Positions 1-64,000 of a stretch of DNA of 64,000 nt are shown in pieces. The DNA comes from Methylosinus sp. Sm6 (GTDB lineage: Bacteria > Pseudomonadota > Alphaproteobacteria > Rhizobiales > Beijerinckiaceae), in the NCBI RefSeq assembly GCF_019802345.1, contig NZ_JAINDZ010000018.1, forward strand, positions 1-64,000, written 5' to 3'. A program made the translations under genes and the position numbers. The notes beneath the pieces were generated by a model. That model saw only the letters and a program-made list of their open reading frames with translations, was not told the origin of the DNA and searched no databases. Every line of letters begins with the position of its first letter. Positions within the stretch are counted from its first letter, which is position 1.

Positions 1-43
1 CAATACGAGATAATACTATGCCTATCTTGAACCGGACAGCCGT

Positions 44-172
44 GGGCTCGTCCCGGCCATCCACGCCGCAACGCCGATGTTTCTCGCAAATTCGTGCGCG
101 GCGTCGACGCCGCGGCGATGGCGCTTTCCAAAAATATCTCAGTGGCTTGGCGTGGATGGCCGGGACAAGCCC
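44..172. repeat. Long-armed inverted repeat at window start
   Basis: Arms of 24 bases at 44-67 and 149-172 are reverse complements with one mismatch; the core is GGCCGGGACAAGCCC. The roughly 80-base spacer has no convincing gene. The motif resembles palindromes scattered between genes in Rhizobiales genomes. It lies downstream of the rimI end. Small reading frames across it have no recognisable product. Confidence 0.65.
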
Positions 173-225
173 GGCCATGCTGTGCATTCCAAGATGTGTG
201 CATGCGGTAGCTCTCCGCTCCGGCG

Positions 226-732
226 TCACAGCTCGCAGCGCATGGTGAGGGCCGCCTGCCGCTCGCCGGAGGGGCGCTTGTAATAATTCTCGCGCCGGCC
301 GATCGTCTTGAAGCCCAGGCGTTCGTAGACTTTCAGCGCCGCCGCATTGTCCTCGCCGACCTCGAGGAAGATCAGCCGCGCCCCGCCGCGCTCGAGATTG
401 GTGAGATGCGCGGCCAGCAGCGCGCGCCCGAGGCCGGCGCCGCGCCGTTTCGGATCGACGGCGAAGGTCAATATCTCGGCGTCCGGCGGCAGCAGCCGGG
501 AGAGCGCCATGCCGCCGACCTCGTCCTTCAGCAGCTTCTCGTTGAAGGCGCCGTCGGCGAGGACATGCGGATCGGTCAGCATGCTCTCGAAATCGATCTT
601 CGACCAGGGAAAGGCGAAGGAGGCCGCATGGAGACGCGCGCAATCATCGGCGTGCTCCGCGCCGAGCGGGCGGATGACGAATCGCGGCTGCGGAAAGAGC
701 GTCGAGATCAAGCTCATCGCCGGCGGGCTCAC
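226..732 (-). CDS. rimI: Ribosomal protein S18-alanine N-acetyltransferase RimI
   Basis: 168-residue GNAT-family acetyltransferase, the size expected for RimI, which acetylates the N-terminal alanine of ribosomal protein S18. The acetyl-CoA loop is visible as VDPKRRGAGLGRALL (about residues 92-106), followed by the typical FLEVGEDNAAALKVYERLGF segment (about 122-141). The ATG overlaps the stop of tsaB by four bases (ATGA), so the two are translationally coupled; an ATG five codons later (MSLIST) is an alternative start. nfuA-like, tsaB and rimI in this order is a familiar Rhizobiales arrangement. The family is clear; S18 specificity is inferred from context. Confidence 0.9.
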   Translation of the reverse strand: MSPPAMSLISTLFPQPRFVIRPLGAEHADDCARLHAASFAFPWSKIDFESMLTDPHVLADGAFNEKLLKDEVGGMALSRLLPPDAEILTFAVDPKRRGAGLGRALLAAHLTNLERGGARLIFLEVGEDNAAALKVYERLGFKTIGRRENYYKRPSGERQAALTMRCEL

Positions 733-1418
733 GCTCCGGCGGGGGCTTCGGCCGCCGCGCGGCCCTGGGGCTTGGCGTCCGGAGCTTTCAGATAGAGCGG
801 GCGCGCCGGGGCCGTGTCGGGGTTGGCGGCGAGGCCGAGCCGCGCCACCAGCGCGATATCCGGAGCCGCCCGCGCATCGGCGATCTCGGCGGCGACGCCG
901 GAGGCGCGCGCCTCGGCGGCGAGCAGCGGCGCGCCCGAGCCGACCAGCTTCAGCGGCCCGTCGCCGAGAGCGCGCAGCGCCTCATGCGCGCCGACGCGGC
1001 GCGGCGTCAGCAGCGTCCGTCCGTCCGGGCCATAGGCGGTCACATAGACCTGGCCGTGGCGCGCATCGATCGCCGCGGCGACGACGCCGTCGAAGGGCTC
1101 GAGAATATGCGGCGCCGCCAGCGCCGCCAGCGTCGAGACGCCGACGATGGGCGCGCGCAGCGCCAGCGCGATCGCCTGGCCGGCGGCGAGGCCGATGCGA
1201 ATGCCGGTGAAGGAGCCGGGCCCGACGGTGACGGCGACGCGCTCGATCGAGGCGAAGCCGCCGCCCGCCGCGACGACGCGCTCGAGCAGCGGCAGCAGCG
1301 CTTCCGCATGGCCCCGCTCCATCGGCGCCGACTCGCAGGAGAGCGGCGCGGCGATGTCCGAATCGATCACGCAGGCGGAGACGGCGGGCAGCGCCGTGTC
1401 GATGGCGAGGAGTTTCAT
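729..1418 (-). CDS. tsaB: tRNA threonylcarbamoyladenosine biosynthesis protein TsaB
   Basis: 229-residue actin-fold (ASKHA) protein of the TsaB type. It begins MKLLAIDTA and carries the conserved GPGSFTGIRIGLA segment (about residues 67-79). TsaB is the inactive paralogue that pairs with TsaD and TsaE to make t6A37 on ANN-decoding tRNAs in the cytoplasm. It sits 45 bases downstream of the nfuA-like gene and overlaps rimI by four bases, so the three are probably one operon. The C-terminal 30 residues are Ala/Pro-rich and poorly conserved, which is normal. Confidence 0.93.
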   Translation of the reverse strand: MKLLAIDTALPAVSACVIDSDIAAPLSCESAPMERGHAEALLPLLERVVAAGGGFASIERVAVTVGPGSFTGIRIGLAAGQAIALALRAPIVGVSTLAALAAPHILEPFDGVVAAAIDARHGQVYVTAYGPDGRTLLTPRRVGAHEALRALGDGPLKLVGSGAPLLAAEARASGVAAEIADARAAPDIALVARLGLAANPDTAPARPLYLKAPDAKPQGRAAAEAPAGA

Positions 1419-1463
1419 CGGCTGCCGATTATGACGCTTTTCGCGCGCCGATCAACGCGGGTC

Positions 1464-2015
1464 TCACACCTGCTCCACGCTTCGCACCTGCGGAACGTAA
1501 TGACGCAGCAGATTTTCGACGCCGTTCTTCAGCGTGGCGGAGGAGGAGGGGCAGCCGGAGCAGGAGCCCTTCATGGCGAGATAGACGATCCCGTCGCGAA
1601 AGCCGCGGAAGGCGATGTCGCCGCCGTCCCTGGCCACGGCCGGGCGCACGCGGGTGACGAGCATCTCCTTGATGGTCGCGACGGTTTCGGCGTCGGCCGC
1701 GTCGAAGAATTCGGCGGGGGCGGCCTCGGCGGCGTCCAGAACAATGGGCGCGCCGGAGGTGAAATGCTCCATGATGGCGCCGAGCACGGCCGGCTTCAGA
1801 TGCGCCCATTCGGCGTCCGCTTTGGTGACGGAGACGAAATCCGGGCCGAACATGACGGTCTCGACGCCGTTGATGGCGAGCAGCGCGCCGGCCAGCGGCG
1901 AGGCGGCGGCGGCCTCCGCGTCGCGGAACTCGCGCGCGCCCTCGGCGAGCACGGGGCGGCCGGGCAGGAATTTCAGCGTGGAAGGGTTGGGGGTGGTTTC
2001 GGTCAGGATGAACAT
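1464..2015 (-). CDS. NifU-like (Nfu-type) Fe-S cluster carrier
   Basis: 183-residue Nfu protein: an N-terminal Nfu_N domain beginning MFILTETTPNPSTLKFLPG and a C-terminal NifU domain with the cluster-binding CSGC motif near residue 157 (GSCSGCPSSSATLKNGVENL). It receives Fe-S clusters from the general assembly machinery and passes them to target proteins. The frame extends nine codons upstream, but the start at 2015 matches family N-termini and is preceded by GGAG at proper distance. It is first in the apparent nfuA-tsaB-rimI operon. Confidence 0.92.
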   Translation of the reverse strand: MFILTETTPNPSTLKFLPGRPVLAEGAREFRDAEAAAASPLAGALLAINGVETVMFGPDFVSVTKADAEWAHLKPAVLGAIMEHFTSGAPIVLDAAEAAPAEFFDAADAETVATIKEMLVTRVRPAVARDGGDIAFRGFRDGIVYLAMKGSCSGCPSSSATLKNGVENLLRHYVPQVRSVEQV

Positions 2016-2267
2016 GGGTCGTCTCCGCAGCGTCCGGTTCAAGGCCGGCGTGGCGATAAGGCGTTCTGTCTAACATGAAATAGGGAGCGTCGCAGCAAGA
2101 CCGCGCAGGCGGCGGAGCGGCGGACCGCATATCCGCCGCGCGCCGGGAGTTCCGCCGGCGCGGGCGTCGAATTGCCCCGGGCGCGATAAAATTTACGCTC
2201 TCGCAGGCATTTGGCGCCGATGCTGTCGCAAGCATTCGCTGGCAAGCATTCGCTGAGAGGTGCAAAG

Positions 2268-3320
2268 GTGAGGGCAAAGCTCATTTCCGCCGCAGCCGGT
2301 TGCGCGGCCGCCGCCATGGCATGTCTTTCGTTCGGATTTTCGGCGGAGGCGTGCAGCCTGATCCTGTGGAACACGAACGACCAGGCCATCGTCGCCGCAC
2401 GGACATGGGACCTGTACATCGACGAGAAGCCGCGCCTCGCCTATCTGCCGCGAGGCGTTGCGCACCTTGGAGTCGCCGAGGGCAATGCGGCGCGGTGGAC
2501 CTCGAAATTTGCGAGCGCGGTGCTGACCGCCTTCGATTCTGGCTCGGGCGACGGCATGAACGAGGCCGGGCTCAGCGCGCATCTCCTCTATCTGCATGGC
2601 GCCGAATACGAGCCTGCCGACGATCGTCCCGGCGTTGCAAACCTCCTGTGGGCGCAGTACGTCCTGGACAACTACGCCACGGTGACCGAGGCCCTGGCCG
2701 GCCTCGAGACGGTCCGGGTCGTCTCGACCAAGGCTCTCGGGCGCGAATGGCCAGTGCATCTCGCCATCGAGGACGCCTCCGGCGACAGCGCCGTGCTGGA
2801 GTTCGTAAAGGGTAGGCTGGTCGTGCATCACGGCAAGGACGTCACCGTGATGACCAACGAGCCGCCGTTGGACGAGCAGCTGGCCAATCTGAAGCGCTAC
2901 ATTCCGTTCGGCGGCAAGCTGACGATGCCGGGCGACATCGACCCCATGAGCCGTTTCGTCCGCGCCTCCTCCTACCTGAAGACTCTGCCGAAGCCGGCGG
3001 ACCGCTATGAGGCGGTGAGCCATCTCGCCGGGGTCGCCCGCAATGTCGCCGTGCCATTCGGGGCGCTCGACACGTCCGGCGGCGAATCAACGGACACTTG
3101 GCCGACCCGATGGAGCACGGTCGTGGACCTCACCCACAAGGTCTATTATGTCATGCCCGTCAACAGTCCGGCCGTGTTCTGGGTGGACTTCGCACAGCTC
3201 GACGCTCGATCCTCGAAGATTCTCGCCGTCGATCCATACGACATCGGGCTCAGCGGCGATGTTTCCGCGCGGCTGAACAGCTCTTCACCCATGCAGAGGC
3301 CGTTTCCGCTCGCGCCCTGA
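2268..3320 (+). CDS. Secreted choloylglycine hydrolase/penicillin acylase-family Ntn-hydrolase
   Basis: Linear-amide C-N hydrolase of the Ntn superfamily, about 350 residues. The GTG at 2268 is chosen because GAGAGG lies 7 bases upstream and translation then begins with a signal peptide (VRAKLISAAAGCAAAAMACL) whose predicted cleavage after SAEA exposes the nucleophilic cysteine (CSLILWNT). R and D follow at +16 and +19 (ARTWD), the C/R/D spacing of bile-salt hydrolases and penicillin V acylases. A downstream NEAGLSAHLLYL segment is also family-typical. Substrate is unknown; an acyl-amide or acyl-homoserine lactone is possible. It stands alone, divergent from the nfuA-like gene. Starts upstream of the GTG (2211) are less likely. 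Confidence 0.85.
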   Translation: MRAKLISAAAGCAAAAMACLSFGFSAEACSLILWNTNDQAIVAARTWDLYIDEKPRLAYLPRGVAHLGVAEGNAARWTSKFASAVLTAFDSGSGDGMNEAGLSAHLLYLHGAEYEPADDRPGVANLLWAQYVLDNYATVTEALAGLETVRVVSTKALGREWPVHLAIEDASGDSAVLEFVKGRLVVHHGKDVTVMTNEPPLDEQLANLKRYIPFGGKLTMPGDIDPMSRFVRASSYLKTLPKPADRYEAVSHLAGVARNVAVPFGALDTSGGESTDTWPTRWSTVVDLTHKVYYVMPVNSPAVFWVDFAQLDARSSKILAVDPYDIGLSGDVSARLNSSSPMQRPFPLAP

Positions 3321-3321
3321 C

Positions 3322-3355
3322 GCGCGCGACCCGAACCATTATCGGGATCGCGCGC
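3322..3355. terminator. Hairpin between convergent genes
   Basis: GCGCGCGACCCGA pairs imperfectly with TCGGGATCGCGCGC between two convergent coding regions. There is no T-run, so intrinsic termination is uncertain; it could serve both strands as a barrier. Confidence 0.35.
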
Positions 3356-3387
3356 CTATCCTCGGGGACCCGTCGGGAAAGCGTCCG

Positions 3388-3807
3388 CTACCTCACGATC
3401 CGCGCCGGCGTCCAGCCGAGCCGGCGGCGCGCCTCGCGCTCGGCGCGCGTCTCCGAGTCGAAATCCGTGAGGACGGGCGCAGCGGAAAAGGCGTCGCGCG
3501 CGTCGAGCGCGTTGACGTTGACGACGCCGAAGAGGGCGCCGCCATCGGCCCAGCTCGCCGCGACATAGCATCCGCAGCGGGGGCAGACATGGAAATCGGT
3601 GATCCCCATCGCGAAACGATAGGGCGTCGCCTCGCGCGGGGCGACGATCTCCAACAGTCCGCTCGGATCGGACACGACGCGGGCGGCGTGGCGCAGGCAG
3701 AAGCCGCAGGAGTCACGGCGGGGAATGAGCTCGCTCGGCGCGAGCGTCGTGCGCAAGCGCACGCCGAGCCAGCCGCAGTGACAGCCTCCGGAAAATAATC
3801 GGGTCAC
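3388..3807 (-). CDS. GFA-family (CENP-V/GFA domain) zinc protein
   Basis: 139-residue protein with the cysteine pattern of the GFA/CENP-V fold: CHC near the N-terminus (GGCHCGW), CGFC (about residues 35-38) and CPRCGC (about 75-80), which bind zinc ions. Family members are named after a glutathione-dependent formaldehyde-activating enzyme, but most have no proven reaction; in a methylotroph a role with formaldehyde-glutathione is attractive yet unproven. Translation starts at GTG 3807, with GGAG upstream. It is monocistronic, facing the Ntn-hydrolase gene. Confidence 0.85.
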   Translation of the reverse strand: MTRLFSGGCHCGWLGVRLRTTLAPSELIPRRDSCGFCLRHAARVVSDPSGLLEIVAPREATPYRFAMGITDFHVCPRCGCYVAASWADGGALFGVVNVNALDARDAFSAAPVLTDFDSETRAEREARRRLGWTPARIVR

Positions 3808-3981
3808 GAGCGGCGTCTCCGCTGATCGAGAGCGTGAAAATGATCGATATCACGGCTCTGGCGTCGCCGCGCCGCGGAAAGCGCCGATGTTTTCATGCTT
3901 TCCCGTTCCGGCGGATTCGGTTAGAATTTCAATATTGGCAGTGCGTTTTTCGGGTCGGACATATTTGGGCAGGAGCATAGG

Positions 3982-4203
3982 ATGAGGGCCATTCAAGCCA
4001 GAAGAAAAACGGCTGTCGCTGCGTTCGACGTCGAAACTTTCATGGAAAATCTCGCGAGCAAGGGAGTGGTTCTCGGGGTCTATTGTGACGCCTTCGTCCG
4101 CGCCTCGCGCACCGCCGAGCTCTCCGACGAGGATCACGCGGCGCTGACCACGCATAAATCGGAAATCGTCAAATTTCTATTGTGCAATATGAAGCCGGTG
4201 TAG
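3982..4203 (+). CDS. Small protein resembling a TubC-type docking domain
   Basis: 73 residues. From about residue 18 it reads ETFMENLASKGVVLGVYCDA, then DEDHAALTTHKSEIVKFLL, which resembles the TubC N-terminal docking domain (one helix, a beta hairpin, then the L-x-x-hK-x-x-I-v-x-x-L helix). Such domains normally sit at the start of NRPS subunits and bind a partner's C-terminus. Here it is the whole protein and no NRPS/PKS gene is visible in the window. AGGAG lies 7 bases before the ATG, supporting real translation. The upstream 170 bases are AT-richer than neighbours. The assignment is by pattern only. Confidence 0.5.
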   Translation: MRAIQARRKTAVAAFDVETFMENLASKGVVLGVYCDAFVRASRTAELSDEDHAALTTHKSEIVKFLLCNMKPV

Positions 4204-4273
4204 CGAGCCTGCCGCCTCGACCGATTCTCGAGGCGCCGTCGCGGCGGCGCGTTCCCCGCCGAGCGGCCGTTTC

Positions 4274-4295
4274 GGGGGCGTCTGTCGACGCCCCC
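4274..4295. other. GC hairpin downstream of mosA
   Basis: Perfect 9-bp stem GGGGGCGTC / GACGCCCCC with loop TGTC, between the TubC-like gene and the 3' end of mosA. No U-tract follows on either strand, so it may be only a weak transcript-end structure. Confidence 0.35.
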
Positions 4296-4308
4296 TCAAG
4301 GATTCCGC

Positions 4309-5142
4309 CTACCTTGCCTTCGACCCCGTATGGACGATCGTGCCCACATGCTCGCCGCGCAGAGCGGCGGTGAGCCGTCCGGGCGCGAGGCCGTTCACCA
4401 CCTGCACGCGCTCGATGTGGCGCGCGGTCGCCATCACCTCGAGCAGCGCGCGGTCGAACGGCAGGGAGGCGCTCTGCTCGGCGAGCTCGGCGGCGCTCGT
4501 CTCGGCGAGGAGCTTCGCGTCTTTGCCCTCCGGCCCTTTGGGGTCGGTCGTGTAGACGCCGTCGACGTCCTCCACGATCGTCAGCCCCGCCGCGCCGAAG
4601 GCGTCGGCGAGCAGGAAGGCGCCCGTGTCGGCCCGATGCGGCGGAATGCGCGAGGTCGGAAACTCATGATGGTGATAGGGCGGAAACGCGCTGCCCACCA
4701 CCGCCCGCGCCGCGGACAGATGGATGGCCAGCTGTTTCGCGATCGTCGGATGCTCGACATAGGAGACGCCCTCCGGCGCGAGCAGAGAGGCGAGGATATG
4801 GCCGTTCTGGCCGGCCTCGCTGGCGGCGAGCGGGGCGAGCGAGCCGACCGGCAGGCCGAGGTCGAGCCCCACGCCATAGAGATGGCGCGCGCGAATGCCC
4901 GCGCCGGTCAGGATGAGCAGCCGGTGCTCCGGCAGGAGCTTGCGGATCTCGTCGACGATCGGAAGGATCGCCTCGGCGCCGCGATCCATGATGGAGCGTC
5001 CGCCGATCTTCACCACCTGCAGCCAGGGCAGGAGGCGGATCGGGCGCCGCCCGGCGACGGGGCGGGTCAGATCGCCGTCGAGCAGGGTCTGGCGCGCGAG
5101 CGGCGAGGCGACGTGCTTGATGGTGTCGGCAGTATCGGTCAT
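4309..5142 (-). CDS. mosA: Molybdenum storage protein subunit alpha
   Basis: 277-residue amino-acid-kinase-fold protein matching Azotobacter MosA almost end to end: [20 protein letters not shown] at the N-terminus, [16 protein letters not shown] with the glycine-rich nucleotide loop, [12 protein letters not shown] in the middle and [20 protein letters not shown] near the end. MosA and MosB form a heterohexamer that uses ATP to build and store polyoxomolybdate clusters. The start at 5142 matches MosA N-termini and lies only 5 bases after the mosB stop; the frame's longer upstream extension is a shadow of mosB. It supplies Mo for nitrogenase or other molybdoenzymes. Confidence 0.95.
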
Positions 5143-5147
5143 GGTGT

Positions 5148-5960
5148 TCAGCTCGCGGTGATGATGGTCCCGACATGCTCGCCGGCGAGCGCGCGGGTGA
5201 GATTGCCGGGGACGAGGCCGTTCACGACCTGCGCCTCGCGCACATGGCGCGCCGACTTCAGGAGATCGAGCAGCGGGAACTCGAGAATGGAGTCGTGCAG
5301 GCCCTTCGCCTTCATCTCGTCGACCGAAATCTTCGGGATGAATTTCGCGTCCTTCGCCGTCTTCGGATTGGCGGTGAAGAGGCCCTGCTCGTCCTTCACG
5401 AAGATCATCGCCTTGCAGCCGAATTGCTCGGCGAGCAGGAAGCAGCCGGCGTCGGTGCGATAGGGCGGGATGACGCCTTCGGCCGCGGGGCGCATCCAAA
5501 GGGTGTAGGGCGGCATGCCGCTGAAGACGACGGCGTTGACCTCGGCGAGATAGAGCGGAACGGCCGACAACCCGGCGCCGTCCACCGCGGAGATTCCATG
5601 CTTGGCGAGGAGCTGGCCGAGCATGGCGGCGTTCTGATCGGCGACCGAGGCGCCGAGCTGCGAGAGCACGCCGGCCGGCAGGCCGAGCCCGGCGGCGATC
5701 GAATAGAGGTGCCGCGCCCGCGTGCCGGCGCCGGTGCCGATCAGCATCTTATGCGTCTTGCGGGCGGCGACGATCTCGTCGACCAGCGGATAGACCGCGG
5801 CGCGGCCGCGGTCGATGACGCTCTGTCCGCCGATCTTGATTACCGTGGCGTCCGGCAGGATGCGGAAATCGGCCGCCGCCTCGGCCGCCGCGAGAAGTCC
5901 CGCGTCGGTCAGCGACCGCTGCATGAGGAGCGCTTCGAGCTCCGCCGTCGAATTGGTCAT
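5148..5960 (-). CDS. mosB: Molybdenum storage protein subunit beta
   Basis: 270 residues, the same length as Azotobacter MosB, beginning [19 protein letters not shown]. Visible landmarks are [60 protein letters not shown] and the terminal [11 protein letters not shown]. It partners MosA in the Mo/W-storing heterohexamer. The ATG at 5960 has GAAAGGCG upstream and fits the family; a start ten codons earlier is less likely. mosB comes first in a two-gene operon with mosA. No Mo transporter (modABC) or nif gene is visible in the window. Confidence 0.95.
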
Positions 5961-6284
5961 ACTTCGCCTTTCATCGCTTCGATTCGGCAATATTCTCAGA
6001 GGCCTGTCGATACTCCTCCGGGCGGCGGGCCCGCAACATGCGAAATTCCTGCGAGATCATCGCGCAATTGGAGAAAACGACGATGGTTTTACTTTGCAGA
6101 AAAAAACCACACGAAAAGCAAATCACCCGTTTTGGGCGCCCGAAGCTTCGCGCCCTCCGCCCGCAGATCGCGGCCCTGTGGCGAATCTGCGTATTTACAC
6201 CCGGTCATGCTCCTGTAGCGTTCGAGCGGCGACATCGCGCGCGAGCGCGAAGGCGCGGCGAGTCTCCAGCCGAGGGATTTTCAC
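5961..6284. promoter_or_regulatory. Divergent intergenic region mosB / phaC
   Basis: 324 bases without a credible gene, holding the start regions of two divergent transcripts. The stretch 6083-6133 is notably A/T-rich for this genome (runs of A, TTTTAC) and may contain promoters. I see no confident ModE, sigma-54 or NifA site. phaC has GAGGG about 8 bases before its ATG. Confidence 0.4.
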
Positions 6285-8129
6285 ATGGTCGTCGTCACTT
6301 TCGCCGGTCGAGCCGGCCGCCGCGAGGAAAAGCCCCCGATCGCGCAGGCTCCGCCCTCCGCTCCGGCCGCGCCCGTCGAGGAGCCGCCGCGCCGAACCTC
6401 CTACGTGGTGGGCGACGTCCCCTCCTTCGACACGCTCGACCGCGCCGCCCGCGCCATTGCGGCGCGCTTCACTCAAGGCGTTTCGCCGCTCGCGCAAATG
6501 TCGGCCTGGCTGGACTGGGCGACTCACCTCTCTCTCGCGCCGGGGCGGCAGATCGAATTGGGGCTGGCCGCCGCGCAGAGCGCCGCCGCGCTCGCGCATT
6601 TTTCGGCGCATGCGCTCGCGGGCGAGACCGCGGCGGGGCCCTTCGCGCCCGAGCCGCATGATCGGCGCTTTTCCGATCCGGGCTGGGAGGCGCCGCCCTT
6701 CTCGCTATGGAAACAGAGCTTCCTCGCGGCCGAGAGCTGGTGGCGCCGCGCGACGCGCGAGACGCGCGGCATGACGCCGAGGGACGCCGCCCGCGTCGGC
6801 TTCATGGCCGAGCAATGGCTCGGCGCGTTCTCGCCCTCTAATATCGCCTGGCTCAATCCGACCGTGATCGAGCGCACGCAGGAGCAGGGCGGCGCCAATC
6901 TCATCCGCGGCGCCGAAAATTTCTTCGAGGATGCGATGCGCGCGCTCGCGCACGCGCCGAACGGCCATGGCGGTTTCGAGACCGGCGTCGACGTGGCGTC
7001 GACGCCGGGCGAGGTGATCTTCCGCAATGAGCTGATCGAGCTCATCCAATATGGGCCGTCGACGGAAACCGTCCACGCCGAGCCGATCCTGATCGTCCCG
7101 GCCTGGATCATGAAATATTACGTGCTGGACCTGCGGCCGCAGAACTCGCTCGCGCGCTATCTCGTCGCGCAGGGCTTCACCGTCTTCATGATCTCCTGGC
7201 GCAATCCCGGTCCCGAGGACCGCGACGTCGCCTTCGACGATTATCGCGTCGCCGGCGTGCTGGCGGCGCTCTCGGCCATCGGCGCCGTGCTGCCCGGGCG
7301 TAAGCTCCACGCCTGCGGCTATTGCCTCGGCGGCACGCTGCTCGCCATCGCCGCCGCCGCCATGGCGCGCGACGGCGACGGGCGCTTGGCCTCGATCACC
7401 CTGCTTGCGGCGCAGACGGATTTCAGCGAGCCGGGCGAGCTGATGCTGTTCGTCGACGCGGCGCAGGTCGCCTTTCTCGAGGATATGATGTGGGACCAGG
7501 GCGTGCTCGACACGCGCCAGATGGCGGGCGCCTTCGCGGCTCTGCGCTCGAACGAGCTCGTCTGGGGCAAGGCGGTGCAGGACTATCTGCTCGGCGAGCG
7601 CCGGACGCCCAACGACCTCATGGCCTGGAGCGCCGATCAGACCCGCATGCCCTATGCGATGCATGCGCAATATCTGCGCGGGCTGTTCCTCGAGAACCGG
7701 CTGACGGCGGGACGCTATGCGGTGGAGGGGGAGGTCGTCGCGCTGAAGGATATTTCCGCGCCCATGTTCGTCGTCGGAACCGAGAGCGATCATATCGCGC
7801 CCTGGCGCTCGGTCTATAAGGCGAGCCTGTTCACAGATTGCGAGCTGACCTTCGTGCTGACCATTGGCGGCCACAACGCCGGCGTCGTCTCGGAGCCCGG
7901 CCATCGTGGCCGCTATTATCATATCGGCCTGCGCCGGGCCGGGGACCTCTATGTCGGACCGGAAAAATGGCTCGCCCGCGCGCATCGCGTCGAGGGCTCC
8001 TGGTGGCCGGAATGGGCCGCCTGGCTCGCCGCCCGCAGCAGCGCGCAGCGCGTCGCGCCGCCGCCGATGGGGGCGCACGGCTATCCGCCGCTCTATCCGG
8101 CGCCGGGCCGTTACGTCCATCAGCCGTGA
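6285..8129 (+). CDS. phaC: Class I poly(3-hydroxyalkanoate) synthase
   Basis: 614-residue PHA synthase, near the class I size. The N-terminal PhaC_N region (about 95-270) precedes the alpha/beta-hydrolase domain. The lipase-like box is GYCLGG with nucleophile Cys347; the general base is Asp502 (TESDHIAPW) and the catalytic His530 (GGHNAG). It polymerises 3-hydroxyacyl-CoA, usually 3-hydroxybutyryl-CoA, into granules. The first 40 residues are Pro/Ala-rich and divergent. No phaA, phaB or phasin gene adjoins it; a Crp/Fnr regulator follows 133 bases later. PHB accumulation fits a type II methanotroph. Confidence 0.96.
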
Positions 8130-8195
8130 CGCGCTCGACGTGACGGAAAATCCTTGCCAATATCGCCCGGGGCAAGGACATGATGGGGGATGTCT

Positions 8196-8230
8196 CGCCT
8201 CTCTGGCGGAGAGAGGCGCGATCCTTCTTT
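8196..8230 (+). terminator. Probable terminator after phaC
   Basis: 9-bp stem CGCCTCTCT / AGAGAGGCG with loop GGCGG, then a T-rich tail (ATCCTTCTTT). It lies between phaC and the Crp/Fnr gene; the interrupted T-run makes strength uncertain. Confidence 0.5.
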
Positions 8231-8262
8231 GCCCATTCGACGGCAGGAAGGGGCGAACCGCC

Positions 8263-8952
8263 TTGAGCTCATTGCAGCGTATCCCGTTTTTTGAAGGACT
8301 CGACGCCGAGGAGGCCGAGCGCGTCGCGCGCCGATGCGTGTTTCGGCGCTATGACGAGCGCGAGCTCGTCGTCGACTATGACGATCCTTCCAACGACGTC
8401 TATTTCATCGTCTCGGGCGAGCTGCGCGTGCTGATCCGCACCCCGGCGGGCAAGGAGGTCATTTTGACCGACCTGCGGGCGGGCCAGTTCTTCGGCGAGA
8501 TGGCGGCGGTCGACGGCGCCGTGCGCTCGGCCAATGTGTCGGCGCTGACGCGCGCGGAACTCTGCATCATGTCGGCGTCCGTGTTCAAGACCGTCGTCTT
8601 CTCGCAGCCGGCGGTGTGCGAGCGGCTGCTGCGCCTCCTCACCAAGCGCGTGCGCGATCTCAATGCGCGCATCTTCGAGCGCTCGGTGCTCGATCTGAAG
8701 CACCGGCTCTATGCGGAGCTGCTGCGCCTCGCCGCGCCGCGCAAGGGCTTCGACGGCCAGTCGATCATTTCGCCGCCGCCGCTGCAGCACGATCTCGCCG
8801 CCCGCATCGGCTGCCGCCGCGAGCAGGTCAATCGCGAGGTGCAGGCGATGGTGCAGGAGGGCCTCGCCGAGAAGGTCAGGGGCGGGCTGGTGCTGCTGCG
8901 TCCGGCCTTGCTCGAGCAGCGCGTGTCGGAGAGCCTCGAGCAGGCGGGCTGA
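8263..8952 (+). CDS. Crp/Fnr-family transcriptional regulator
   Basis: 229-residue regulator: an N-terminal cyclic-nucleotide-binding beta-roll (about 1-120, with FIVSGELRVL and GQFFGEMAAVDGA) and a C-terminal winged helix (about 150-215, LQHDLAARIGCRREQVNRE as the recognition region). There are no clustered N-terminal cysteines, so it is not an Fnr-type Fe-S oxygen sensor. TTG 8263 is chosen as start because AGGAAGGGG lies about 9 bases upstream and the protein then begins at the conserved LQRIPFFEGL; the frame is open further upstream but antisense or overlapping phaC. Targets and effector are unknown. Confidence 0.85.
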   Translation: MSSLQRIPFFEGLDAEEAERVARRCVFRRYDERELVVDYDDPSNDVYFIVSGELRVLIRTPAGKEVILTDLRAGQFFGEMAAVDGAVRSANVSALTRAELCIMSASVFKTVVFSQPAVCERLLRLLTKRVRDLNARIFERSVLDLKHRLYAELLRLAAPRKGFDGQSIISPPPLQHDLAARIGCRREQVNREVQAMVQEGLAEKVRGGLVLLRPALLEQRVSESLEQAG

Positions 8953-8968
8953 CGAGGGAGGCGATCAA

Positions 8969-9035
8969 AGAGCGAGCCTCTCAGGCTCGCGGTCCAACCC
9001 CGGCCTCTGGACCGCGAGCCTGAGAGGCTCGCTCT
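8969..9035. repeat. Perfect 28-bp inverted repeat, dispersed palindrome family copy 1
   Basis: Arms 8969-8996 and 9008-9035 are exact reverse complements, spacer 11 bases. Each arm is itself partly palindromic (GCGAGCCTCTCAGGCTCGC), followed by GGTCC. Related copies are at 18507-18569 and 54586-54642, with a shorter one at 40255-40276. It lies between convergent genes (Crp/Fnr and amtB). Confidence 0.85.
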
Positions 9036-9103
9036 TCGCGCCCCGGCCGGCGTGCGAGCGCCAATTGCCGTCGAGCGGGGCTCGCTTCGTCGAACAATGC
9101 CCC

Positions 9104-9134
9104 AAAAGAAGAACGGCGCCCGTGGGCGCCGTTC
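9104..9134 (-). terminator. Rho-independent terminator of glnK-amtB
   Basis: On the minus strand, 30 bases after the amtB stop, GAACGGCGCC pairs perfectly with GGCGCCGTTC over a 4-base loop, followed by TTCTTTT. Confidence 0.85.
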
Positions 9135-9163
9135 GCGGTCTTGCGCGGGTGGGCGGCTTTGGA

Positions 9164-10660
9164 TCAGTAGTTGTAGGCGCGCTCGCCGTGTTCGGCGATG
9201 TCGAGCCCTTCGCGCTCCTGATCCGGGGCGACGCGCAGACCGATGATCACGTCGACGAGCTTGAAGAGGATCGCCGAGCCGACGCCCGAGTAGAGGATCG
9301 TCGCGCCGACGGCGGTCGCCTGCGAGATCATCTGCTGGGCCATGTCGTATTTGCCGGCGAAATTCTCGCCGATGTTGGTGTAGTCGACGACGCCTGTGCC
9401 GCCGAGGTCGGGGCTCACCAGAATGCCGGTGGCCAGAGCGCCGGTGATGCCGCCGATGGCGTGCACGCCGAACACGTCGAGCGAGTCGTCATAGCCGAAG
9501 AAGTTCTTCACCTTGGAGACGAAGAACAGGCTGATCGGCGAGACGATCAGGCCGAGCACGATCGAGCCGATCGGGCCGGCGAAGCCGGAGGCCGGCGTCA
9601 CCGCGACGAGACCGGCGACCGCGCCCGAGATGAGGCCGAGCAGCGAGGGCTTGCCCTTGAGCGCCCATTCGGTCAGCAGCCAGGAGAGGCCCGCCGCGGC
9701 GGTCGCCACCATGGTGTTGACGAAGGCGAGCGCCGTCGTGCCATTGGCCTCGAGGTTGGAGCCGGCGTTGAAGCCGAACCAGCCGACCCACAGCAGCGAG
9801 GCGCCGACCATGGACAGCGTCAGCGAGTGGGGCGGCAGGGCCTCCTTGCCATAGCCGATGCGCTTGCCGATGATCAACGCGCCGACGAAGCCGGCGATGC
9901 CGGCGTTGATGTGGACGACGGTGCCGCCGGCGAAGTCCAGCGCGCCCGTGCCGTGCATCCAGGGCGCGAGGCCGCCGGCGATCCAGCCGACCGAAGCCAT
10001 GATGGCGTCGATATCGCCCTGCGCGGCCGCCTTCGCCTCTTCCGTTCCGGCGCCGGCGAGCTTGGTGGCCGCGTCGACCAGCGCGTTCGGATCGGCGACG
10101 CCCCACACCCAATGCGCGATCGGGAAGTAGATGATGGTCACCCAGAGGAGGACGAAGACGAAGGCCGCCGAGAATTTGATGCGCTCGGCGAAGGCGCCGA
10201 TGATCAGCGCCGGCGTGATCATGGCGAAGGTCATCTGGAACACGAAATAGGCGTATTCCGGAATCACGACGCCGGGCGTGAAGGTCGGCACGTTGGACGA
10301 GGCGTCGACGCCCTTGAGGAACAGCTTGTTGATTCCGCCGATGTAGTTATTCAGCGAGCCGCCGTCGCCGAAGGCCAGCGAATAGCCGTAGAACGTCCAC
10401 AGCACGCCGACGAGCGAGACGATGGCGAAGGTCTGCGTCAGCACCGACAGCGCGTTCTTCGAGCGCACGAGGCCGCCATAGAACAGCGCGAGGCCGGGAA
10501 TCGACATCATCAGCACGAGCAGGGAAGAGACCAGCATCCAAGCGGTGTCGCCGGGCTTGGGAGTGGGAGCGTCGCCTGCGAAGGCGGGCTCGGCGGCGAC
10601 GATCGCGAGGCCGATGAGTGTCGAAGCCGCGGACAGGCTTCGAGGCAGACGAAGTCTCAT
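9164..10660 (-). CDS. amtB: Ammonium transporter AmtB
   Basis: 498-residue Amt-family channel with an N-terminal signal-like segment (to about residue 28) and about eleven membrane spans. Family landmarks include GDTAWMLVSSLLVLMMSIPG, FYGGLVRSKN, WGVADPNA, GGTVVHINAG (pore histidine region), GWFGFNAGS and DVFGVHAIGG (second pore histidine). It conducts ammonium into the cell and is gated by GlnK. AGGAG lies 7 bases before the ATG. It follows glnK by 31 bases in one operon, the classic nitrogen-limitation pair. Confidence 0.96.
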   Translation of the reverse strand: MRLRLPRSLSAASTLIGLAIVAAEPAFAGDAPTPKPGDTAWMLVSSLLVLMMSIPGLALFYGGLVRSKNALSVLTQTFAIVSLVGVLWTFYGYSLAFGDGGSLNNYIGGINKLFLKGVDASSNVPTFTPGVVIPEYAYFVFQMTFAMITPALIIGAFAERIKFSAAFVFVLLWVTIIYFPIAHWVWGVADPNALVDAATKLAGAGTEEAKAAAQGDIDAIMASVGWIAGGLAPWMHGTGALDFAGGTVVHINAGIAGFVGALIIGKRIGYGKEALPPHSLTLSMVGASLLWVGWFGFNAGSNLEANGTTALAFVNTMVATAAAGLSWLLTEWALKGKPSLLGLISGAVAGLVAVTPASGFAGPIGSIVLGLIVSPISLFFVSKVKNFFGYDDSLDVFGVHAIGGITGALATGILVSPDLGGTGVVDYTNIGENFAGKYDMAQQMISQATAVGATILYSGVGSAILFKLVDVIIGLRVAPDQEREGLDIAEHGERAYNY

Positions 10661-10691
10661 TGGGAACTCCTGGTGATTTTTCGTGAGAATG

Positions 10692-11039
<348 letters not shown>

Positions 11040-11141
11040 CTATGTTTTTTGACCTTCATGGCGAGTGACGGAGCGTCGAGGACGACGGCGTCTACGCGGG
11101 CGATGGCCTGAACGAGCACCGTCGTGCTCACGGCCCCGGCC

Positions 11142-11157
11142 TTCAAATGGCGTGCCA
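11142..11157 (-). promoter_or_regulatory. Candidate sigma-54 promoter, glnK
   Basis: Minus strand reads TGGCACGCCATTTGAA: a perfect -24 element (TGGCACG) with correct spacing to TTGA, where consensus is TTGC. The -12 mismatch is a real weakness. The transcript start would lie about 100 bases before the glnK ATG. Confidence 0.4.
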
Positions 11158-11242
11158 GAGAGGAGAAGCTGCGCCCGTGGCGGCGCGTCGCAGGGCTATG
11201 GCGGCGAAACTGCGCGGGGTCGCGCGCTCGGTTCCGTCTCCA

Positions 11243-11258
11243 CGCAATGGCGTGGCCT
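11243..11258 (-). promoter_or_regulatory. Second candidate sigma-54 promoter, glnK
   Basis: Minus strand reads AGGCCACGCCATTGCG: the invariant GG and TTGC are correctly spaced, but the -24 element is degraded. It is an alternative or additional start for glnK-amtB. Confidence 0.3.
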
Positions 11259-11343
11259 CGATGTCGGCGGCAAATGATGCGACGACGCCGGATGGGCGCC
11301 CGGAATCGTGCAGCCGGCGCCCAGCCGATAAGCACATCGGGGC

Positions 11344-12234
11344 TCAGCTCCGCGCCGGACGCTCTCGAATAAGCCCTTCCTGCGCGACCGACGCGACGAG
11401 TCGGCCATCCTGCGCGTAGACGAGGCCGCGCGTCAGCGCGCGCGCGCCGGCCGAGGTCGGACTGTCCTGCGCATAGAGCAGCCATTCGTCGGCGCGGAAC
11501 GGGCGATGGAACCAGACGGCGTGATCGAGGCTCGCCACCTGCAGATCGCGCTCGAAGATCGAGCGGCCGTGAACGACCAGCGCCGCATTGAGCAGCGTCA
11601 TGTCCGACAGATAGGCGAGCACGCTGCGATGCGTGGCGTCGTCGTCCGGCAGCGCGCCCACCACGCGGAACCAGATGAATTGTTGTGCAGGCGCTTGCGG
11701 TGTGTTCGAAAAATAGGCGTTCGCATCGGCGAAACGAATGTCGACGGCCGCCGTCCGCGCGATGCACTCCGCGGCCATGGGCGGCAGGAAGGATGCGAAG
11801 CGCTCGGCCAGCGCGCTCGTCGTCGGCAGGCTCTCGGGCGGCGGCGCCGCCGGCGCCGGAAAGGCATGCTCGAGACCCGGCTCGACGATCTGGAACGACG
11901 CCTCCAGCGAGAAGATGGCGCGCTCCTTCTGGGTCGCGACGACGCGCCGCGTCGTGAAGCTCGCCCCGTCGCGCACGCGCTCGACCGTGTAGTCGATCGG
12001 CGCGGCGGCGTCGCCGGCGAGAATGAAATAGGCATGCAGCGAATGCGCGAGACGCTCGCGCGGGGTCGTGCGCTGCGCCGCGACGAGCGCCTGTCCCACC
12101 GCCTGACCGCCATAGACGCGCCCCGTCGCCCAAGGGCTGCGGCCGCGGAAACGATCCTCGCCGATCTCCTCGAGATCGAGGACCTGGAGCAGCGCGCTCG
12201 GCGCGCGCGGCTCATCGGGCGCGGCGGCGCTCAA
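11344..12234 (-). CDS. tesB: Acyl-CoA thioesterase II
   Basis: 296-residue double-hotdog thioesterase of the TesB type. Typical sequence includes [18 protein letters not shown] (about 38-55), [11 protein letters not shown] (about 66-76) and, near the C-terminus, [17 protein letters not shown] and [19 protein letters not shown]. It hydrolyses medium and long acyl-CoAs. The start appears to be TTG at 12234, overlapping the Trm112-like stop (TTGA); no ATG fits. It is the last gene of the minus-strand housekeeping run. Confidence 0.93.
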
Positions 12235-12461
12235 TCGATCCGCCGCGCTTCTTCCGGCAGCATGATGGGGATGCCGTCGCGGATCGGATAGGCGAGGCGC
12301 GCCGGGCGCGAGATCAGCTCCTGCCGCGCCGCGTCATATTCGAGCGTCGACTTGGTCAAGGGGCAGACGAGAATTTCGAGCAGGCGGGGATCGACCTTCG
12401 TCGCCTCCGGCGCGGGCGCCTCCTCGGCGGGCTCGCCTTGCTTGTCTGCGTCGTCGGTCAT
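12231..12461 (-). CDS. Trm112-family small protein
   Basis: 76 residues. After a 25-residue acidic/Pro-rich leader, [20 protein letters not shown] and [19 protein letters not shown] match the bacterial Trm112/YcaR family. In eukaryotes and archaea Trm112 activates methyltransferases; the bacterial proteins often lack the full zinc-cysteine set, as here (one Cys), and their role is unsettled. The ATG at 12461 is preferred over the longer frame. The stop overlaps the tesB start by four bases. Confidence 0.85.
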
Positions 12462-12507
12462 AGCGATTGCTCTCCTGCTGCGGCGAAGCGCTCTCGCGCG
12501 CGGCCCC

Positions 12508-13176
12508 TCAGTGGAAGTGGGGCGGCTCGTCGCTGTTCTGCGCGAGGTCGAGCTCGGCCAGAGCGACCAGCATCTCGGCGCGAGATTTGAGGTCGATCGC
12601 CTCGAGCAGCGCCTGCTTCTCATCGGCGCCGAACGGGCTCATCATCGCCAGCGCATTGACCAACGCCTCATTGGGCGCCGCGTCGATGCTCGTCCAGTCG
12701 ACTTCGAGCTTGGACCCATCGGCGAATTCGCGCAACATGCGGATCATACCGGAGCGATCCACGTCGTTCTCGCCTGCGCCCGGCTCGAGATCGAGGAGAA
12801 AACGCTCGTAGCTGACGCGGCAATTGCGATAGGCGAGCGTCGCCGGCAGCTCCTCGACGATGTCGAATCGGGAGATCCCCGTGAGCGAGATCAAATAGCG
12901 GCCGTCGCCCGTCTCGAGGAAGCGCGTGATGCGTCCGGCGCAGCCGATCCGGTGCAGAGCGGGCGCGGCGTCATGCTCGTCGTGACCGGGCAGGGGCTGG
13001 ATCATGCCGATGATGCGCTGCGAGGCGATGGCGTCGTCGACCATGGCGAGATAGCGCGGCTCGAAAATATTGAGCGGCAGCTCGCCGCGCGGCAGCAGCA
13101 GCGCGCGCGTCAGCGGAAACACCGGAAGGATGTCCGGCAATGCGCTCGCATCTCTATAGGGACGGTTGACGCTCAT
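12508..13176 (-). CDS. LON substrate-binding-domain protein
   Basis: 222 residues, consisting of the Lon N-terminal substrate-binding domain alone: [34 protein letters not shown], and later [20 protein letters not shown]. No ATPase or protease domain follows. Such stand-alone proteins are widespread in Rhizobiales and of unproven function. It lies 38 bases after the thioredoxin-TPR gene and 46 before the Trm112-like gene, probably co-transcribed. Confidence 0.88.
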
Positions 13177-13214
13177 TTCGGCCGCGCAGCGTTCGACGCC
13201 ACTCCTTCAGGTCG

Positions 13215-14102
13215 TCAGGAGAACAACAGCGACGACAGGCGTCGCCTGGCGCCGATGGTCGCCTTGTCGAGCGGACCCCAGGCGTCGAAAAATTGTATGA
13301 GCTGCTTGCGCGCCCCATCGTCGCTCCAACTACGGTCCTTGCGGATGATGTCAAGGAGCGCCGTCGCCGCTTCGTCGCGCTTGCCCTTGGCGTTGAGCGC
13401 CAGAGCGAGGTCGAAGCGCGCCTGCAGATCGTCCGGATCGAAGGCGATGCGCCGGCGCAATTCGTCGACCTCGTCGAGTTCGGAGGCGCGCAGCGCATTC
13501 TCGAGCGCCGCCGCCGCGGCCGCGACATTGGCGTCGGCGAGCAGATCCGCGGGAAGCCCTTCGAGCAGCGCCTGTGCCTCTGCGAGACGGTCCTGCTCGA
13601 CGAGGAGCCGAGCGAGCTCCGCCGCGGCCTTGACGAGAGGCGGATCGCGCGAGACGAGCTCGGTCAGAATGGCCTCGGCTCCCGCGAAATCGCCCTCGCC
13701 GATCAGCGTTTCGGCGGCGAGAAAGGCGTCTTCGCCCTCGTCCTGAAGCGGCCCGACGAGCCGCTCGATGAAGCCGCGCAGCTGATTCTCGGGCAAGGCG
13801 CCGACAAATCCGTCGGCCGGCCGGCCGCGCACGAAGGCGACGACCGCCGGGATCGACTTGATTCCGAGCTGGCCGGCGATCTCCGGATGGTCGTCGATGT
13901 TCATTTTGACGAGTTTCACTCTGCCGCCGGCCGCCTTGACCACGCGTTCCAGCGTCGGCGCGAGCTGCTTGCAAGGGCCGCACCAGGGGGCCCAGAAGTC
14001 GACCAGCACCGGCTGGCGGAGCGAGGGCTCCATCACATCGGCGCGAAACCCTTCCGTGGTGGTCTCCTGCGCGCCGCCCGCTGCGAATGTTTCCGTCGCC
14101 AT
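13215..14102 (-). CDS. Thioredoxin-TPR co-chaperone (CnoX/YbbN family)
   Basis: 295 residues. A thioredoxin domain (about 18-125) with the full redox motif WAPWCGPCKQL is followed by a TPR-like region (about 135-290, Ala/Leu/Glu-rich). This layout is that of CnoX (YbbN), which holds unfolded proteins for GroEL/DnaK. The E. coli protein lacks the CxxC pair, whereas this one keeps it, as in Caulobacter-type members, so it may also reduce disulphides. It is located 31 bases after trmB. Confidence 0.88.
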   Translation of the reverse strand: MATETFAAGGAQETTTEGFRADVMEPSLRQPVLVDFWAPWCGPCKQLAPTLERVVKAAGGRVKLVKMNIDDHPEIAGQLGIKSIPAVVAFVRGRPADGFVGALPENQLRGFIERLVGPLQDEGEDAFLAAETLIGEGDFAGAEAILTELVSRDPPLVKAAAELARLLVEQDRLAEAQALLEGLPADLLADANVAAAAAALENALRASELDEVDELRRRIAFDPDDLQARFDLALALNAKGKRDEAATALLDIIRKDRSWSDDGARKQLIQFFDAWGPLDKATIGARRRLSSLLFS

Positions 14103-14133
14103 TTTAGCGCATCTCCCGCCAAGACCCGCGTCC

Positions 14134-14904
14134 TCAACATCTCGGGAACGTCAGATAGACCGGTTTGCGGCCGGCCGCCATCGCTTTCGCCTCGTATTTC
14201 GTCTGCGTCCAACCGTCCCAGGGCGCGAGCCAGTCCTGCGCCGTCGCGGCGCGCCATTCGAAATCGGGCGAGGCGCGAAGGCGCGCCAGCGTCCAGCCCG
14301 CATAATCGTCTATGTCGGTCGCAAAGCGCAATTGCGCGCCCGGCGTCATGACGCGGGCGAGCTTGGCGAGATTTTCCGGCGAGACCAGGCGACGCTTGCG
14401 GTGCCGTCGCTTCGGCCAAGGATCGGGGTAGAAGAGATAGACGCGCGCGAGGCAGGCGTCGGGCAGCCAGTCGACGACGTCGATCGCATCGCCCTGGTGG
14501 AGGCGAATATTGCCGAGCCCTTGCGCCGCGATGCGCGCCAGCAGCCGGGCCATGCCATTGACGAAAGGCTCGCAGCCGATGAAGCCGACGTCCCTGTTCC
14601 GCGCGGCCGTCGCGATCAGATGCTCGCCGCCGCCGAAGCCGATCTCGAGCCGCGTCTCGCGCACGGGAGCGGCGAACAGCACGCGCGCGTCCACCGGCGC
14701 TGCGAGATCGAGCAGCAGCTTCGGCAGGAGCTCGTCGAGAAGGCGGGCCTGGCCGGGCCGCAGCGACTTGCCTTTGCTGCGGCCGTAGAGCCGGCGCGGC
14801 CCGAACTCCTCGCCCGCCGCCGGCTCCTCGTTCTGTTGCGCCCTCGGCTCTCCGCTCAGGAGAAATGCGCCTTCAGCGCGTCGGCGAGGTCGGTCTTTTC
14901 CCAT
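14134..14904 (-). CDS. trmB: tRNA (guanine-N7-)-methyltransferase TrmB
   Basis: 256 residues. The SAM-binding motif is [11 protein letters not shown], followed by [10 protein letters not shown], then [19 protein letters not shown], the family signature, and [12 protein letters not shown]. It methylates G46 in the variable loop of many tRNAs. The assigned ATG overlaps the metK coding region by 49 bases; no in-frame ATG or GTG lies beyond the metK stop before the conserved region, so the overlap is probably real. metK (SAM supply) next to trmB (SAM use) is conserved in rhizobia. Confidence 0.93.
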
Positions 14905-16052
14905 GAGAAGCCGCCGTCCGCATCCGGCGTGCGGCCGAAGTGGCCATAGGCGGAGGTGCGGGCGTAGATCGGCCGATTGAGCTGGAGATGCTCCCTGATG
15001 CCGCGCGGCGACAGGCGCATGATCTGCGGCAGCACCGCTTCGAGCTTGTCCTCCGGGACCTGTCCCGTGCCGTGCAGATCGACATAGATCGACAGCGGCT
15101 CGGCGACGCCGATCGCGTAGGACAGCTGCAGGGTCGCGCGGTCGGCGAGGCCGGCGGCGACGATGTTCTTGGCCAGATAGCGGGCCGCATAGGCCGCGGA
15201 ACGGTCGACCTTGGTCGGATCCTTGCCCGAGAAGGCGCCGCCGCCATGCGGCGCCGCCCCGCCGTAGGTGTCGACGATGATCTTGCGGCCGGTGAGGCCG
15301 GCGTCGCCGTCCGGACCGCCGATATGGAACTTGCCGGTCGGGTTGACGTGCCAGACCGTCTCCCGCGTCACCCAGCCCGAAGGCAGCGCCTCGAGGATAT
15401 AGGGCTCGGCGATTCGGCGGATGTCCTGGGGCGTCAGGCTCTCGTCGACATGCTGATGCGACAGCACGATCTGCGTCGCCTCGACCGGCTTGCCGTTCTC
15501 GTAACGCAGCGTCACCTGGCTCTTGGCGTCCGGGCCGAGGCCCTTCTCCTTGCCGGAATGGCGCGCATGGGCCAGCTTCTCGAGGATCTTATGGGCGTAA
15601 TAGAGCGGCGCCGGCATGAGGTCCGGCGTCTCGCGCACGGCGTAGCCGAACATGATGCCCTGGTCGCCCGCGCCCTCGTCCTTATTGCCGGCGGCGTCGA
15701 CGCCCTGGGCGATGTCGGCCGATTGGGCGTGCAGCAGCACCTCGACGTCGGCGCGCTGCCAGTGGAAGCCGTCCTGCTCATAGCCGATCGCGTGAATGGC
15801 CTTGCGGGCCGCGTCGACGATCTGCTCCTTGGGGATGGCCGGGCCGCGCACCTCGCCCGCGATCACGACGCGGTTGGTGGTGGAGAGCGTCTCGGCCGCG
15901 ACGCGGATCAGGTAAGGATCGACGCCGAATTTCGCGCCCTCGCGAAAGAACAGATCGACGATCTCGTCGGAAATGCGGTCGCAAACCTTATCGGGATGAC
16001 CCTCTGAAACCGACTCGCTCGTGAAAAGGTAGTTTTGTCGCGTCACGTTCAT
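14856..16052 (-). CDS. metK: S-adenosylmethionine synthetase
   Basis: 398-residue MetK, making SAM from methionine and ATP. Signatures are [20 protein letters not shown] at the N-terminus, [12 protein letters not shown] (about 129-140) and [20 protein letters not shown] (about 271-290). The ATG at 16052 has GGAG directly touching it, which is too close; GTG two codons later (16046) has the same GGAG at 6 bases and gives TRQNYLF, so it may be the true start. A sigma-70-like promoter is seen at 16114-16141. Confidence 0.95.
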
Positions 16053-16113
16053 CTCCGTCTGCGCGTGGCGCCATCCTCGGACATCGCGCCTCGGGCCATC
16101 GCGGTCTGGTAGA

Positions 16114-16141
16114 TCAGTACAGGCGGCGGCGCGCTCGTCAA
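16114..16141 (-). promoter_or_regulatory. Candidate sigma-70 promoter of metK
   Basis: Minus strand: TTGACG (16141-16136), 16-base gap, TACTGA (16119-16114), about 60 bases before the metK start. No SAM riboswitch fold was convincing here. Confidence 0.4.
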
Positions 16142-16185
16142 GGCGCCCATTTGGCGGATGGGAGCGCCGCTTACACCCGGATGGG

Positions 16186-16641
16186 CTATTTCGGGGAGTC
16201 TTCGCCCCGCGCGGGAGCGCCGTCGTCGGTCTGGTCGGCGAGAGTGGTGATGAGGTCGATCACCCGCTTGCGGACCTTGGGGTCCTTGATGCGGGCGAAG
16301 GCGCGGTTGAGATGGAGTCCCTCGGCCGTGGAGAGGAACTCGACGACATATTGCGACGAGGATTCCTCGGCGAAGCCGTCGCCTGTGGCGTCGACCGTCG
16401 GGGCGCCTTCGAAGAAAAACGAGGGCGGGACGTTCAGCGTCTTCGAAATCTGCTGCAGCCGGCTGGCGCCGATGCGATTGGTGCCCTTTTCGTATTTCTG
16501 CACCTGTTGAAACGTCAATCCGAGCGCTTCGCCGAGCTTCTCCTGACTCATTTTCATCAAGACGCGCTGCATGCGCACGCGGCTTCCGACATGCCGGTCT
16601 ATCGGATCGGGCGCCTTCTTCACTGCGTTTGATCTCCTCAT
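16186..16641 (-). CDS. XRE-family regulator (PhrR/PraR-like)
   Basis: 151 residues from the chosen ATG, which gives the rhizobial-type beginning [20 protein letters not shown] Cro/C1 helix-turn-helix spans about 20-75 ([20 protein letters not shown], then [12 protein letters not shown]). The C-terminal half ends in a helical segment ([18 protein letters not shown]). It resembles the rhizobial PhrR/PraR repressors, whose gene also sits between lnt and metK. Targets here are unknown. The upstream extension of the frame to 16713 lacks family similarity. Confidence 0.82.
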
Positions 16642-16748
16642 GCCCAATGCCGTCGAGCCGGGGCCGGACGGAATCGAATTGCCATACGACAGCCGGTCAC
16701 GCCCGCGCGCCACAGCCGCAGGACCGCATTAAGCACCCGCTCCAGCTG

Positions 16749-18416
16749 TCAAGTCAAACCCGCAAAGCCGCGAAACCGCCCGAGAGCTGCAAAAATTATT
16801 GTGAAGAACCAAAGTGTTGAAGTCCAGAGAAAAGGATGGAGGGCAAAGGGCGGGGGGGTCGCCGGCTTCGGCAGCCGGCCGTCGACGACGGCTTCGACTC
16901 CGAGTGGCAGACGCTCGAGAATTCGCCCATAGGGGTCGACGATGGCGGAGATCCCGGTGTTGGCCACGCGCGCCAGCGGCAGGCCCTCCTCGATCGCGCG
17001 CAGGCGCGCCTGGGCGAAATGCTGATAGGGCCCGCTGGTGGCGCCGAACCAGCCGTCATTGGTGAGGTTGAGCAGCCATTGCGGCCGCTCCGGCCCGTCG
17101 GGCTCGACCGTCTCGCCGGGGAAGATCGCCTCATAGCAGACGAGCGGCGCGGCGAGCGGCAGGCCGGGCGCGCGCAGGCGCCGCGGGCCCGCGCCGGCGT
17201 CCCATATTCCCGGCACGAGATGGGTGGCGCCGAGCGGGCCGAGGAGGCCGACGAGCGGCAGATATTCGCCGAAGGGCACGAGATGAATTTTGTCATAGGC
17301 GGCGACGATGCGGCCGCGCTGCAGGGCGAGGATGGCGTTGTAGATCTTGGTCCGGCGCTTCCCGCCCGGCGCGTCCTCGACCCGCGCGTCCTCGACCCGC
17401 GCGGCGCCGGTCAGCAGCGTCGCCTCGCCCATGGTCGCGGCGATGCGCGCCATCGCCTGCGGCTCGCGCGAGAGGATGAAGGGAAAGGCCGATTCCGGCC
17501 AGATCACATGCGTCACGTCGGCGACGCCGGAATGGCCCGGGGCGATGGCCCTGTCGGTAAGCTCGAGATAGCGGCGCAGGATCTCCGCGCCGTTCTCCGG
17601 CTTGAATTTGGCGTCCTGCGGCAGCGCCGGCTGCATCAGCCGCAGGCGCACGCCCTCGACGAAGCCGCCCTCGCTCCGCGCGAGGCGCAGCGCCCCATAG
17701 GCGCCCATGGCGGCGAGCAGGATCAGCGCCGCGACGATTGCCGGCGTCAGGCGTCTGCGTCCGCCATCGGCGAGGGTGGCGGGCGCGGCGAACACGATCA
17801 TGGCGAGGATGTCGAGTCCATGCAGGCCGACGAGCGAGGCGGTCTGGTCGAGCGCGGGGACGCCCGCCAGCGCCATGCCGAAATCATTCCAGGGAAAGCC
17901 GGTCATCATGTGGCCGCGCAGCCATTCGGAGGCGGAAAGCCCCGCCGCCAGCGCGAAGACGCGCAGCGAGCCCGGCGACCACAGCAGCCGGGCGAGGGCG
18001 AAGCCGAGCGCCGTGAAACAGGCGAGGCCGGCCGGCACGCCGACGACGGCGAGCGGCAGCGCCCAGGCGAATTGATCGGCCTGCACCAGCAGGGCCGAGC
18101 CGAGCCACCAGAGGCCGGCGAGGAAATAGCCGAAGCCGAGCCACCAGCCCGCTCCCGCCGCCGACGCCATCGAGCCGCGGGCAAAGGACAAGGCGCCCGC
18201 GCCGCTCGTCGCCGCCCCGTCCAGCAGCCAGACGGCGACGCACATCGGGACGACCATCGCCGGCGCGAAATCGATCGGCGCGAGGGCGAGCGCTCCACAG
18301 GCGCCGGCGAGACAGGCGATCGCCCTCCGCGTCCAGCCTTCCGCGAGAATGATCCGCTGGGGAATAGTGAGGGCGGGCTCGGCGCCCGCGCCCTTGGTGA
18401 TCGAAGCTTGCGCCAT
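16749..18416 (-). CDS. lnt: Apolipoprotein N-acyltransferase
   Basis: 555-residue inner-membrane enzyme that adds the third acyl chain to lipoproteins. About seven N-terminal membrane spans precede a periplasmic nitrilase-fold domain with the Glu-Lys-Cys triad: Glu in WPESAFPF, Lys in YDKIHLVPFGEYLP, Cys in VCYEAIFPG. A last membrane span (about 525-548) follows. It heads the lnt-XRE-metK-trmB order known from rhizobia. Confidence 0.95.
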   Translation of the reverse strand: MAQASITKGAGAEPALTIPQRIILAEGWTRRAIACLAGACGALALAPIDFAPAMVVPMCVAVWLLDGAATSGAGALSFARGSMASAAGAGWWLGFGYFLAGLWWLGSALLVQADQFAWALPLAVVGVPAGLACFTALGFALARLLWSPGSLRVFALAAGLSASEWLRGHMMTGFPWNDFGMALAGVPALDQTASLVGLHGLDILAMIVFAAPATLADGGRRRLTPAIVAALILLAAMGAYGALRLARSEGGFVEGVRLRLMQPALPQDAKFKPENGAEILRRYLELTDRAIAPGHSGVADVTHVIWPESAFPFILSREPQAMARIAATMGEATLLTGAARVEDARVEDAPGGKRRTKIYNAILALQRGRIVAAYDKIHLVPFGEYLPLVGLLGPLGATHLVPGIWDAGAGPRRLRAPGLPLAAPLVCYEAIFPGETVEPDGPERPQWLLNLTNDGWFGATSGPYQHFAQARLRAIEEGLPLARVANTGISAIVDPYGRILERLPLGVEAVVDGRLPKPATPPPFALHPFLWTSTLWFFTIIFAALGRFRGFAGLT

Positions 18417-18506
18417 GGAGTCCTGCTCGATTCGAAGCCGCGCGATCCTAGCCGCTCCGACAGCCGAGCCCTAGTGGTCTGCGTCATCGATGTCGATGGG
18501 CTTCGA

Positions 18507-18569
18507 GAGCGAGCCCGAAGGCTCGCGGTCCAGGGGCCGCGCTTGGTCCGTGAGCCTTCGGGCTCGCCC
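18507..18569. repeat. Dispersed palindrome family copy 2
   Basis: Arms 18507-18532 and 18544-18569 are reverse complements with three mismatches; core GCGAGCCCGAAGGCTCGCGGTCC, clearly the same design as the copy at 8969. It lies in the 270-base gene-free gap between lnt and the DUF5765 gene. Confidence 0.75.
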
Positions 18570-18580
18570 TTTCACCCCTG

Positions 18581-18599
18581 TCAAATCGGCTGAATCACG
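18581..18599. repeat. 19-base motif shared with 40238-40256
   Basis: TCAAATCGGCTGAATCACG occurs here beside palindrome copy 2, and in exact reverse complement beside the copy at 40255. It appears to be a companion part of the repeat element. Confidence 0.7.
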
Positions 18600-18601
18600 C
18601 C

Positions 18602-18690
18602 ACTAGAGCGCTTTCCGATCGAAAGGAATCGTTCGATCGATCAGAATTTGCTCAAAAGAAAGAAGGCCAGAGCGTCATCTGATCGCTCAG
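18602..18690. repeat. Rhizobiales-type dispersed intergenic repeat
   Basis: The segment AGAGCGCTTTCCGATC, then GGAATCG and GATCAGAATTTGCTC, matches a repeat I recognise from many Rhizobiales intergenic regions. It contains GATCGATC palindromic parts and abuts the 3' end of the DUF5765 gene. Confidence 0.5.
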
Positions 18691-19520
18691 TCGACCGCGG
18701 CTTCCAGACGCCGGGCCGGGACCCGGCTCGCCTCCTCCGGCGCAGGGGCCGGCTCGGCGGCGGGGACGGTCGCGGCGGCGCGCGCGGCGCGCCAGGCGGC
18801 GAGACGGCGCCACCAGGGCTCGCCGACATGCAGGTGGCGGCGCAGCGGCGTCTTCATGATCGCCAGCACGAGGCCGATGCTGAACAGGCACCACACCGCC
18901 GGCCATTCATTGATGTTGGAGGTGGTGAGGCTCGCGGCGAAGGGGCCCGCCACATAAGAAAACAGGGTGAAGCGCCAGCTGCCGATCAGCGCCGGCGTCA
19001 GGAAGGCGAGCAGCGGATAGGCGAGATAGCCGCGGCCGAGATAGGCGTTGTCGGCCATGCTGTTGCCGATGCCGTTGGTCGGCACCAGCCAGGCGAGATG
19101 CCATTCGCCGCGCACCGTGCACAGGAACTCGCCGCAGAGCGGGCGTCCCGGCTGGCAATGCCCGGCCCATTGGAACGGATAGAGCTGCACCAGCATGGAG
19201 ACGGCGCCGACGAAGCAGGCGGCGAACACGATCGGCGCGACGCGCCTGGCCGCCTCCTTGGGCATGAAGTAGAGCGCCACGGCGTTGATGAAGAAGGGCT
19301 GGAATGTAATGTGCAGATAGCCGAACAAGGTCATCATTTGATTGAGCGGCGAATCGCACTGGTCGAGCACCGAATAGCTGACCGCCTGCAACGCCTCCAT
19401 GCTGGAGAAATAGAGGAGGCAGCCCCAGAGCGCCAAAGGCTCTTTCTTGATCGCGCTATAGATCGCTCCGCCGACGCCCACCGTCGCCAGCACCGTCGAC
19501 GCTTCCCCACTCCAGCACAT
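18687..19520 (-). CDS. DUF5765 multi-pass membrane protein
   Basis: 277 residues beginning MCWSGEASTVLATVGVGG, the hallmark start of the DUF5765 family. About seven hydrophobic segments span residues 5-225; the loop with CQPGRPLCGEFLC (about 122-134) is cysteine-rich and may be disulphide-bonded. The C-terminal 45 residues are Ala/Pro/Arg-rich. The family has no known function. AGGG lies about 8 bases before the ATG. It is monocistronic, between a repeat cluster and a divergent coiled-coil protein gene. Confidence 0.8.
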   Translation of the reverse strand: MCWSGEASTVLATVGVGGAIYSAIKKEPLALWGCLLYFSSMEALQAVSYSVLDQCDSPLNQMMTLFGYLHITFQPFFINAVALYFMPKEAARRVAPIVFAACFVGAVSMLVQLYPFQWAGHCQPGRPLCGEFLCTVRGEWHLAWLVPTNGIGNSMADNAYLGRGYLAYPLLAFLTPALIGSWRFTLFSYVAGPFAASLTTSNINEWPAVWCLFSIGLVLAIMKTPLRRHLHVGEPWWRRLAAWRAARAAATVPAAEPAPAPEEASRVPARRLEAAVD

Positions 19521-19652
19521 GGAATGTACCCTATCTTTCTTCTAGTTGTGGCTCAGATAGACAATTTCCGCGCGTCTGTCGAGCGCCGTCGCGCTCAGGC
19601 CCCCCGCGGAGCTTCGTCGCAGGCGGACCCTGAAAGCGGCGAAGCTTTCGGC

Positions 19653-19669
19653 TTAACGGGCCATTAACC
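19653..19669. promoter_or_regulatory. CtrA-like box
   Basis: TTAA-CGGGCCA-TTAACC is a full match to the alphaproteobacterial CtrA consensus TTAA-N7-TTAAC. It lies 59 bases before the start of the coiled-coil protein gene at 19728 and about 133 before the divergent DUF5765 start. Confidence 0.5.
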
Positions 19670-19727
19670 ACAGCGGGCGGAGAGTGGCGCGACATCGACA
19701 GCTCGTCGCGTCGCCGCAGAGGCGCCC

Positions 19728-20243
19728 ATGCCGATCTTCGCCGCAAAGCCGTTCGGGGTTTTCTCGCCGCAAGGCCTGAGGCGGGCGGGCTTCGTCCTCG
19801 CGTCGATCGCTGTCGGCGCCGCGGCGGGCTTCGTGCTCGGCTCGCACACGGGAGTCAAGGATGGGCTGGAGGCGGGTCAGAGCATAGACGCGGAAACTCT
19901 GTCCAAGGCGCTCGCCTGGAAGCCGGAAGTCGCGTCGGTCGATCTGCGCCGGCGGCGCGAGATCGCGCAATTGCTGGATGACGTCCGTTCGGTCCGCGCT
20001 CAGCTCGAATCGCTGCGCCACGAACGCGAGGCGATGCGTCCCGGCGAGCGGCTGCGCGCTCTCGAATCGGCGCGGGATGTCGGCGGGGCGCGTCTCGACC
20101 GGATGGAGGCGCGCCTCTCGCGGATCGAGCGCGCGCAGATCGATCCGACGCCGACCGGCTCCTTGCCAAAGGCGGCCGAGCGCAAGGAGCCCCGCCCGGC
20201 CGCGCCGGAGCGGCCCAAATCCTTCGGCCGCGCCGGCATTTGA
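19728..20243 (+). CDS. Single-span membrane protein with coiled coil, unknown
   Basis: 171 residues. A membrane segment (about 20-40, AGFVLASIAVGAAAGFVLGS) is followed by a charged, probably coiled-coil region (about 72-135: ELxxxRHEREAMRPGERL and ARLDRMEARLSRIERAQ) and a Pro/Lys-rich tail. The N-terminus would be cytoplasmic and short. I do not recognise the family. GAGGCG precedes the ATG closely. The upstream CtrA-like box hints at cell-cycle or polar regulation, but that is inference. Confidence 0.65.
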   Translation: MPIFAAKPFGVFSPQGLRRAGFVLASIAVGAAAGFVLGSHTGVKDGLEAGQSIDAETLSKALAWKPEVASVDLRRRREIAQLLDDVRSVRAQLESLRHEREAMRPGERLRALESARDVGGARLDRMEARLSRIERAQIDPTPTGSLPKAAERKEPRPAAPERPKSFGRAGI

Positions 20244-20303
20244 GCCGGGCTGCCCGCTCGGCTCCGGAGGGTCCTTATCGCTCGGGCCCGCCGTTCGTCG
20301 CGT

Positions 20304-20771
20304 TCACCTCACCCGTGTCAATTGCCCACGCAGCGCGCCTTCGGGATGCTTGTCGGTGTGGACGTTGAAATACCACTTGCCGCTCTCGAGCTGCTTGACC
20401 TGCTGGGCGTCGAGCGTCGCCTGACCCTCGAACTTGCCGCCCGTGGCGTCGACTGGCAGCACGGGAGGCGCGTTCTGGCCGGGGCCTGCGGGCCCGTGGA
20501 AATGCGCCTGCGTCTCCTCGCTCCGCAGGCCTTTGTAATGGCCTTTCCAGGTGATCTTCTTCGAAGCCGGATCGAGCTTGACCTCGATCTCTCCCGTGGC
20601 CTTGCTGCCGCTCGGGGGAGTTTCGGCGCCGCCGGTGAGATCGCCCTTGAACATGATGACTTCGGCCATCGCCGGCGCGGCCGAGAGGACGAGCGCGAGG
20701 GCCGCCGCGAGCGGCAGCTTTCCCGATGCGCTCCTGTCGATAGCGTTCTTGTCGATAGCGTTCCTGGACAT
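20304..20771 (-). CDS. CHRD-domain secreted protein
   Basis: 155 residues with an N-terminal signal peptide ending near AMA|EV (about residue 36) and one CHRD domain (about 38-150: DLTGGAETPPSGSKATGEIE, AHFHGPAGPGQNAPPV, GKWYFNVHTDKHPEGALRGQ). CHRD domains occur in chordin and in many exported bacterial proteins of unknown role. GGGAGG sits 6 bases before the ATG. The leader shows a small tandem duplication (NAIDKNAID) caused by a 15-base repeat in the DNA. Confidence 0.85.
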   Translation of the reverse strand: MSRNAIDKNAIDRSASGKLPLAAALALVLSAAPAMAEVIMFKGDLTGGAETPPSGSKATGEIEVKLDPASKKITWKGHYKGLRSEETQAHFHGPAGPGQNAPPVLPVDATGGKFEGQATLDAQQVKQLESGKWYFNVHTDKHPEGALRGQLTRVR

Positions 20772-20940
20772 TCCGGACCTCCCGTGTCAAATGGCGGACG
20801 AACGCCCCCGAGGCGCCTCCACCTAACGCGCCTGCGGCCGGCTTCAAGCCTGAGCTCGTCCGGCGGCGGGGCGAGGGAGCGCCCGGTTCACCCTTCTCGA
20901 CGCGAGCAATCCCAGCACGAGCCAACTCAGGACGCGCATC

Positions 20941-21273
20941 ATGGCCGACCCGTTCAACGACATCAGCCTCGACGATTTGAAGAGCGGCATCGCCGACGGC
21001 TCGATCATTCTCATCGATGTGCGCGAGGCCGACGAATACGCCTCCGGCCATATCGACGGCGCCTTGTTCAATCCGCTCTCGCGGTTCGATCCGACGCAGA
21101 TTCCGCGGCCGGCGGAGAACCAGAAGGTCGTGGTCTATTGCCGCTCCGGCAAGCGTTCGGTGAGCGCGATGGAGCAGGCGCGCCTCTTCGGCCGCCGCGA
21201 TGTGAACACGCATTTCGGCGGCGGCATTCTCGGCTGGCAGAAGGCGGGCGAGCCGGTCGTTCCGGGCATGTGA
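20941..21273 (+). CDS. Rhodanese-like protein
   Basis: 110-residue single rhodanese domain: IILIDVREADEYASGHIDGA and the active-site loop VVYCRSGKRSVSA with catalytic Cys. It probably carries persulphide sulphur, with a thiosulphate or thiol-dependent donor. It is located 16 bases before opgH, so the two may share a transcript, though no functional link is evident. Confidence 0.88.
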   Translation: MADPFNDISLDDLKSGIADGSIILIDVREADEYASGHIDGALFNPLSRFDPTQIPRPAENQKVVVYCRSGKRSVSAMEQARLFGRRDVNTHFGGGILGWQKAGEPVVPGM

Positions 21274-21289
21274 CAGGGGCGTTCGCCTC

Positions 21290-23038
21290 ATGAAAGGCGC
21301 GGAGTTGCGGCCGCCCGCGGGCGCGCGCATGCTGTTTCGACGCGCGCTCGCCGCGCTCTTCTGCTTTGCCCTGTGGGGCGCGCTCGTCCATTGGCTCGCG
21401 GCGATCCTCGGCCATGACGGCTGGAGCCCGATCGGCCTGCTGATTCTCCTCTGCTTCGCCCTCGCCTCGCCGTGGACCGTGCTCGGCGCGGTCAATGCCG
21501 CTCTGGGCTTCTGGCTGCTGCATGTTCGCGGCGACGCGCTCGCCGCCGTCGCTCCTTTCGCAGAGGCCGGCCATTCGGGGCGGCCGCTGGCTTCGCGCAC
21601 GGCGGTGCTGCTCACCATCCGCAACGAGGACGCCGAACGCGCCTTCGCGCGCGTCGAGGCGGTGAAGAGGAGCGTCGACGCGACGGGCGAGGGCGCCGCA
21701 TTCGACTGGTTCGTCCTGAGCGACACCAGCGATCCCGACATCGCAGCGCGGGAAGACGCGCTGTTCGACGCCTGGCGGGAGACAGAAGGGACGCGGAGCG
21801 GCCGTCTCCATTATCGCCGCCGCGCCGCGAACCGCGGCTACAAGGCCGGCAATATCGCCGATTTCTGCCGGCGCTGGGGCGATGGCTACGAATTCATGAT
21901 TCCGCTCGACGCCGACAGCCTCATGGACGGCGAGACGATCCTGAGCCTCGCGCGCATCGGCGAGGCCGATCCGAAGATCGGCGTCATTCAGAGCCTCGTC
22001 GTCGGCGCGCCGTCGCGCTCCGCCTTCGCCCGCATGTTCCAATTCGGCATGCGGGCCGGAATGCGCGCCTATTCCATGGGGGCGGCCTGGTGGGCGGGCG
22101 ATTGCGGACCCTTCTGGGGCCATAATGCGCTGGTGCGCGTCGCGCCCTTCGAGCAGCATTGCCGGCTGCCGAAGCTGCGCGGCGGCGGGCATATTCTCTC
22201 GCATGATCAGATCGAGGCGGCGCTGATGCGCCGCGCCGGCTACGAGGTGCGGCTGCTGCCGGCGGAGACCGGCAGCTTCGAGGAGAATCCGCCGACCCTG
22301 CCGGAGTTCATGCGCCGCGAGCTGCGCTGGTGCCGCGGCAACATGCAATATGTCGAGCTGCTGACCCTCCCCGGGCTGCTGCCGATGAGCCGGTTTCATC
22401 TCGTGTGGGCCATCAGCATGTTCATCGGCGCGCCCGCCTGGACGGCGATCATCGCCCTTTCCGCGGTGCTGCCGCATGTCGAGGACATGGCGGATTTCCC
22501 CATCGACTCCGCCGGCGATTTCTATATGGCGTTTCTTCTCCTGCATCTTTCGCCCAAGCTCGCCGGCTATGCGGATGCGGCGCTGGCGCCGGGAGGGCTG
22601 CGGCGCTATGGCGGGCGCCTGCGGTTTTGCGTCGGCGCTTCGCTCGAGATTTGCGCGTCCTTCGTCATCGGCGCGGCCACCACATTGGCGGTCGCCGGCT
22701 GCCTGCTGAAGCTCGACGATCGCTCCGGCCGCGAATGGCGCGGGCAGAAGCGCGACGCCCATCGCCTGTCCTGGCGCGGCGCGGCGCGCGAGCTGTGGCC
22801 GCAGCTCCTGTTCGGCGTCCCGGTGCTCATGCTCGCGGCGGAGGCTTCGCCGGCGCTGCTCCTCGCATCGCTGCCGCTCACCATCGGCTATGTGGCCGCC
22901 ATCCCTTTCGCTGTGGCGAGCGCGTCGCCCTGGCTCGGGCGCGCGTTCCAGACGGCGGGCCTCTGCGCGACGCCGGAGGAGCTCGACCCGCCGGCCCTGC
23001 TGCGGGACGCCGCGTCGGACCGCAGGGCGATGGGGTGA
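21290..23038 (+). CDS. opgH: Glucans biosynthesis glucosyltransferase (OpgH/MdoH)
   Basis: 582-residue inner-membrane GT2 glycosyltransferase of the OpgH type. Two N-terminal membrane spans (about 15-70) lead into the catalytic domain: TAVLLTIRNEDAERAFARVE, NRGYKAGNIADFC, MIPLDADSLMDG (DxD) and the RELRWCRGNMQY segment (QxxRW-like). Several membrane spans follow (about 375-560). It polymerises UDP-glucose into osmoregulated periplasmic glucan. It is shorter than E. coli MdoH (about 850). The usual partner opgG/mdoG is not adjacent. Confidence 0.9.
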   Translation: MKGAELRPPAGARMLFRRALAALFCFALWGALVHWLAAILGHDGWSPIGLLILLCFALASPWTVLGAVNAALGFWLLHVRGDALAAVAPFAEAGHSGRPLASRTAVLLTIRNEDAERAFARVEAVKRSVDATGEGAAFDWFVLSDTSDPDIAAREDALFDAWRETEGTRSGRLHYRRRAANRGYKAGNIADFCRRWGDGYEFMIPLDADSLMDGETILSLARIGEADPKIGVIQSLVVGAPSRSAFARMFQFGMRAGMRAYSMGAAWWAGDCGPFWGHNALVRVAPFEQHCRLPKLRGGGHILSHDQIEAALMRRAGYEVRLLPAETGSFEENPPTLPEFMRRELRWCRGNMQYVELLTLPGLLPMSRFHLVWAISMFIGAPAWTAIIALSAVLPHVEDMADFPIDSAGDFYMAFLLLHLSPKLAGYADAALAPGGLRRYGGRLRFCVGASLEICASFVIGAATTLAVAGCLLKLDDRSGREWRGQKRDAHRLSWRGAARELWPQLLFGVPVLMLAAEASPALLLASLPLTIGYVAAIPFAVASASPWLGRAFQTAGLCATPEELDPPALLRDAASDRRAMG

Positions 23039-23054
23039 AGGATAAAATCCCCAG

Positions 23055-23175
23055 CCCTCGTCTTGAGGAGCCGCCGCAGGCGGCGTCTCGAAGGATGGCC
23101 GTGGAGCGCAATCAAAGATTTCTCCCCGTCGCCGTCCTTCGAGACGCCCGCTTCGCAGGCTCCTCGGGACGAGGG
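23055..23175. repeat. Long imperfect palindrome of Rhizobiales type
   Basis: Arms 23055-23096 (CCCTCGTCTTGAGGAG through CGTCTCGAAGGAT) and 23134-23175 (GTCCTTCGAGACG through CTCCTCGGGACGAGGG) are imperfect reverse complements. I recognise this as a widespread Rhizobiales intergenic element. It lies between opgH and a convergent small gene. Confidence 0.75.
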
Positions 23176-23224
23176 GTTAGGGATATCGTCCTTCACCCGG
23201 TTCCCCTGCGTCGGACGGCGCCGT

Positions 23225-23611
23225 CTATTGACGCGATATAGAGGCGGGAGGCGGCGCCTCGACCAGCTCCGTCAGCTGCGCCGACAATTCGGCGGCGAGG
23301 GCGAGGGGCAGAGCGAAGCTCGCGCGGTCGCCCTCGGGCGATGTCAGCGTGAGCAGCACATGGCCGCCCAGCATCTCGCGGGCGAGGGTCGCCTCGCGGA
23401 CCGGGGAGGCCAGCACGGCCTCGACGTCGCCGCTCGCCGCCTGGCGCGCCGCGAGGCTCTGCTCGCGCAGCGCCAGCGCCGAGCGCGTGAGCGAGAGAAT
23501 ATCGGCGGCGGTGAGGGGAATCCTGGCCGTCACGCCGTCGTCGCCGGTGCGGCTGAGGACGAATCCCTCGCCATCGGGATCGAGGCTGAGGCCGAACGGC
23601 GCCTCGGACAT
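23225..23611 (-). CDS. Conserved small protein, unknown
   Basis: 128 residues, acidic and soluble, with no signal peptide or membrane span. It reads as alternating beta strands and one helix (LTAADILSLTRSALALREQS), then REMLGGHVLLTLTSPEGDR. I do not recognise a family. GAGGAGC lies about 10 bases before the ATG. Codon use looks like a real gene. It is convergent with opgH and divergent from the NDUFA12 gene. Confidence 0.6.
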   Translation of the reverse strand: MSEAPFGLSLDPDGEGFVLSRTGDDGVTARIPLTAADILSLTRSALALREQSLAARQAASGDVEAVLASPVREATLAREMLGGHVLLTLTSPEGDRASFALPLALAAELSAQLTELVEAPPPASISRQ

Positions 23612-23810
23612 GGATTCTTTGCTCCTCGCGGCTCCTCGGAGCGGCCCGCGTCAGGCGACACGCGCCTCTCTTTCAAAAGCGGTTTATGCGCAAATGCGGC
23701 TTCGGCCAAGCCCGAAGGGGTGCGGAAGCGTCGGTCCGCGGTCCTCTCGACTGGACATCGCGCGCGAGTAACGCAATAAGGAGCCACGCAATCTCGAGGA
23801 CGCTCGCGAC

Positions 23811-24218
23811 ATGTCCTACATTATTCGCTTCTTCACCTGGTGGAATCGGGCGACGCTCAGCACGGGCCTGTGGACGCTGCTCTATGGCGAGCGCGTCGGC
23901 TCGGATGAATTCGGCAATGTCTATTACCGGCGCCGGGGCGGCAAGAAGGACAAGGCGCTCGGCATCGAGCGCCGCTGGGTGATCTACAAGGGCTATGCCG
24001 AGGGCTCGGCGACGCCGCCCGGCTGGTACGGCTGGCTCCATCACACCGTCGACACGCCGCCCACCGAGGAGCGCTACGCTCCGAAGGAGTGGGAACTGCC
24101 GCATATGCCCAATCTGACCGGCACGCCCGCCGCCTATCGGCCGCCGGGATCGATCCTTTCCACGGGCCGGCGCGCGCCGGCCGGCGGCGATTATCAGGCC
24201 TGGACGCCGGAGGGCTGA
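23811..24218 (+). CDS. NADH:ubiquinone oxidoreductase subunit NDUFA12
   Basis: 135-residue supernumerary complex I subunit shared by alphaproteobacteria and mitochondria (B17.2/NDUFA12). Landmarks are GERVGSDEFGNVYYRRR, RRWVIYKGYAEGSATPPGWYG, WLHHTVDTPP and the HMPNLTGTPAAYRPPGSIL tail. It sits on the matrix/cytoplasmic side of complex I. Adjacent DUF2155 and aat genes are the usual neighbours in Rhizobiales. Confidence 0.93.
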   Translation: MSYIIRFFTWWNRATLSTGLWTLLYGERVGSDEFGNVYYRRRGGKKDKALGIERRWVIYKGYAEGSATPPGWYGWLHHTVDTPPTEERYAPKEWELPHMPNLTGTPAAYRPPGSILSTGRRAPAGGDYQAWTPEG

Positions 24219-24328
24219 GGCGCGTCTCGCGCCCGACCATCGATCCGCCACGCTTCTCTGCTCGTTTTCGGGCGCATGCAGCTCGGGCGCTTCGTCCCGA
24301 GTCCGAGACCGGAAGCCGCAATCCGCTC

Positions 24329-25024
24329 ATGACGTTCCGCTCCCGCCTTCGCGCGATCCCGCGCCGCCTTCCGCTCGGCGGGGCGGCGGTCCTCGCCCTC
24401 TGCGCCGGCGCGGCCGCCGATCCGATCCGGCATCCGACCGCGGTCTTCGCCGGCCTCGACAAGACCACCGGCCGCATCATCAATTTCGACGTGGCGATCG
24501 ACGAGACGGTGCAGTTCGGCTCGCTGCAGATCACGCCGCGCGTCTGCAACACGCGGCCGCAGACCGAGGCACCGCAGACGACGGGCTTCGTCGAGGTCGA
24601 CGACCAGGACCCGGTCAAGAACGAGGCCAAGCGCGTCTTCTCCGGCTGGATGTTCGCGGCGAGCCCGGGCCTGCACGGCGTCGAGCATCCCGTCTATGAC
24701 GTGTGGCTGACCGACTGCAGAGGCGGCAAGGAAACCGTTCAGGCGCCGCAGCCGGCGGACGCCGCCGCTCAGGCCGGCGCGGCCGCTCCGGCTCCGGCCG
24801 AGAAGAAGCGCACGCGCTCGCGCAAGGTGGAGCCGGTCGCGCCGACTCCGATCGAAGCGGCGCCGATCGGCCCGCGCGACTCCGTCGCGCCGGAAGCGCC
24901 CTTCGAGGACGCCGTCGCGCCGCCGCCCGAGCCCGAGAAGAAGAAATCGAAGAAGAAGTCCAGGAGCCAGCCGGGCGGGGAAGCGCCGCGTCCTAGCGCG
25001 CCGTCTCCGCTGTTTCCCTTCTGA
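24329..25024 (+). CDS. DUF2155-domain periplasmic protein
   Basis: 231 residues from ATG 24329. A signal peptide (to about residue 30, ending CAGAAADP) precedes the DUF2155 domain (about 33-135: RIINFDVAIDETVQFGSLQI, RVCNTRPQTEAPQTTGFVEV, VFSGWMFAASPGLHGVEHPV, YDVWLTDC), with two conserved cysteines. The C-terminal 95 residues are Pro/Lys/Glu-rich. Function is unknown; position between NDUFA12 and aat is conserved. Its 3' end overlaps the convergent aat gene by 32 bases. The frame upstream overlaps NDUFA12 in another frame and is not coding. Confidence 0.88.
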   Translation: MTFRSRLRAIPRRLPLGGAAVLALCAGAAADPIRHPTAVFAGLDKTTGRIINFDVAIDETVQFGSLQITPRVCNTRPQTEAPQTTGFVEVDDQDPVKNEAKRVFSGWMFAASPGLHGVEHPVYDVWLTDCRGGKETVQAPQPADAAAQAGAAAPAPAEKKRTRSRKVEPVAPTPIEAAPIGPRDSVAPEAPFEDAVAPPPEPEKKKSKKKSRSQPGGEAPRPSAPSPLFPF

Positions 25025-25697
25025 TCGCGCCCTCGCTCAACATTTCGACGATCTCCTGTCCCGAAAGCCGGACATCGTCGCGCCAGGCGTCGGCCCGGGG
25101 CGAAAGCGCGAGCGCGCGCTCGAGCCGGTCGTGATAGGCGTCGCGGCTGATCTCGACCGCGCCGAGCGAGGCGAGATGCGTGGTCATGAACTGCGTGTCG
25201 AGCAAGCAGAAGCCGGCGCTGCGCAGCCGCGCGACGAGATGTGAGAGCGCCACCTTCGACGCGTCGGTCTCGCGGTGAAACATGCTCTCGCCGAAGAAGG
25301 CGGCGCGCAGGGCGACGCCGTAGAGGCCGCCGACGAGAGCGCCCGCCCGCCAGCACTCGACCGTATGAACGAAGCCGAGATCGAACAGCTCCCGATAGAG
25401 GCGCCGGATTTCGGAATTGATCCAGGTGTTTTCCCGCTTCGGCGCGGAGGCCGCGCAGGCGTCGATGACGGCGTCGAAATCCCGGTCGATATGGACCTCG
25501 AATCGGTCCTGGCGGATCGTCTTGGCGAGGGAGCGCGAGACCTTGAACGCGTCGAGCGGAAAAATCGCGCGTTCCTGCGGGTCGACCCAGAACAGCTGCT
25601 CCTCCTCCGCGCTCTCGGCCATCGGGAACAGGCCGATGGAATAGGCGCGCAAGAGAATCTGCGGCGTGATCGCGTAGCTGGCGCTGGGGCGGGACAT
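24993..25697 (-). CDS. aat: Leucyl/phenylalanyl-tRNA-protein transferase
   Basis: 234 residues. Signatures are LLRAYSIGLFPMAES, FWVDPQERAIFPLD, WINSEIRRLYRELFDLGFVH, GGLYGVALRAAFFGESMFHR and LLDTQFMTTHLASLGAVEI. It adds Leu or Phe to proteins with N-terminal Arg/Lys, marking them for ClpS/ClpAP. The start MSRPSASYAITP (25697) matches alphaproteobacterial homologues; MRYNPKMSR (25715) is possible, and the longer frame runs into a repeat. Confidence 0.93.
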   Translation of the reverse strand: MSRPSASYAITPQILLRAYSIGLFPMAESAEEEQLFWVDPQERAIFPLDAFKVSRSLAKTIRQDRFEVHIDRDFDAVIDACAASAPKRENTWINSEIRRLYRELFDLGFVHTVECWRAGALVGGLYGVALRAAFFGESMFHRETDASKVALSHLVARLRSAGFCLLDTQFMTTHLASLGAVEISRDAYHDRLERALALSPRADAWRDDVRLSGQEIVEMLSEGAIRRETAETAR

Positions 25698-25756
25698 TTT
25701 CGGATTGTAGCGCATCGCGCGCCGGAATCGAGAGCGACGACCCGCTCCTTCGCCGG

Positions 25757-25830
25757 CATTGCGAGGAGCGTGGCTAACGAAGCGATCCGGCGCGCCCTCC
25801 ACGGCGGCAGGATTGCTTCGCTTCGCCGAA
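25757..25830. repeat. Dispersed repeat with GCGAGGAGCG / ATTGCTTCG arms
   Basis: CATTGCGAGGAGCG at the left and GGATTGCTTCGCTTCGC at the right form a degenerate inverted repeat (CGAAGCGATCC 25778-25788 against GGATTGCTTCG 25810-25820). This is a common Bradyrhizobium/Rhizobiales intergenic element. It fills the gap between aat and the CoA-transferase gene. Confidence 0.65.
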
Positions 25831-25837
25831 CGAGAGA

Positions 25838-27784
25838 TCAGTCTTGCCCGATCACCTCGAGGAAGGTGTGCGCGTCCTCCTTGCGCTCGAACACATGCGG
25901 GGCGATGCCGCGCTTGCTCAGCGCCTCTTTGAGCTTCAGCCGCAGGAAGGCGCTGGTCGTGTAGCGCGTCGTCGTCAGATAATAGTTCTCCAGCATGTAT
26001 TGGATCATCTCCGCGTAATAATCGTAGAGATGCTCGCTGATGCGGAAATTGTCGAGATTGACGACCTGGTTGACGCGCTTGCCGATCTTCTGGCAGGCGT
26101 CGATCAGCATGCTGCGCAGATCGTCGATGTCGCGCTTGGAGCGGGCGCTCCAGCCCTCGAGATTGAGGAACTGGATATTGCGGTCGGCGTCATAGCTGAC
26201 GCGGTCCTGCAGATCGAGATTGAGCAGATCGGAGATGAGCCCCATGGGCTCGTCGATGAAGATGCGCTTGTCCATCGTGACCGGATGCTTGACGATGGGC
26301 TTGAAATCCATGTGCGGGAGAATGTCCCGCTCGATATCGATCCCCGGCGCCACCTCGATCAGCTCGAGCCCGTCCTTCTTCAGCTGGAACACGCAGCGCT
26401 CGGTGACATAGATCACCGGCTGCTCGCGCTTTTGCGCATATTTGCCGCTGAAGGTCACCTGCTCGACGAATTTCAAGAACTTGCGCGCGCGGCCTTCCTT
26501 CAGAATCTTCACCTCGCCGTTCTCGATGGCGACATCGAGTCCGCCCGCGGTGAAGGTGCCGGCGAAGACGACGCTGCGGGCGTTCTGGCTGATGTTGATG
26601 AAGCCGCCGCAGCCGTTGAGGCGTCCGCCGAAGCGGCTGGTGTTCACATTGCCCTGCTCGTCGCATTCGGCCATGCCGAGGCAGGTCATGTCGAGGCCGC
26701 CGCCGTCGTAGAAGTCGAATTGCGTGTTCTGGTCGATAATGGAATCGGCGTTGGTGGCCGAGCCGAAGGAGGAGCCGGACGCCAGCACGCCGCCGATCGC
26801 CCCGGCCTCGGTGGTGAGGGTGATGAAGGGCGTGAGCTTCTCCTCATTGGCCACGGCGGCGATGCCCTCGGGCGCGCCGACGCCGAGATTGACGACCCCG
26901 TTGGGCGGCAGCTCGAAGGCGGCGCGGCGGGCGATGATCTTGCGCGCGTCGAGCGGCATTTTGGCCATGCTCTCGACCGGCACGCGGATCTCGCCGGCGA
27001 GCGCCGGATTATAGATCACGCCGTAATTCATCCGATGCATCTCGGGCGGATCGGCGACGACGACGCAGTCGACCAGAATGCCCGGCACCTTCACGTCCTT
27101 GGGGCGGATGGAGCCGGAGTCGACGATGCGCTCGACCTGGGCGATGACGATGCCGCCATTATTGTGCGCCGCCATGGCCTGGGCGAGCACGTCGAGCGTC
27201 AGCGACTCCTTCTCCATGCCGATATTGCCGGAGGGGTCGGCGCTGGTGCCGCGAATGAAGGCGACGTCGACCTTGGTGGCGGTATAGAACAGCCACTCCT
27301 CGCCCTCGATCACCACATGCTTGACGATGTCCTCGGTGGTGACCTCATTGACGCGGCCGCCGCCGAAGCGCGGATCGACGTAAGTGTAGAGGCCGACCTT
27401 GGAGAAGAGGCCGGGCTGGCCGGCGGCGCAGGCGCGGTAGAGCTGGGAGATCACGCCCTGCGGCAGGTTGTAGCCGAGGATCTTGTTCTCCTGCGCGGCC
27501 TGGGCGACCTTGGGCATGCGGCCGAAATTGCCGGCGATGACGCGGCGCAGCAATCCCTCGTGATGCAGGCGGCCGGTGCCGAGCCCTTTGCTGTCGCCGG
27601 CGCCGGCGGTCATGATCAGCGTGAGGCCCTTCGGCCCGCCGGTCTCGACGAAGCGCTTCTCCAGCGCGGCGTGCAGCGCCTCGGGAATGCAGCTCTGGAC
27701 GAAGCCGGTCGTCGTCAGAACGTCGTTCTCGCTGATCAGCGCGATGGCCTCGTCGGCGGTGATCACCTTGTTGTTCTTGTTCAT
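25838..27784 (-). CDS. Acyl-CoA:acetate/3-ketoacid CoA-transferase (propionate CoA-transferase-like)
   Basis: 648 residues, a fused class I CoA-transferase: the alpha half (about 5-250, ending near the VERIVDSGSIRPKDVKVPG hinge) and the beta half (about 280-520) with the catalytic Glu326 (TTEAGAIGG) and the NGCGGFINISQNA segment. It swaps CoA between acyl-CoAs and acids such as acetate or propionate. The start at ATG 27784 (MNKNNKVITADEAIALI) matches the family; 70 codons of open frame upstream do not. Residues beyond about 540 form an unusual 110-residue C-terminal extension absent from many propionate CoA-transferases. Confidence 0.88.
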   Translation of the reverse strand: MNKNNKVITADEAIALISENDVLTTTGFVQSCIPEALHAALEKRFVETGGPKGLTLIMTAGAGDSKGLGTGRLHHEGLLRRVIAGNFGRMPKVAQAAQENKILGYNLPQGVISQLYRACAAGQPGLFSKVGLYTYVDPRFGGGRVNEVTTEDIVKHVVIEGEEWLFYTATKVDVAFIRGTSADPSGNIGMEKESLTLDVLAQAMAAHNNGGIVIAQVERIVDSGSIRPKDVKVPGILVDCVVVADPPEMHRMNYGVIYNPALAGEIRVPVESMAKMPLDARKIIARRAAFELPPNGVVNLGVGAPEGIAAVANEEKLTPFITLTTEAGAIGGVLASGSSFGSATNADSIIDQNTQFDFYDGGGLDMTCLGMAECDEQGNVNTSRFGGRLNGCGGFINISQNARSVVFAGTFTAGGLDVAIENGEVKILKEGRARKFLKFVEQVTFSGKYAQKREQPVIYVTERCVFQLKKDGLELIEVAPGIDIERDILPHMDFKPIVKHPVTMDKRIFIDEPMGLISDLLNLDLQDRVSYDADRNIQFLNLEGWSARSKRDIDDLRSMLIDACQKIGKRVNQVVNLDNFRISEHLYDYYAEMIQYMLENYYLTTTRYTTSAFLRLKLKEALSKRGIAPHVFERKEDAHTFLEVIGQD

Positions 27785-28204
27785 TTCCTGCGTGTTTCCC
27801 CTGGTCGTCTCCCCGCCCGGCGGACGAAAATATTCTCCCGCGTCTTCCGTCTCGGGCGGGCGCCGGCTCGTCGTTTGGGGCGACACTAGAGTTCGCGCCT
27901 CTTTTTCGCAATAGCGTCGCCGGACCCTGCCGCCGCAGGGGCGGCGCAGCCGAATTCGATAGACGGCGCCGGAGCTTCGGCCGATAGAGTCAAGCATTAG
28001 CCCTTCGTTAAGGTTATCCCGTTAACTGTGACGTCAACGCTGCTCCTGTCGCGGTCCGGTCGAGCATTCGATGCGCCGGCGCTCCGAGCGCGTCGTTTCG
28101 GATAGGGCGAGCCGCCCAAGGCATGATGCCGCTTCCGTCGAGCCGGTGAAAATCCGGGATGCCCGTTTATCAGAGGTTCCACCCCATCCAGGGATCGATG
28201 AGTC
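27785..28204. promoter_or_regulatory. Divergent intergenic region, CoA-transferase / flagellin
   Basis: 420 bases with no supported gene. It holds GTTAA-N10-TTAAC (28007-28026; wrong spacing for a CtrA box) and the 8-base palindrome TGACGTCA (28029-28036), about 170 bases before the flagellin ATG. I could not place a confident flagellin promoter. GATGAG just precedes the flagellin start. Confidence 0.4.
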
Positions 28205-29116
28205 ATGTCCAGTATTCTGACCAACTCCTCCGCCATCACCGCGCTCCAGTCGTTGCGCTCGACGCAGTCGTCGCTCGCGTCGACGCAGAAGGAAATCTCG
28301 ACCGGCCTCAAGATCTCCAGCGCCGCGGATAATGCGTCGACCTGGGGCATCGCCCAGACGATGAAGTCGGATCAGGGCGTGCTGTCGACGATCAGCGATT
28401 CGCTGAACGTCAGCTCCTCGGTGCTGAACATCGCGTCGACGGCGATCACCAATGCGATCTCGGTGATCAACAACATCAAGTCGCAGGTCGCGCAGGCGGC
28501 GCAGCCCGGCGCCGACACCGCCAAGATCGGCACCACCCTCGAAGGCCTCAGCAGCCAGCTCTCCAGCATCGTCGCCTCGGCCAATTTCAACGGGCTCAAT
28601 CTGGTCGACGGTTCGGCGAGCGCCTTCAACTTCATCGCCTCCTATTCGGATGGCAAGGGCACGGTCGCCTCGTCTCTCAACACGATCGACCTCACCGCGA
28701 TCGCGCTGATCGGCGGCGGCGGCGCTTCGCCCGCTGTCGCGGCCGGCTCCGGCATTCTCGAGACCGAGCAGGCGACCGGCGCGAGCGCGGCGACCGACTT
28801 CACCGCTCTGGACGTGAACAGCGTCTCCAGCGCCACCAGCATCGCCGATACGCTGTCCAACGCCGACAAGGCGATCGCCGACCTCACCCAATACGCCGCG
28901 CAGATCGGCGCGGTGCAGACGAGCGTCAACGGACAGGCCACCTTCATGAAGACGCTCAACGAGGCGCTGACCAATGGCGTCAGCTCGCTCGTCGACGCGG
29001 ATATGAACGAGGCCTCGACGCGCCTGCAGGCGCTGCAGACGCAGCAGCAGCTCGGCGTGCAGTCGCTGTCGATCGCCAACCAGAACAGCCAGATGATCCT
29101 CAAGCTGTTCCAGTAA
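28205..29116 (+). CDS. fliC: Flagellin
   Basis: 303-residue short flagellin. The conserved N-terminal D0/D1 helices (MSSILTNSSAITALQSLRS, then EISTGLKISSAADNAS) and C-terminal helix (STRLQALQTQQQLGVQSLSI, ANQNSQMILKLFQ) pack the filament; the variable middle (about 145-205) is short and Ala/Gly/Ser-rich. It is the only flagellin gene in the window; rhizobia often carry several. It has its own terminator, so it is expressed apart from fliF. Gene symbol follows general use. Confidence 0.93.
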   Translation: MSSILTNSSAITALQSLRSTQSSLASTQKEISTGLKISSAADNASTWGIAQTMKSDQGVLSTISDSLNVSSSVLNIASTAITNAISVINNIKSQVAQAAQPGADTAKIGTTLEGLSSQLSSIVASANFNGLNLVDGSASAFNFIASYSDGKGTVASSLNTIDLTAIALIGGGGASPAVAAGSGILETEQATGASAATDFTALDVNSVSSATSIADTLSNADKAIADLTQYAAQIGAVQTSVNGQATFMKTLNEALTNGVSSLVDADMNEASTRLQALQTQQQLGVQSLSIANQNSQMILKLFQ

Positions 29117-29144
29117 TTTTCGGAAGACGCCGTTTCTCGGCCGC

Positions 29145-29182
29145 ACAGGCCGCGCCGCTCGGCGCGGCCTGTCGCGCTTTTT
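29145..29182 (+). terminator. Rho-independent terminator after flagellin
   Basis: Perfect 12-bp stem ACAGGCCGCGCC / GGCGCGGCCTGT with loop GCTC, followed after CGCGC by TTTTT. Separates fliC from the fliF operon. Confidence 0.85.
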
Positions 29183-29206
29183 CTGCGGAGACTCGCCACG
29201 GCGAGG

Positions 29207-29217
29207 CTCGCGCAAGC
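29207..29217 (+). promoter_or_regulatory. Shared flagellar element CTCGCGCAAGC upstream of fliF
   Basis: This 11-mer ends 52 bases before the fliF ATG. The identical 11-mer ends 51 bases before motA (44966-44976), with a one-mismatch mirror copy facing flgF. It is a candidate binding site for a flagellar activator; no factor can be named from sequence. Confidence 0.4.
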
Positions 29218-29269
29218 CTAAAGCGCAAAATTCGGGCTCCGCTCTGCTCCGACCCGATGAATCGCGCTC

Positions 29270-30922
29270 ATGGACCGCCTCAATCAGCTCCGCGACAATC
29301 TGCTCGCGCTCGGGCCCAGAAAGCTTTCCGCCCTCGGTCTGATATTCGTTCTCGTTCTGGCGATCACCGGGCTCGGAGCCTATTACGTCTCGCGGCCCGA
29401 CTTCGAGGTGCTCTACGCCGGCCTCGACCGCGAGGACGTGAGCCGCATCGGCGCCGTGCTCAAATCCTCCGGCGTCGCCTTCGACATCAATCCGGAAGGC
29501 AACGCCGTCCTCGTCCGCTATGGCCAGACGGCGCAGGCGCGCATGCTGCTCGCCGAGCGCGGCCTGCCGCAGAGCGCCAACGCCGGCTATGAGCTGTTCG
29601 ACAAGGTCGGCTCGCTCGGCCTCACCTCCTTCATGCAGGAGGTGACGCGCGTGCGCGCGCTCGAAGGCGAGCTCGCGCGCACCATTCAGCTCATCCGCGG
29701 CGTCAAGGCCGCGCGCGTGCATATCGTGCTGCCCGACGAAGGCTCGTTCCGCCGCGCGCGCCAGCCGCCCTCCGCCTCCGTCGTGATTCGCACCGAGAGC
29801 CCCGACGATTCGAAAGCGGCGCAGGCGATCCGCCATCTCGTCGCCGCCTCCATTCCCGGCATGACGGTCGAGCAGGTCACCGTGCTCAACACCGACGGAA
29901 TGCTGCTCACGGCCTCGGAAGGCGACGAGAACGACGCCGTGCCGGCCAAGACGCTGACGCTCGAGAAGACCGTCTCCAAGGACATTCAGGACAATATTCG
30001 CCGTACGCTCACCCCTTATCTGCGCCTCGCGAACTTCCAGGTCAGCGTGCGCGCCCGCATCAACACGGACCGCAGGCAGACCAATGAGACGGTGTTCGAT
30101 CCCGAATCGCGCGTCGAGCGCTCGGTGCGGGTGGTGAAGGAGAACTCCACCTCCCAGAACAACAGCACCAGCCAGGCCGCCGGCGTCGACCGCAACGTGC
30201 CCCAGGACAAGCCGCAGTCGGGCGAGGGCAAGCAATCGAACGACGAGAACAAGAAGAGCGAGGAGCTGACCAATTTCGAATTGTCGTCGAAGACGGTCAC
30301 GACGGTCAGCGGCGGCTACACGGTCGAAAATCTGTCGATCGCGGTGCTCGTCAATCGCGCGAGCCTCGGCGGGGCCGGCAAGGATGCGCCGAAGCCGGAG
30401 GCGGTCGAGCGGCAGCTGAAGGAGATCGAGCAGCTCGTCGCCTCCGCGGCGGGCGTGCGCAAGGACCGCGGCGACAGCGTCAAAGTCTCCGCCGTCGATT
30501 TCGCGATCAACGAAAACGACCTGTCTCCGGTGGAGCCCGCGGGATGGAGCGAGGCGATCACCCATCAGCTCGGATCGATGATCAACGCCGGCGCGCTCAT
30601 CGTCGTCACCGTGCTGCTCGTTCTCTTCGGCCTGCGTCCGGCCTCGCGCGCATTGCTCGCCGAAGCGCCGCCGCCGGCCCTGGCTATGGCCGAGGACGCG
30701 GCGCCGGCGCTGCTCGGCGCCGAGCCGAGCATCGAATTGCCTTTCGCGCCGATGATGGAGGCGCCGCAGTTCATGGGATCGATCGACGCCGGACTCATCG
30801 AGGATATCGGCGGGCGTGAAAAGTTCAATCAGCAAAAGAAGCTCGAGCAGCTCATCGAAGCCGATGAGATGCAGGCCGCGGCGATCTTGAAGCAATGGAT
30901 GTACGTCGGAGGGAGCGTGTGA
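29270..30922 (+). CDS. fliF: Flagellar MS-ring protein FliF
   Basis: 550 residues. First membrane span at about 20-42 (LSALGLIFVLVLAITGLGAY), then YscJ/FliF ring-building domains (about 45-215: LYAGLDREDVSRIGAVLKS, FMQEVTRVRALEGELARTI), a large periplasmic loop including a Asn/Gln/Ser-rich linker (about 290-330), a second span (about 438-460) and a short cytoplasmic tail that binds FliG. It forms the inner-membrane MS ring. First gene of a tightly packed operon; its stop overlaps the next start (TGATG). Confidence 0.95.
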   Translation: MDRLNQLRDNLLALGPRKLSALGLIFVLVLAITGLGAYYVSRPDFEVLYAGLDREDVSRIGAVLKSSGVAFDINPEGNAVLVRYGQTAQARMLLAERGLPQSANAGYELFDKVGSLGLTSFMQEVTRVRALEGELARTIQLIRGVKAARVHIVLPDEGSFRRARQPPSASVVIRTESPDDSKAAQAIRHLVAASIPGMTVEQVTVLNTDGMLLTASEGDENDAVPAKTLTLEKTVSKDIQDNIRRTLTPYLRLANFQVSVRARINTDRRQTNETVFDPESRVERSVRVVKENSTSQNNSTSQAAGVDRNVPQDKPQSGEGKQSNDENKKSEELTNFELSSKTVTTVSGGYTVENLSIAVLVNRASLGGAGKDAPKPEAVERQLKEIEQLVASAAGVRKDRGDSVKVSAVDFAINENDLSPVEPAGWSEAITHQLGSMINAGALIVVTVLLVLFGLRPASRALLAEAPPPALAMAEDAAPALLGAEPSIELPFAPMMEAPQFMGSIDAGLIEDIGGREKFNQQKKLEQLIEADEMQAAAILKQWMYVGGSV

Positions 30923-31554
30923 TGGCGCGCTCGGTCGCCGATTTTCTGATGCGGTTCGACGAGTCGCCGATCCTCGCGCCGCCGGAGCCGCCGGAGCCGA
31001 TCGCAGAGCCTCTCGTCGAGGAGGAGCGCGTCCCGGAGGAGCCGCGGATCGAGCTCGCCGACGAGCTGCGCGCCGAGCTCGTCGAGGAAGGCCGCGCGGC
31101 CGCCAAAGAGGAATATGAGGCGTTGATCGCGCGCGAGCGGGCGGCGTCGCTGCTGCGGCTCGAAACCGAGCGGCGTCGCTGGGCGCGCGAGGAGGGCGAG
31201 CGGCTCGGCGAGCAATTCCGCTCGGCGCTCGATGGATTCGTCACGCAGGTCGGCGAGGATGTCGGGCGCGTTCTCGAGCCCTTCGTGACGGGCGAGGTGC
31301 GCGACCGCATGTTGGACGCGCTGGTCGACCGGCTGCGGGTGATAATCGCGGATCGGGATCATCCGGTCGTGCGCCTCGGCGGACCGACCGACCTCCTGGA
31401 CGCGCTCTGCGAGAAACTGAGCAGCGAGGGCGTCGCGACTCGCATCGAGGATGTGGGCGGCGTCGATCTGCGCGCGCGCATAGAGGCGACGACGATCGAA
31501 ACGACACTCGGAGAATGGATGCGGGAGCTCCGTGACGAGGGCGGCGCCCAATGA
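30922..31554 (+). CDS. FliH-like flagellar assembly protein
   Basis: 210 residues: a Pro/Glu-rich N-terminus, a long charged helix rich in Glu, Arg and Ala (about 45-100: EEGRAAAKEEYEALIARERA) and a compact C-terminal domain (about 105-205). This is the general plan of FliH, the ATPase FliI's stator that guides export substrates, but sequence identity is too weak to be certain. Position between fliF and motB, with 1-base overlap with fliF and 4-base overlap with motB, supports a flagellar role. Confidence 0.65.
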   Translation: MARSVADFLMRFDESPILAPPEPPEPIAEPLVEEERVPEEPRIELADELRAELVEEGRAAAKEEYEALIARERAASLLRLETERRRWAREEGERLGEQFRSALDGFVTQVGEDVGRVLEPFVTGEVRDRMLDALVDRLRVIIADRDHPVVRLGGPTDLLDALCEKLSSEGVATRIEDVGGVDLRARIEATTIETTLGEWMRELRDEGGAQ

Positions 31555-32708
31555 GCGACGAAGAGGAAAGCGAAATCATCTTCATCCGCAAGCGCCACGG
31601 GAATGACGAGGAGGGCCATCACGGCGGCGCGTGGAAGATCGCCTTCGCCGACTTCATGACGGCGATGATGGCCTTCTTCCTGGTCATGTGGATCATCAAC
31701 TCCACCTCGAAGGAGACCAAGGCGGCGATCGTGCAATATTTCAACCCCGTCCAGCTCGTCGACTCCAATCCCGCGCACAAGGGGCTGCGCGATCCGAAGG
31801 ACGGAGGGCAGGGCAAGAGCACGAAAGAGTCGAACGTCCAGGAGCGGCAGCACGCCGGGCCCGCGGCTGCGAGCGAGAAGGACGAGCCGCTGCGCGAAGC
31901 GGCGCTGCTCTACGATCCGATGTCGACGCTCGACGAGATCGCTGGCCCGGCGGCCGCGAATTCGACGGATGCGTCCGGCAAGCCGGGCCAGGCGCCGCCG
32001 ACCTTCGGCGATCCCTTCGACCGCAGCATGCGCGGCGTCGGCTATGTCGAGCAGCGCCTCGAGGAGAGCGGCTCGCCCGACAAGGCGAGCGAGGCGGAGC
32101 CGGCCGAGGAGCGCGCCAAGCCAGCGGCCACGACGCCGCCGACTAACGCCAAATCCGCGACGCGCCAGCAGCGCCAAGCCGCGTCGGCCGCCGCCGCCGC
32201 TGCGGCCGCGGCGGCGGAGGAAAAGGCGCGGGCCGAGGCGGCGCAAGTCGAGGCGGCGCGCGCCGCGATCGAAAAGATCGTGAAGGCGGAAAGCGCGAGC
32301 GCGCAGCCGGGGCCGCATGTCGAGGTGGCGCAGACATCCGAAGGCTTGCTGATCAGCCTCACCGACGAGGCGAATTTTTCCATGTTCGCGATCGGCTCGG
32401 TCAAGCCGAAGCCGCAGCTCGTGCGCATCATCGGCCAGATCGGCTCCGTGCTCTCCAAGCAGCCCGGCCAGGTCGAGCTGCGCGGCCATACCGACGGACG
32501 CTCCTACAAATCCAAGGTCTACGACAATTGGCGGCTCTCGGCGGACCGCGCCAATATGGCCTATTACATGCTCCTGCGCGGCGGCCTCTCCGAGAAGCGC
32601 GTCGTCAAGATCGCCGGCTACGCCGACCGCAATCTGAAAGAGCCGAAGGAGCCGCTCTCCGCCGTCAACCGCCGCATCGAAATCCTGGTGCGAAAGGGCG
32701 GCCCGTGA
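31551..32708 (+). CDS. motB: Flagellar motor stator protein MotB
   Basis: 385 residues. The single membrane span (about 30-52) carries the proton-binding aspartate at residue 34 (KIAFADFMTAMMAFFLVMWI). An Ala/Glu/Lys-rich linker (about 85-240) leads to the OmpA-like peptidoglycan-binding domain (about 255-380: GQVELRGHTDGRSYKSKVYD, NRRIEILV). With MotA it forms the proton-driven stator. motA lies about 12 kb away at 45028, as in rhizobia. Overlaps the FliH-like gene by 4 bases and motC by 1. Confidence 0.95.
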   Translation: MSDEEESEIIFIRKRHGNDEEGHHGGAWKIAFADFMTAMMAFFLVMWIINSTSKETKAAIVQYFNPVQLVDSNPAHKGLRDPKDGGQGKSTKESNVQERQHAGPAAASEKDEPLREAALLYDPMSTLDEIAGPAAANSTDASGKPGQAPPTFGDPFDRSMRGVGYVEQRLEESGSPDKASEAEPAEERAKPAATTPPTNAKSATRQQRQAASAAAAAAAAAAEEKARAEAAQVEAARAAIEKIVKAESASAQPGPHVEVAQTSEGLLISLTDEANFSMFAIGSVKPKPQLVRIIGQIGSVLSKQPGQVELRGHTDGRSYKSKVYDNWRLSADRANMAYYMLLRGGLSEKRVVKIAGYADRNLKEPKEPLSAVNRRIEILVRKGGP

Positions 32709-33859
32709 TGCGCGTATCGCTTTCTCTCGTCGTGGCCGCGGCGCTGTCGATGTGGAGCGCCGCCGCCGCGCAATCGGACGGGCTGGTCGAGCTGGTGCGC
32801 AAGCTCACCAGCCTCCAGGACGCTCTGGCGCGCGGCGCGGCGCCTGCGCGCGCCGCCATCCCTGCGCAGGTCGAGCAGATCCAATCGGCGATCGCGACGG
32901 CGGAGGCCGATTCCTGGAAGGAGCGGGCGAACGCTCGCGCCGCGGCGACCTTTCTCCTCTGTGGGGGATCGCCGCGCAGCATTCGCAAGCTGTTCGACGC
33001 GCATCTGTTCTCGGACTCGGACCGGCCTCTCCTCGAGGCCAGCCTCGCCTATGCGGAAGGGCGCAGCCGCGAGGCGACGCAGCTGTTCGCGCAGGTCGAT
33101 CCGAAGGCGCAGCCGGCGACGCTCGGCGGCCATGTCGCTCTCGTGCGCGGCGGACTGATGATCGGCTCCGACAATGCGCGAGCGCGCGAGCTGCTCGATC
33201 TCGCGCGTCTGCTCGTGCCGAGCTCGCTGGTCGAGGAGGCGGCGCTGCGGCGCGAGATCGCGGTCGTCGATCCGCTGCAGGACGCCGACAAATTCCTGCT
33301 GCTCGCGCGCCGCTATGTGGCGCAATATCCGCGCTCGCCCTTCGCGCGCAATTTCTGGGGCGAGGCGCGCGCGGCGACGACGCGCGTCGCGACGAGCGTC
33401 TCCGAGCAGCAGCTCGGCGAATTTCTGGAGCTGTTCGACGCTCAGCCGGCCGAGACGCGCTTCGATCTCCATATGGCGATCGCTCAGGCGGCGATTCTGC
33501 GCGGACGTCCCGGGCTCGCGGCGCTCGAGACCGATCGCGCCGCTCCGCTCGCCGACACGCGCCAGGCCAAGGCGCGCGTCGCGCTGCATCGCGCGGCCTT
33601 GACCGCGCTCGGCGGCGACTTCGACGCCGCGGCGGTCGAATTCGCCGAGCTCGACGCCAAGTCTCTCGCGCCGCGCGACAAGGAGCTGCAGGCGATCGTC
33701 TCCGGGGCGATGGAGAGATTGCGGCGCGAGCCCGACGCCGCCGAGGGAGCGGCCGAGGGAGCGGCCATGTCCGCGCGCGCCGAAACGCCGGCCGAAAGGG
33801 CGGCGCGGCAAGCGCTCGCGGACTCGGAAATCGTGCTGCAAAAGGCGGTGGAAAGATGA
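32708..33859 (+). CDS. motC: Periplasmic motility protein MotC
   Basis: 383 residues with a signal peptide (MRVSLSLVVAAALSMWSAAA). The rest is alpha-helical and Ala/Leu/Arg-rich with repeat-like helical pairs (about 60-330), matching rhizobial MotC, a periplasmic protein that binds the MotB linker and is needed for motor rotation. ATG 32708 overlaps the motB stop; the frame upstream of it is a shadow of motB. Its stop overlaps the fliK start by four bases (ATGA). Confidence 0.88.
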   Translation: MRVSLSLVVAAALSMWSAAAAQSDGLVELVRKLTSLQDALARGAAPARAAIPAQVEQIQSAIATAEADSWKERANARAAATFLLCGGSPRSIRKLFDAHLFSDSDRPLLEASLAYAEGRSREATQLFAQVDPKAQPATLGGHVALVRGGLMIGSDNARARELLDLARLLVPSSLVEEAALRREIAVVDPLQDADKFLLLARRYVAQYPRSPFARNFWGEARAATTRVATSVSEQQLGEFLELFDAQPAETRFDLHMAIAQAAILRGRPGLAALETDRAAPLADTRQAKARVALHRAALTALGGDFDAAAVEFAELDAKSLAPRDKELQAIVSGAMERLRREPDAAEGAAEGAAMSARAETPAERAARQALADSEIVLQKAVER

Positions 33860-36800
33860 ATCTCGCTTCGCTGCTGTCGAGCGTCGCAGCCGAACAGCTC
33901 GCGCGCCCTCGCGAGTCCGCGTCGTCTCGCGGACACTTGGAGGAGGGCGCGGCGGGCGCGTCCGCATTCGCCGCCGTTCTCTCGGAGGTGGACGGCGCGG
34001 CGCGCACGGGCGAAACGCAAAATGCGGCCGCCGACGCCTGGGGCGACAGCGAGGCGGAGGAGGGCGCATCCGATTCGACGAAAGCGGCGGACCGCCCGGA
34101 TACGCCGCCGGCGCAAGGCGCCCCGAGCCTGCCTTACGAGCCGCGTCGCGAGCTGGTCCTCGGGCCGGCCGCATTGCCGGCGTCGGCGCCCGCGCCCGAG
34201 CGGGAGGCTGCGTCCGACGGCGCCGACGCGAGCCGACGCACGGCGGAGCCGGCGCGGGCGGTTGCGTTGTCCGCGCCTGCTTCGATCGCGTCCACCCCCG
34301 TAGCCGCGGCGCCTGCGTCAGATGCGCCGCGCGCCGCTCACGGGGTCGCTGCGGCGGCGCCCGCCAGCGCTGCTCCCCGAGAGAAGCGAGACGCATCGCG
34401 CTCGCCGACTGTCGACGCATCGGCGCGGCCGGCTGCGTTCGCAGCGCCGTCTCCGTCTCCGATCGTGTCAGGCGCCGTCGCCGCTTCGCCTGCTTCAGAT
34501 CCGCGCGTCGCTCGCGGGGACGCGGCGGCTATCGTCGGCGCTGCTCCCGAGGAGCGGCGCGATCCCTCACGCTCGTCGACTGACGACGCATCGGCGCGGC
34601 CGGCCGCGTTCGCAGCAAAGTCTGCGACCGTGTCCGCCCCCGTCGCCGCCGCGTCTGCGCCAGAGGCGCGCGCCGATCACGCGGGCGCGGCGGCGCCCGC
34701 TAGCGCTGCTCCGCAGGAGAGTCGCGACGCCTCGCGATCGTCCGCGGTTCACGTTTCGTCGGCGGCGAGCCGAGCGGCGATTGCGCGCCCGTCTTCCGTG
34801 CGGTCCATCGCGGCGGAGACCGGCGCAGCGTCAATTGCGCTCCAGACCGACCAGCGCTCTCGCGACGAGGGCGGGACCGCGTCGATGGCGCCGACCGAAG
34901 CTCCCGTCGAAACTGCGCCGAGCCAATCTTCGGACCCGGCGTCGGGGAGCGAACACCCTGCTGCGACCATCGCGTCGAACGCGCCGTCCAAGACCGGAAC
35001 CGTAGCGCCCGCCTCGGCGCCGCCGAAGACGGATGCGGAGACGTCGGGGACAGCTCCGGCTCGCGCCGAGACGCCGCGGCTGGGCGATGCGGGCGCGACG
35101 AGCCGCGCCCCGCTATCGACAGATGCGGCTGACGCCTCCGCCCCATCGGCGTCGCCCGTTCGTGGCGTGAAGATGGTCCAAGGCTCCGAGCCGAGTCGGA
35201 TGGAGGCGCTCTTCACGAGCTCGCGCGTGGACGTGGCGCCCGCGTCCCTCGCCGCCGCCGTCGCCGAGCCGTCGCAGCCCCAGCGCACGACAGTGATTTC
35301 CGCTGCGCCCGACCTCACGCGAGGCGCAGCGCTCGAGCCCTCCGCCGGTCGCGCGGAAACACAAAAGCTTTCGCCGTCGGCAGAGCCGGCTTATGCGCCG
35401 CCGTCCGTCGCCTCGTCGAGCGCGGCGACGCCCACGAGTATCGCGCCGTCAGCGGTCTCGGAGCCTCTTCCCGCCGTGAGCGACGCGCCGGCGGTGGACG
35501 CAGAATCGGCGACGGCGACGCCGGCCTCGACGCAACGCGCTCCGCAGCCATCGGCGGTAGAGCCGGCGGCCGAAGCGGAGGCGGGTCCGCCCGAAGCGGC
35601 GCGCGCCGTTTCTTTTATCCCTACCTCGACGGCGACCGCCGAGGCCGCCCCCACGCGCGACCAAACCCCTGTGGCCGCAACGCGGGCTGTGGAGGCGGCG
35701 TATGTTTCGCACAACGCCGCCCCGCGCGCGGCTGCGACTCCGAACCCGCCTGTCGCGCAACACCACGCTGGCCCGATCGATGCCAGCGAGTCGGTCTCGC
35801 GCGCGGCGCCGGCGACGCCCCAGGCCGAAATTGCGGTCGGCGATTCTGCGACTGCCGAGGGCGCCGCCGCTTCGCCTGCTGGCGACGCTCCGGTTCGCGA
35901 TCCGAATGGCGCAGACGCTCGCCCGCCGAGCTCCGCGGCGTCCTATCCGCTCCGAAGCGTCGTTTCTGTCGAGGCCGCGCCGGAACAGGCGCGACTCGGA
36001 ATGTCGCCAGCGGAGGGTTCGGTCGCGCCGACCGCCTCGCCGGCGATTTCTACCGCCGTCTCGCCGCCGACGAGAACCGATTCGAACGAGCCTCATACGC
36101 GGGCCGAGAGCGCTTTCGTGCCGCCCACGGCCGCGGCGGCCCTGGGCAGCCGCGTCTCGGGAGACGCAGTCGAAGGCGCCCGGGCCGAGACGCCGGCGCC
36201 TCGCGCCGAAATATTCGTGCTTCCGACGCCCGAACCTTCGCTTTCTCCCGCGGAGGACGAGAGCGCAACGCGCATCGTCGTCGAAGAAGCGCGGTCGTCG
36301 GCGCTTCGCAGTCCTCCCACAGATGGGGGGCGCAGGACGGCCTCGATCGAGCCGACCGCCGCGCCGGTGATTCATCGGTCCGCGCCCGTGACCGAGGCGG
36401 TCCGCGCAAGATCCATGGATGAGGTCGCAACTCCAGTTTCCGTTCCCGCGGACCACGCAGGCGAGGCCAGCGTCGTCGTCGATGAAGGGGCGCCTTCCAT
36501 GCGCCTTTCTCCTCTTCCTCCTTCTTCGGAGGAGGGGCGCTCTTCCGGCGACGCCATGATCCCGGCAACCGCGGAGAGGGCGGCCGTTGTCGTCGAACGC
36601 GAGGCGTCGCAATCGTCGTCCGCGCGCTCTTCCACGACGCTCCGCGCTCCGCCGGCCGCCTCGAACCCATCGGCGGCCTCGCGCGGTCAGTCGGCGGCCG
36701 AGAGCGCGCCTGCGCCGCGGCTCGATCCGCGCCCGCTCGATGCTCCGCGCGGGGCCCCCGCGCCGGAAAGCGTCGTCATCTCCCAGCGCTCACAGACCGC

Positions 36801-39696
36801 TGAGCCTGTGGGCGCCGTTACGCGGAGCCCGGCCGCCGTCGAAGCGCCGTCGCTCCGCCCGGCGCCTGGCGGAGCTCCCGTCACGGAACGTCAGCCCTCT
36901 CGGCCACTCGCGGAGCCGACCGCTAGGACCGATCCGACGCTGACCGCCGCCCGCTCAGCGCCGGCGCCCGCTCAGAGCGAATCGCCGCGCGTCGCCGATT
37001 CCGTTTTCCGAGGCGCCGAGACGATCGACGTCCGCGCCGACAGCGCGTCGGGCGTGCGAGCGCCGGCGGCGCCCGAATCGACGAAAGTTGCCGAGCCGGC
37101 GCTCGCCGCGTCGTCGCGCGCTTCCACCGTTTCGACATCGACGCCGGCCTCGGCGGACGAAGCCGCGCCGAGGAGCGAGGAGCCGTCTCATCCTGCTCCC
37201 GCTTCCCTGCGGGCGGATGCGACGCGCGGCGCCGAGCCGAAGGATGGGCCGCCGGTCGCGGCGCCGCCGTCTGGTGGGGCCGGCCGAGCACATTCGTCGG
37301 ACGCCGCCGGCCGCGATCCTCTCGCTGTCTCGGCGGGCCCGAGAGTGACGGGCGCGCTGGCGCAGGAGGCGCCGTCCTCGTCCACTGACGAGATGCGCCA
37401 TATCGCGCAGAGCCCGGCGCCGCCCCGCGTCGGGAGCGCGGCGGGCGAGACCGCAGCTTCCACTCCGAGACCGAGCGCGCAGTCCGCGCCGGAGCGCTCG
37501 CCTTTGGTTGACGCCGCGCCTTTGCCGAAGGGAGAGACGCAGGTTTCCGCGCGGAACGAGGCCTTGTCCGCCCCTGCCGCGTCCGGGGTTTCCGCCGATA
37601 GGTCGAAGACGATCGCGAGTCCTGCGGCGGAGCCGGCGATCGCGCCGCGCGCGGCTTCGGATCGGGCCGCCGCGCCGGCGGCTCCCGCCGCCGAGACCGT
37701 GACGTCCGCTCCAAAACCGAGCGCGTCCCCGGCGACCGGAGCAGCCGCTTCTGTCGTCGACTCCGCGTCGTCGAGCCCTGCCGCCGGATCGCGCGCATCG
37801 TTCGCGGCGGCTGCGGCCCTCCTCGATTCATCCAAGGCGATCTCGCATCCAGCGGCCGAGCCGCCGATCCCGCCGCGGGCGGCTGCCGACCGGGCCGCCG
37901 CGCCTTCGGCGCCGGCCGGCGAGACCGCGACGTCCGCTCCGCGAGAGAGCGCGCCCCCGACGACCGAGCGTGCGCCTGCGGTCGACCTCCCGCTTTCGCA
38001 AAAGAGCGTCGCCCCCGTCGTCGCCGAGTTGCGCTCGTCTTCCGCGGCCTCCGGGGCGCTCGTCGCTTCCTCGAAGGCGGCCTCGAGTCCCGCGGCGGAG
38101 GAGCCGAGGATCGCGCCTCGCGCCGCTTCCGAGCGACCCGCCGCGCCCTCGGCTCCCGCCGCCCCGCCGCCGACTCCGCGCCCGCGAGAGGACGAGTCGT
38201 CGACGCTCCGGACGGCGGAGGCAAAGGTCGATGCTCCGGCGCGAGCCGTTGCGTCAGACGCGCCGCCGACGAGCGCCGTCGCCGCGCGTCCCGAGCCGAG
38301 GCCCCCTCACGTCACCGACGCGCGGCAGGCGTCGTCGGATGTCGCGAACGCGCCGCATCCGCAGCCCGCCCTCGCTGCCGCCGCTCCGGCGGAGCGGCCC
38401 GAACCGACGGCCGCCGCGTCCCGGCCCGCGCCGCCGAGCGAAGCCGCGGTTTCGCGCGAGGGCGAACACGCGGAATCGTTCCCGCGCGCCGAGCCGAAGA
38501 CAGCTTCCGCTCCGAAAACCGCAGCCGTCGCAGGGGAGAATCGCGCGCCTGCCGCGCCATCCGCCGCGACTGTGAGCGCGGCGGCCGCGCCGGAGGCGGT
38601 CCGCGATGACGGGCTTCTCGCCCTGCTGCGCTCGATCCCCGCCGGGCGTTTCGCCTCGCCGGTCGCCGCGCGCGCGCCGGCCCGGGAGGATGTCGCCCGC
38701 CCGACCTCGCGCGCCTCAGCAGCGACCGCCGACGCCGTGAGGTCGCCGTTCGACATCGCGTCCGCGCTTCCGTCGCTCATCGCCGGCGACGGCTCGCGTG
38801 CGACGGCCGATGCGCGAACGGGCGACGGAGCGATCGCCGCGCCGACGGCGGCGCCGACCGCTGCGGTCGAGAGCTTCGGAAAGGATTTCGCCGCGACTGC
38901 GTCCGCCGTCGAGCCGCCGTCGCCGCCCATGGAGCGGCCTTCGCCACATGACGAGCCGCACGCCGCTCGCAGCGAGACGCATCCGGCGGCGGTCGCGGCG
39001 TCGCGCGCCGTCGCGACCCCGGCGGCCGGCGAGACCACCGCGCCGGCTGCGGCGGAGGAGGAGGTTGTCGCCGCGCCGCTCGGGCGTGTCGATCTTTCCG
39101 CTCCCACGGCAAATCCCGCTCCGGCGATGGCGGCGATGCTCGCCCCGCAGGCGCGCAGCTTGCTCGGCCTCGCGCCGGGCCGCGGCCCGGGCGGGGCATC
39201 CGGCTCCTCGGACGCCGCGCCGCGCGCCAGCTCCCTCAGCGCCAAGACGTCTCTCGGCGCCAAGACGTCTCTCGCGGCCAAGACGATGACCATCGAGCTC
39301 GCGCCGGAATCGCTCGGCGTGGTCGTCGTGAAGATGAAGCTCGCGCATTCGGGCGTCGATATGAAGATCAGCGTTCGCTCGCCGGAGGCGCTGCGCGACC
39401 TCGAATCCGCTCGCGACGCCTTGGTCGAGGCGATGCGGTCGGTCGGATGCGCGATCGACGGCTGCACGATTCAGATGTCCGCCGCCGCGACCGACGGGAC
39501 GCAGGCGGGAGGGCAGGGCTTCTCTACAGCGTCCAATGGCGCGGAGAGCGAGCCGCGAGAGCGGACGATCTCGGAAGAAGGAACGGGCGATGGACAGGGC
39601 GCGGGCGGACGGCGGCGCGAGACCGCGCGGGACGATGGCGCGCCGGAGACGGCGGCTCGGCGTCCTGTCGATGGTCGCGGCGGCGTCTATCTGTGA
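33856..39696 (+). CDS. fliK: Giant flagellar hook-length control protein (FliK/MotD)
   Basis: 1946 residues, one uninterrupted frame, several times the usual 350-650 residues. The N-terminus MNLASLLSSVAAEQLARPRE is followed by about 1750 residues of Ala/Pro/Ser/Glu-rich low-complexity sequence with almost no aromatic residues, likely disordered. The C-terminus (about 1805-1885: TMTIELAPESLGVVVVKMKL, then GVDMKISVRSPEALRDLESA) is a normal Flg_hook domain, which switches export from hook to filament subunits. Rhizobial MotD is this protein. Internally duplicated blocks lie at about residues 161-311 and 1248-1440. It starts in an ATGA overlap with motC and its end overlaps the transglycosylase gene. 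The frame upstream of 33856 is antisense or shadow of motC. Confidence 0.88.
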   Translation: MNLASLLSSVAAEQLARPRESASSRGHLEEGAAGASAFAAVLSEVDGAARTGETQNAAADAWGDSEAEEGASDSTKAADRPDTPPAQGAPSLPYEPRRELVLGPAALPASAPAPEREAASDGADASRRTAEPARAVALSAPASIASTPVAAAPASDAPRAAHGVAAAAPASAAPREKRDASRSPTVDASARPAAFAAPSPSPIVSGAVAASPASDPRVARGDAAAIVGAAPEERRDPSRSSTDDASARPAAFAAKSATVSAPVAAASAPEARADHAGAAAPASAAPQESRDASRSSAVHVSSAASRAAIARPSSVRSIAAETGAASIALQTDQRSRDEGGTASMAPTEAPVETAPSQSSDPASGSEHPAATIASNAPSKTGTVAPASAPPKTDAETSGTAPARAETPRLGDAGATSRAPLSTDAADASAPSASPVRGVKMVQGSEPSRMEALFTSSRVDVAPASLAAAVAEPSQPQRTTVISAAPDLTRGAALEPSAGRAETQKLSPSAEPAYAPPSVASSSAATPTSIAPSAVSEPLPAVSDAPAVDAESATATPASTQRAPQPSAVEPAAEAEAGPPEAARAVSFIPTSTATAEAAPTRDQTPVAATRAVEAAYVSHNAAPRAAATPNPPVAQHHAGPIDASESVSRAAPATPQAEIAVGDSATAEGAAASPAGDAPVRDPNGADARPPSSAASYPLRSVVSVEAAPEQARLGMSPAEGSVAPTASPAISTAVSPPTRTDSNEPHTRAESAFVPPTAAAALGSRVSGDAVEGARAETPAPRAEIFVLPTPEPSLSPAEDESATRIVVEEARSSALRSPPTDGGRRTASIEPTAAPVIHRSAPVTEAVRARSMDEVATPVSVPADHAGEASVVVDEGAPSMRLSPLPPSSEEGRSSGDAMIPATAERAAVVVEREASQSSSARSSTTLRAPPAASNPSAASRGQSAAESAPAPRLDPRPLDAPRGAPAPESVVISQRSQTAEPVGAVTRSPAAVEAPSLRPAPGGAPVTERQPSRPLAEPTARTDPTLTAARSAPAPAQSESPRVADSVFRGAETIDVRADSASGVRAPAAPESTKVAEPALAASSRASTVSTSTPASADEAAPRSEEPSHPAPASLRADATRGAEPKDGPPVAAPPSGGAGRAHSSDAAGRDPLAVSAGPRVTGALAQEAPSSSTDEMRHIAQSPAPPRVGSAAGETAASTPRPSAQSAPERSPLVDAAPLPKGETQVSARNEALSAPAASGVSADRSKTIASPAAEPAIAPRAASDRAAAPAAPAAETVTSAPKPSASPATGAAASVVDSASSSPAAGSRASFAAAAALLDSSKAISHPAAEPPIPPRAAADRAAAPSAPAGETATSAPRESAPPTTERAPAVDLPLSQKSVAPVVAELRSSSAASGALVASSKAASSPAAEEPRIAPRAASERPAAPSAPAAPPPTPRPREDESSTLRTAEAKVDAPARAVASDAPPTSAVAARPEPRPPHVTDARQASSDVANAPHPQPALAAAAPAERPEPTAAASRPAPPSEAAVSREGEHAESFPRAEPKTASAPKTAAVAGENRAPAAPSAATVSAAAAPEAVRDDGLLALLRSIPAGRFASPVAARAPAREDVARPTSRASAATADAVRSPFDIASALPSLIAGDGSRATADARTGDGAIAAPTAAPTAAVESFGKDFAATASAVEPPSPPMERPSPHDEPHAARSETHPAAVAASRAVATPAAGETTAPAAAEEEVVAAPLGRVDLSAPTANPAPAMAAMLAPQARSLLGLAPGRGPGGASGSSDAAPRASSLSAKTSLGAKTSLAAKTMTIELAPESLGVVVVKMKLAHSGVDMKISVRSPEALRDLESARDALVEAMRSVGCAIDGCTIQMSAAATDGTQAGGQGFSTASNGAESEPRERTISEEGTGDGQGAGGRRRETARDDGAPETAARRPVDGRGGVYL
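34340..34790 (+). repeat. Threefold tandem repeat inside fliK
   Basis: Three copies of a roughly 55-60-residue unit, recognisable by RDASRSPTVDASARPAAFAA, RDPSRSSTDDASARPAAFAA and RDASRSSAVHVSSAASRAA. The first two are also very similar in DNA (GACGCATCGGCGCGGCCGG block). The third is more diverged. Confidence 0.75.
37597..38175 (+). repeat. Second threefold repeat inside fliK
   Basis: Units begin at 37597 (DRSKTIASPAAEPAIAPRAA), 37825 (DSSKAISHPAAEPPIPPRAA) and 38065 (ASSKAASSPAAEEPRIAPRA), spaced 76 and 80 codons, each followed by an (A/S)(D/E)R(A/P)AAP(A/S)AP block. They show growth by in-frame duplication. Confidence 0.75.
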
Positions 39697-40234
39697 CGCC
39701 CGCGCCGCCGGCGCGCCGCCGCGGAACATTTGCGAGCGGGAGATGATCCAGGCCGCCAATGAGCATGCGGTGCCGCTCGCCGTGCTCTACGCTGTGGCGC
39801 TGACCGAGACCGGCCAGAGGGGCGCGCTCAACGCCTATGCGATGAATGTGCAAGGACGCCCGGTGTTCAGCGCCGATCTGCGCGAGGCGCTGGAGCGCTT
39901 CGCGGCGGCGCGGCGCGCGGGCGCGGCGCTGATCGACATCGGCTGCATGCAGGTCAATCATCACTTTCACGGCGCGAAGTTCGCGTCGGTGGAGGCGATG
40001 TTCGATCCGCGGCTCAATGTCGGCTATGCGGCGAAGTTCCTGAAGGCGCTGCGCGCGAGCGAAGGCAGCTGGACGGCGGCCGTGGCGCGCTATCACGCCG
40101 GACCCGGCAACGCGCCCGCGCAAAAGACCTATGTGTGCGCGGTGATCGCCAATATGGTGGCGAGCGGCTTCGGCTCATGGACCGAGGCCGCGCACGATTT
40201 CTGCCGTCCGCGCGGGCATTTGGTGGCGCGATAG
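39590..40234 (+). CDS. Lytic transglycosylase (SLT domain), flagellar locus
   Basis: 214 residues. A signal-anchor (about 15-38) is followed by an SLT fold (about 45-195): catalytic Glu in YAVALTETGQRGALNAYAMN, then DIGCMQVNHHFH and VARYHAGPGN. It cleaves peptidoglycan, presumably to let the rod through the wall; rhizobia keep a similar gene after motD. ATG 39590 is chosen for AAGGAAC upstream. It overlaps the fliK C-terminus by 107 bases in another frame, an unusually long overlap. Confidence 0.85.
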   Translation: MDRARADGGARPRGTMARRRRRLGVLSMVAAASICDARAAGAPPRNICEREMIQAANEHAVPLAVLYAVALTETGQRGALNAYAMNVQGRPVFSADLREALERFAAARRAGAALIDIGCMQVNHHFHGAKFASVEAMFDPRLNVGYAAKFLKALRASEGSWTAAVARYHAGPGNAPAQKTYVCAVIANMVASGFGSWTEAAHDFCRPRGHLVAR

Positions 40235-40237
40235 CGG

Positions 40238-40276
40238 CGTGATTCAGCCGATTTGAGCGAGCCTGACGGCTCGCTC
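40238..40276. repeat. Dispersed palindrome family copy 3 (short) with companion motif
   Basis: CGTGATTCAGCCGATTTGA (40238-40256) is the exact reverse complement of 18581-18599 and runs straight into the palindrome GAGCGAGCC-TGAC-GGCTCGCTC (40255-40276). It lies between convergent genes. The hairpin could also help end transcription, though no T-run follows. Confidence 0.75.
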
Positions 40277-40306
40277 TCGAGAGGCGGCGCGGCGCCGGGC
40301 CTTTCC

Positions 40307-41527
40307 TCAGGTCCTGCGTCGTCCCCCGAGGCGCGCATGGCCTGCGGCGCGATAGAGATAGGCCGAGAAGGCGTCGAACAGCTTGCGCATCTGCGACGGC
40401 TTGTAGGGAAAGACGTCGACCGGATCCATGTCGTGGACCAGCAGAGTGTGATCGGCCTTGAACACGACGAGCTCGCCCGACGACGTCTCCGCGCAATCGA
40501 CGCCGAAATAAGTGAGGCCGACGCGCTCGACCAGAGCGTCGAAGGTTTTCGCGTGGCGCGCCGCGAAATCCGTGTCGAAGGTCGCGAAGAAGCGTTCCTC
40601 CTCCGAGCGTCCGAACGGGTCGGACTGCATTCGGGCATCGATATGCGAGGCGTTCCAGCCGTCGGAGACGGCGAGATGGCAGGCGTAAGCGCGGCGGTCG
40701 ACGAAGATCACCCTGATCTTGCGGTAGAGCCCGTCGGCCCCACGGCAATCGATGAAGGGCGCGATATGGAACGCCGCGTCGCAGCGGCGCGCCAGCAGCG
40801 AGGCGAGCGCGACCGGCCCGTCGATCTTTTCCGAGTCCCAATTCGCCGGCTCCTGCGGCTTGACGATCAGCGGGAAGGGAAGGGCGCGCGTCTGCGCCGC
40901 GGCGGCGAGCTCGTCGCGTCGCCGCCGCTCGAACACTGGCGTGCGCAGTCCCTCGACGTCGCAAAGATGATCGCCGAGGTCGTCCGGCTCCAGCATCGAC
41001 ACGCGCGCGGGAAGATTGACCACGGGCGCCGGCCAATATGCGAGGCGCTCCTCGAGATCGGCGAGAAGGCGCCGATTGGTCGGCGTCGCGGCGATGGCGA
41101 CGAAGGCGAGGTCGTGATCTGGCAATTCGCGCGGCAGCGGGCGCCCCGGCATCGCATAGGCCATGGTGAGCGCGATGTCGGAGCCTTCGAGCAGGAATTC
41201 GAGCGGCGTGTTGGCGCCGATGTCCGCGGCGGCGACGAAAGCGAGCACGCGCAGGCGCGGCTTGGCGCCGCAGCACGTGCTGTGAAAGACGCGCTGCTGG
41301 CGCAGCGCCAGCGCCTGGCGCTCGAGGCCGATCGAGAGATCGCCGTTGAGCTGGTCGATGACCGAGAGATCCATCAGCGCGCCCGCATGAGCGGGATCGC
41401 GCTCGAACATTCCGCGCAGCTGTCCGGCGATGCGGCCGAGATCGACGCCGGCGAAGGCGAGCCGCGTCAATTTCGCCATGCCGATCGGCAGAGCGTTGCG
41501 TTGGACCGACGCATCGTCGATACGCAT
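40307..41527 (-). CDS. ATP-grasp enzyme, RimK/glutathione-synthase-like, unknown substrate
   Basis: 406 residues. The first 90 are helical and TPR-like (ERDPAHAGALMDLSVIDQLN); then a Rossmann-like pre-ATP-grasp segment (LRVLAFVAAADIGANTPLEF) and an ATP-grasp core with the ATP-binding lysine segment PFPLIVKPQEPANWDSEKID, then YFGVDCAETSSGELVVFKAD with metal-binding acidic residues. Such enzymes join a carboxylate to an amine or thiol through an acyl-phosphate. No substrate or precursor peptide is recognisable nearby. ATG 41527 has AGAGGGTG upstream. It lies opposite in strand to its flagellar neighbours. Confidence 0.75.
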   Translation of the reverse strand: MRIDDASVQRNALPIGMAKLTRLAFAGVDLGRIAGQLRGMFERDPAHAGALMDLSVIDQLNGDLSIGLERQALALRQQRVFHSTCCGAKPRLRVLAFVAAADIGANTPLEFLLEGSDIALTMAYAMPGRPLPRELPDHDLAFVAIAATPTNRRLLADLEERLAYWPAPVVNLPARVSMLEPDDLGDHLCDVEGLRTPVFERRRRDELAAAAQTRALPFPLIVKPQEPANWDSEKIDGPVALASLLARRCDAAFHIAPFIDCRGADGLYRKIRVIFVDRRAYACHLAVSDGWNASHIDARMQSDPFGRSEEERFFATFDTDFAARHAKTFDALVERVGLTYFGVDCAETSSGELVVFKADHTLLVHDMDPVDVFPYKPSQMRKLFDAFSAYLYRAAGHARLGGRRRT

Positions 41528-41688
41528 CAAAATTCACCCTCTGGGCTGTCCCGACCAGTGAGACGCCTAACGCGCACATTGCTATCTTTCAGACGTTTCC
41601 CGAAGCTTGTCATGATTTTCCGCGCCGATTCACCTCGCCTGCGATTTGCGCTATCCAATCGATGGTCGACCGATTCGGAGATGATCGC

Positions 41689-42225
41689 ATGCGCAAAGGG
41701 ACGACTTCGCGAACCGACGCCGCGCGACGCGCGCCGTCCGGGCCGGCGCCCGCGCCGGGGCTTTTCGCCGAGCGCCGCGCCACGCCGCGACCGCGCGCGC
41801 ATAATGTCGGAGAAAACATCGTGCGCTCGCTCGGCGTCGGCCTCGCCGTCGCCTCGACCGGCTTCGCCGGCTATATGATTTCCGACACCGAGCGGCGCCC
41901 CCAGTTCGCCGGCATCGAGCATTTAGCGATCTACAGCCGGCCCGCGACTCTCGCGGCGCAGCGCGCGCAGATGCAGGTGGCGCAGTCGCAGCCGAAAGTC
42001 GACTATTCGCCGGTCGGCTCGATCGGCGAAACCAGAGAGCCGACCATTCCAGGCTTTCGCCTGCTCGAGGTGCGCGCCGGCGCGGCGCTGCTCGAGACGC
42101 CGAGCGCGATCGTGCGTGTGTCGCCGGGCGATGTCGTCGCCGGGCTCGGACGCATCACCGCCTTCGAGCGTCGCGGCGACAAATGGGTGCTGGTGACGCC
42201 GAGCGGGATCGTCGCCGGCAATTGA
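41689..42225 (+). CDS. Single-span membrane protein, unknown, flagellar locus
   Basis: 178 residues. A basic, Pro-rich cytoplasmic N-terminus (about 1-45), one membrane segment (about 47-66: VRSLGVGLAVASTGFAGYMI) and a periplasmic part ending in a small beta domain (LLETPSAIVRVSPGDVVAGL, then RRGDKWVLVTPSGIVAGN). I do not recognise a named family; its place among flagellar genes suggests a motility-linked role. ATG 41689 is preferred because GGAG lies 8 bases upstream; 41662 is possible. Confidence 0.65.
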   Translation: MRKGTTSRTDAARRAPSGPAPAPGLFAERRATPRPRAHNVGENIVRSLGVGLAVASTGFAGYMISDTERRPQFAGIEHLAIYSRPATLAAQRAQMQVAQSQPKVDYSPVGSIGETREPTIPGFRLLEVRAGAALLETPSAIVRVSPGDVVAGLGRITAFERRGDKWVLVTPSGIVAGN

Positions 42226-42276
42226 GCGCAGAGTCGGACACGCGCTTCGCGTCGCTGCGCGAGAGATGGACGCGCC

Positions 42277-42741
42277 TTATCGTCGCGGCGCGCTGGCGCG
42301 ACGCAAGCTCTTTTGCCCCGGCGCACGGGCGACGGCGGCGTCGATCTGCGCGTTGAATTCGGCGAGCAGGCGTTCCGCCTGGCGGGCGCCGGACTTCTCG
42401 CGGCGATCCGGATGACAGAGCCAGGCGACGCGCCGCCGCAGCGCGCGCAATTCGGCGAGCGAGCCTTCCGCGCGGCGCAGATCGGCGAAAAACTCCTCCC
42501 GGTCGGGGATTTTCTGGCTGTGCTCGTCGCGACTGCGCGGGTCCGCCGCATCGGACGAGACGCCATAGACGCGCGAGGCGAACGAAGCGCGCTCATCCTC
42601 CGACGCCTTCGCCGCAGCCGTATCGATGCGCGCGAAAAGCTCGATCAGAGAGGCGAGCGAGTCGTCGCTCTTGCGCTCGGTCGAGCAGGACGCTTCCTCG
42701 AGCCGCGTCAAAATCGTCGCGAAATCGTTCATGGGCCTCAT
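42277..42741 (-). CDS. Small J-domain-like protein next to fliI
   Basis: 154 residues, hydrophilic and helical. Residues about 100-140 (RRRVAWLCHPDRREKSGARQ, then AERLLAEFNAQIDAA) look like the second and third helices of a DnaJ J-domain, with the HPD motif inside CHPDRR. The N-terminal 90 residues show no match I recognise. It follows fliI on the same strand after 66 bases and may be co-transcribed with flgF-fliI. The start could also be ATG 42732. Whether it stimulates DnaK is unknown. Confidence 0.6.
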   Translation of the reverse strand: MRPMNDFATILTRLEEASCSTERKSDDSLASLIELFARIDTAAAKASEDERASFASRVYGVSSDAADPRSRDEHSQKIPDREEFFADLRRAEGSLAELRALRRRVAWLCHPDRREKSGARQAERLLAEFNAQIDAAVARAPGQKSLRRASAPRR

Positions 42742-42807
42742 CCGCCTCTGTGACGGCGAGAATCATGCCCGTGAAGGAATGAAAGATTGGTTCATGCGCG
42801 GGACGCG

Positions 42808-44148
42808 TCAGCCCTGCGCGCCGGCCTGCTGCAGACGATCCGCGACCTCGCGGAACGGATCCATGCTCGGCGGCGATTGCGGCGACTGGCAGACGGCCTC
42901 GTAGAGCTTGGGCACGAGCTGCACCGCCTGGTCGAGCTCCGGGTCGCTCCCCTTCTGATAGCCGCCGAGCATGCGCAGGTCGCGCGTGTCCTCGAAGCGC
43001 GACACCAGCGCGCGCAATTTCTGCACGAGGTGCCGCTGCTCCGGCCGCCAGGCGTGATGAGCGAGACGCGAGATCGAGGTCTTGATGTCGATCGCCGGAT
43101 AGCGTCCCTGCTCGGCGATGGCGCGGTCGAGCACGATATGTCCGTCGAGCGTGCCGCGCACGCAATCGGCGATGGGATCATTGTGATTGTCGCCGTCGAC
43201 GAGAACGGAAAAAACGCCGGTGATCGTGCCCTTGCCTTCCTCGCCGGGCCCGGCGCGCTCGAGCAGGCGCGGAATATCGGCGAAGACGCTCGGCGTGTAG
43301 CCATGCGCCACCGGCGGCTCGCCGGCGGCGAGCGCCACCTCGCGCGAGGCATGGGCGAAGCGCGTCACCGAATCGACGATGAGCAGCACATTGCGGCCGA
43401 TGTCGCGAAAATATTCGGCGATCGTCGTCGCGGTGAGCGGCGCGAGCCGGCGCATCATCGGGCTCTCGTCGCCCGTCGCGACGATGGTGATGGAGTCGCG
43501 CGCATGCGTCGCCGACATCGCCTCCTCGAGGAATTCGCGCACCTCGCGGCCGCGTTCGCCGACGAGGCAGATGATCGCGAGATCGAAGCCGGGGGCGCGC
43601 GCCAGCATGCCGAGCAGAGTGGATTTGCCGACGCCCGAGCCGGCGAACACGCCGATGCGCTGGCCGGCGCAGATCGGCGTGAAGCAGTCGACCGCCTTGA
43701 CGCCGGTGCGCACCGGCGTCGTCACGCGCGCGCGCCGCATCGCCGGCGGCGCGCTCGTGTCGACCTGCAGAGCGAGGTCTCCTTCGGCCAAGGGCCCGCG
43801 ATCGTCGACGGGCCGCGCGAAGGCGTCGAGCACGCGCCCGACCCAGTCCGGATGGGGCGCGACCTCGATCGGCCCGGCGCGAAAGGCCGGCGTGTTGAGC
43901 CCGACGCGCGCGCGGTCGTCGAAGGATTTGACGATCGCGCCGTCCTTGCCGACCTTCACCACCTGGCCGAGGCGCTCGTCCCGCGGCGAGCCGAAGCGAA
44001 CGCATTCGCCGAGCTCGACGAAATCCGACAGGCCGAAGACGCGGCAATGGGACGCGGCGACTTCGGTGACGAGTCCGGAAACGCGCGCGTGATCCTTGCG
44101 CCGCTGATGGCGCTCGACCGCCTCGCGCAGACGCTGCAGACGCGACAT
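42808..44148 (-). CDS. fliI: Flagellum-specific export ATPase FliI
   Basis: 446 residues. Walker A is GSGVGKSTLLGM (about 172-183), Walker B is NVLLIVDSVTRFAHASREVA, and the F1-beta-like GERGREVREFLEEA follows the P-loop. It energises unfolding and delivery of axial proteins to the export gate. Its ATG overlaps the flgF stop by one base (TGATG). FliJ is not recognised in the window. Confidence 0.96.
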   Translation of the reverse strand: MSRLQRLREAVERHQRRKDHARVSGLVTEVAASHCRVFGLSDFVELGECVRFGSPRDERLGQVVKVGKDGAIVKSFDDRARVGLNTPAFRAGPIEVAPHPDWVGRVLDAFARPVDDRGPLAEGDLALQVDTSAPPAMRRARVTTPVRTGVKAVDCFTPICAGQRIGVFAGSGVGKSTLLGMLARAPGFDLAIICLVGERGREVREFLEEAMSATHARDSITIVATGDESPMMRRLAPLTATTIAEYFRDIGRNVLLIVDSVTRFAHASREVALAAGEPPVAHGYTPSVFADIPRLLERAGPGEEGKGTITGVFSVLVDGDNHNDPIADCVRGTLDGHIVLDRAIAEQGRYPAIDIKTSISRLAHHAWRPEQRHLVQKLRALVSRFEDTRDLRMLGGYQKGSDPELDQAVQLVPKLYEAVCQSPQSPPSMDPFREVADRLQQAGAQG

Positions 44149-44870
44149 CAGCCGCCGCCCAGCGTGCGGATCGCGTCGCGCTGCGAGCCGTCGAGCAGAT
44201 CGTTCATCGAGCTGACGCTGTCGAACGCGCGCGAGGCGGCGATGAGCTTGACCATCTCGCGAACCGGATTGACATTGGCCGCTTCGACGACCCCCTGCTC
44301 GACGCCGTTGCGCACGAAGTCGAGCGCCGCCGTCGCCGGCTTGTCGGGGATGACGCTGGCGCCCGGTCCGCGCGTCAGCTTGGCGTCATTGTCGATCATG
44401 AACAGGCCGAGCGCGCCGATCTGCCGGCCGTTCTGATTGATCATGCCGTCGCGCGAGATCATCGGCGGCCCGCCGGTGGGGTCGAGCACGACCGGCGAGT
44501 TTCCCGCATCGAGAATCGGGTAGCCGCCGACCGTCTGCAGGTCGCCGGTCTCGGTCATCTTCATGCGGCCGTCGCGCGTGTAGGCGACGCCGTCCGGCGT
44601 GCGGATGGCGAAAAAGGCTTTGCCGACGACGGCGACGTCGAAGGGATCGCCTGTTCGCTGCATGTCGCCCGCCGTGCGCGAGATGAAGTCGCGGCCCGCC
44701 GAGGCATAGGCGACGGGCTCCGCGCCCGTCTTCGCCACGACGGATTCGAAGCTGACGCCATTGGCGCGATATCCGGCAGTGGTGGCGTTGGCGATGTTGT
44801 TGGCGATCGTCTCCATGCGCTTGTCGATCGACAGTTGCGCGGAGAGCGAGACATAGAAAGCCGATTGCAT
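44148..44870 (-). CDS. flgF: Flagellar basal-body rod protein FlgF
   Basis: 240 residues. N-terminal rod motif RMETIANNIANATTAGYRAN and C-terminal GVVEAANVNPVREMVKLIAA frame the central domain (RDGRMKMTETGDLQTVGGYP). It forms part of the proximal rod. It begins a minus-strand run flgF-fliI-J-like, divergent from motA across a 157-base regulatory gap. Confidence 0.95.
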   Translation of the reverse strand: MQSAFYVSLSAQLSIDKRMETIANNIANATTAGYRANGVSFESVVAKTGAEPVAYASAGRDFISRTAGDMQRTGDPFDVAVVGKAFFAIRTPDGVAYTRDGRMKMTETGDLQTVGGYPILDAGNSPVVLDPTGGPPMISRDGMINQNGRQIGALGLFMIDNDAKLTRGPGASVIPDKPATAALDFVRNGVEQGVVEAANVNPVREMVKLIAASRAFDSVSSMNDLLDGSQRDAIRTLGGG

Positions 44871-44934
44871 GATTTGAGCAGTCCGTCGTGGCGAGGCCGC
44901 GGCGCACGCCGCATCCGCAATGCTGCAGGGGCCG

Positions 44935-44976
44935 GCTTGCGTGAGGCTGATAGGCCGATGTCAGCCTCGCGCAAGC
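44935..44976. promoter_or_regulatory. 16-bp inverted repeat between flgF and motA
   Basis: GCTTGCGTGAGGCTGA (44935-44950) and TCAGCCTCGCGCAAGC (44961-44976) are reverse complements with one mismatch, 10 bases apart. The right arm contains the CTCGCGCAAGC found 52 bases before fliF, at nearly the same distance from motA (51); the left arm faces flgF, ending 64 bases from its ATG. A -10-like TAATAC (44992-44997) follows toward motA. A plausible shared operator, or a hairpin. Confidence 0.5.
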
Positions 44977-45027
44977 GAATATACCTAATTTTAATACTGT
45001 AGACTTCCATCGGGAGAGACCGTCGTC

Positions 45028-45897
45028 ATGGGATTTTTCGTCGGCCTGATCATTACGATGGGGTGCATGTTCGGCGGCTTCGCCGCCCTCGGCGGACATC
45101 TCGTGGTGCTGTGGCAGCCGTGGGAGTTCGTGATCATCATGGGCTCGTCGCTGGGCACGTTCGTCATCGCCAATCCGACCAAGGTGATCATGGACTCCGG
45201 CAAGGCGATCGCTCAGGCGATCATGGGCAAGGGTCCCAAGCATCGCGACTATCTCGACGTGCTCGGCCTGCTGCACGCATTGATGCGCGAATTGCGCAGC
45301 AAGCCGCGCAACGAGGTCGAGGCGCATGTCGACAATCCGGCCGAGTCGAAGATCTTCACCGCCTTTCCGAAGGTGCTCGAGAACAAGGACATGACCGCGT
45401 TCATCTGCGACTATTGCCGCCTGTTCATCATCGGCAATGTCCGCACCTTCGAGATCGAGGCGCTGATGGACGAGGAGATCTCGGCGATTCGCTATGATCG
45501 GCTGAAGCCCTATCACGCGCTGACCACGGTCGGCGACGGCCTGCCGGCGCTCGGCATCGTCGCGGCGGTGCTCGGCGTCATCAAGGCGATGGGCGCGCTC
45601 GATCAGTCGCCGGAGCTGCTGGGCGGGCTCATCGGCGCCGCGATGGTCGGCACTTTTGCGGGGATCTTCGTCTCCTACGGCGTCATCACGCCGCTCGCCT
45701 TCAAGATCAAGGTGGCGCGCACCAAGGAGTGCCACCTCTATGTCATCATCAAGCAGACGCTGCTCGCCTTCATGAACGGCGCGATGCCGCAGGTGGCGGT
45801 GGAGCACGGCCGCAAGTCGATCCCCTCCTACGAGCGTCCGACCATCGACGAAGTCGAGAACGAGACGCTGTCGGGCGGCGCGGCGGAGGCTGCGTGA
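45028..45897 (+). CDS. motA: Flagellar motor stator protein MotA
   Basis: 289 residues with four membrane spans (about 3-25, 34-54, 170-190, 202-224). Family features: MGFFVGLIITMGCMFGGFAA, a cytoplasmic loop with charged residues that touch FliG (about 85-160), and the pore-lining VGDGLPALGIVAAVLGVIKA and GAAMVGTFAGIFVSYG helices. With MotB it makes the proton channel. GGGAGA lies about 9 bases before the ATG. First gene of motA-fliM-fliN-fliG-flhB. Confidence 0.96.
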   Translation: MGFFVGLIITMGCMFGGFAALGGHLVVLWQPWEFVIIMGSSLGTFVIANPTKVIMDSGKAIAQAIMGKGPKHRDYLDVLGLLHALMRELRSKPRNEVEAHVDNPAESKIFTAFPKVLENKDMTAFICDYCRLFIIGNVRTFEIEALMDEEISAIRYDRLKPYHALTTVGDGLPALGIVAAVLGVIKAMGALDQSPELLGGLIGAAMVGTFAGIFVSYGVITPLAFKIKVARTKECHLYVIIKQTLLAFMNGAMPQVAVEHGRKSIPSYERPTIDEVENETLSGGAAEAA

Positions 45898-45898
45898 C

Positions 45899-46915
45899 AT
45901 GACTGCGGGCGAAGTCGTCGACGCGTCGGCGCGCGCGTCCAAGGGCAAGCGCCTCGCGCCCGCCGCGCCGAAGAAAAAGCGCGACGACGCGCAAGAGTCG
46001 CCGGGGCTCGCGATCAGGGAGCGGCTGCTCGCCGGCGGCGGCCTGTCGCCGGATCGCCTGCCGATGCTGCGCGTCGCGCTGGACGAGACGGCTTCCGCTT
46101 TCGAGCAGGCGCTGCGCAGGCTCGGCCTTCCGTCGCCGCAGGTCGCGGTGGAGAGTCTCGTGAGCGCGCGCGCGGCCGACGCGCAGATCGCGCTCGAGGC
46201 CTATGCGCTGACCGCGACCTACGGCGGCGCCGAGCCCGACGCGCGCGTCGCCATCGGCGCCGAGCGAAAATTCGTCTTCGCCATGGTCGAGGGATTGTTC
46301 GGCGCGGACGGCTCCGAGCCTTTCTACGACGAGGAGCGCGCGCTCACTGGCGTCGAGACGCGGCTCGGCCGACTCGTTCTCGACCGTCTCGCCAAGACAT
46401 TGCAAGCCTCCTTGCTGACGGTCGCCGGCGCCGCGCCGGGGCTCGATCCTATCGAGGCGAAGCCCGAGCCCGCGGGCGCCGCGCGCCGCGGCGGCTCGAT
46501 GTTGATCTGCCGCTTGCGGCTCTCGGCCTTGGGCTGCGACAGTCAGTCGATCGTGGCGATTCCGCAGGGCGTTCTCGAACCGCTGCGCGAGGCGCTCTCC
46601 GCCGATCCTGCCGCGACCATTCAATCGGTCGATCCGCTGTGGGCGCAGCGAATGAAGGCGCGCGTCACGCAGACCGAGCTGTCGCTCGCCGCGGTGATGG
46701 AGCGGCGCGACCTGACGCTCGGCGATGTCGCGCGCTTCGAGGTCGGCCAGATCGTCGAGCTGCCGGTGACGCCGACCGGCCTCATCGCGCTCGAATGCGA
46801 GGGGCAGACGCTGTTCTGGTGCGAGATCGGGCAGAAGGACGGCGCCTACACCATCCGCATCGCGGAATTCGTCGACAAGGAGCAGGAATTCATCGACGAC
46901 ATGCTCGGCGCATGA
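45899..46915 (+). CDS. fliM: Flagellar motor switch protein FliM
   Basis: 338 residues. A basic 40-residue leader lacks an obvious CheY-binding LSQxEID motif. The CheC-like middle domain (about 65-230) is diverged, as in rhizobia, and the C-terminal SpoA domain (about 250-325: LSLAAVMERRDLTLGDVARF, FWCEIGQKDGAYTIRI) is clear. It forms the C-ring that sets rotation speed or direction. It starts one base after the motA stop. The weak N-terminal CheY motif may reflect an unusual switch input. Confidence 0.88.
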   Translation: MTAGEVVDASARASKGKRLAPAAPKKKRDDAQESPGLAIRERLLAGGGLSPDRLPMLRVALDETASAFEQALRRLGLPSPQVAVESLVSARAADAQIALEAYALTATYGGAEPDARVAIGAERKFVFAMVEGLFGADGSEPFYDEERALTGVETRLGRLVLDRLAKTLQASLLTVAGAAPGLDPIEAKPEPAGAARRGGSMLICRLRLSALGCDSQSIVAIPQGVLEPLREALSADPAATIQSVDPLWAQRMKARVTQTELSLAAVMERRDLTLGDVARFEVGQIVELPVTPTGLIALECEGQTLFWCEIGQKDGAYTIRIAEFVDKEQEFIDDMLGA

Positions 46916-46964
46916 TCGCGCCGAAGCCCGTCTCGATGGCGCGGCCATCTGGGAGAAATCGAGC

Positions 46965-47339
46965 ATGGAAGGCTCAAAGAGCGAGGAACTCGAACGACTG
47001 ATCGGCGGCGGCGGCCCGCGCATGGGCGCCGAGAGCCCGCGCGAGGAGCCGCGCGACGCGCCGGAGATGGATTCGCGCAAGCTCGAATCGATCCTGCGCA
47101 TTCCGGTCGTCATGCAGGTCATCGTCGGCTCGGTGACCATGCCGGTGTCGAATCTGATGAAGCTCGGGCGCGGCGCGGTGGTTCCGCTCGATCAGAAGAT
47201 CGGCGAGCCGGTCGACGTCGTCGTCAACGGGCGTTTGATCGCGCGCGGCGAGGTGGTCGTGGTGGAGGACGACAACACGCGTTTCGGCGTGTCGTTGACC
47301 GAGATCATCGAGCCGCGGAACGCCGAAAGGCGCATGTGA
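46965..47339 (+). CDS. fliN: Flagellar motor switch protein FliN
   Basis: 124 residues: a 40-residue acidic leader and one SpoA domain (about 42-118: ESILRIPVVMQVIVGSVTMP, LGRGAVVPLDQKIGEPVDV, NTRFGVSLTEI). It makes the base of the C-ring and docks FliH/FliI. It begins 49 bases after fliM and ends 18 bases before fliG. Confidence 0.94.
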   Translation: MEGSKSEELERLIGGGGPRMGAESPREEPRDAPEMDSRKLESILRIPVVMQVIVGSVTMPVSNLMKLGRGAVVPLDQKIGEPVDVVVNGRLIARGEVVVVEDDNTRFGVSLTEIIEPRNAERRM

Positions 47340-47357
47340 CGGCGGCGAAGGGCGGCG

Positions 47358-48380
47358 ATGACGAGCGCAATGATCACAGAGCCGACACGCGTGCTCAACG
47401 GTCCGGAAAAGGTGGCCGCGCTGCTGCTGTCCGTCGACAAATTCGTCGCGCAGCGCGTGCTGAAGCATTTCGATCAGAACGAGCTGCGGCAGATCACCAA
47501 ATTCGCCGCCGGGCTCGGCTCGGTGCCGGCGAGCGCGATCGAGCCGCTGATCGACGAGTTCATGAATGAGCTCGCCAATGGCGGCGGCGATCTGCGCGGC
47601 ACCGCGGGCGAAGCGGAGCAGCTCATCACCGGCGTCGTGTCGCCCGAGCAGGTCGCGGAGATCATGTCCGAGGTCCGCGGCAGCCCCAACGGGCTCGTGT
47701 GGGAGCGCGTCGGCTCGGCGCCCGAGGGCGCGTTCACGGAGTATGTCGGCAAGGAGCATCCGCAGACCGCGGCCTTGATGCTCTCGCGCGTCGATCCCGC
47801 GCGCGCGGCCAAGACGCTCGGCGCGCTGCCGCAGGCGTTTCGCGACGAGGTCGTGCGCCGCATGCTGGCGACGCGCACTGTCGCGGACGAAATGCTGCGC
47901 CTGCTGGAGACGGTGCTGCAGGCGGAGCTCTTGCAGAACTCCGAGCTCACCGCCTCCGCCGCCAAGAATGCGAAGCTCGCGTCGATCATCAACAAGATGG
48001 AGCGCGATCAGGCGGAGGGCGCGCTGCGCAGCCTCTCGGAGCGGCGGCCGCGCGACGCCGAGGCGCTGAAGAGCATGCTGTTCACCTTCGAGGATGTGAC
48101 GCGACTCAATGTCCGCGCCCGCATGATCCTGTTCGACACCGTGCCGTCCGATCGGGTCGTGCTGGCTCTGCGGGGAGCCGATGTGGACATTCGCGACTTC
48201 ATCCTCGCGGCCCTCTCCTCGCGCATGCGCCGCATGGTGGAGAGCGAGCTCTCCACCGGCGCCTCGCCGCCGCGCCGCGACATTCTCGAGGCGCGCCGCC
48301 TCATCGCCGACACGGTGCTGAAGCTCGCCGAGCAGGGCAAGATCGATCTCTCGAGCCCGGCGGAGGGCGAGCCGGAGTGA
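47358..48380 (+). CDS. fliG: Flagellar motor switch protein FliG
   Basis: 340 residues with the three FliG parts: N-terminal domain binding FliF (about 8-110), middle ARM domain with the EHPQTAALMLSRVDPARAAK motif (about 130-150; EHPQ signature) and the C-terminal torque domain (about 235-330: MLFTFEDVTRLNVRARMILF, AALSSRMRRMVESEL) bearing charged residues that meet MotA. ATG 47358 has AGGGCGG just upstream; MITEP four codons later is an alternative. Rhizobial order fliM-fliN-fliG is kept. Confidence 0.95.
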   Translation: MTSAMITEPTRVLNGPEKVAALLLSVDKFVAQRVLKHFDQNELRQITKFAAGLGSVPASAIEPLIDEFMNELANGGGDLRGTAGEAEQLITGVVSPEQVAEIMSEVRGSPNGLVWERVGSAPEGAFTEYVGKEHPQTAALMLSRVDPARAAKTLGALPQAFRDEVVRRMLATRTVADEMLRLLETVLQAELLQNSELTASAAKNAKLASIINKMERDQAEGALRSLSERRPRDAEALKSMLFTFEDVTRLNVRARMILFDTVPSDRVVLALRGADVDIRDFILAALSSRMRRMVESELSTGASPPRRDILEARRLIADTVLKLAEQGKIDLSSPAEGEPE

Positions 48381-48393
48381 GCGCGGCGGCGCC

Positions 48394-49467
48394 ATGAGCG
48401 ACTCGGAAGATGACGAGTCCCGAACAGAAGAAGCGACCGAGAAAAAGATCCTCGACGCGCTGGAGCAAGGCAAGACCCCGGTCTCGCGCGACGTGGCCGT
48501 CGCCTCCATGTTCCTCGCCTTTCTGCTCTGCGTCAGCTTCGTCTTCCAGACGGTCGGCCCGCGCCTCGTCCTGGCGATGCAGCTGATGCTGGCCAATGTC
48601 GGCCAATTCTCGCTCGCCAACGGCGCCGACGCCTTCATGCAGTCGCGCGCGGTCGCCGAGGAGGTCGGCCGCTTTCTCGCGCCGACATTGGCCATATTCA
48701 TGGTCGCAGGCCTGCTCGCCGCGGCTGTGCAGGGCGCGCCGCGCGTCGTGTTCAAGCGCATCGAGCTCGACGCCTCGCGCATCTCGCCGCAGCAAGGGCT
48801 GAAGCGCATCTTCGGCCTTCCCGGATTGGTCGAGCTGCTGAAGGCGATCGTCAAGATCGCCGTCATCGGCGGCGGCGTCGTGTTCTCGCTGACGGTCGAC
48901 CGGGACCTCATCTTCGACGCGATGCGAATGGAGCCGGCGCAGCTTCCGTCGCTGCTGCTGAAGCTGACGATTCGCCTGACCAGCGTCGTCTGCATCCCGG
49001 TGGTGCTGATCGCGCTCGCCGATCTCGCCTGGACGAAATTCAAATGGCGGCGCGACATGCGCATGAGCCGGCAGGAGCTGAAGGAGGAGATGAAGCAGTC
49101 GGAAGGCGATCCCTTCGTGAAGGCGCGCCTGCGCTCGCTGGCGCTCGAGCGTTCGCGCAAGCGCATGATGGCGCAGGTGCCGCGCGCGACGCTCGTGATC
49201 GCCAACCCGACTCACTATGCGATCGCGCTGCGCTACTCGCGCTCCGAAGGCGGCGCGCCGCTCGTCGTCGCCAAGGGCAAGGACCTCATTGCGCTCAAGA
49301 TCAGGGAAATCGCCGAGGAGCATGGCGTGCCCGTGCTGGAGCGTCCCGAGCTCGCACGCGCGATGTATAATCAGGTCGAGGTCGATCAGATGATTCCCTC
49401 GGAATTCTACCGCCCCGTCGCCGAGCTCATTCACTTCCTGACCGCTCGCGGCTCCGCCTCGCGTTGA
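48394..49467 (+). CDS. flhB: Flagellar export gate protein FlhB
   Basis: 357 residues. The N-terminal half has four membrane spans (about 33-200). The cytoplasmic autocleavage site is Asn271-Pro-Thr-His274 (NPTHYAIALRY), which sets substrate specificity together with FliK; the linker MRMSRQELKEEMKQSEGDP precedes it. It lies 13 bases after fliG. The export-gate partners FlhA and FliPQR are not in the window. Confidence 0.96.
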   Translation: MSDSEDDESRTEEATEKKILDALEQGKTPVSRDVAVASMFLAFLLCVSFVFQTVGPRLVLAMQLMLANVGQFSLANGADAFMQSRAVAEEVGRFLAPTLAIFMVAGLLAAAVQGAPRVVFKRIELDASRISPQQGLKRIFGLPGLVELLKAIVKIAVIGGGVVFSLTVDRDLIFDAMRMEPAQLPSLLLKLTIRLTSVVCIPVVLIALADLAWTKFKWRRDMRMSRQELKEEMKQSEGDPFVKARLRSLALERSRKRMMAQVPRATLVIANPTHYAIALRYSRSEGGAPLVVAKGKDLIALKIREIAEEHGVPVLERPELARAMYNQVEVDQMIPSEFYRPVAELIHFLTARGSASR

Positions 49468-49538
49468 CGCGCGGCGCGCTCCAGCCTGACACAAGACGCC
49501 GCCCGTAGGACAGACGCGACAGGATCATGTGAGGTTCC

Positions 49539-49922
49539 ATGGTCGAGCCCGTCTATCTCTTCGATCTCGTCGATCGCCAACGCGCCTATCTCACGGCGCG
49601 CCAGGCGCTCGTCGCGCAGAATATCGCCAACGCCAATACTCCCGGCTATCGCGCCGTCGATCTCGCGCCCTTCTCCAAGGCGCTGGACCAGAGCGCGATG
49701 CAGCTCGCCGAGACGAACAGCCTCCACCTGCAGAACGCCGCCTTCGATCCCAGATCCGGCGATCCGCAGGAGCGAACCGCCTGGGAGACCACGGTGTCCG
49801 GCAATTCGGTCAGCCTCGAACAGGAGATGATCAAGGGTGGTGAGATCCGCGGGGCCTTCTCGGTCGACACCGCCATTCTGAAGGCCTTCCACGGAATGTG
49901 GATGGCGACATTGAAGGGATAG
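49539..49922 (+). CDS. flgB: Flagellar basal-body rod protein FlgB
   Basis: 127 residues, usual size. The rod motif [20 protein letters not shown] (about 23-42) and the C-terminal helix are present. It forms the proximal rod. GAGG lies close before the ATG. It starts the flgB-flgC-fliE-flgG-flgA-flgI run, 71 bases after flhB; that gap contains GCCTGACACAAG, a weak relative of the fliF/motA upstream element. Confidence 0.92.
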
Positions 49923-49926
49923 CGAG

Positions 49927-50346
49927 ATGGATCCGCTCCAGGCCTCGATGAAGATCGCCGGCTCCGGCCTCGCAGCGCAATCGGCGCGCTTGCGCGTCGT
50001 CGCCGAAAACATGGCCAATGCGCAGTCGGTCGCCAAGACCGCCGGCGCCAATCCCTATTCGCGCAAGACGGTCAGCTTTCAGAGCGAGATCGATCGCGCC
50101 TCCGGCGCGTCGCTGGTCCAGCTCGGCTCCGTCGGCGTCGACCGCGCGCCCTTCCGCATCGAGCACGATCCGGGCAATCCCGCCGCCGACGCCGACGGCA
50201 ATGTGAAATATCCCAACGTCAATCTGCTGACCGAAGTCGCGGATATGCGCGAGGCCAATCGATCTTACGAGGCCAATCTGCAGGTGATGAAGCAGACGCG
50301 CGAGCTGTTCTCGATGACCATCGATCTGCTGAAGGGAAGCCAATGA
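49927..50346 (+). CDS. flgC: Flagellar basal-body rod protein FlgC
   Basis: 139 residues. The rod signature appears as [20 protein letters not shown] with NPYSRKTV, and the C-terminal [20 protein letters not shown]. It forms the proximal rod with FlgB and FlgF. It starts 4 bases after flgB and its stop overlaps the fliE start by 4 bases. Confidence 0.95.
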
Positions 50347-50666
50347 TTCCGCTCGTTCCCGGCATCGTCTCCTCCGTCGCGGCCGATATCGGCGTCTCGG
50401 CGCTCCAGGGCGTCACGGGCAAGGCCACGGTCGCTCCCAAGGTCGAAGGCCCGTCCTTCTCCGAAGTGCTGGGGCAGCTGACGACGGATGTCGTCGACAC
50501 GCTCAAATCCAGCGAGGCGACGTCGATCGCCTCGGTGCAGGGCAAGGCCTCGGTGCAGCAGGTCGTCGATCAGGTGATGGCCGCCGAGCGCACCTTGCAG
50601 ACCGCCATCGCCGTGCGCGACAAGGCGGTCGGCGCCTATCAGGAAATCAGCCGAATGACGATCTGA
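50343..50666 (+). CDS. fliE: Flagellar hook-basal body protein FliE
   Basis: 107 residues, the normal length. The conserved part is [20 protein letters not shown] through [20 protein letters not shown] and the terminal [13 protein letters not shown]. It joins the MS ring to the rod. Translation is coupled to flgC by an ATGA overlap. Confidence 0.94.
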
Positions 50667-50683
50667 GAAGGACGAGAGAGATC

Positions 50684-51472
50684 ATGAGGGCGCTTGCGAT
50701 CGCCGCGACGGGCATGAACGCCCAGCAGCAGAATATCGAAGTCATCTCCAACAACATCGCCAACATCAACACGACGGCGTTCAAGCGCTCGCGCGCGGAG
50801 TTCACCGATCTCCTCTATCAGGCGGACCGCCTGCAAGGCGTCTCCAACCGCGGCCGCGACGCCACCGTTCCCGAGGGCTCGCAGACCGGCCTCGGCGTGC
50901 GTCTCGCCGCCATTCGCAGCCTGCAGACGCAGGGCCCGCTCACGCAGACCGGCAATGAGCTCGATCTCGCGCTCAACGGGCGCGGCTGGTTTCAGATCAC
51001 CGGGCCGGACAGCGAGACGCTCTACACGCGCTCTGGCTCGTTCAGCACCAACGCCAACGGGCAATTGGTAACCGGCGACGGCTATCTGGTGACGCCGGCG
51101 ATCGTGATTCCGAACAATGCGGTCAGCATCTCGATCAACCAGTCGGGCGTGGTCTCGGCGACCATCGGCGGACAGACGCAGCCGCAGCAGCTCGGGCAAT
51201 TGACCATCGCCAATTTCGCCAATGAGGCGGGCCTCGAGGCGCTCGGCGGCAATCTGTTCCGTCAGACGCTGGCGTCGGGCGCGCCCGTCGTCGGCGTGCC
51301 GGGCGATCCGGGCTATGGCGTCGTCAGCCAGAAATATCTCGAGAGCTCCAATGTCGATTCGGTCAAGGAGCTCGTCAATCTTATCGCCGCGCAGCGCGCT
51401 TTCGAGCTCAATTCCAAGGTCATCCAGGCGGTCGACGAGATGGCGGGCACCATCTCCAAGGGCATCAGGTGA
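50684..51472 (+). CDS. flgG: Flagellar distal rod protein FlgG
   Basis: 262 residues. It begins [20 protein letters not shown] and has [19 protein letters not shown], the FlgG-specific [20 protein letters not shown] region and the C-terminal [20 protein letters not shown]. It makes the distal rod that crosses the peptidoglycan and outer-membrane rings. Its stop overlaps the flgA ATG (TGATG). Confidence 0.96.
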
Positions 51473-51921
51473 TGCGCGCGCTCGCGATCGTCCTCGTCGC
51501 GGGGAGCCTCGCCGGTTCGGCCGCGGCGTTGGCGCAGGAGCGTCTGCTGCCGACGCCGGTCGCGGTGATCTATCCGGGAGAGGTGATCCGCGAGTCGATG
51601 ATCGCGGAGCGTTCCTTCCGCGGCGGCGGCGATGGCGCGGTCGTCGATTCGAAGAGCGCGCTCATCGGCAAGGTCGCGCGGCGCACGCTGCTGCCGGATC
51701 GGCCGGTCCCGACCTTCGCCGTCGATTCGCCGAGGGTCATCGTGGTCAATGCGCAGGTGAAGATCGTGTTCGAGGAAGCGGGGCTGGTGATCGTCACCTA
51801 TGGCGCGGCGCTGCAGCCGGGCGGGGTCGGCGATCTCATTCGCGTGCGCAATCAGGACAGCGGCCTCGTCGTCACCGGCCGCGTGCAGTCCGACGGATCG
51901 GTGCGGGTGAGCGAGGGATGA
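51472..51921 (+). CDS. flgA: Flagella basal-body P-ring formation protein FlgA
   Basis: 149 residues with a signal peptide ([20 protein letters not shown]). The SAF-like domain (about 27-90: LLPTPVAVIYPGEVIRESMI, IGKVARRTLLPDRPV) and the C-terminal domain (GLVIVTYGAALQPGGVGDLI, RVRNQDSG) identify FlgA, the periplasmic chaperone of FlgI. A GTG one codon earlier (51469) is an alternative start. Its stop overlaps flgI by four bases, coupling chaperone to client. Confidence 0.92.
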   Translation: MRALAIVLVAGSLAGSAAALAQERLLPTPVAVIYPGEVIRESMIAERSFRGGGDGAVVDSKSALIGKVARRTLLPDRPVPTFAVDSPRVIVVNAQVKIVFEEAGLVIVTYGAALQPGGVGDLIRVRNQDSGLVVTGRVQSDGSVRVSEG

Positions 51922-53018
51922 TGCGTCGGCTCGCGGTCGTCGTCCTGCTCCTCCTCGCCTGCGCGCCGGCGCTCGGCTCGGTCCGCATCAAGGACATCGC
52001 CTCGGTGCGCGGGCTGAGGGAATATCAGCTCGTCGGCTATGGCCTCGTCGTCGGCCTGCAGGGAACCGGCGACACGCTGCGCAACGCGGCTTTCACCGAG
52101 CAATCGGTGTCGTCCATGCTCGACCGCATGGGCGTCAATGTGCGCAACAGCGCGCTGCGCACGCGCAATCTCGCGGCGGTGATGGTGACGGCGTCGCTGC
52201 CGCCCTTCGTCGGCTGGGGCTCGACGATCGACGTCACCGTCTCGGCGATGGGCGACGCGACCTCGCTGATGGGCGGAACCTTGATCCTCACGACGCTCAC
52301 CGGCGTCGACGGCAATGTCTATGCGATCGCGCAGGGGCCGATCGCGGTGTCGGGCTTTGCGGTGGCGGGACAGAACGAGTCGCTGACGCATGGCGTCGCG
52401 ACCGTCGGGCGCATTCCCAATGGCGCGTCGATCGAGCGCGAGCCGCCGCGGCCTACGGGCGACAATGGCGCCCTGGTGCTCGAGCTGCGCAATCCCGATT
52501 TCCAGACGGCCGTGCGCATCACCGACGCGATCAACCGCTTCACGCGGGAGCGCTACGGCCAGCGTCTCGCGCGCGAGCGCGACAATCGCAGCGTCGCCGT
52601 GAGCGGCGCGCCGAACATGGGCGCGACGCGCCTGCTCGCCGAGATCGGCGAATTGCGCGTCGATCCGACGACGCCGGCGCGCGTCGTCATCGACGAGCGC
52701 ACCGGTACGGTGGTGATCGGCCAGGATGTGCAGATTCTTCCCGTCGCGGTGACGCAGGGTGGGCTCACCGTGCGCATCAACGAGACGCCGGAGGTCTCGC
52801 AGCCGGCGCCCTTCTCCAATGGTCGGACGACCGTGACCACGCAGACGCGCATCACCGCGACCGAGCAGGTCGGCCAGGTCGGAACGCTCGAGGGCACGAC
52901 GCTGAAGACCTTGGTGCGCGGGCTCAACCAGATCGGGCTGAAGCCGACCGGCATCATCTCCATTCTGCAGGCGATCAAGACCGCGGGCGCGCTGCAGGCC
53001 GATCTCGTCATTCAATAG
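51918..53018 (+). CDS. flgI: Flagellar P-ring protein FlgI
   Basis: 366 residues with a signal peptide (MMRRLAVVVLLLLACAPALG). Typical sequence: VRIKDIASVRGLREYQLVGY, GLVVGLQGTGDTL, FVGWGSTIDVTVSAMGDATS, and the C-terminal LVRGLNQIGLKPTGIISILQ then AIKTAGALQADLVIQ. It builds the periplasmic P ring around the rod. In rhizobia motE, flgH, fliL and fliP usually follow; here the run ends and a repeat and rph come next. The frame upstream of 51918 is a shadow of flgG/flgA. Confidence 0.96.
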   Translation: MMRRLAVVVLLLLACAPALGSVRIKDIASVRGLREYQLVGYGLVVGLQGTGDTLRNAAFTEQSVSSMLDRMGVNVRNSALRTRNLAAVMVTASLPPFVGWGSTIDVTVSAMGDATSLMGGTLILTTLTGVDGNVYAIAQGPIAVSGFAVAGQNESLTHGVATVGRIPNGASIEREPPRPTGDNGALVLELRNPDFQTAVRITDAINRFTRERYGQRLARERDNRSVAVSGAPNMGATRLLAEIGELRVDPTTPARVVIDERTGTVVIGQDVQILPVAVTQGGLTVRINETPEVSQPAPFSNGRTTVTTQTRITATEQVGQVGTLEGTTLKTLVRGLNQIGLKPTGIISILQAIKTAGALQADLVIQ

Positions 53019-53020
53019 CG

Positions 53021-53080
53021 AACAGCGAGTAGCGAGTAGCGAGTAGCGAATAGAGTGAATTCTACTCGCTGCTCGCTGTT
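53021..53080. repeat. 7-base tandem array with inverted copy
   Basis: AGCGAGT repeated three times plus AGCGAAT (53024-53051) begins just after the flgI stop; AACAGCGAGTAGCGAGT (53021-53037) is mirrored by ACTCGCTGCTCGCTGTT (53064-53080) with one mismatch. It can form a strong hairpin. Similar TAGCGAGTAGCGAA arrays occur between genes in Rhizobiales. Confidence 0.7.
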
Positions 53081-53229
53081 CCGCCGGATCGCCGCGCTCG
53101 CGACGACGACCACGGCTTCCACTCTCGGGCGAACCAGGATACAAGCCGTCATTCGCGATCCCCGTGTCGACCGGCCCGCGGAGCGAACGGGGGTTCGTCT
53201 CGGCCGGAGACGTCTATTTCGGAGTCTCC

Positions 53230-53943
53230 ATGCGTCCGAGCAAACGCGCGCCCGATGAAATGCGTCCCGTCAGCTTCGAGAGAGGCGTCGCCCGCTATGC
53301 CGAGGGTTCGTGCCTCGTCAAATTCGGCAATACGCATGTTCTGTGCGCGGCCACGCTCGAGGACAAGCCGCCGCCATGGCTGCGCGGCCAGGGCCGCGGC
53401 TGGGTGACGGCGGAATATGCGATGCTGCCGCGCGCGACCCATACGCGCACGCGGCGCGAGTCGAGCTCCGGCAAGCCGTCCGGGCGCACGCAGGAGATTC
53501 AGCGTCTCATCGGCCGCTCGCTGCGCGCGGTCACCCATCTGCCGGCGCTCGGCGAGCGGCAGGTCGTCGTCGACTGCGACGTTCTGCAGGCCGACGGCGG
53601 CACGCGCACCGCGGCGATCTCGGGCGCCTGGCTCGCGCTGCATGATTGCTTCCAATGGATGCGCTCGCGCTCGATCATCAAGGAGAATCCGTTGCGCGAC
53701 CATGTCGCCGCCGTCTCCTGCGGCGTCGGCGACGGCGGACCTGTGATCGATCTCGACTATGACGAGGATTCGACCGCGAAGACCGACGCCAATTTCGTCA
53801 TCACCGGCGCCGGCGGACTCGTCGAGGTGCAGGCGACGGCGGAGGCGGCGGTCTTCTCCGAGACCGATCTCTCCGCCATGCTGGCGCTGGCGCGCGCCGG
53901 CGTCGAGCAACTGATCTCGCTGCAGAAGGCGGCGCTCGCGTGA
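53230..53943 (+). CDS. rph: Ribonuclease PH
   Basis: 237 residues, typical length. Landmarks: [39 protein letters not shown], the RxxxR-type region [16 protein letters not shown] and [20 protein letters not shown]. It trims tRNA 3' ends phosphorolytically. ATG 53230 has GGAG upstream and gives the family N-terminus; the 22-codon upstream extension does not. Its stop overlaps the rdgB start (GTGA). Confidence 0.95.
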
Positions 53944-54566
53944 CGCGCAAGATCGAGGGCCGTCTCGTCATCGCGACGCATAATCCCGGCAAATTGTGGG
54001 AGCTTCGCCAATTGCTGGCTCCGCATGGGATCGACGCGATCTCGGCGGGAGAGCTCGGCGTCGCCGAGCCGGCGGAGACGGAAGGGAGCTTTGCCGGCAA
54101 TGCGCTGCTCAAGGCGCGCGCCTCCTGCGCCGTGACGGGCTTGCCGGCTTTCGCCGATGATTCGGGTCTCTGCGTCGATGCGCTGGAGGGCGCGCCAGGC
54201 GTCTATTCGGCGCGCTGGGGCGGCGAGGACCGGGATTTTTCCGCCGCCATCCGCAGGGTCGAGCGCGAGCTTCGCGAGCGCGGCGCGCAGCCGCCGTTCG
54301 CGGCGCATTTCATCTGCGCTCTGGCGATCGTCTGGCCGGACGGGCATGTCGAGGAGTTCGAGGGACGGGTCGACGGCGTCCTCGTGTTTCCGCCACGCGG
54401 GGAGAAAGGTTTCGGCTATGATCCGATCTTCCTGCCGGACGGCCTGGACCGCACGTTCGGCGAGATGATGTCGGCGGAAAAGCATGCTTTGCCCGGCGAC
54501 GGCTCGCGCGCGCTCTCGCACCGCGCGCGCGCCTTTCAGGCGCTGGCGCTGGCGTGTCTCGCCTAG
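53940..54566 (+). CDS. rdgB: Non-canonical purine NTP pyrophosphatase (ITPase)
   Basis: 208 residues. Start is GTG 53940, overlapping rph by four bases. Signature stretches: [58 protein letters not shown] and [12 protein letters not shown]. It hydrolyses dITP/ITP/XTP to monophosphates, keeping them out of nucleic acid. In Rhizobiales hemW usually follows directly; here two other genes intervene. Confidence 0.95.
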
Positions 54567-54585
54567 ATACGAAGCAACGCCGAAT

Positions 54586-54642
54586 GCGAGCCTGAAGACT
54601 CGCGGTCCGAGCGTGTCCTGGACCGCGAGCCTTCAGGCTCGC
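54586..54642. repeat. Dispersed palindrome family copy 4
   Basis: Arms GCGAGCCTGAAGACTCGC+GGTCC (54586-54608) and its reverse complement (54620-54642) match except for one base; spacer 11 bases, as in the copy at 8969. It sits between convergent rdgB and the OmpA-domain gene, at the point where the usual rdgB-hemW neighbourhood is interrupted. Confidence 0.85.
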
Positions 54643-54659
54643 TTCTTCAGCCCCGGCTC

Positions 54660-55841
54660 TCACCGCACCTCGATTTCGACGCGGGTCTCCGCGCGCGGCG
54701 TCCCGCCGTCGGTCGTCCGCTTCTCGTCGACGATTGCGCCGACGAGGCGTTCGCGGCCGACGCCGACGCGCCCGAGATAGTCGGCGACCGTGCGCGCGCG
54801 CCGCAATGACAGCCGTCGGTTCTTCGCGGCCTTTCCGAGCGAATCCGCATAGCCTCTGATCTCGAGAACCGCCTGCGGGCATTGCTTCAGCAGCTCCGCG
54901 AGGCGAACGAGCGCCTGCTGCGAATCGGCGCGCAGGGCGGCGCTGGCCGCGGCGAAACGAATCGGCTGCGCGGCGGCGAGCGTGGCGAGCGCGGCTTTGC
55001 AGGAGGGCGGCTCGGCGGGCGGGGGCTCCTTGCGCGCGACGGGCGGCAGGGTCGGATCGAGGGGCGGATTCCAGACGATCGGTCCGGGCGGCGCCGCGGG
55101 TCGCGCTCCGGCCTTTGTCCCGGCGTGAGAATCGGCGGCGCTGCGGCGCTCCAGCGGAGCGGCGCCCGAGGAGGAAGCGGCGAGCGCGGCCCGCCGCTTC
55201 TTCTCCCATTCGGTCTCCCATTTGGCGAGCGCGGCCTTGGCCTCCGCCGCCCGCGCCGCTTCCGCGGCGAGAGCGCGATCGCGCAGCGCCGCGGCGGGCG
55301 GCGACAGCGCGTCGACCGTCCAGACCGAGCGCACGCCGACGGCCTGCCGCAGGCGCGCCGCGGCCGCGCCGCCGCCGGGCGTTTCGCCGGGCAGAAACAC
55401 ATCGCGGCCGCTGACTTCGAAGTTCAGCGCATCGTCGCCCGCGCGGGCGAGCAGCGATCCGAGCTTGTGGCGCAGTGCGGCTTCGAGGTTGCGCGCCGCC
55501 TCCATATTCGCAACGGCGCAGGTGAGAGCGAGCGCGGCGGCGCCGATGCGCCAAGCGAGACGGTCACGGGCGATCGGTCCCCAGACGGCCGCGGTCGCGC
55601 CGAATCCCGTCGCAAAGGCGGCGACGAGCAGCAGAGCGCCGTCGAAATAGAGCGACATGCGGCCGAGCGTCACTTGCGCGACGGCGACGGCGAGCAGCGC
55701 CGACAGAGCGATGGTGTGATCGCCGCGGCGCAGAAAGCCCGTCGCGTCCGCTGTCCGCGGCCGGCTGCCGAAGGCGACGAGCGCGCCGAGGAGAAAGGCG
55801 GTCGCCGCAAAGACGCCGTAATGGACGATGAGATCGATCAT
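54660..55841 (-). CDS. OmpA-domain membrane protein (MotB/PomB-like layout)
   Basis: 393 residues from ATG 55841. About four hydrophobic segments in the first 110 residues (MIDLIVHYGVFAATAFLLGA, SALLAVAVAQVTLG, ALLLVAAFATGFGATAAVWG, IGAAALALTCAVA) are followed by a charged Ala/Glu-rich region (about 195-300) and a C-terminal OmpA-like peptidoglycan-binding domain (about 300-390: AVLEIRGYADSLGKAAKNRR, LSLRRARTVADYL). The N-terminal membrane part is not a family I recognise. It may tether the inner membrane to the wall. The frame is open upstream, but this start has AGAGGC and fits the first span. Confidence 0.75.
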   Translation of the reverse strand: MIDLIVHYGVFAATAFLLGALVAFGSRPRTADATGFLRRGDHTIALSALLAVAVAQVTLGRMSLYFDGALLLVAAFATGFGATAAVWGPIARDRLAWRIGAAALALTCAVANMEAARNLEAALRHKLGSLLARAGDDALNFEVSGRDVFLPGETPGGGAAAARLRQAVGVRSVWTVDALSPPAAALRDRALAAEAARAAEAKAALAKWETEWEKKRRAALAASSSGAAPLERRSAADSHAGTKAGARPAAPPGPIVWNPPLDPTLPPVARKEPPPAEPPSCKAALATLAAAQPIRFAAASAALRADSQQALVRLAELLKQCPQAVLEIRGYADSLGKAAKNRRLSLRRARTVADYLGRVGVGRERLVGAIVDEKRTTDGGTPRAETRVEIEVR

Positions 55842-56059
55842 GCCTCTGCGGTCGTCGGGCGTGAGCAACGGCGCAGGCGCGCTGCGAAAGAGGGAGCCGA
55901 CATGCCGGCTCGAGCGGGCAGTTAAGGCCGAAAACGCTGGTTTCAAGGCCAGCTCGAGCGCAGCCTTCGCTCATCTATTGGGGAAACTACTTAGCGTCGG
56001 CCCACAGAATTTGCGGCGACTCGTGATATAGTGAAAGAAACACACGAGATTCCAAAACG

Positions 56060-57805
56060 ATGAATCAGCATGTCAGCGCACTGAAGGCGACGGTCACGTT
56101 GACGGGCGCCAATCGAGACCAGTTGCGGCCCTCCGGCGTCAAGGGCTTGGGAGACGTGCCCTGGGGTGCGCATTTCTGCCAGTTCTACGACAGCGACAGC
56201 GAGCTGCTGGAGATTCTCGTTCCTTATTTCGCCGCAGGCTTGGCGTCGAACGAGTTTTGCATGTGGATCACCTCCGAGACGATCGGCAAGACGCAAGCGA
56301 TGGTCGCGCTGCGGGCGGCCGTTCCGAATCTGCAGAGCTTTCTCGACCGGGGCCAATTGGAAATTCTCGATTTTCGCGACTGGTACAAGATCACCAGCAG
56401 TTTCGACGCGGGCCGCGTCTGCCGCGGCTGGAACAGCCGGTATGAAGCCGCGCTGGCGCGCGGCTTCGACGGCATGCGCGTCTCCGGCGACACTTCTTGG
56501 CTGCAGGCGGAGGAATGGGACGATTTCGTCCATTATGAAAAACACGTCGATCCGATCATCGGCTCCTCGCGCATGATCGCGCTCTGCACTTATTCGCTCG
56601 CGCACGGCGACCGGGCGAGGACCTGCGAGGTGATGGCCAATCACCAATTCGCCCTGCTGCGGCAGGGGGACCGGTGGGGAGCGGTCGAGAGCTACGGCCG
56701 CCGCCGCGCCGAGCGAGCGCTCCGCCAGAGCGAGATTCGGCTGCGCGCCACCATCGAGAGCGCCACCGATGGAATCATCACCGTCGACGAGCGCGGCGAG
56801 GTGACCTTGGCCAATCCGGCCGCCGCGGCGATGTTCGGCTATCGGCTGGACGAGCTGCTCGGCGAGAGCGTCGCCCTGCTGCTCGGGCGCGGCCGCGGCT
56901 CGCGCGAGCGCAATCGGACCGATTATCTCGCGATCGTCGATCGCGGCTATTTCGGACGGCGGCGCGAGCTGCATTGGCGCCACAGGGATGGCTCGGCCGT
57001 TCCGGTCGAATGCGCCATCAGCGAGATCAGGGTCGATCACCCGAGCCGGCTGTTCGTGATCTGCCTGCATGACCTGACCGAACGCCGTCAGATCGAGGCG
57101 CGCGTGAGGCAGCTGCACAGCGACCGGCTGCTCGCGATGGGAGGCATGGCCACGACGCTGGCGCATGAGCTCAACCAGCCGCTGACGGCGACCGTCGCTT
57201 ATCTGAAAGCCGCCAAACGCATCCTCGCCAAGCAGGGCGGTCCGGATTCGAACGAAGCCGAGGCGGCGCTGGCCAAAGCCTGCGAGCAGGTCCTGCGCGC
57301 CGGCGACATCATCCGCCACACGCGCGAGTTCATCGCGCGCCGTGAGCCCAACAAGACATGCGAGCGTCTCCACGCGCTCATCGAGAGCGCCTGGCGGTTG
57401 ACCGCGGCGACCGCCGCCCACGCCGGGGTGATTGGGGCTCTCGAGCTCGACGCCGGATGCGACCGTATCGTCGGCGACGCGGTTCAGCTGAAGCAGGTGA
57501 TGGTGAACCTCATCCGCAATGCGATAGAGGCGCTGCAGGGGGCGGACGTCCGCCGGCTCGTGATATCGACTGCGGCGATCGAGGGCGGCATGATCCGCGT
57601 GGACATCGCCGACACCGGCCCGGGACTCTCGGAGGCGGCGCGAGCGCGTCTGTTCGAGCCGTTCAAGACGAGCAAAGCGGTCGGCCTCGGCGTCGGCCTG
57701 GCGCTGTCGCGCTCGATCATCGAGGCGCATTACGGGAAGATCTGGGCGGAGCTCAGTGAGGGAGGCGGAACGGCGCTTCGCTTCACCTTGCCGCTGGCGG
57801 AGTGA
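56060..57805 (+). CDS. MEDS-PAS sensor histidine kinase
   Basis: 581 residues, soluble. An N-terminal MEDS domain (about 25-200: VPWGAHFCQFYDSDSELLEI, EFCMWITSETIGKTQAM, WNSRYEAALARGFDGMRVSG) is the sensory domain first described in methylotroph DcmR-type regulators and methanogens. A PAS domain (about 222-345: LRATIESATDGIITVDERGE), HisKA with phosphate-accepting His369 (LAHELNQPLTATVAYLKAAK) and HATPase (about 455-580, NLIRNAIEALQGA, DTGPGLSEAARARLFEPF) follow; the kinase part resembles FixL-type enzymes. No response regulator gene is adjacent, so its output is unknown. Confidence 0.9.
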   Translation: MNQHVSALKATVTLTGANRDQLRPSGVKGLGDVPWGAHFCQFYDSDSELLEILVPYFAAGLASNEFCMWITSETIGKTQAMVALRAAVPNLQSFLDRGQLEILDFRDWYKITSSFDAGRVCRGWNSRYEAALARGFDGMRVSGDTSWLQAEEWDDFVHYEKHVDPIIGSSRMIALCTYSLAHGDRARTCEVMANHQFALLRQGDRWGAVESYGRRRAERALRQSEIRLRATIESATDGIITVDERGEVTLANPAAAAMFGYRLDELLGESVALLLGRGRGSRERNRTDYLAIVDRGYFGRRRELHWRHRDGSAVPVECAISEIRVDHPSRLFVICLHDLTERRQIEARVRQLHSDRLLAMGGMATTLAHELNQPLTATVAYLKAAKRILAKQGGPDSNEAEAALAKACEQVLRAGDIIRHTREFIARREPNKTCERLHALIESAWRLTAATAAHAGVIGALELDAGCDRIVGDAVQLKQVMVNLIRNAIEALQGADVRRLVISTAAIEGGMIRVDIADTGPGLSEAARARLFEPFKTSKAVGLGVGLALSRSIIEAHYGKIWAELSEGGGTALRFTLPLAE

Positions 57806-57988
57806 GACGGAGCCGGTTCGTCTCATGGCGCAGCCATCGCCGGGACAACTCCGATCGGCGATCTTCGCGCCGAGGCGCGAGCCGCTGACGGGGCCGGTCC
57901 GCTCGGGCGGCGCCCTTGCCTCGATTTGCCGGCTGTTTCCTCCTTCGCGCAGCGTGACCTTCTCGGCCCTTCGTGGCATAAGGGCTCT

Positions 57989-59158
57989 ATGGCTGCGACG
58001 ATTCGAAACGCGTTCGACCCGGGGTTCGGCGTTTATGTGCATTGGCCGTTCTGCCTGTCGAAGTGCCCCTATTGCGACTTCAACAGTCACGTCCGCAAGG
58101 GCGAGGTCGACGAAGATCGCTTCGTCGACGCCTTTCGCACGGAGATCCGCCATAGGGCCGCGCTCGCGCCGGGACGCGAGACGCGCTCCGTATTCTTCGG
58201 CGGCGGCACGCCCTCGCTCATGTCCGCTTCGACCGTCGAGGCGATTCTGCGCGCGATCGCCGATTGCTGGCCTCTGGCTCCGGACGTCGAGGTCACGCTC
58301 GAGGCCAATCCCACCAGCGTCGAGGCCTCGCGCTTCCGCAGCTTCAAGGCGGCCGGCGTCAATCGCGTTTCGCTCGGCGTGCAGGCGCTCAACGACATCG
58401 AGCTGCGCTCGCTCGGACGCCAGCATACGGTGGCCGAGGCGCTGGCGGCGCTCGACGTCGCCAATAAGGTGTTCGAGCGCACCTCCTTCGATCTCATCTA
58501 CGCGCGGCCGCAGCAGACGCCCGCCGCCTGGCGCAAGGAGCTGGAGCTGGCGCTCGCCCGCGTCACCGAGCATGTCTCGCTCTATCAGCTGACGATCGAG
58601 CCCGAGACCGTGTTTGAACGCATGTACGAGGCCGGCAAGCTCGACCTTCCCGACAATGACGCGCAGCGCGCGCTCTGGGACGTGACGCAGGAGATGACGG
58701 CGCGCGCCGGCCTTCCGGCCTATGAGGTCTCCAATCATGCGCGGCCGGGCGCCGAGTGCCGGCACAATCTCGTCTATTGGCGCTATGGCGAATATGCCGG
58801 CGTCGGCCCGGGCGCGCATGGGCGGCTGATCACGCCGCGCGGCCGCCGGGCCCAGGCGACCGAGCGCCATCCGGAAATGTGGCTGACCGTGGTCGAGTCG
58901 GAGGGGCATGGGCTCGTCGAGGACGAGCTGCTCTCCGCCGAGCAGGAGGGCGACGAGTTCCTGCTGATGGGCCTGCGCCTGCGCGAGGGGATCGATCCCG
59001 GCCGTTTTTTCGCGCTCACGGGCAAGAAGCTGTCGCAATCGCGCGTCGCCGAGCTGGTCGGCGACGGTCTCGTGGAGCTCACCCGCGACAATCGCCTGCG
59101 CGTCAGCTCCGAGGGCTTTCCGGTGCTCGACGCCGTGGTCGCCGACCTCGCGGCGTGA
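57989..59158 (+). CDS. hemW: Radical SAM heme chaperone HemW
   Basis: 389 residues. The [4Fe-4S] motif is Cys22-x3-Cys26-x2-Cys29 (PFCLSKCPYCDFNSH). FFGGGTPSLMSAS, EANPTSVEASRF, VNRVSLGVQALND and the HemW-type C-terminus are present. It delivers haem and was long misannotated as oxygen-independent coproporphyrinogen oxidase (HemN). ATG 57989 has AAGGG 4 bases upstream; 57926 is a longer alternative. Confidence 0.92.
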   Translation: MAATIRNAFDPGFGVYVHWPFCLSKCPYCDFNSHVRKGEVDEDRFVDAFRTEIRHRAALAPGRETRSVFFGGGTPSLMSASTVEAILRAIADCWPLAPDVEVTLEANPTSVEASRFRSFKAAGVNRVSLGVQALNDIELRSLGRQHTVAEALAALDVANKVFERTSFDLIYARPQQTPAAWRKELELALARVTEHVSLYQLTIEPETVFERMYEAGKLDLPDNDAQRALWDVTQEMTARAGLPAYEVSNHARPGAECRHNLVYWRYGEYAGVGPGAHGRLITPRGRRAQATERHPEMWLTVVESEGHGLVEDELLSAEQEGDEFLLMGLRLREGIDPGRFFALTGKKLSQSRVAELVGDGLVELTRDNRLRVSSEGFPVLDAVVADLAA

Positions 59159-59165
59159 GGCGCTC

Positions 59166-59191
59166 CCTTCTCCCGCGATGGCGGGAGAAGG
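59166..59191. other. Hairpin after hemW
   Basis: CCTTCTCCCGC / GCGGGAGAAGG, perfect 11-bp stem with loop GATG. No T-run follows. The same stem sequence is used in the terminator at 62510-62552. Confidence 0.5.
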
Positions 59192-59216
59192 AGAGCGCGT
59201 CGAGAGTCGGAAGCAT

Positions 59217-59534
59217 TCAAGGCGCGACGCGATATTCGTCGGTGAGGCCGCCGCGCAGCAGCGTGACGATCTTCTCGCGGCCGCCGCGCGCCAGCCAGCG
59301 CGCGTGGCAGATCTTCGGGCCGCACAGCACTTCCGGAAAGCGATAGAGCGGCTTGCCCGATGCGACCCTGAGGCCGAAATTGGCGTCCGGCGTCCAGCCG
59401 TCCGAGAGGAGCGATTGGCGAAAGCTGGAATAGGGCGGCAGGTCGGAGTTCTCCGAATCTTCCTGCGCGAGGGGTGCGCAAGGGGCGAAGAGGCAGGCAA
59501 GGCCGATCAGCGCGGCGGCGCGTAGCGCGGTCAT
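59217..59534 (-). CDS. Small secreted protein, unknown
   Basis: 105 residues with a signal peptide (MTALRAAALIGLACLFAPCA, cleavage near PLA|QE). The mature part is about 80 residues, with a conserved-looking stretch GWTPDANFGLRVASGKPLYR then PEVLCGPKICHARW; the two cysteines six apart could form a disulphide. No family recognised. ATG 59534; upstream frame is antisense shadow. Confidence 0.6.
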   Translation of the reverse strand: MTALRAAALIGLACLFAPCAPLAQEDSENSDLPPYSSFRQSLLSDGWTPDANFGLRVASGKPLYRFPEVLCGPKICHARWLARGGREKIVTLLRGGLTDEYRVAP

Positions 59535-59602
59535 CGATTCGTCTCCCGGTCGGACGAAAAATCTAGCTCGGCTCGAGCCGCGTTCCCACCGCTTTTTGAG
59601 TC

Positions 59603-60391
59603 TCACCAGGGCAGGGCGTCCTCGCCCCGCGCCAGCGCCTCGGCGTCTCGCGTGAAGGCCCCGTCCGCCTCGTGCAGCACGAGCGGCGCCAGTAGCGCGA
59701 GCGGCGCCTTGGATCCCTTCACGCCGCGCAGGAGAATGCGCGTGGCCGGCTCGCCCGCCCGCGCCGCGACCGGCAGGATGCGCAGGGCTCCGACCCGCGC
59801 GCCGAGGCTCGCGAGGCAGTCCGCCAGCGCGTCGGCGCGATGGATCAGCGCCAGCTCGCCGCCGGGACGCAGCAGCGCGAGACAGGCGCGCAGCCAGGGC
59901 TCGAGCCCGCCCGCGGCGACATGGGCCAGCGCCCGGCGTGGATCGGGCGAGACGCGCGAGCGGGCGGGATCGAGAAAAGGCGGATTGGTGAGGACGAGGT
60001 CGGCGGCCTCTTCCAACAGTCCCGCCGCGCGGCGCGAGGCGGCGGAGACGAGATCGGCCTCGTGGAGACGCACGCGCTCCGTCAGCTCGTTCGCGGCGAT
60101 ATTTTCGCGCGCGAGCGCTGCGGCCTCCGCATCGATCTCGATCAGGGAGACCCGCGCGATGGGCGCGCGCAGCGCAGCGGCGAGGCCGACGGCTCCCGTT
60201 CCCGCGCCCGCGTCGATCACGAGGCCGCGGCGCTCGGGCGTCGCGGCCGCCGCGAGAAGCACGGCGTCGGTTCCCGCCCGATGGCCGCGCGGCGTCTGCC
60301 GCAGGCGCAGGCGGCCCGCGAGGAAGCTCTCGCCCCTCGGCGCCCGCTGCTCCGAGCTCGGCGGAACGTTCGTCGCTCGGTGGACGTTCAT
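59603..60391 (-). CDS. TrmN6-type tRNA1(Val) adenine-N6 methyltransferase
   Basis: 262 residues from ATG 60391. The SAM motif is LVIDAGAGTGAVGLAAAL, and the N6-adenine active-site motif is NPPF (DLVLTNPPFLDPARS). RQTPRGHRAGTDAVLLAAA at the N-terminus is the typical substrate-side region of the TrmN6/YfiC family, which modifies A37 of tRNA1(Val). The frame stays open for another 296 codons upstream into a DUF6653 sequence, so the true start is uncertain on sequence alone; AGGCG lies directly upstream of this ATG. Confidence 0.8.
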   Translation of the reverse strand: MNVHRATNVPPSSEQRAPRGESFLAGRLRLRQTPRGHRAGTDAVLLAAAATPERRGLVIDAGAGTGAVGLAAALRAPIARVSLIEIDAEAAALARENIAANELTERVRLHEADLVSAASRRAAGLLEEAADLVLTNPPFLDPARSRVSPDPRRALAHVAAGGLEPWLRACLALLRPGGELALIHRADALADCLASLGARVGALRILPVAARAGEPATRILLRGVKGSKAPLALLAPLVLHEADGAFTRDAEALARGEDALPW

Positions 60392-61279
60392 CGCCTGCGA
60401 AAATGTCACAGCGCCATCGGCCCGACAAGCATCCAGCGGTCGGCGACGCGCGAGCGGGAGAGACTGCGAATGAAATCGACCAGAAGCTTGATCGGCCGCG
60501 TCGCCGCAATCGCCGTTTTGTCGACCGTTTCCAGCGTCGGCGCGCCCTTGCCGGCGGGCGCGCAGCCGGCGAGAGGATTCTCCTGCGAGCAGCTCTGGCG
60601 CCAGCGCAATGCGATCTACGCGCGCGCCGGTCATTGCTTCAGCACCGACCGCGGCCGCGCGACCTTCGGCGAGGGCTGTTATCCGCCCTATGGCCGGCTG
60701 AGCGGCGCGGACAGCCGTCAGGTTCAGCGAATCCGGCGTCTCGAGCGAATGAACGGCTGCTGAGAGCGGTCCTTCGTCTCGGCGCAGATCCTCGTCGCGG
60801 CCGATATCCGCGCGGATCCAGACCATCCGGTCGGCGAACCACAATTTCGACAGCATGGCGATGGCGAGGCCGGCCGCCGTCATCGGCAGGTTCGGCAGCG
60901 CCACGCCCATGAGGAGCAAGACGGCGCCGACCGACGCCGCCAGCGCCAGCATCCTGACGACCGGCCGATGATGCGCGATCCTCGGGTCGTCGCCGCGCGA
61001 GAGCCAGATTCGCTCGCCCAGCACGGCTTTCGACATCCAATTCTCCGTCGATTCGGGCGGCGGAAACACACGCGGATTCAGCCACGCCCAGATCAGCAGC
61101 GCTCCGATCGGCGCGAGCGCCCACCAGCCGATCCAGATCCGGCTCCAGGCGGCGAGGGCGAAGAGGGGCAGAATCGCGACGCGCGACCAGCCGCTCCAGG
61201 GATTGGCGTGCCGCGCCCATGTCGCGTCGTCCATCCCCACCACCTTCTCGAGCATGCGGAACGGCGAGTCTTCAGACAT
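59603..61279 (-). CDS. DUF6653 membrane protein, frame open into the methyltransferase
   Basis: From ATG 61279 (GGAGG 6 bases upstream) the first about 150 residues are a DUF6653 protein: RMLEKVVGMDDATWARHANP, WSGWSRVAILPLF, WIGWWALAPIGALLIWAWLN, RVFPPPESTENWMSKAVLGE, with four hydrophobic segments. Family members are about 150-160 residues and should stop near 60800. No stop occurs; the frame continues across the antisense YARHG gene and into the methyltransferase (stop 59603), giving 558 codons. Either a fusion or a lost stop is possible; the middle 130 codons look like shadow sequence. Confidence 0.5.
   Translation of the reverse strand: MSEDSPFRMLEKVVGMDDATWARHANPWSGWSRVAILPLFALAAWSRIWIGWWALAPIGALLIWAWLNPRVFPPPESTENWMSKAVLGERIWLSRGDDPRIAHHRPVVRMLALAASVGAVLLLMGVALPNLPMTAAGLAIAMLSKLWFADRMVWIRADIGRDEDLRRDEGPLSAAVHSLETPDSLNLTAVRAAQPAIGRITALAEGRAAAVGAEAMTGARVDRIALAPELLAGESSRRLRARRQGRADAGNGRQNGDCGDAADQASGRFHSQSLPLARRRPLDACRADGAVTFSQAMNVHRATNVPPSSEQRAPRGESFLAGRLRLRQTPRGHRAGTDAVLLAAAATPERRGLVIDAGAGTGAVGLAAALRAPIARVSLIEIDAEAAALARENIAANELTERVRLHEADLVSAASRRAAGLLEEAADLVLTNPPFLDPARSRVSPDPRRALAHVAAGGLEPWLRACLALLRPGGELALIHRADALADCLASLGARVGALRILPVAARAGEPATRILLRGVKGSKAPLALLAPLVLHEADGAFTRDAEALARGEDALPW
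60470..60763 (+). CDS. Small secreted YARHG-domain protein
   Basis: 97 residues. A signal peptide (MKSTRSLIGRVAAIAVLSTV, cleavage near GAQ) is followed by a YARHG domain: CEQLWRQRNAIYARAGHCFS, then GEGCYPPYGRLSG and RQVQRIRRLERMNGC, with four to five cysteines. YARHG proteins are exported; their role is unknown. GGGAG lies 9 bases before the ATG. The gene lies antisense to an open frame joining DUF6653 and the methyltransferase. Confidence 0.65.
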   Translation: MKSTRSLIGRVAAIAVLSTVSSVGAPLPAGAQPARGFSCEQLWRQRNAIYARAGHCFSTDRGRATFGEGCYPPYGRLSGADSRQVQRIRRLERMNGC

Positions 61280-61491
61280 GAAACGCCTCCTTCGAACAGG
61301 GAAGTTGTTTCGAATTGAAACGAAGATGCGACGATCGGGGGCATAGGACGCTCGACCTTCTCGCGATGGCCGCCGAGCTGCGTCGCATCGCCGCCGCGTC
61401 CGCAGCCTACGTCCGCATCCTAAGCTTGCCGCCCGCCCTCCAAGGTCTTAAGTTCCCACCGCATTCGCAAGAGAGCAGGCGAGGGGGCTAC

Positions 61492-62508
61492 GTGGGTATC
61501 GTCATTCCGCTGGAAGAAAGAGAAGAGAAAGCCGCCGGCCTCGACAATCTGCTCGCGCTCATCGGCCCCGATCTGCAGCGCGTCAATCAGTTGATCCTGC
61601 AGCGAACCGGGTCGGATGTCACGACCATTCCGGAGGTCGCCAACCACCTCATCTCGGCCGGCGGCAAGAGGCTGCGGCCGATGCTGGTGCTGGCCACCGC
61701 CGGCATGTGCGGCTATCGCGGCGACGGCCACATCAAATTCGCCGCCGGCATCGAATTCATGCATACGGCCACATTGCTGCATGATGATGTCGTCGACGAG
61801 AGCGACATGCGCCGCGGCAAGATCGCCGCGCGCATGCTGTGGGGCAATGAGACCTGCGTGCTGGTCGGCGATTTCCTGCTCGGCCACGCCTTCAAGATGA
61901 TGGTGGAGCCCGGCGTGCTGCCCTGCCTCTCCGTCGTCTCGCAGGCGGCGGCGGTGATCGCCGAGGGCGAGATCCTGCAGCTCAATTCCGCCAAGGACAC
62001 GCAGACCACCGAGGACGCCTATATGGCGGTGATCCGCTCCAAGACGGCGGAGCTGTTCGCCGCGGCGGCGGAGGTCGGCCCCATGCTCTCCGGCCGCTCC
62101 AAGGCGGACGAGGCGGCCTGCCGCTCTTACGGCATGAATCTCGGCATCGCCTTCCAGCTCATCGACGACGCGCTCGATTACGGCGGCCAGTCGGCCAAGC
62201 TCGGCAAGAATGTCGGCGATGATTTCCGCGAGGGCAAGATCACTCTGCCCGTGGTGCTCGCCTTCCGGCGCGGCAGCGAGAAGGAGCGGGAGTTCTGGCG
62301 GCGCACGTTGGAGAAGGGCGAGATCGCCGAGGGCGACGTCGAGACCGCCTGCGCCCTGATGAAGAAGCACGACGCGTTGAAGGACACGGTCGAGCGCGCC
62401 AGCCACTACGGCGCCATAGCGCGAGACGCGCTGGAGATCTTCCCGGTCTCACCGTGGAAATCCGCGCTGCTCGAGGTCGTCGATTTCTGCGTGCAGCGCG
62501 CATACTGA
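61492..62508 (+). CDS. Trans-polyprenyl diphosphate synthase (octa/decaprenyl)
   Basis: 338 residues from GTG 61492 (GAGGGGG about 5 bases upstream; VGIVIPLEEREEKAAGLDNL). The two aspartate-rich motifs are LLHDDVVDESDMRRG and LIDDALDYGG, and GGKRLRPMLVLATAG binds IPP. It makes the ubiquinone side-chain precursor (IspB/DdsA type; chain length not readable from sequence, though alphaproteobacteria commonly use Q10). Followed by a strong terminator. Confidence 0.92.
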   Translation: MGIVIPLEEREEKAAGLDNLLALIGPDLQRVNQLILQRTGSDVTTIPEVANHLISAGGKRLRPMLVLATAGMCGYRGDGHIKFAAGIEFMHTATLLHDDVVDESDMRRGKIAARMLWGNETCVLVGDFLLGHAFKMMVEPGVLPCLSVVSQAAAVIAEGEILQLNSAKDTQTTEDAYMAVIRSKTAELFAAAAEVGPMLSGRSKADEAACRSYGMNLGIAFQLIDDALDYGGQSAKLGKNVGDDFREGKITLPVVLAFRRGSEKEREFWRRTLEKGEIAEGDVETACALMKKHDALKDTVERASHYGAIARDALEIFPVSPWKSALLEVVDFCVQRAY

Positions 62509-62509
62509 C

Positions 62510-62552
62510 GTGCGTCCCTTCTCCCGCTCGCGGGAGAAGGGACGCACTTTTT
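62510..62552 (+). terminator. Strong rho-independent terminator
   Basis: Perfect 17-bp stem: GTGCGTCCCTTCTCCCG (62510-62526) and its reverse complement (62531-62547), loop CTCG, then TTTTT. It ends the polyprenyl synthase transcript. Confidence 0.9.
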
Positions 62553-62560
62553 CGGAGACG

Positions 62561-63061
62561 TCAGCGGGATTCGGCGTCCTCGCGCTGGTCGTGATCGTGA
62601 TGGCCCCAGTGGTGCATGTGGCCGTGCGCGATCGTGCGGAGCAACAGGCCGAAGCGGCGCTTCTGCCCATCGTCCAGGCTGTCGTAGAGCGGCTTGGCCG
62701 CGTCGGCGAGCTTTTCCGCTTCGGCCGAGCGGGCGGCGAGCGCCTTCGAGCGGAAGCGCAGGCCGTCGATCACGCTGCGATGCTCCTGCATGTCCTTGAA
62801 CTTTTCCTTCGCCTCGGCGAAACGCGCCTGGCGCGCCTTGCCGATGTCGCGCAGCGCGGTCTCGACGGCGGGCCAGTTCTTTTCCTGTGCGGGGGTCAGC
62901 TTCAGCCCGGCCTTCAGCGCCGCGACCTTGGCGTCGATAAAGGCCGCATGATCCTCGGTCGACATCTCGTGATGGCGATCGGGCTCGGCAAAGGCGGCGG
63001 AGGAAAGGACCGGGAAGGCCAGCGCCAGCGCCGTGGCCGTAACGAGAAGATGCTTTTTCAT
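62561..63061 (-). CDS. Spy/CpxP-like periplasmic LTxxQ protein
   Basis: 166 residues from ATG 63061 (a GTG three codons earlier is possible). A signal peptide (MKKHLLVTATALALAFPVLS, cleavage near AFA|EP) is followed by a helical domain with the LTxxQ motif (AGLKLTPAQEKNWPAVETAL) and a second, degraded repeat. The C-terminus is His-rich (HGHMHHWGHHDHD), suggesting metal binding. Spy/CpxP relatives act as periplasmic chaperones or metal-stress sensors. Confidence 0.85.
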   Translation of the reverse strand: MKKHLLVTATALALAFPVLSSAAFAEPDRHHEMSTEDHAAFIDAKVAALKAGLKLTPAQEKNWPAVETALRDIGKARQARFAEAKEKFKDMQEHRSVIDGLRFRSKALAARSAEAEKLADAAKPLYDSLDDGQKRRFGLLLRTIAHGHMHHWGHHDHDQREDAESR

Positions 63062-63265
63062 GGTTGTCACCGGATGTTGAGGAGACGCCTACTAAATTTC
63101 GTCCGCCGACGTCGAAAATCAACTTAATGTTTGGTAATCCGTGTTCCGGAAACATTGCATTTATTTAATTTGTAGAAATAATCGCGAAAAGATGACAGCG
63201 ATGCTGTCGCTTCAGCGTCGATCGACCCTGTCTCGACTGTTCTACACGTATGCTGGGAGCCGACA

Positions 63266-64000
63266 ATGGCAAGCGCTTTCCGGGCCATTCGCATCGACAA
63301 GGACGAGTCCGGCTATCGCGCCGATTATGCCGAGCTGGGCGACGCCGATCTGATGGACGGCGATGTCGACGTCGCCGTCACTCACAGCACGGTCAATTAC
63401 AAGGACGGGCTCGCCGTCACCGGCAAGGCGCCGGTGGTGCGCCGCTTTCCGATGATCCCGGGCGTCGATTTCGCCGGCTTGGTCACGCGCTCGGCCCATC
63501 CCGATTTCCGTGTGGGCGATGCGGTGATCGCCGGCGGCTGCGGCCTGGGCGAGGTTCATTTCGGCGGCTTTGCCGAGCGCGCGCGCGTCAGCGGCGACTG
63601 GCTGGTTCCTGTGCCGGAGGGGCTGACGGCGGCGCAGGCGATGGCGATCGGCAGCGCTGGCTACACGTCCATGCTCTGCGTGCTGGCGCTGGAGCGCCAT
63701 GGGCTGGAGCCGGGGCGGGGGCCGGTCGTCGTGACGGGCGCGGCCGGCGGCGTCGGCTCTGTCGCGGTGGCGCTGCTGGCGCGGCTCGGCTGGCATGTGA
63801 TCGCCTCGACTGGACGTTCGGAGGAGAACGCCTATCTGAAATCACTGGGGGCCGCCGAGATCATCGATCGCGCCGAATTGTCCGCGCCGGGCAAGCCGCT
63901 GCAGACGCAGCAGTTCGCTGCGGGCGTCGACACGGTCGGCTCGGTCACGCTCGCCAATGTCCTGGCCCGCACGATGTGGGACGGCGCGGTGGCGGCCTGC
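63266..64000 (+). CDS. AcuI/YhdH-type quinone oxidoreductase (MDR), partial
   Basis: The first 245 codons; the gene runs off the window. MASAFRAIRIDKDESGYRAD starts the AcuI/YhdH subfamily of medium-chain dehydrogenases: VDVAVTHSTVNYKDGLAVTG, IPGVDFAGLV, GSAGYTSMLCVLALERHG and the NADP-binding VVVTGAAGGVGSVAVALLAR. AcuI reduces acryloyl-CoA to propionyl-CoA with NADPH. The related CoA-transferase lies 35 kb away, so no operon link. GGGAG precedes the ATG. Confidence 0.88.
   Translation, partial: MASAFRAIRIDKDESGYRADYAELGDADLMDGDVDVAVTHSTVNYKDGLAVTGKAPVVRRFPMIPGVDFAGLVTRSAHPDFRVGDAVIAGGCGLGEVHFGGFAERARVSGDWLVPVPEGLTAAQAMAIGSAGYTSMLCVLALERHGLEPGRGPVVVTGAAGGVGSVAVALLARLGWHVIASTGRSEENAYLKSLGAAEIIDRAELSAPGKPLQTQQFAAGVDTVGSVTLANVLARTMWDGAVAAC

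Follow-up and report, generated by a model that had tools for sequence, protein, structure and literature searches.

The hook-length control protein FliK of Salmonella is described as being secreted during hook growth, with its N-terminal part and linker measuring the hook and its C-terminal domain switching export through its action on FlhB (PMC6972891). FliK proteins engineered to 363-785 residues are reported to give controlled hooks of 42-135 nm, with 0.2 nm gained per added residue, and foreign segments of YscP inserted into FliK were counted as part of the ruler, lengthening the hook linearly; in the title and headings of the same report, Salmonella motility is presented as best at the wild-type hook length (PMC6126814). 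A linker longer by 40 residues is reported to weaken switching, and a spontaneous 100-residue duplication to improve a linker-deleted, export-deficient FliK (PMC6972891), so that growth of this protein by duplication does occur. Among alphaproteobacterial Flg_hook proteins, MotD/FliK of Sinorhizobium meliloti, whose gene also lies near motC, and FliK of Caulobacter crescentus have been described (PMC8429497, PMC8545394).

The window analysed here is a stretch of 64,000 nucleotides from Methylosinus sp. Sm6, taken from a GC-rich draft assembly of 162 contigs. Its fliK gene is encoded inside a flagellar gene cluster that includes:

30895-31554, forward strand: gene of 219 residues upstream of motB, without Pfam or NCBIfam family
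31551-32708, forward strand: motB, with MotB_plug and OmpA (Pfam) and with PRK05996 above its cut-off
32528-33859, forward strand: motC, upstream of fliK and overlapping it as ATGA, called from PRK12798 models and synteny; the start is the first listed start codon
33856-39696, forward strand: fliK (motD), 1946 codons plus stop, called from translation, Pfam, junction and frame stops
39536-40234, forward strand: lytic transglycosylase (SLT) gene following fliK, called by Pfam; its first ATG overlaps fliK, and the real start may be later
48394-49467, forward strand: flhB (Bac_export_2, E 9.8e-110), the presumed switch partner of FliK

Like the Salmonella protein (405 residues, engineered to 785), the FliK of the window has a flexible chain before a Flg_hook switch domain (PMC6972891, PMC6126814), and the FlhB partner is present in its genome. 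Unlike it, the window FliK, known here from its sequence, is nearly five times the wild-type length and has an Ala/Ser/Pro-rich middle with tandem repeats. The needle rulers YscP and PscP (SctP) serve injectisomes, whereas this fliK sits among flagellar genes. MotD/FliK of S. meliloti and FliK of C. crescentus are, unlike the window FliK, of ordinary size.

Besides motB, motC and flhB, the window contains flagellin, fliF, motA, fliM, fliN, fliG, fliE, rod genes and FlgI. Another contig carries flgE (412 residues), flgK, flbT, flgD, flhA and, in the flgL position, a protein with flagellin N and C domains. The genome has one FlgE_D2 match and one Flg_hook match, so the subset of flagellar genes searched points to an apparently single flagellar system with one FliK. 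The order motB-motC-fliK-SLT is maintained across the genus. The motC call draws on NCBIfam PRK12798 models at E 2.6e-71 and 240.9 bits, a score short of the curated cut-off (487). The 219-residue gene, which occupies what we take to be the position of motE in rhizobia, has counterparts of 25-78% identity in 16 of the 20 loci searched in relatives. The SLT gene after fliK was also found in genus loci; as a guess, its product is possibly a flagellum-specific cell-wall cutter.

As originally predicted, fliK is one uninterrupted frame in ATGA overlap with motC. Its translation gives 1946 residues with a single terminal stop and no internal one, and the five alternative reading frames across it contain 12, 12, 15, 16 and 19 stops; so long a frame is thus unlikely to have arisen by chance, even at 74.5% GC (68.2% in the window as a whole). 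The overlap of the fliK ATG with the motC stop recurs in all eight other genus members whose 5' end lies on the contig. A longer mechanical ORF of 2314 residues from GTG 32752 was rejected, since its start lies inside motC and the ATGA start is kept in 9/9 genomes. The predicted Flg_hook domain at the end of the protein was recovered as PF02120 at residues 1807-1875 (E 7.9e-8 and 32.5 bits with the whole protein), and in a search of the 5.13-Mb genome PF02120 matched once only, in FliK, at 38.7 bits. Both scores lie above the curated cut-off of 29.8, and the latter is the weakest of the ten genus copies (42.8-53.5 bits in the others). Pfam found no further domain in the middle, and NCBIfam and PHROGs searches of the whole protein assigned no family. 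It is near certain that this gene is the genome's sole, genuine fliK, and we regard its product as a real, extreme form of a known protein.

Within the gene, all on the forward strand, the following parts were distinguished:

33856-34035: conserved N-terminal segment, residues 1-60 (genus conservation, rough dN/dS)
34036-39183: Ala/Ser/Pro-rich, predicted-disordered middle, residues 61-1776 (composition, proline spacing, fast evolution, gap phase)
34295-34740: degenerate in-frame tandem repeat with a period of 165 bp and spacings of 171 and 165 bp between copies
37596-38163: second in-frame repeat family of three copies, spacings 228 and 243 bp
39235-39285: tandem repeat of 18 bp (6 residues) that lies immediately ahead of the C-terminal domain match and runs into its start
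39274-39480: Flg_hook (PF02120) export-switch core, residues 1807-1875 (Pfam, alignment, model)
39481-39693: C-terminal tail, its last residues a conserved -YL (genus alignment)

The first ~60 and the last ~170 residues can be aligned across the genus. Residues 1-60 are 22-60% identical to those of the eight other members, and may presumably act as an export/hook-cap-binding signal. In the last 156 residues, the alignment of ten genus sequences has 32 invariant columns, and all ten C-termini contain an LGx[VI]xV stretch. As a guess, this stretch may correspond to the V302/I304 region, the conserved hydrophobic residues of the switch core in Salmonella. AlphaFold modelled the C-terminal domain with low confidence (mean pLDDT 53.5), in a strand-strand-strand-helix-strand order. 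In the PDB, this low-confidence model came closest to the SS domain of PscP (E 5.2e-3, probability 1.00), as expected for a FliK family member given the fold relation stated for FliK and SctP switch domains (PMC6972891). Against the PDB the model had no match below 0.001, the remaining listed matches look unrelated, and a sequence-profile search with the C-terminus matched no chain in the PDB at E values up to 1.

The middle, which had been predicted to be of low complexity, is so in its Ala/Ser/Pro-rich composition, its proline spacing and its order-promoting fraction. Over its full length the protein consists of 26% Ala, 13% Ser and 13% Pro and is poor in hydrophobic residues. Proline makes up 13.9% of the middle, with a longest proline-free run of 33 residues, and ~14% in the relative G146, with a longest run of 24, evidence in both for a chain that is disordered and extended. 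In the remaining genus members the middle contains 7-9% proline, with longest proline-free runs of 38-69 residues, so that helical stretches are still possible there; the short FliK of G199 is not Ala-rich (10%). We presume that the middle is the ruler/linker. By a rough counting method, dN/dS in five pairs was 0.24-0.45 for the N-terminus, 0.50-0.65 for the middle, where the values for distant pairs suffer from unreliable alignment, and 0.27-0.41 for the C-terminus. Variability at the three codon positions between the window and G146 was 0.514, 0.425 and 0.475; that third positions are not the most variable is probably due to the unalignable middle. In DNA-only alignments of the closest pairs, most gaps were multiples of three (24/24 for G078/G174, 35/38 for G078/G161, 17/22 for G174/G161), as against 18/36 for G042/G187 and 42/85 for the window and G146, which are farther apart.

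The long repeats of the window gene are 73-84% alike, and their copies are thus too diverged for easy misassembly. In-frame arrays are also found in the fliK genes of G146 (147 bp, about ten copies) and G161 (144 bp, four copies), so in the three longest members the middle is lengthened, in part at least, through in-frame tandem duplication. With a minimum score of 80, six of the nine genus members showed no array, so that older growth has been blurred or came about in another way.

The comparison of FliK length among relatives, proposed with the original prediction, covered ten genus genomes including the window's, each with exactly one Flg_hook match; in one (G105) the copy is cut by a contig end, leaving nine with a readable start. 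From the ATGA start these proteins measure 472 (G199), 931 (G128), 981 (G042), 1309 (G078), 1372 (G174), 1448 (G187), 1526 (G161), 1946 (window) and 2091 residues (G146), the last encoded on a 4.5-Mb contig. Among three species with MotB 92-95% identical, FliK length differs by 63-217 residues. The 472-residue protein of G199 (L043:5188-6603) provides an internal short contrast to the giant forms of the same genus. In a MotB-MotC tree of 16 genomes, the window pairs with G146, the six members with 931-1526 residues cluster, and G199 falls beside that six-member group with weak support (0.57). Both two separate expansions in the genus and one expansion with later loss fit this pattern.

Beyond the genus (10/10 genomes matched), PF02120 matched 148/199 genomes of the family, 295/397 of the order, 84/152 of the class sample and 129/160 of the phylum sample. 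Lengths were taken from the genus, family, order and class surveys. Repeat searches of 24 family and 158 order genomes extended coverage to the best match of every matching family and order genome, with second, weaker matches covered for part of them. The predicted exceptional size holds within the class sample, where none of the other 83 of the 84 matching genomes has a stop-to-stop frame longer than 1201 residues, and such frames are upper limits that are often inflated by GC. Starting at the motC junction indeed shortens them, from 1375 to 859 residues in G188, from 1099 to 569 in G147 and from 1012 to 566 in G083; the first of these is the longest best-match frame that the family yields beyond the genus. 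Among the non-genus members of the family, eight genes, hand-picked with longer frames preferred and hence a non-random set (G054 and G198 among them), start at a -4 junction after a motC-like gene and encode 453-859 residues. Long frames without a settled start include those of G375 (1395), G282 (1278), G500 (1218), G649 (1201) and G109 (1034), and, to judge from shifts in composition, those of G375, G282 and G500 are probably shorter; in G325, another long FliK has 1324 residues from the first ATG.

The size is not unique, in that 8/9 genus members exceed 900 residues and a FliK of ~2048 residues occurs in another family of the order; the notion that a giant FliK is confined to the window genome was rejected on these grounds. 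The gene from the other family (G209) is the one other frame above 1400 residues among the matches covered in the order. It is open for 2167 residues, encodes ~2048 from the first ATG clear of a neighbouring antisense gene, carries Flg_hook at E 5.8e-12 and is followed by flgD. This frame is less secure than the window's, because one antisense frame has just one stop. A tblastn search of the surrounding 14 kb detected neither motB nor motC, so the gene probably belongs to another flagellar type and a separate expansion, and giant FliK proteins probably arose at least twice in the order. The G209 locus (L093:4533-10676) also contains a 117-bp tandem repeat in FliK, and its genome has a second Flg_hook match.

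With these data in mind, one may consider how such a protein would work. According to our main reading, to which we assign a probability of about 0.5, the window encodes a genuine FliK with an N-terminal export segment, a hugely lengthened disordered ruler/linker and a standard switch domain, and its hook is longer than usual. FliK would be exported through the growing hook with its chain spanning the channel, and the hook would grow until the C-terminal export-switch domain is held near FlhB, on which it should act; a longer chain would then result in a longer hook. For the long-hook step taken alone the odds are roughly even. For the window FliK the extrapolated hook length is 363 nm with 0.2 nm per residue, 286 nm with 0.15 and, for a fully stretched chain with 0.37, 625 nm, all far beyond the calibrated range of up to 785 residues. 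If the Salmonella slope holds, hooks would reach ~360 nm in the window genome, ~390 nm in the relative with 2091 residues, ~170 nm and ~160 nm in those with 981 and 931, and ~70 nm in the one with 472. The predicted hook of several times 55 nm is an extrapolation from the Salmonella calibration; with 13.9% proline in the middle, that slope, read in Salmonella as helical, may not apply. Our literature search, mostly of titles and the starts of abstracts, brought up no report that we recognised as dealing with a FliK so large or with hook length in Methylosinus.

The ruler reading is supported by several features of the sequences, namely a C-terminal Flg_hook that is single in the genome, conserved ends around a variable middle, the kept gene order, the presence of hook and switch parts, giant forms in G146 and G209, and in-frame arrays in G146 and G161. 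The published linear gain of 0.2 nm per residue, obtained partly with YscP inserts (PMC6126814), points the same way. Against it, the drift of 63-217 residues would, under the ruler model, shift hooks by ~13-43 nm between close species, which calls for caution in predicting hook length; the reports that Salmonella motility is best at the wild-type hook length (PMC6126814) and that 40 added linker residues weaken switching (PMC6972891) also argue against it.

It is possible, and to us nearly as likely as a long-hook ruler, though well short of an even chance, that the ends of FliK do the work and the hook is ordinary. The middle would then be a weakly constrained disordered linker, grown by slippage and duplication in GC-rich DNA and either compacted or left unmeasured past the hook tip. 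The fast shifts of length in the genus, repeats that are recognisable as simple in-frame tandem copies, the higher dN/dS of the middle and the GC content of fliK, raised above that of the window, are consistent with this. Yet even foreign inserts are reported to lengthen the Salmonella hook linearly (PMC6126814), passing ~1500 extra residues through the export channel would presumably be costly if useless, and the frames of all nine full-length genus copies are free of stops. We consider it unlikely that length acts as a timer, mainly by prolonging transit and letting the switch domain work on FlhB for longer, so that timing sets a hook that might even be short; slowed FliK secretion is reported to flip the switch without a measured structure in Salmonella, but the same report links slower secretion in the wild type to the measuring of length (PMC13344023), and Flg_hook is the sole domain that Pfam detects here, with no family from NCBIfam or PHROGs. 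Finally, a frameshift, a chimaera or a wrong start could make the true gene much shorter, for which the GC-rich draft and the longer mechanical ORF might be adduced. This we hold to be very improbable and already largely refuted, given no stop in 1946 codons, the version of 2091 residues on a large contig of another species, the identical ATGA junction in every readable member and repeats too unlike to misassemble easily. A frameshift or repeat-assembly error, considered in the original prediction as well, is countered by the lengths and the junction in the other genus genomes, and an assembly artefact was ruled out by the long FliK proteins found there.

On the ruler reading, one may further speculate, tentatively and at somewhat less than even odds, that some methanotrophs naturally build hooks of 150-400 nm that evolve from species to species by gain or loss of FliK repeats of ~50 residues. 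What the sequences establish is the FliK length series: one genus, with a single FliK match per genome and an ordinary hook protein where checked, spans 472-2091 residues, reaching well past the reported Salmonella calibration limit of 785 (PMC6126814). This series offers a natural test between two possibilities: FliK may still measure the hook at 2000 residues, or switching can be uncoupled from length.

An unusual hook protein was considered as a peculiarity of this system and rejected, FlgE being ordinary in size where checked. It has 412 residues in the window genome and, with a matching start, in G146, where the mechanical ORF has 471; stop-to-stop frames in the ten genus members run from 413 to 479 residues. 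Elsewhere in the window, positions 56060-57805 encode a sensor kinase with MEDS (methanogen/methylotroph DcmR sensory), PAS and histidine-kinase domains.
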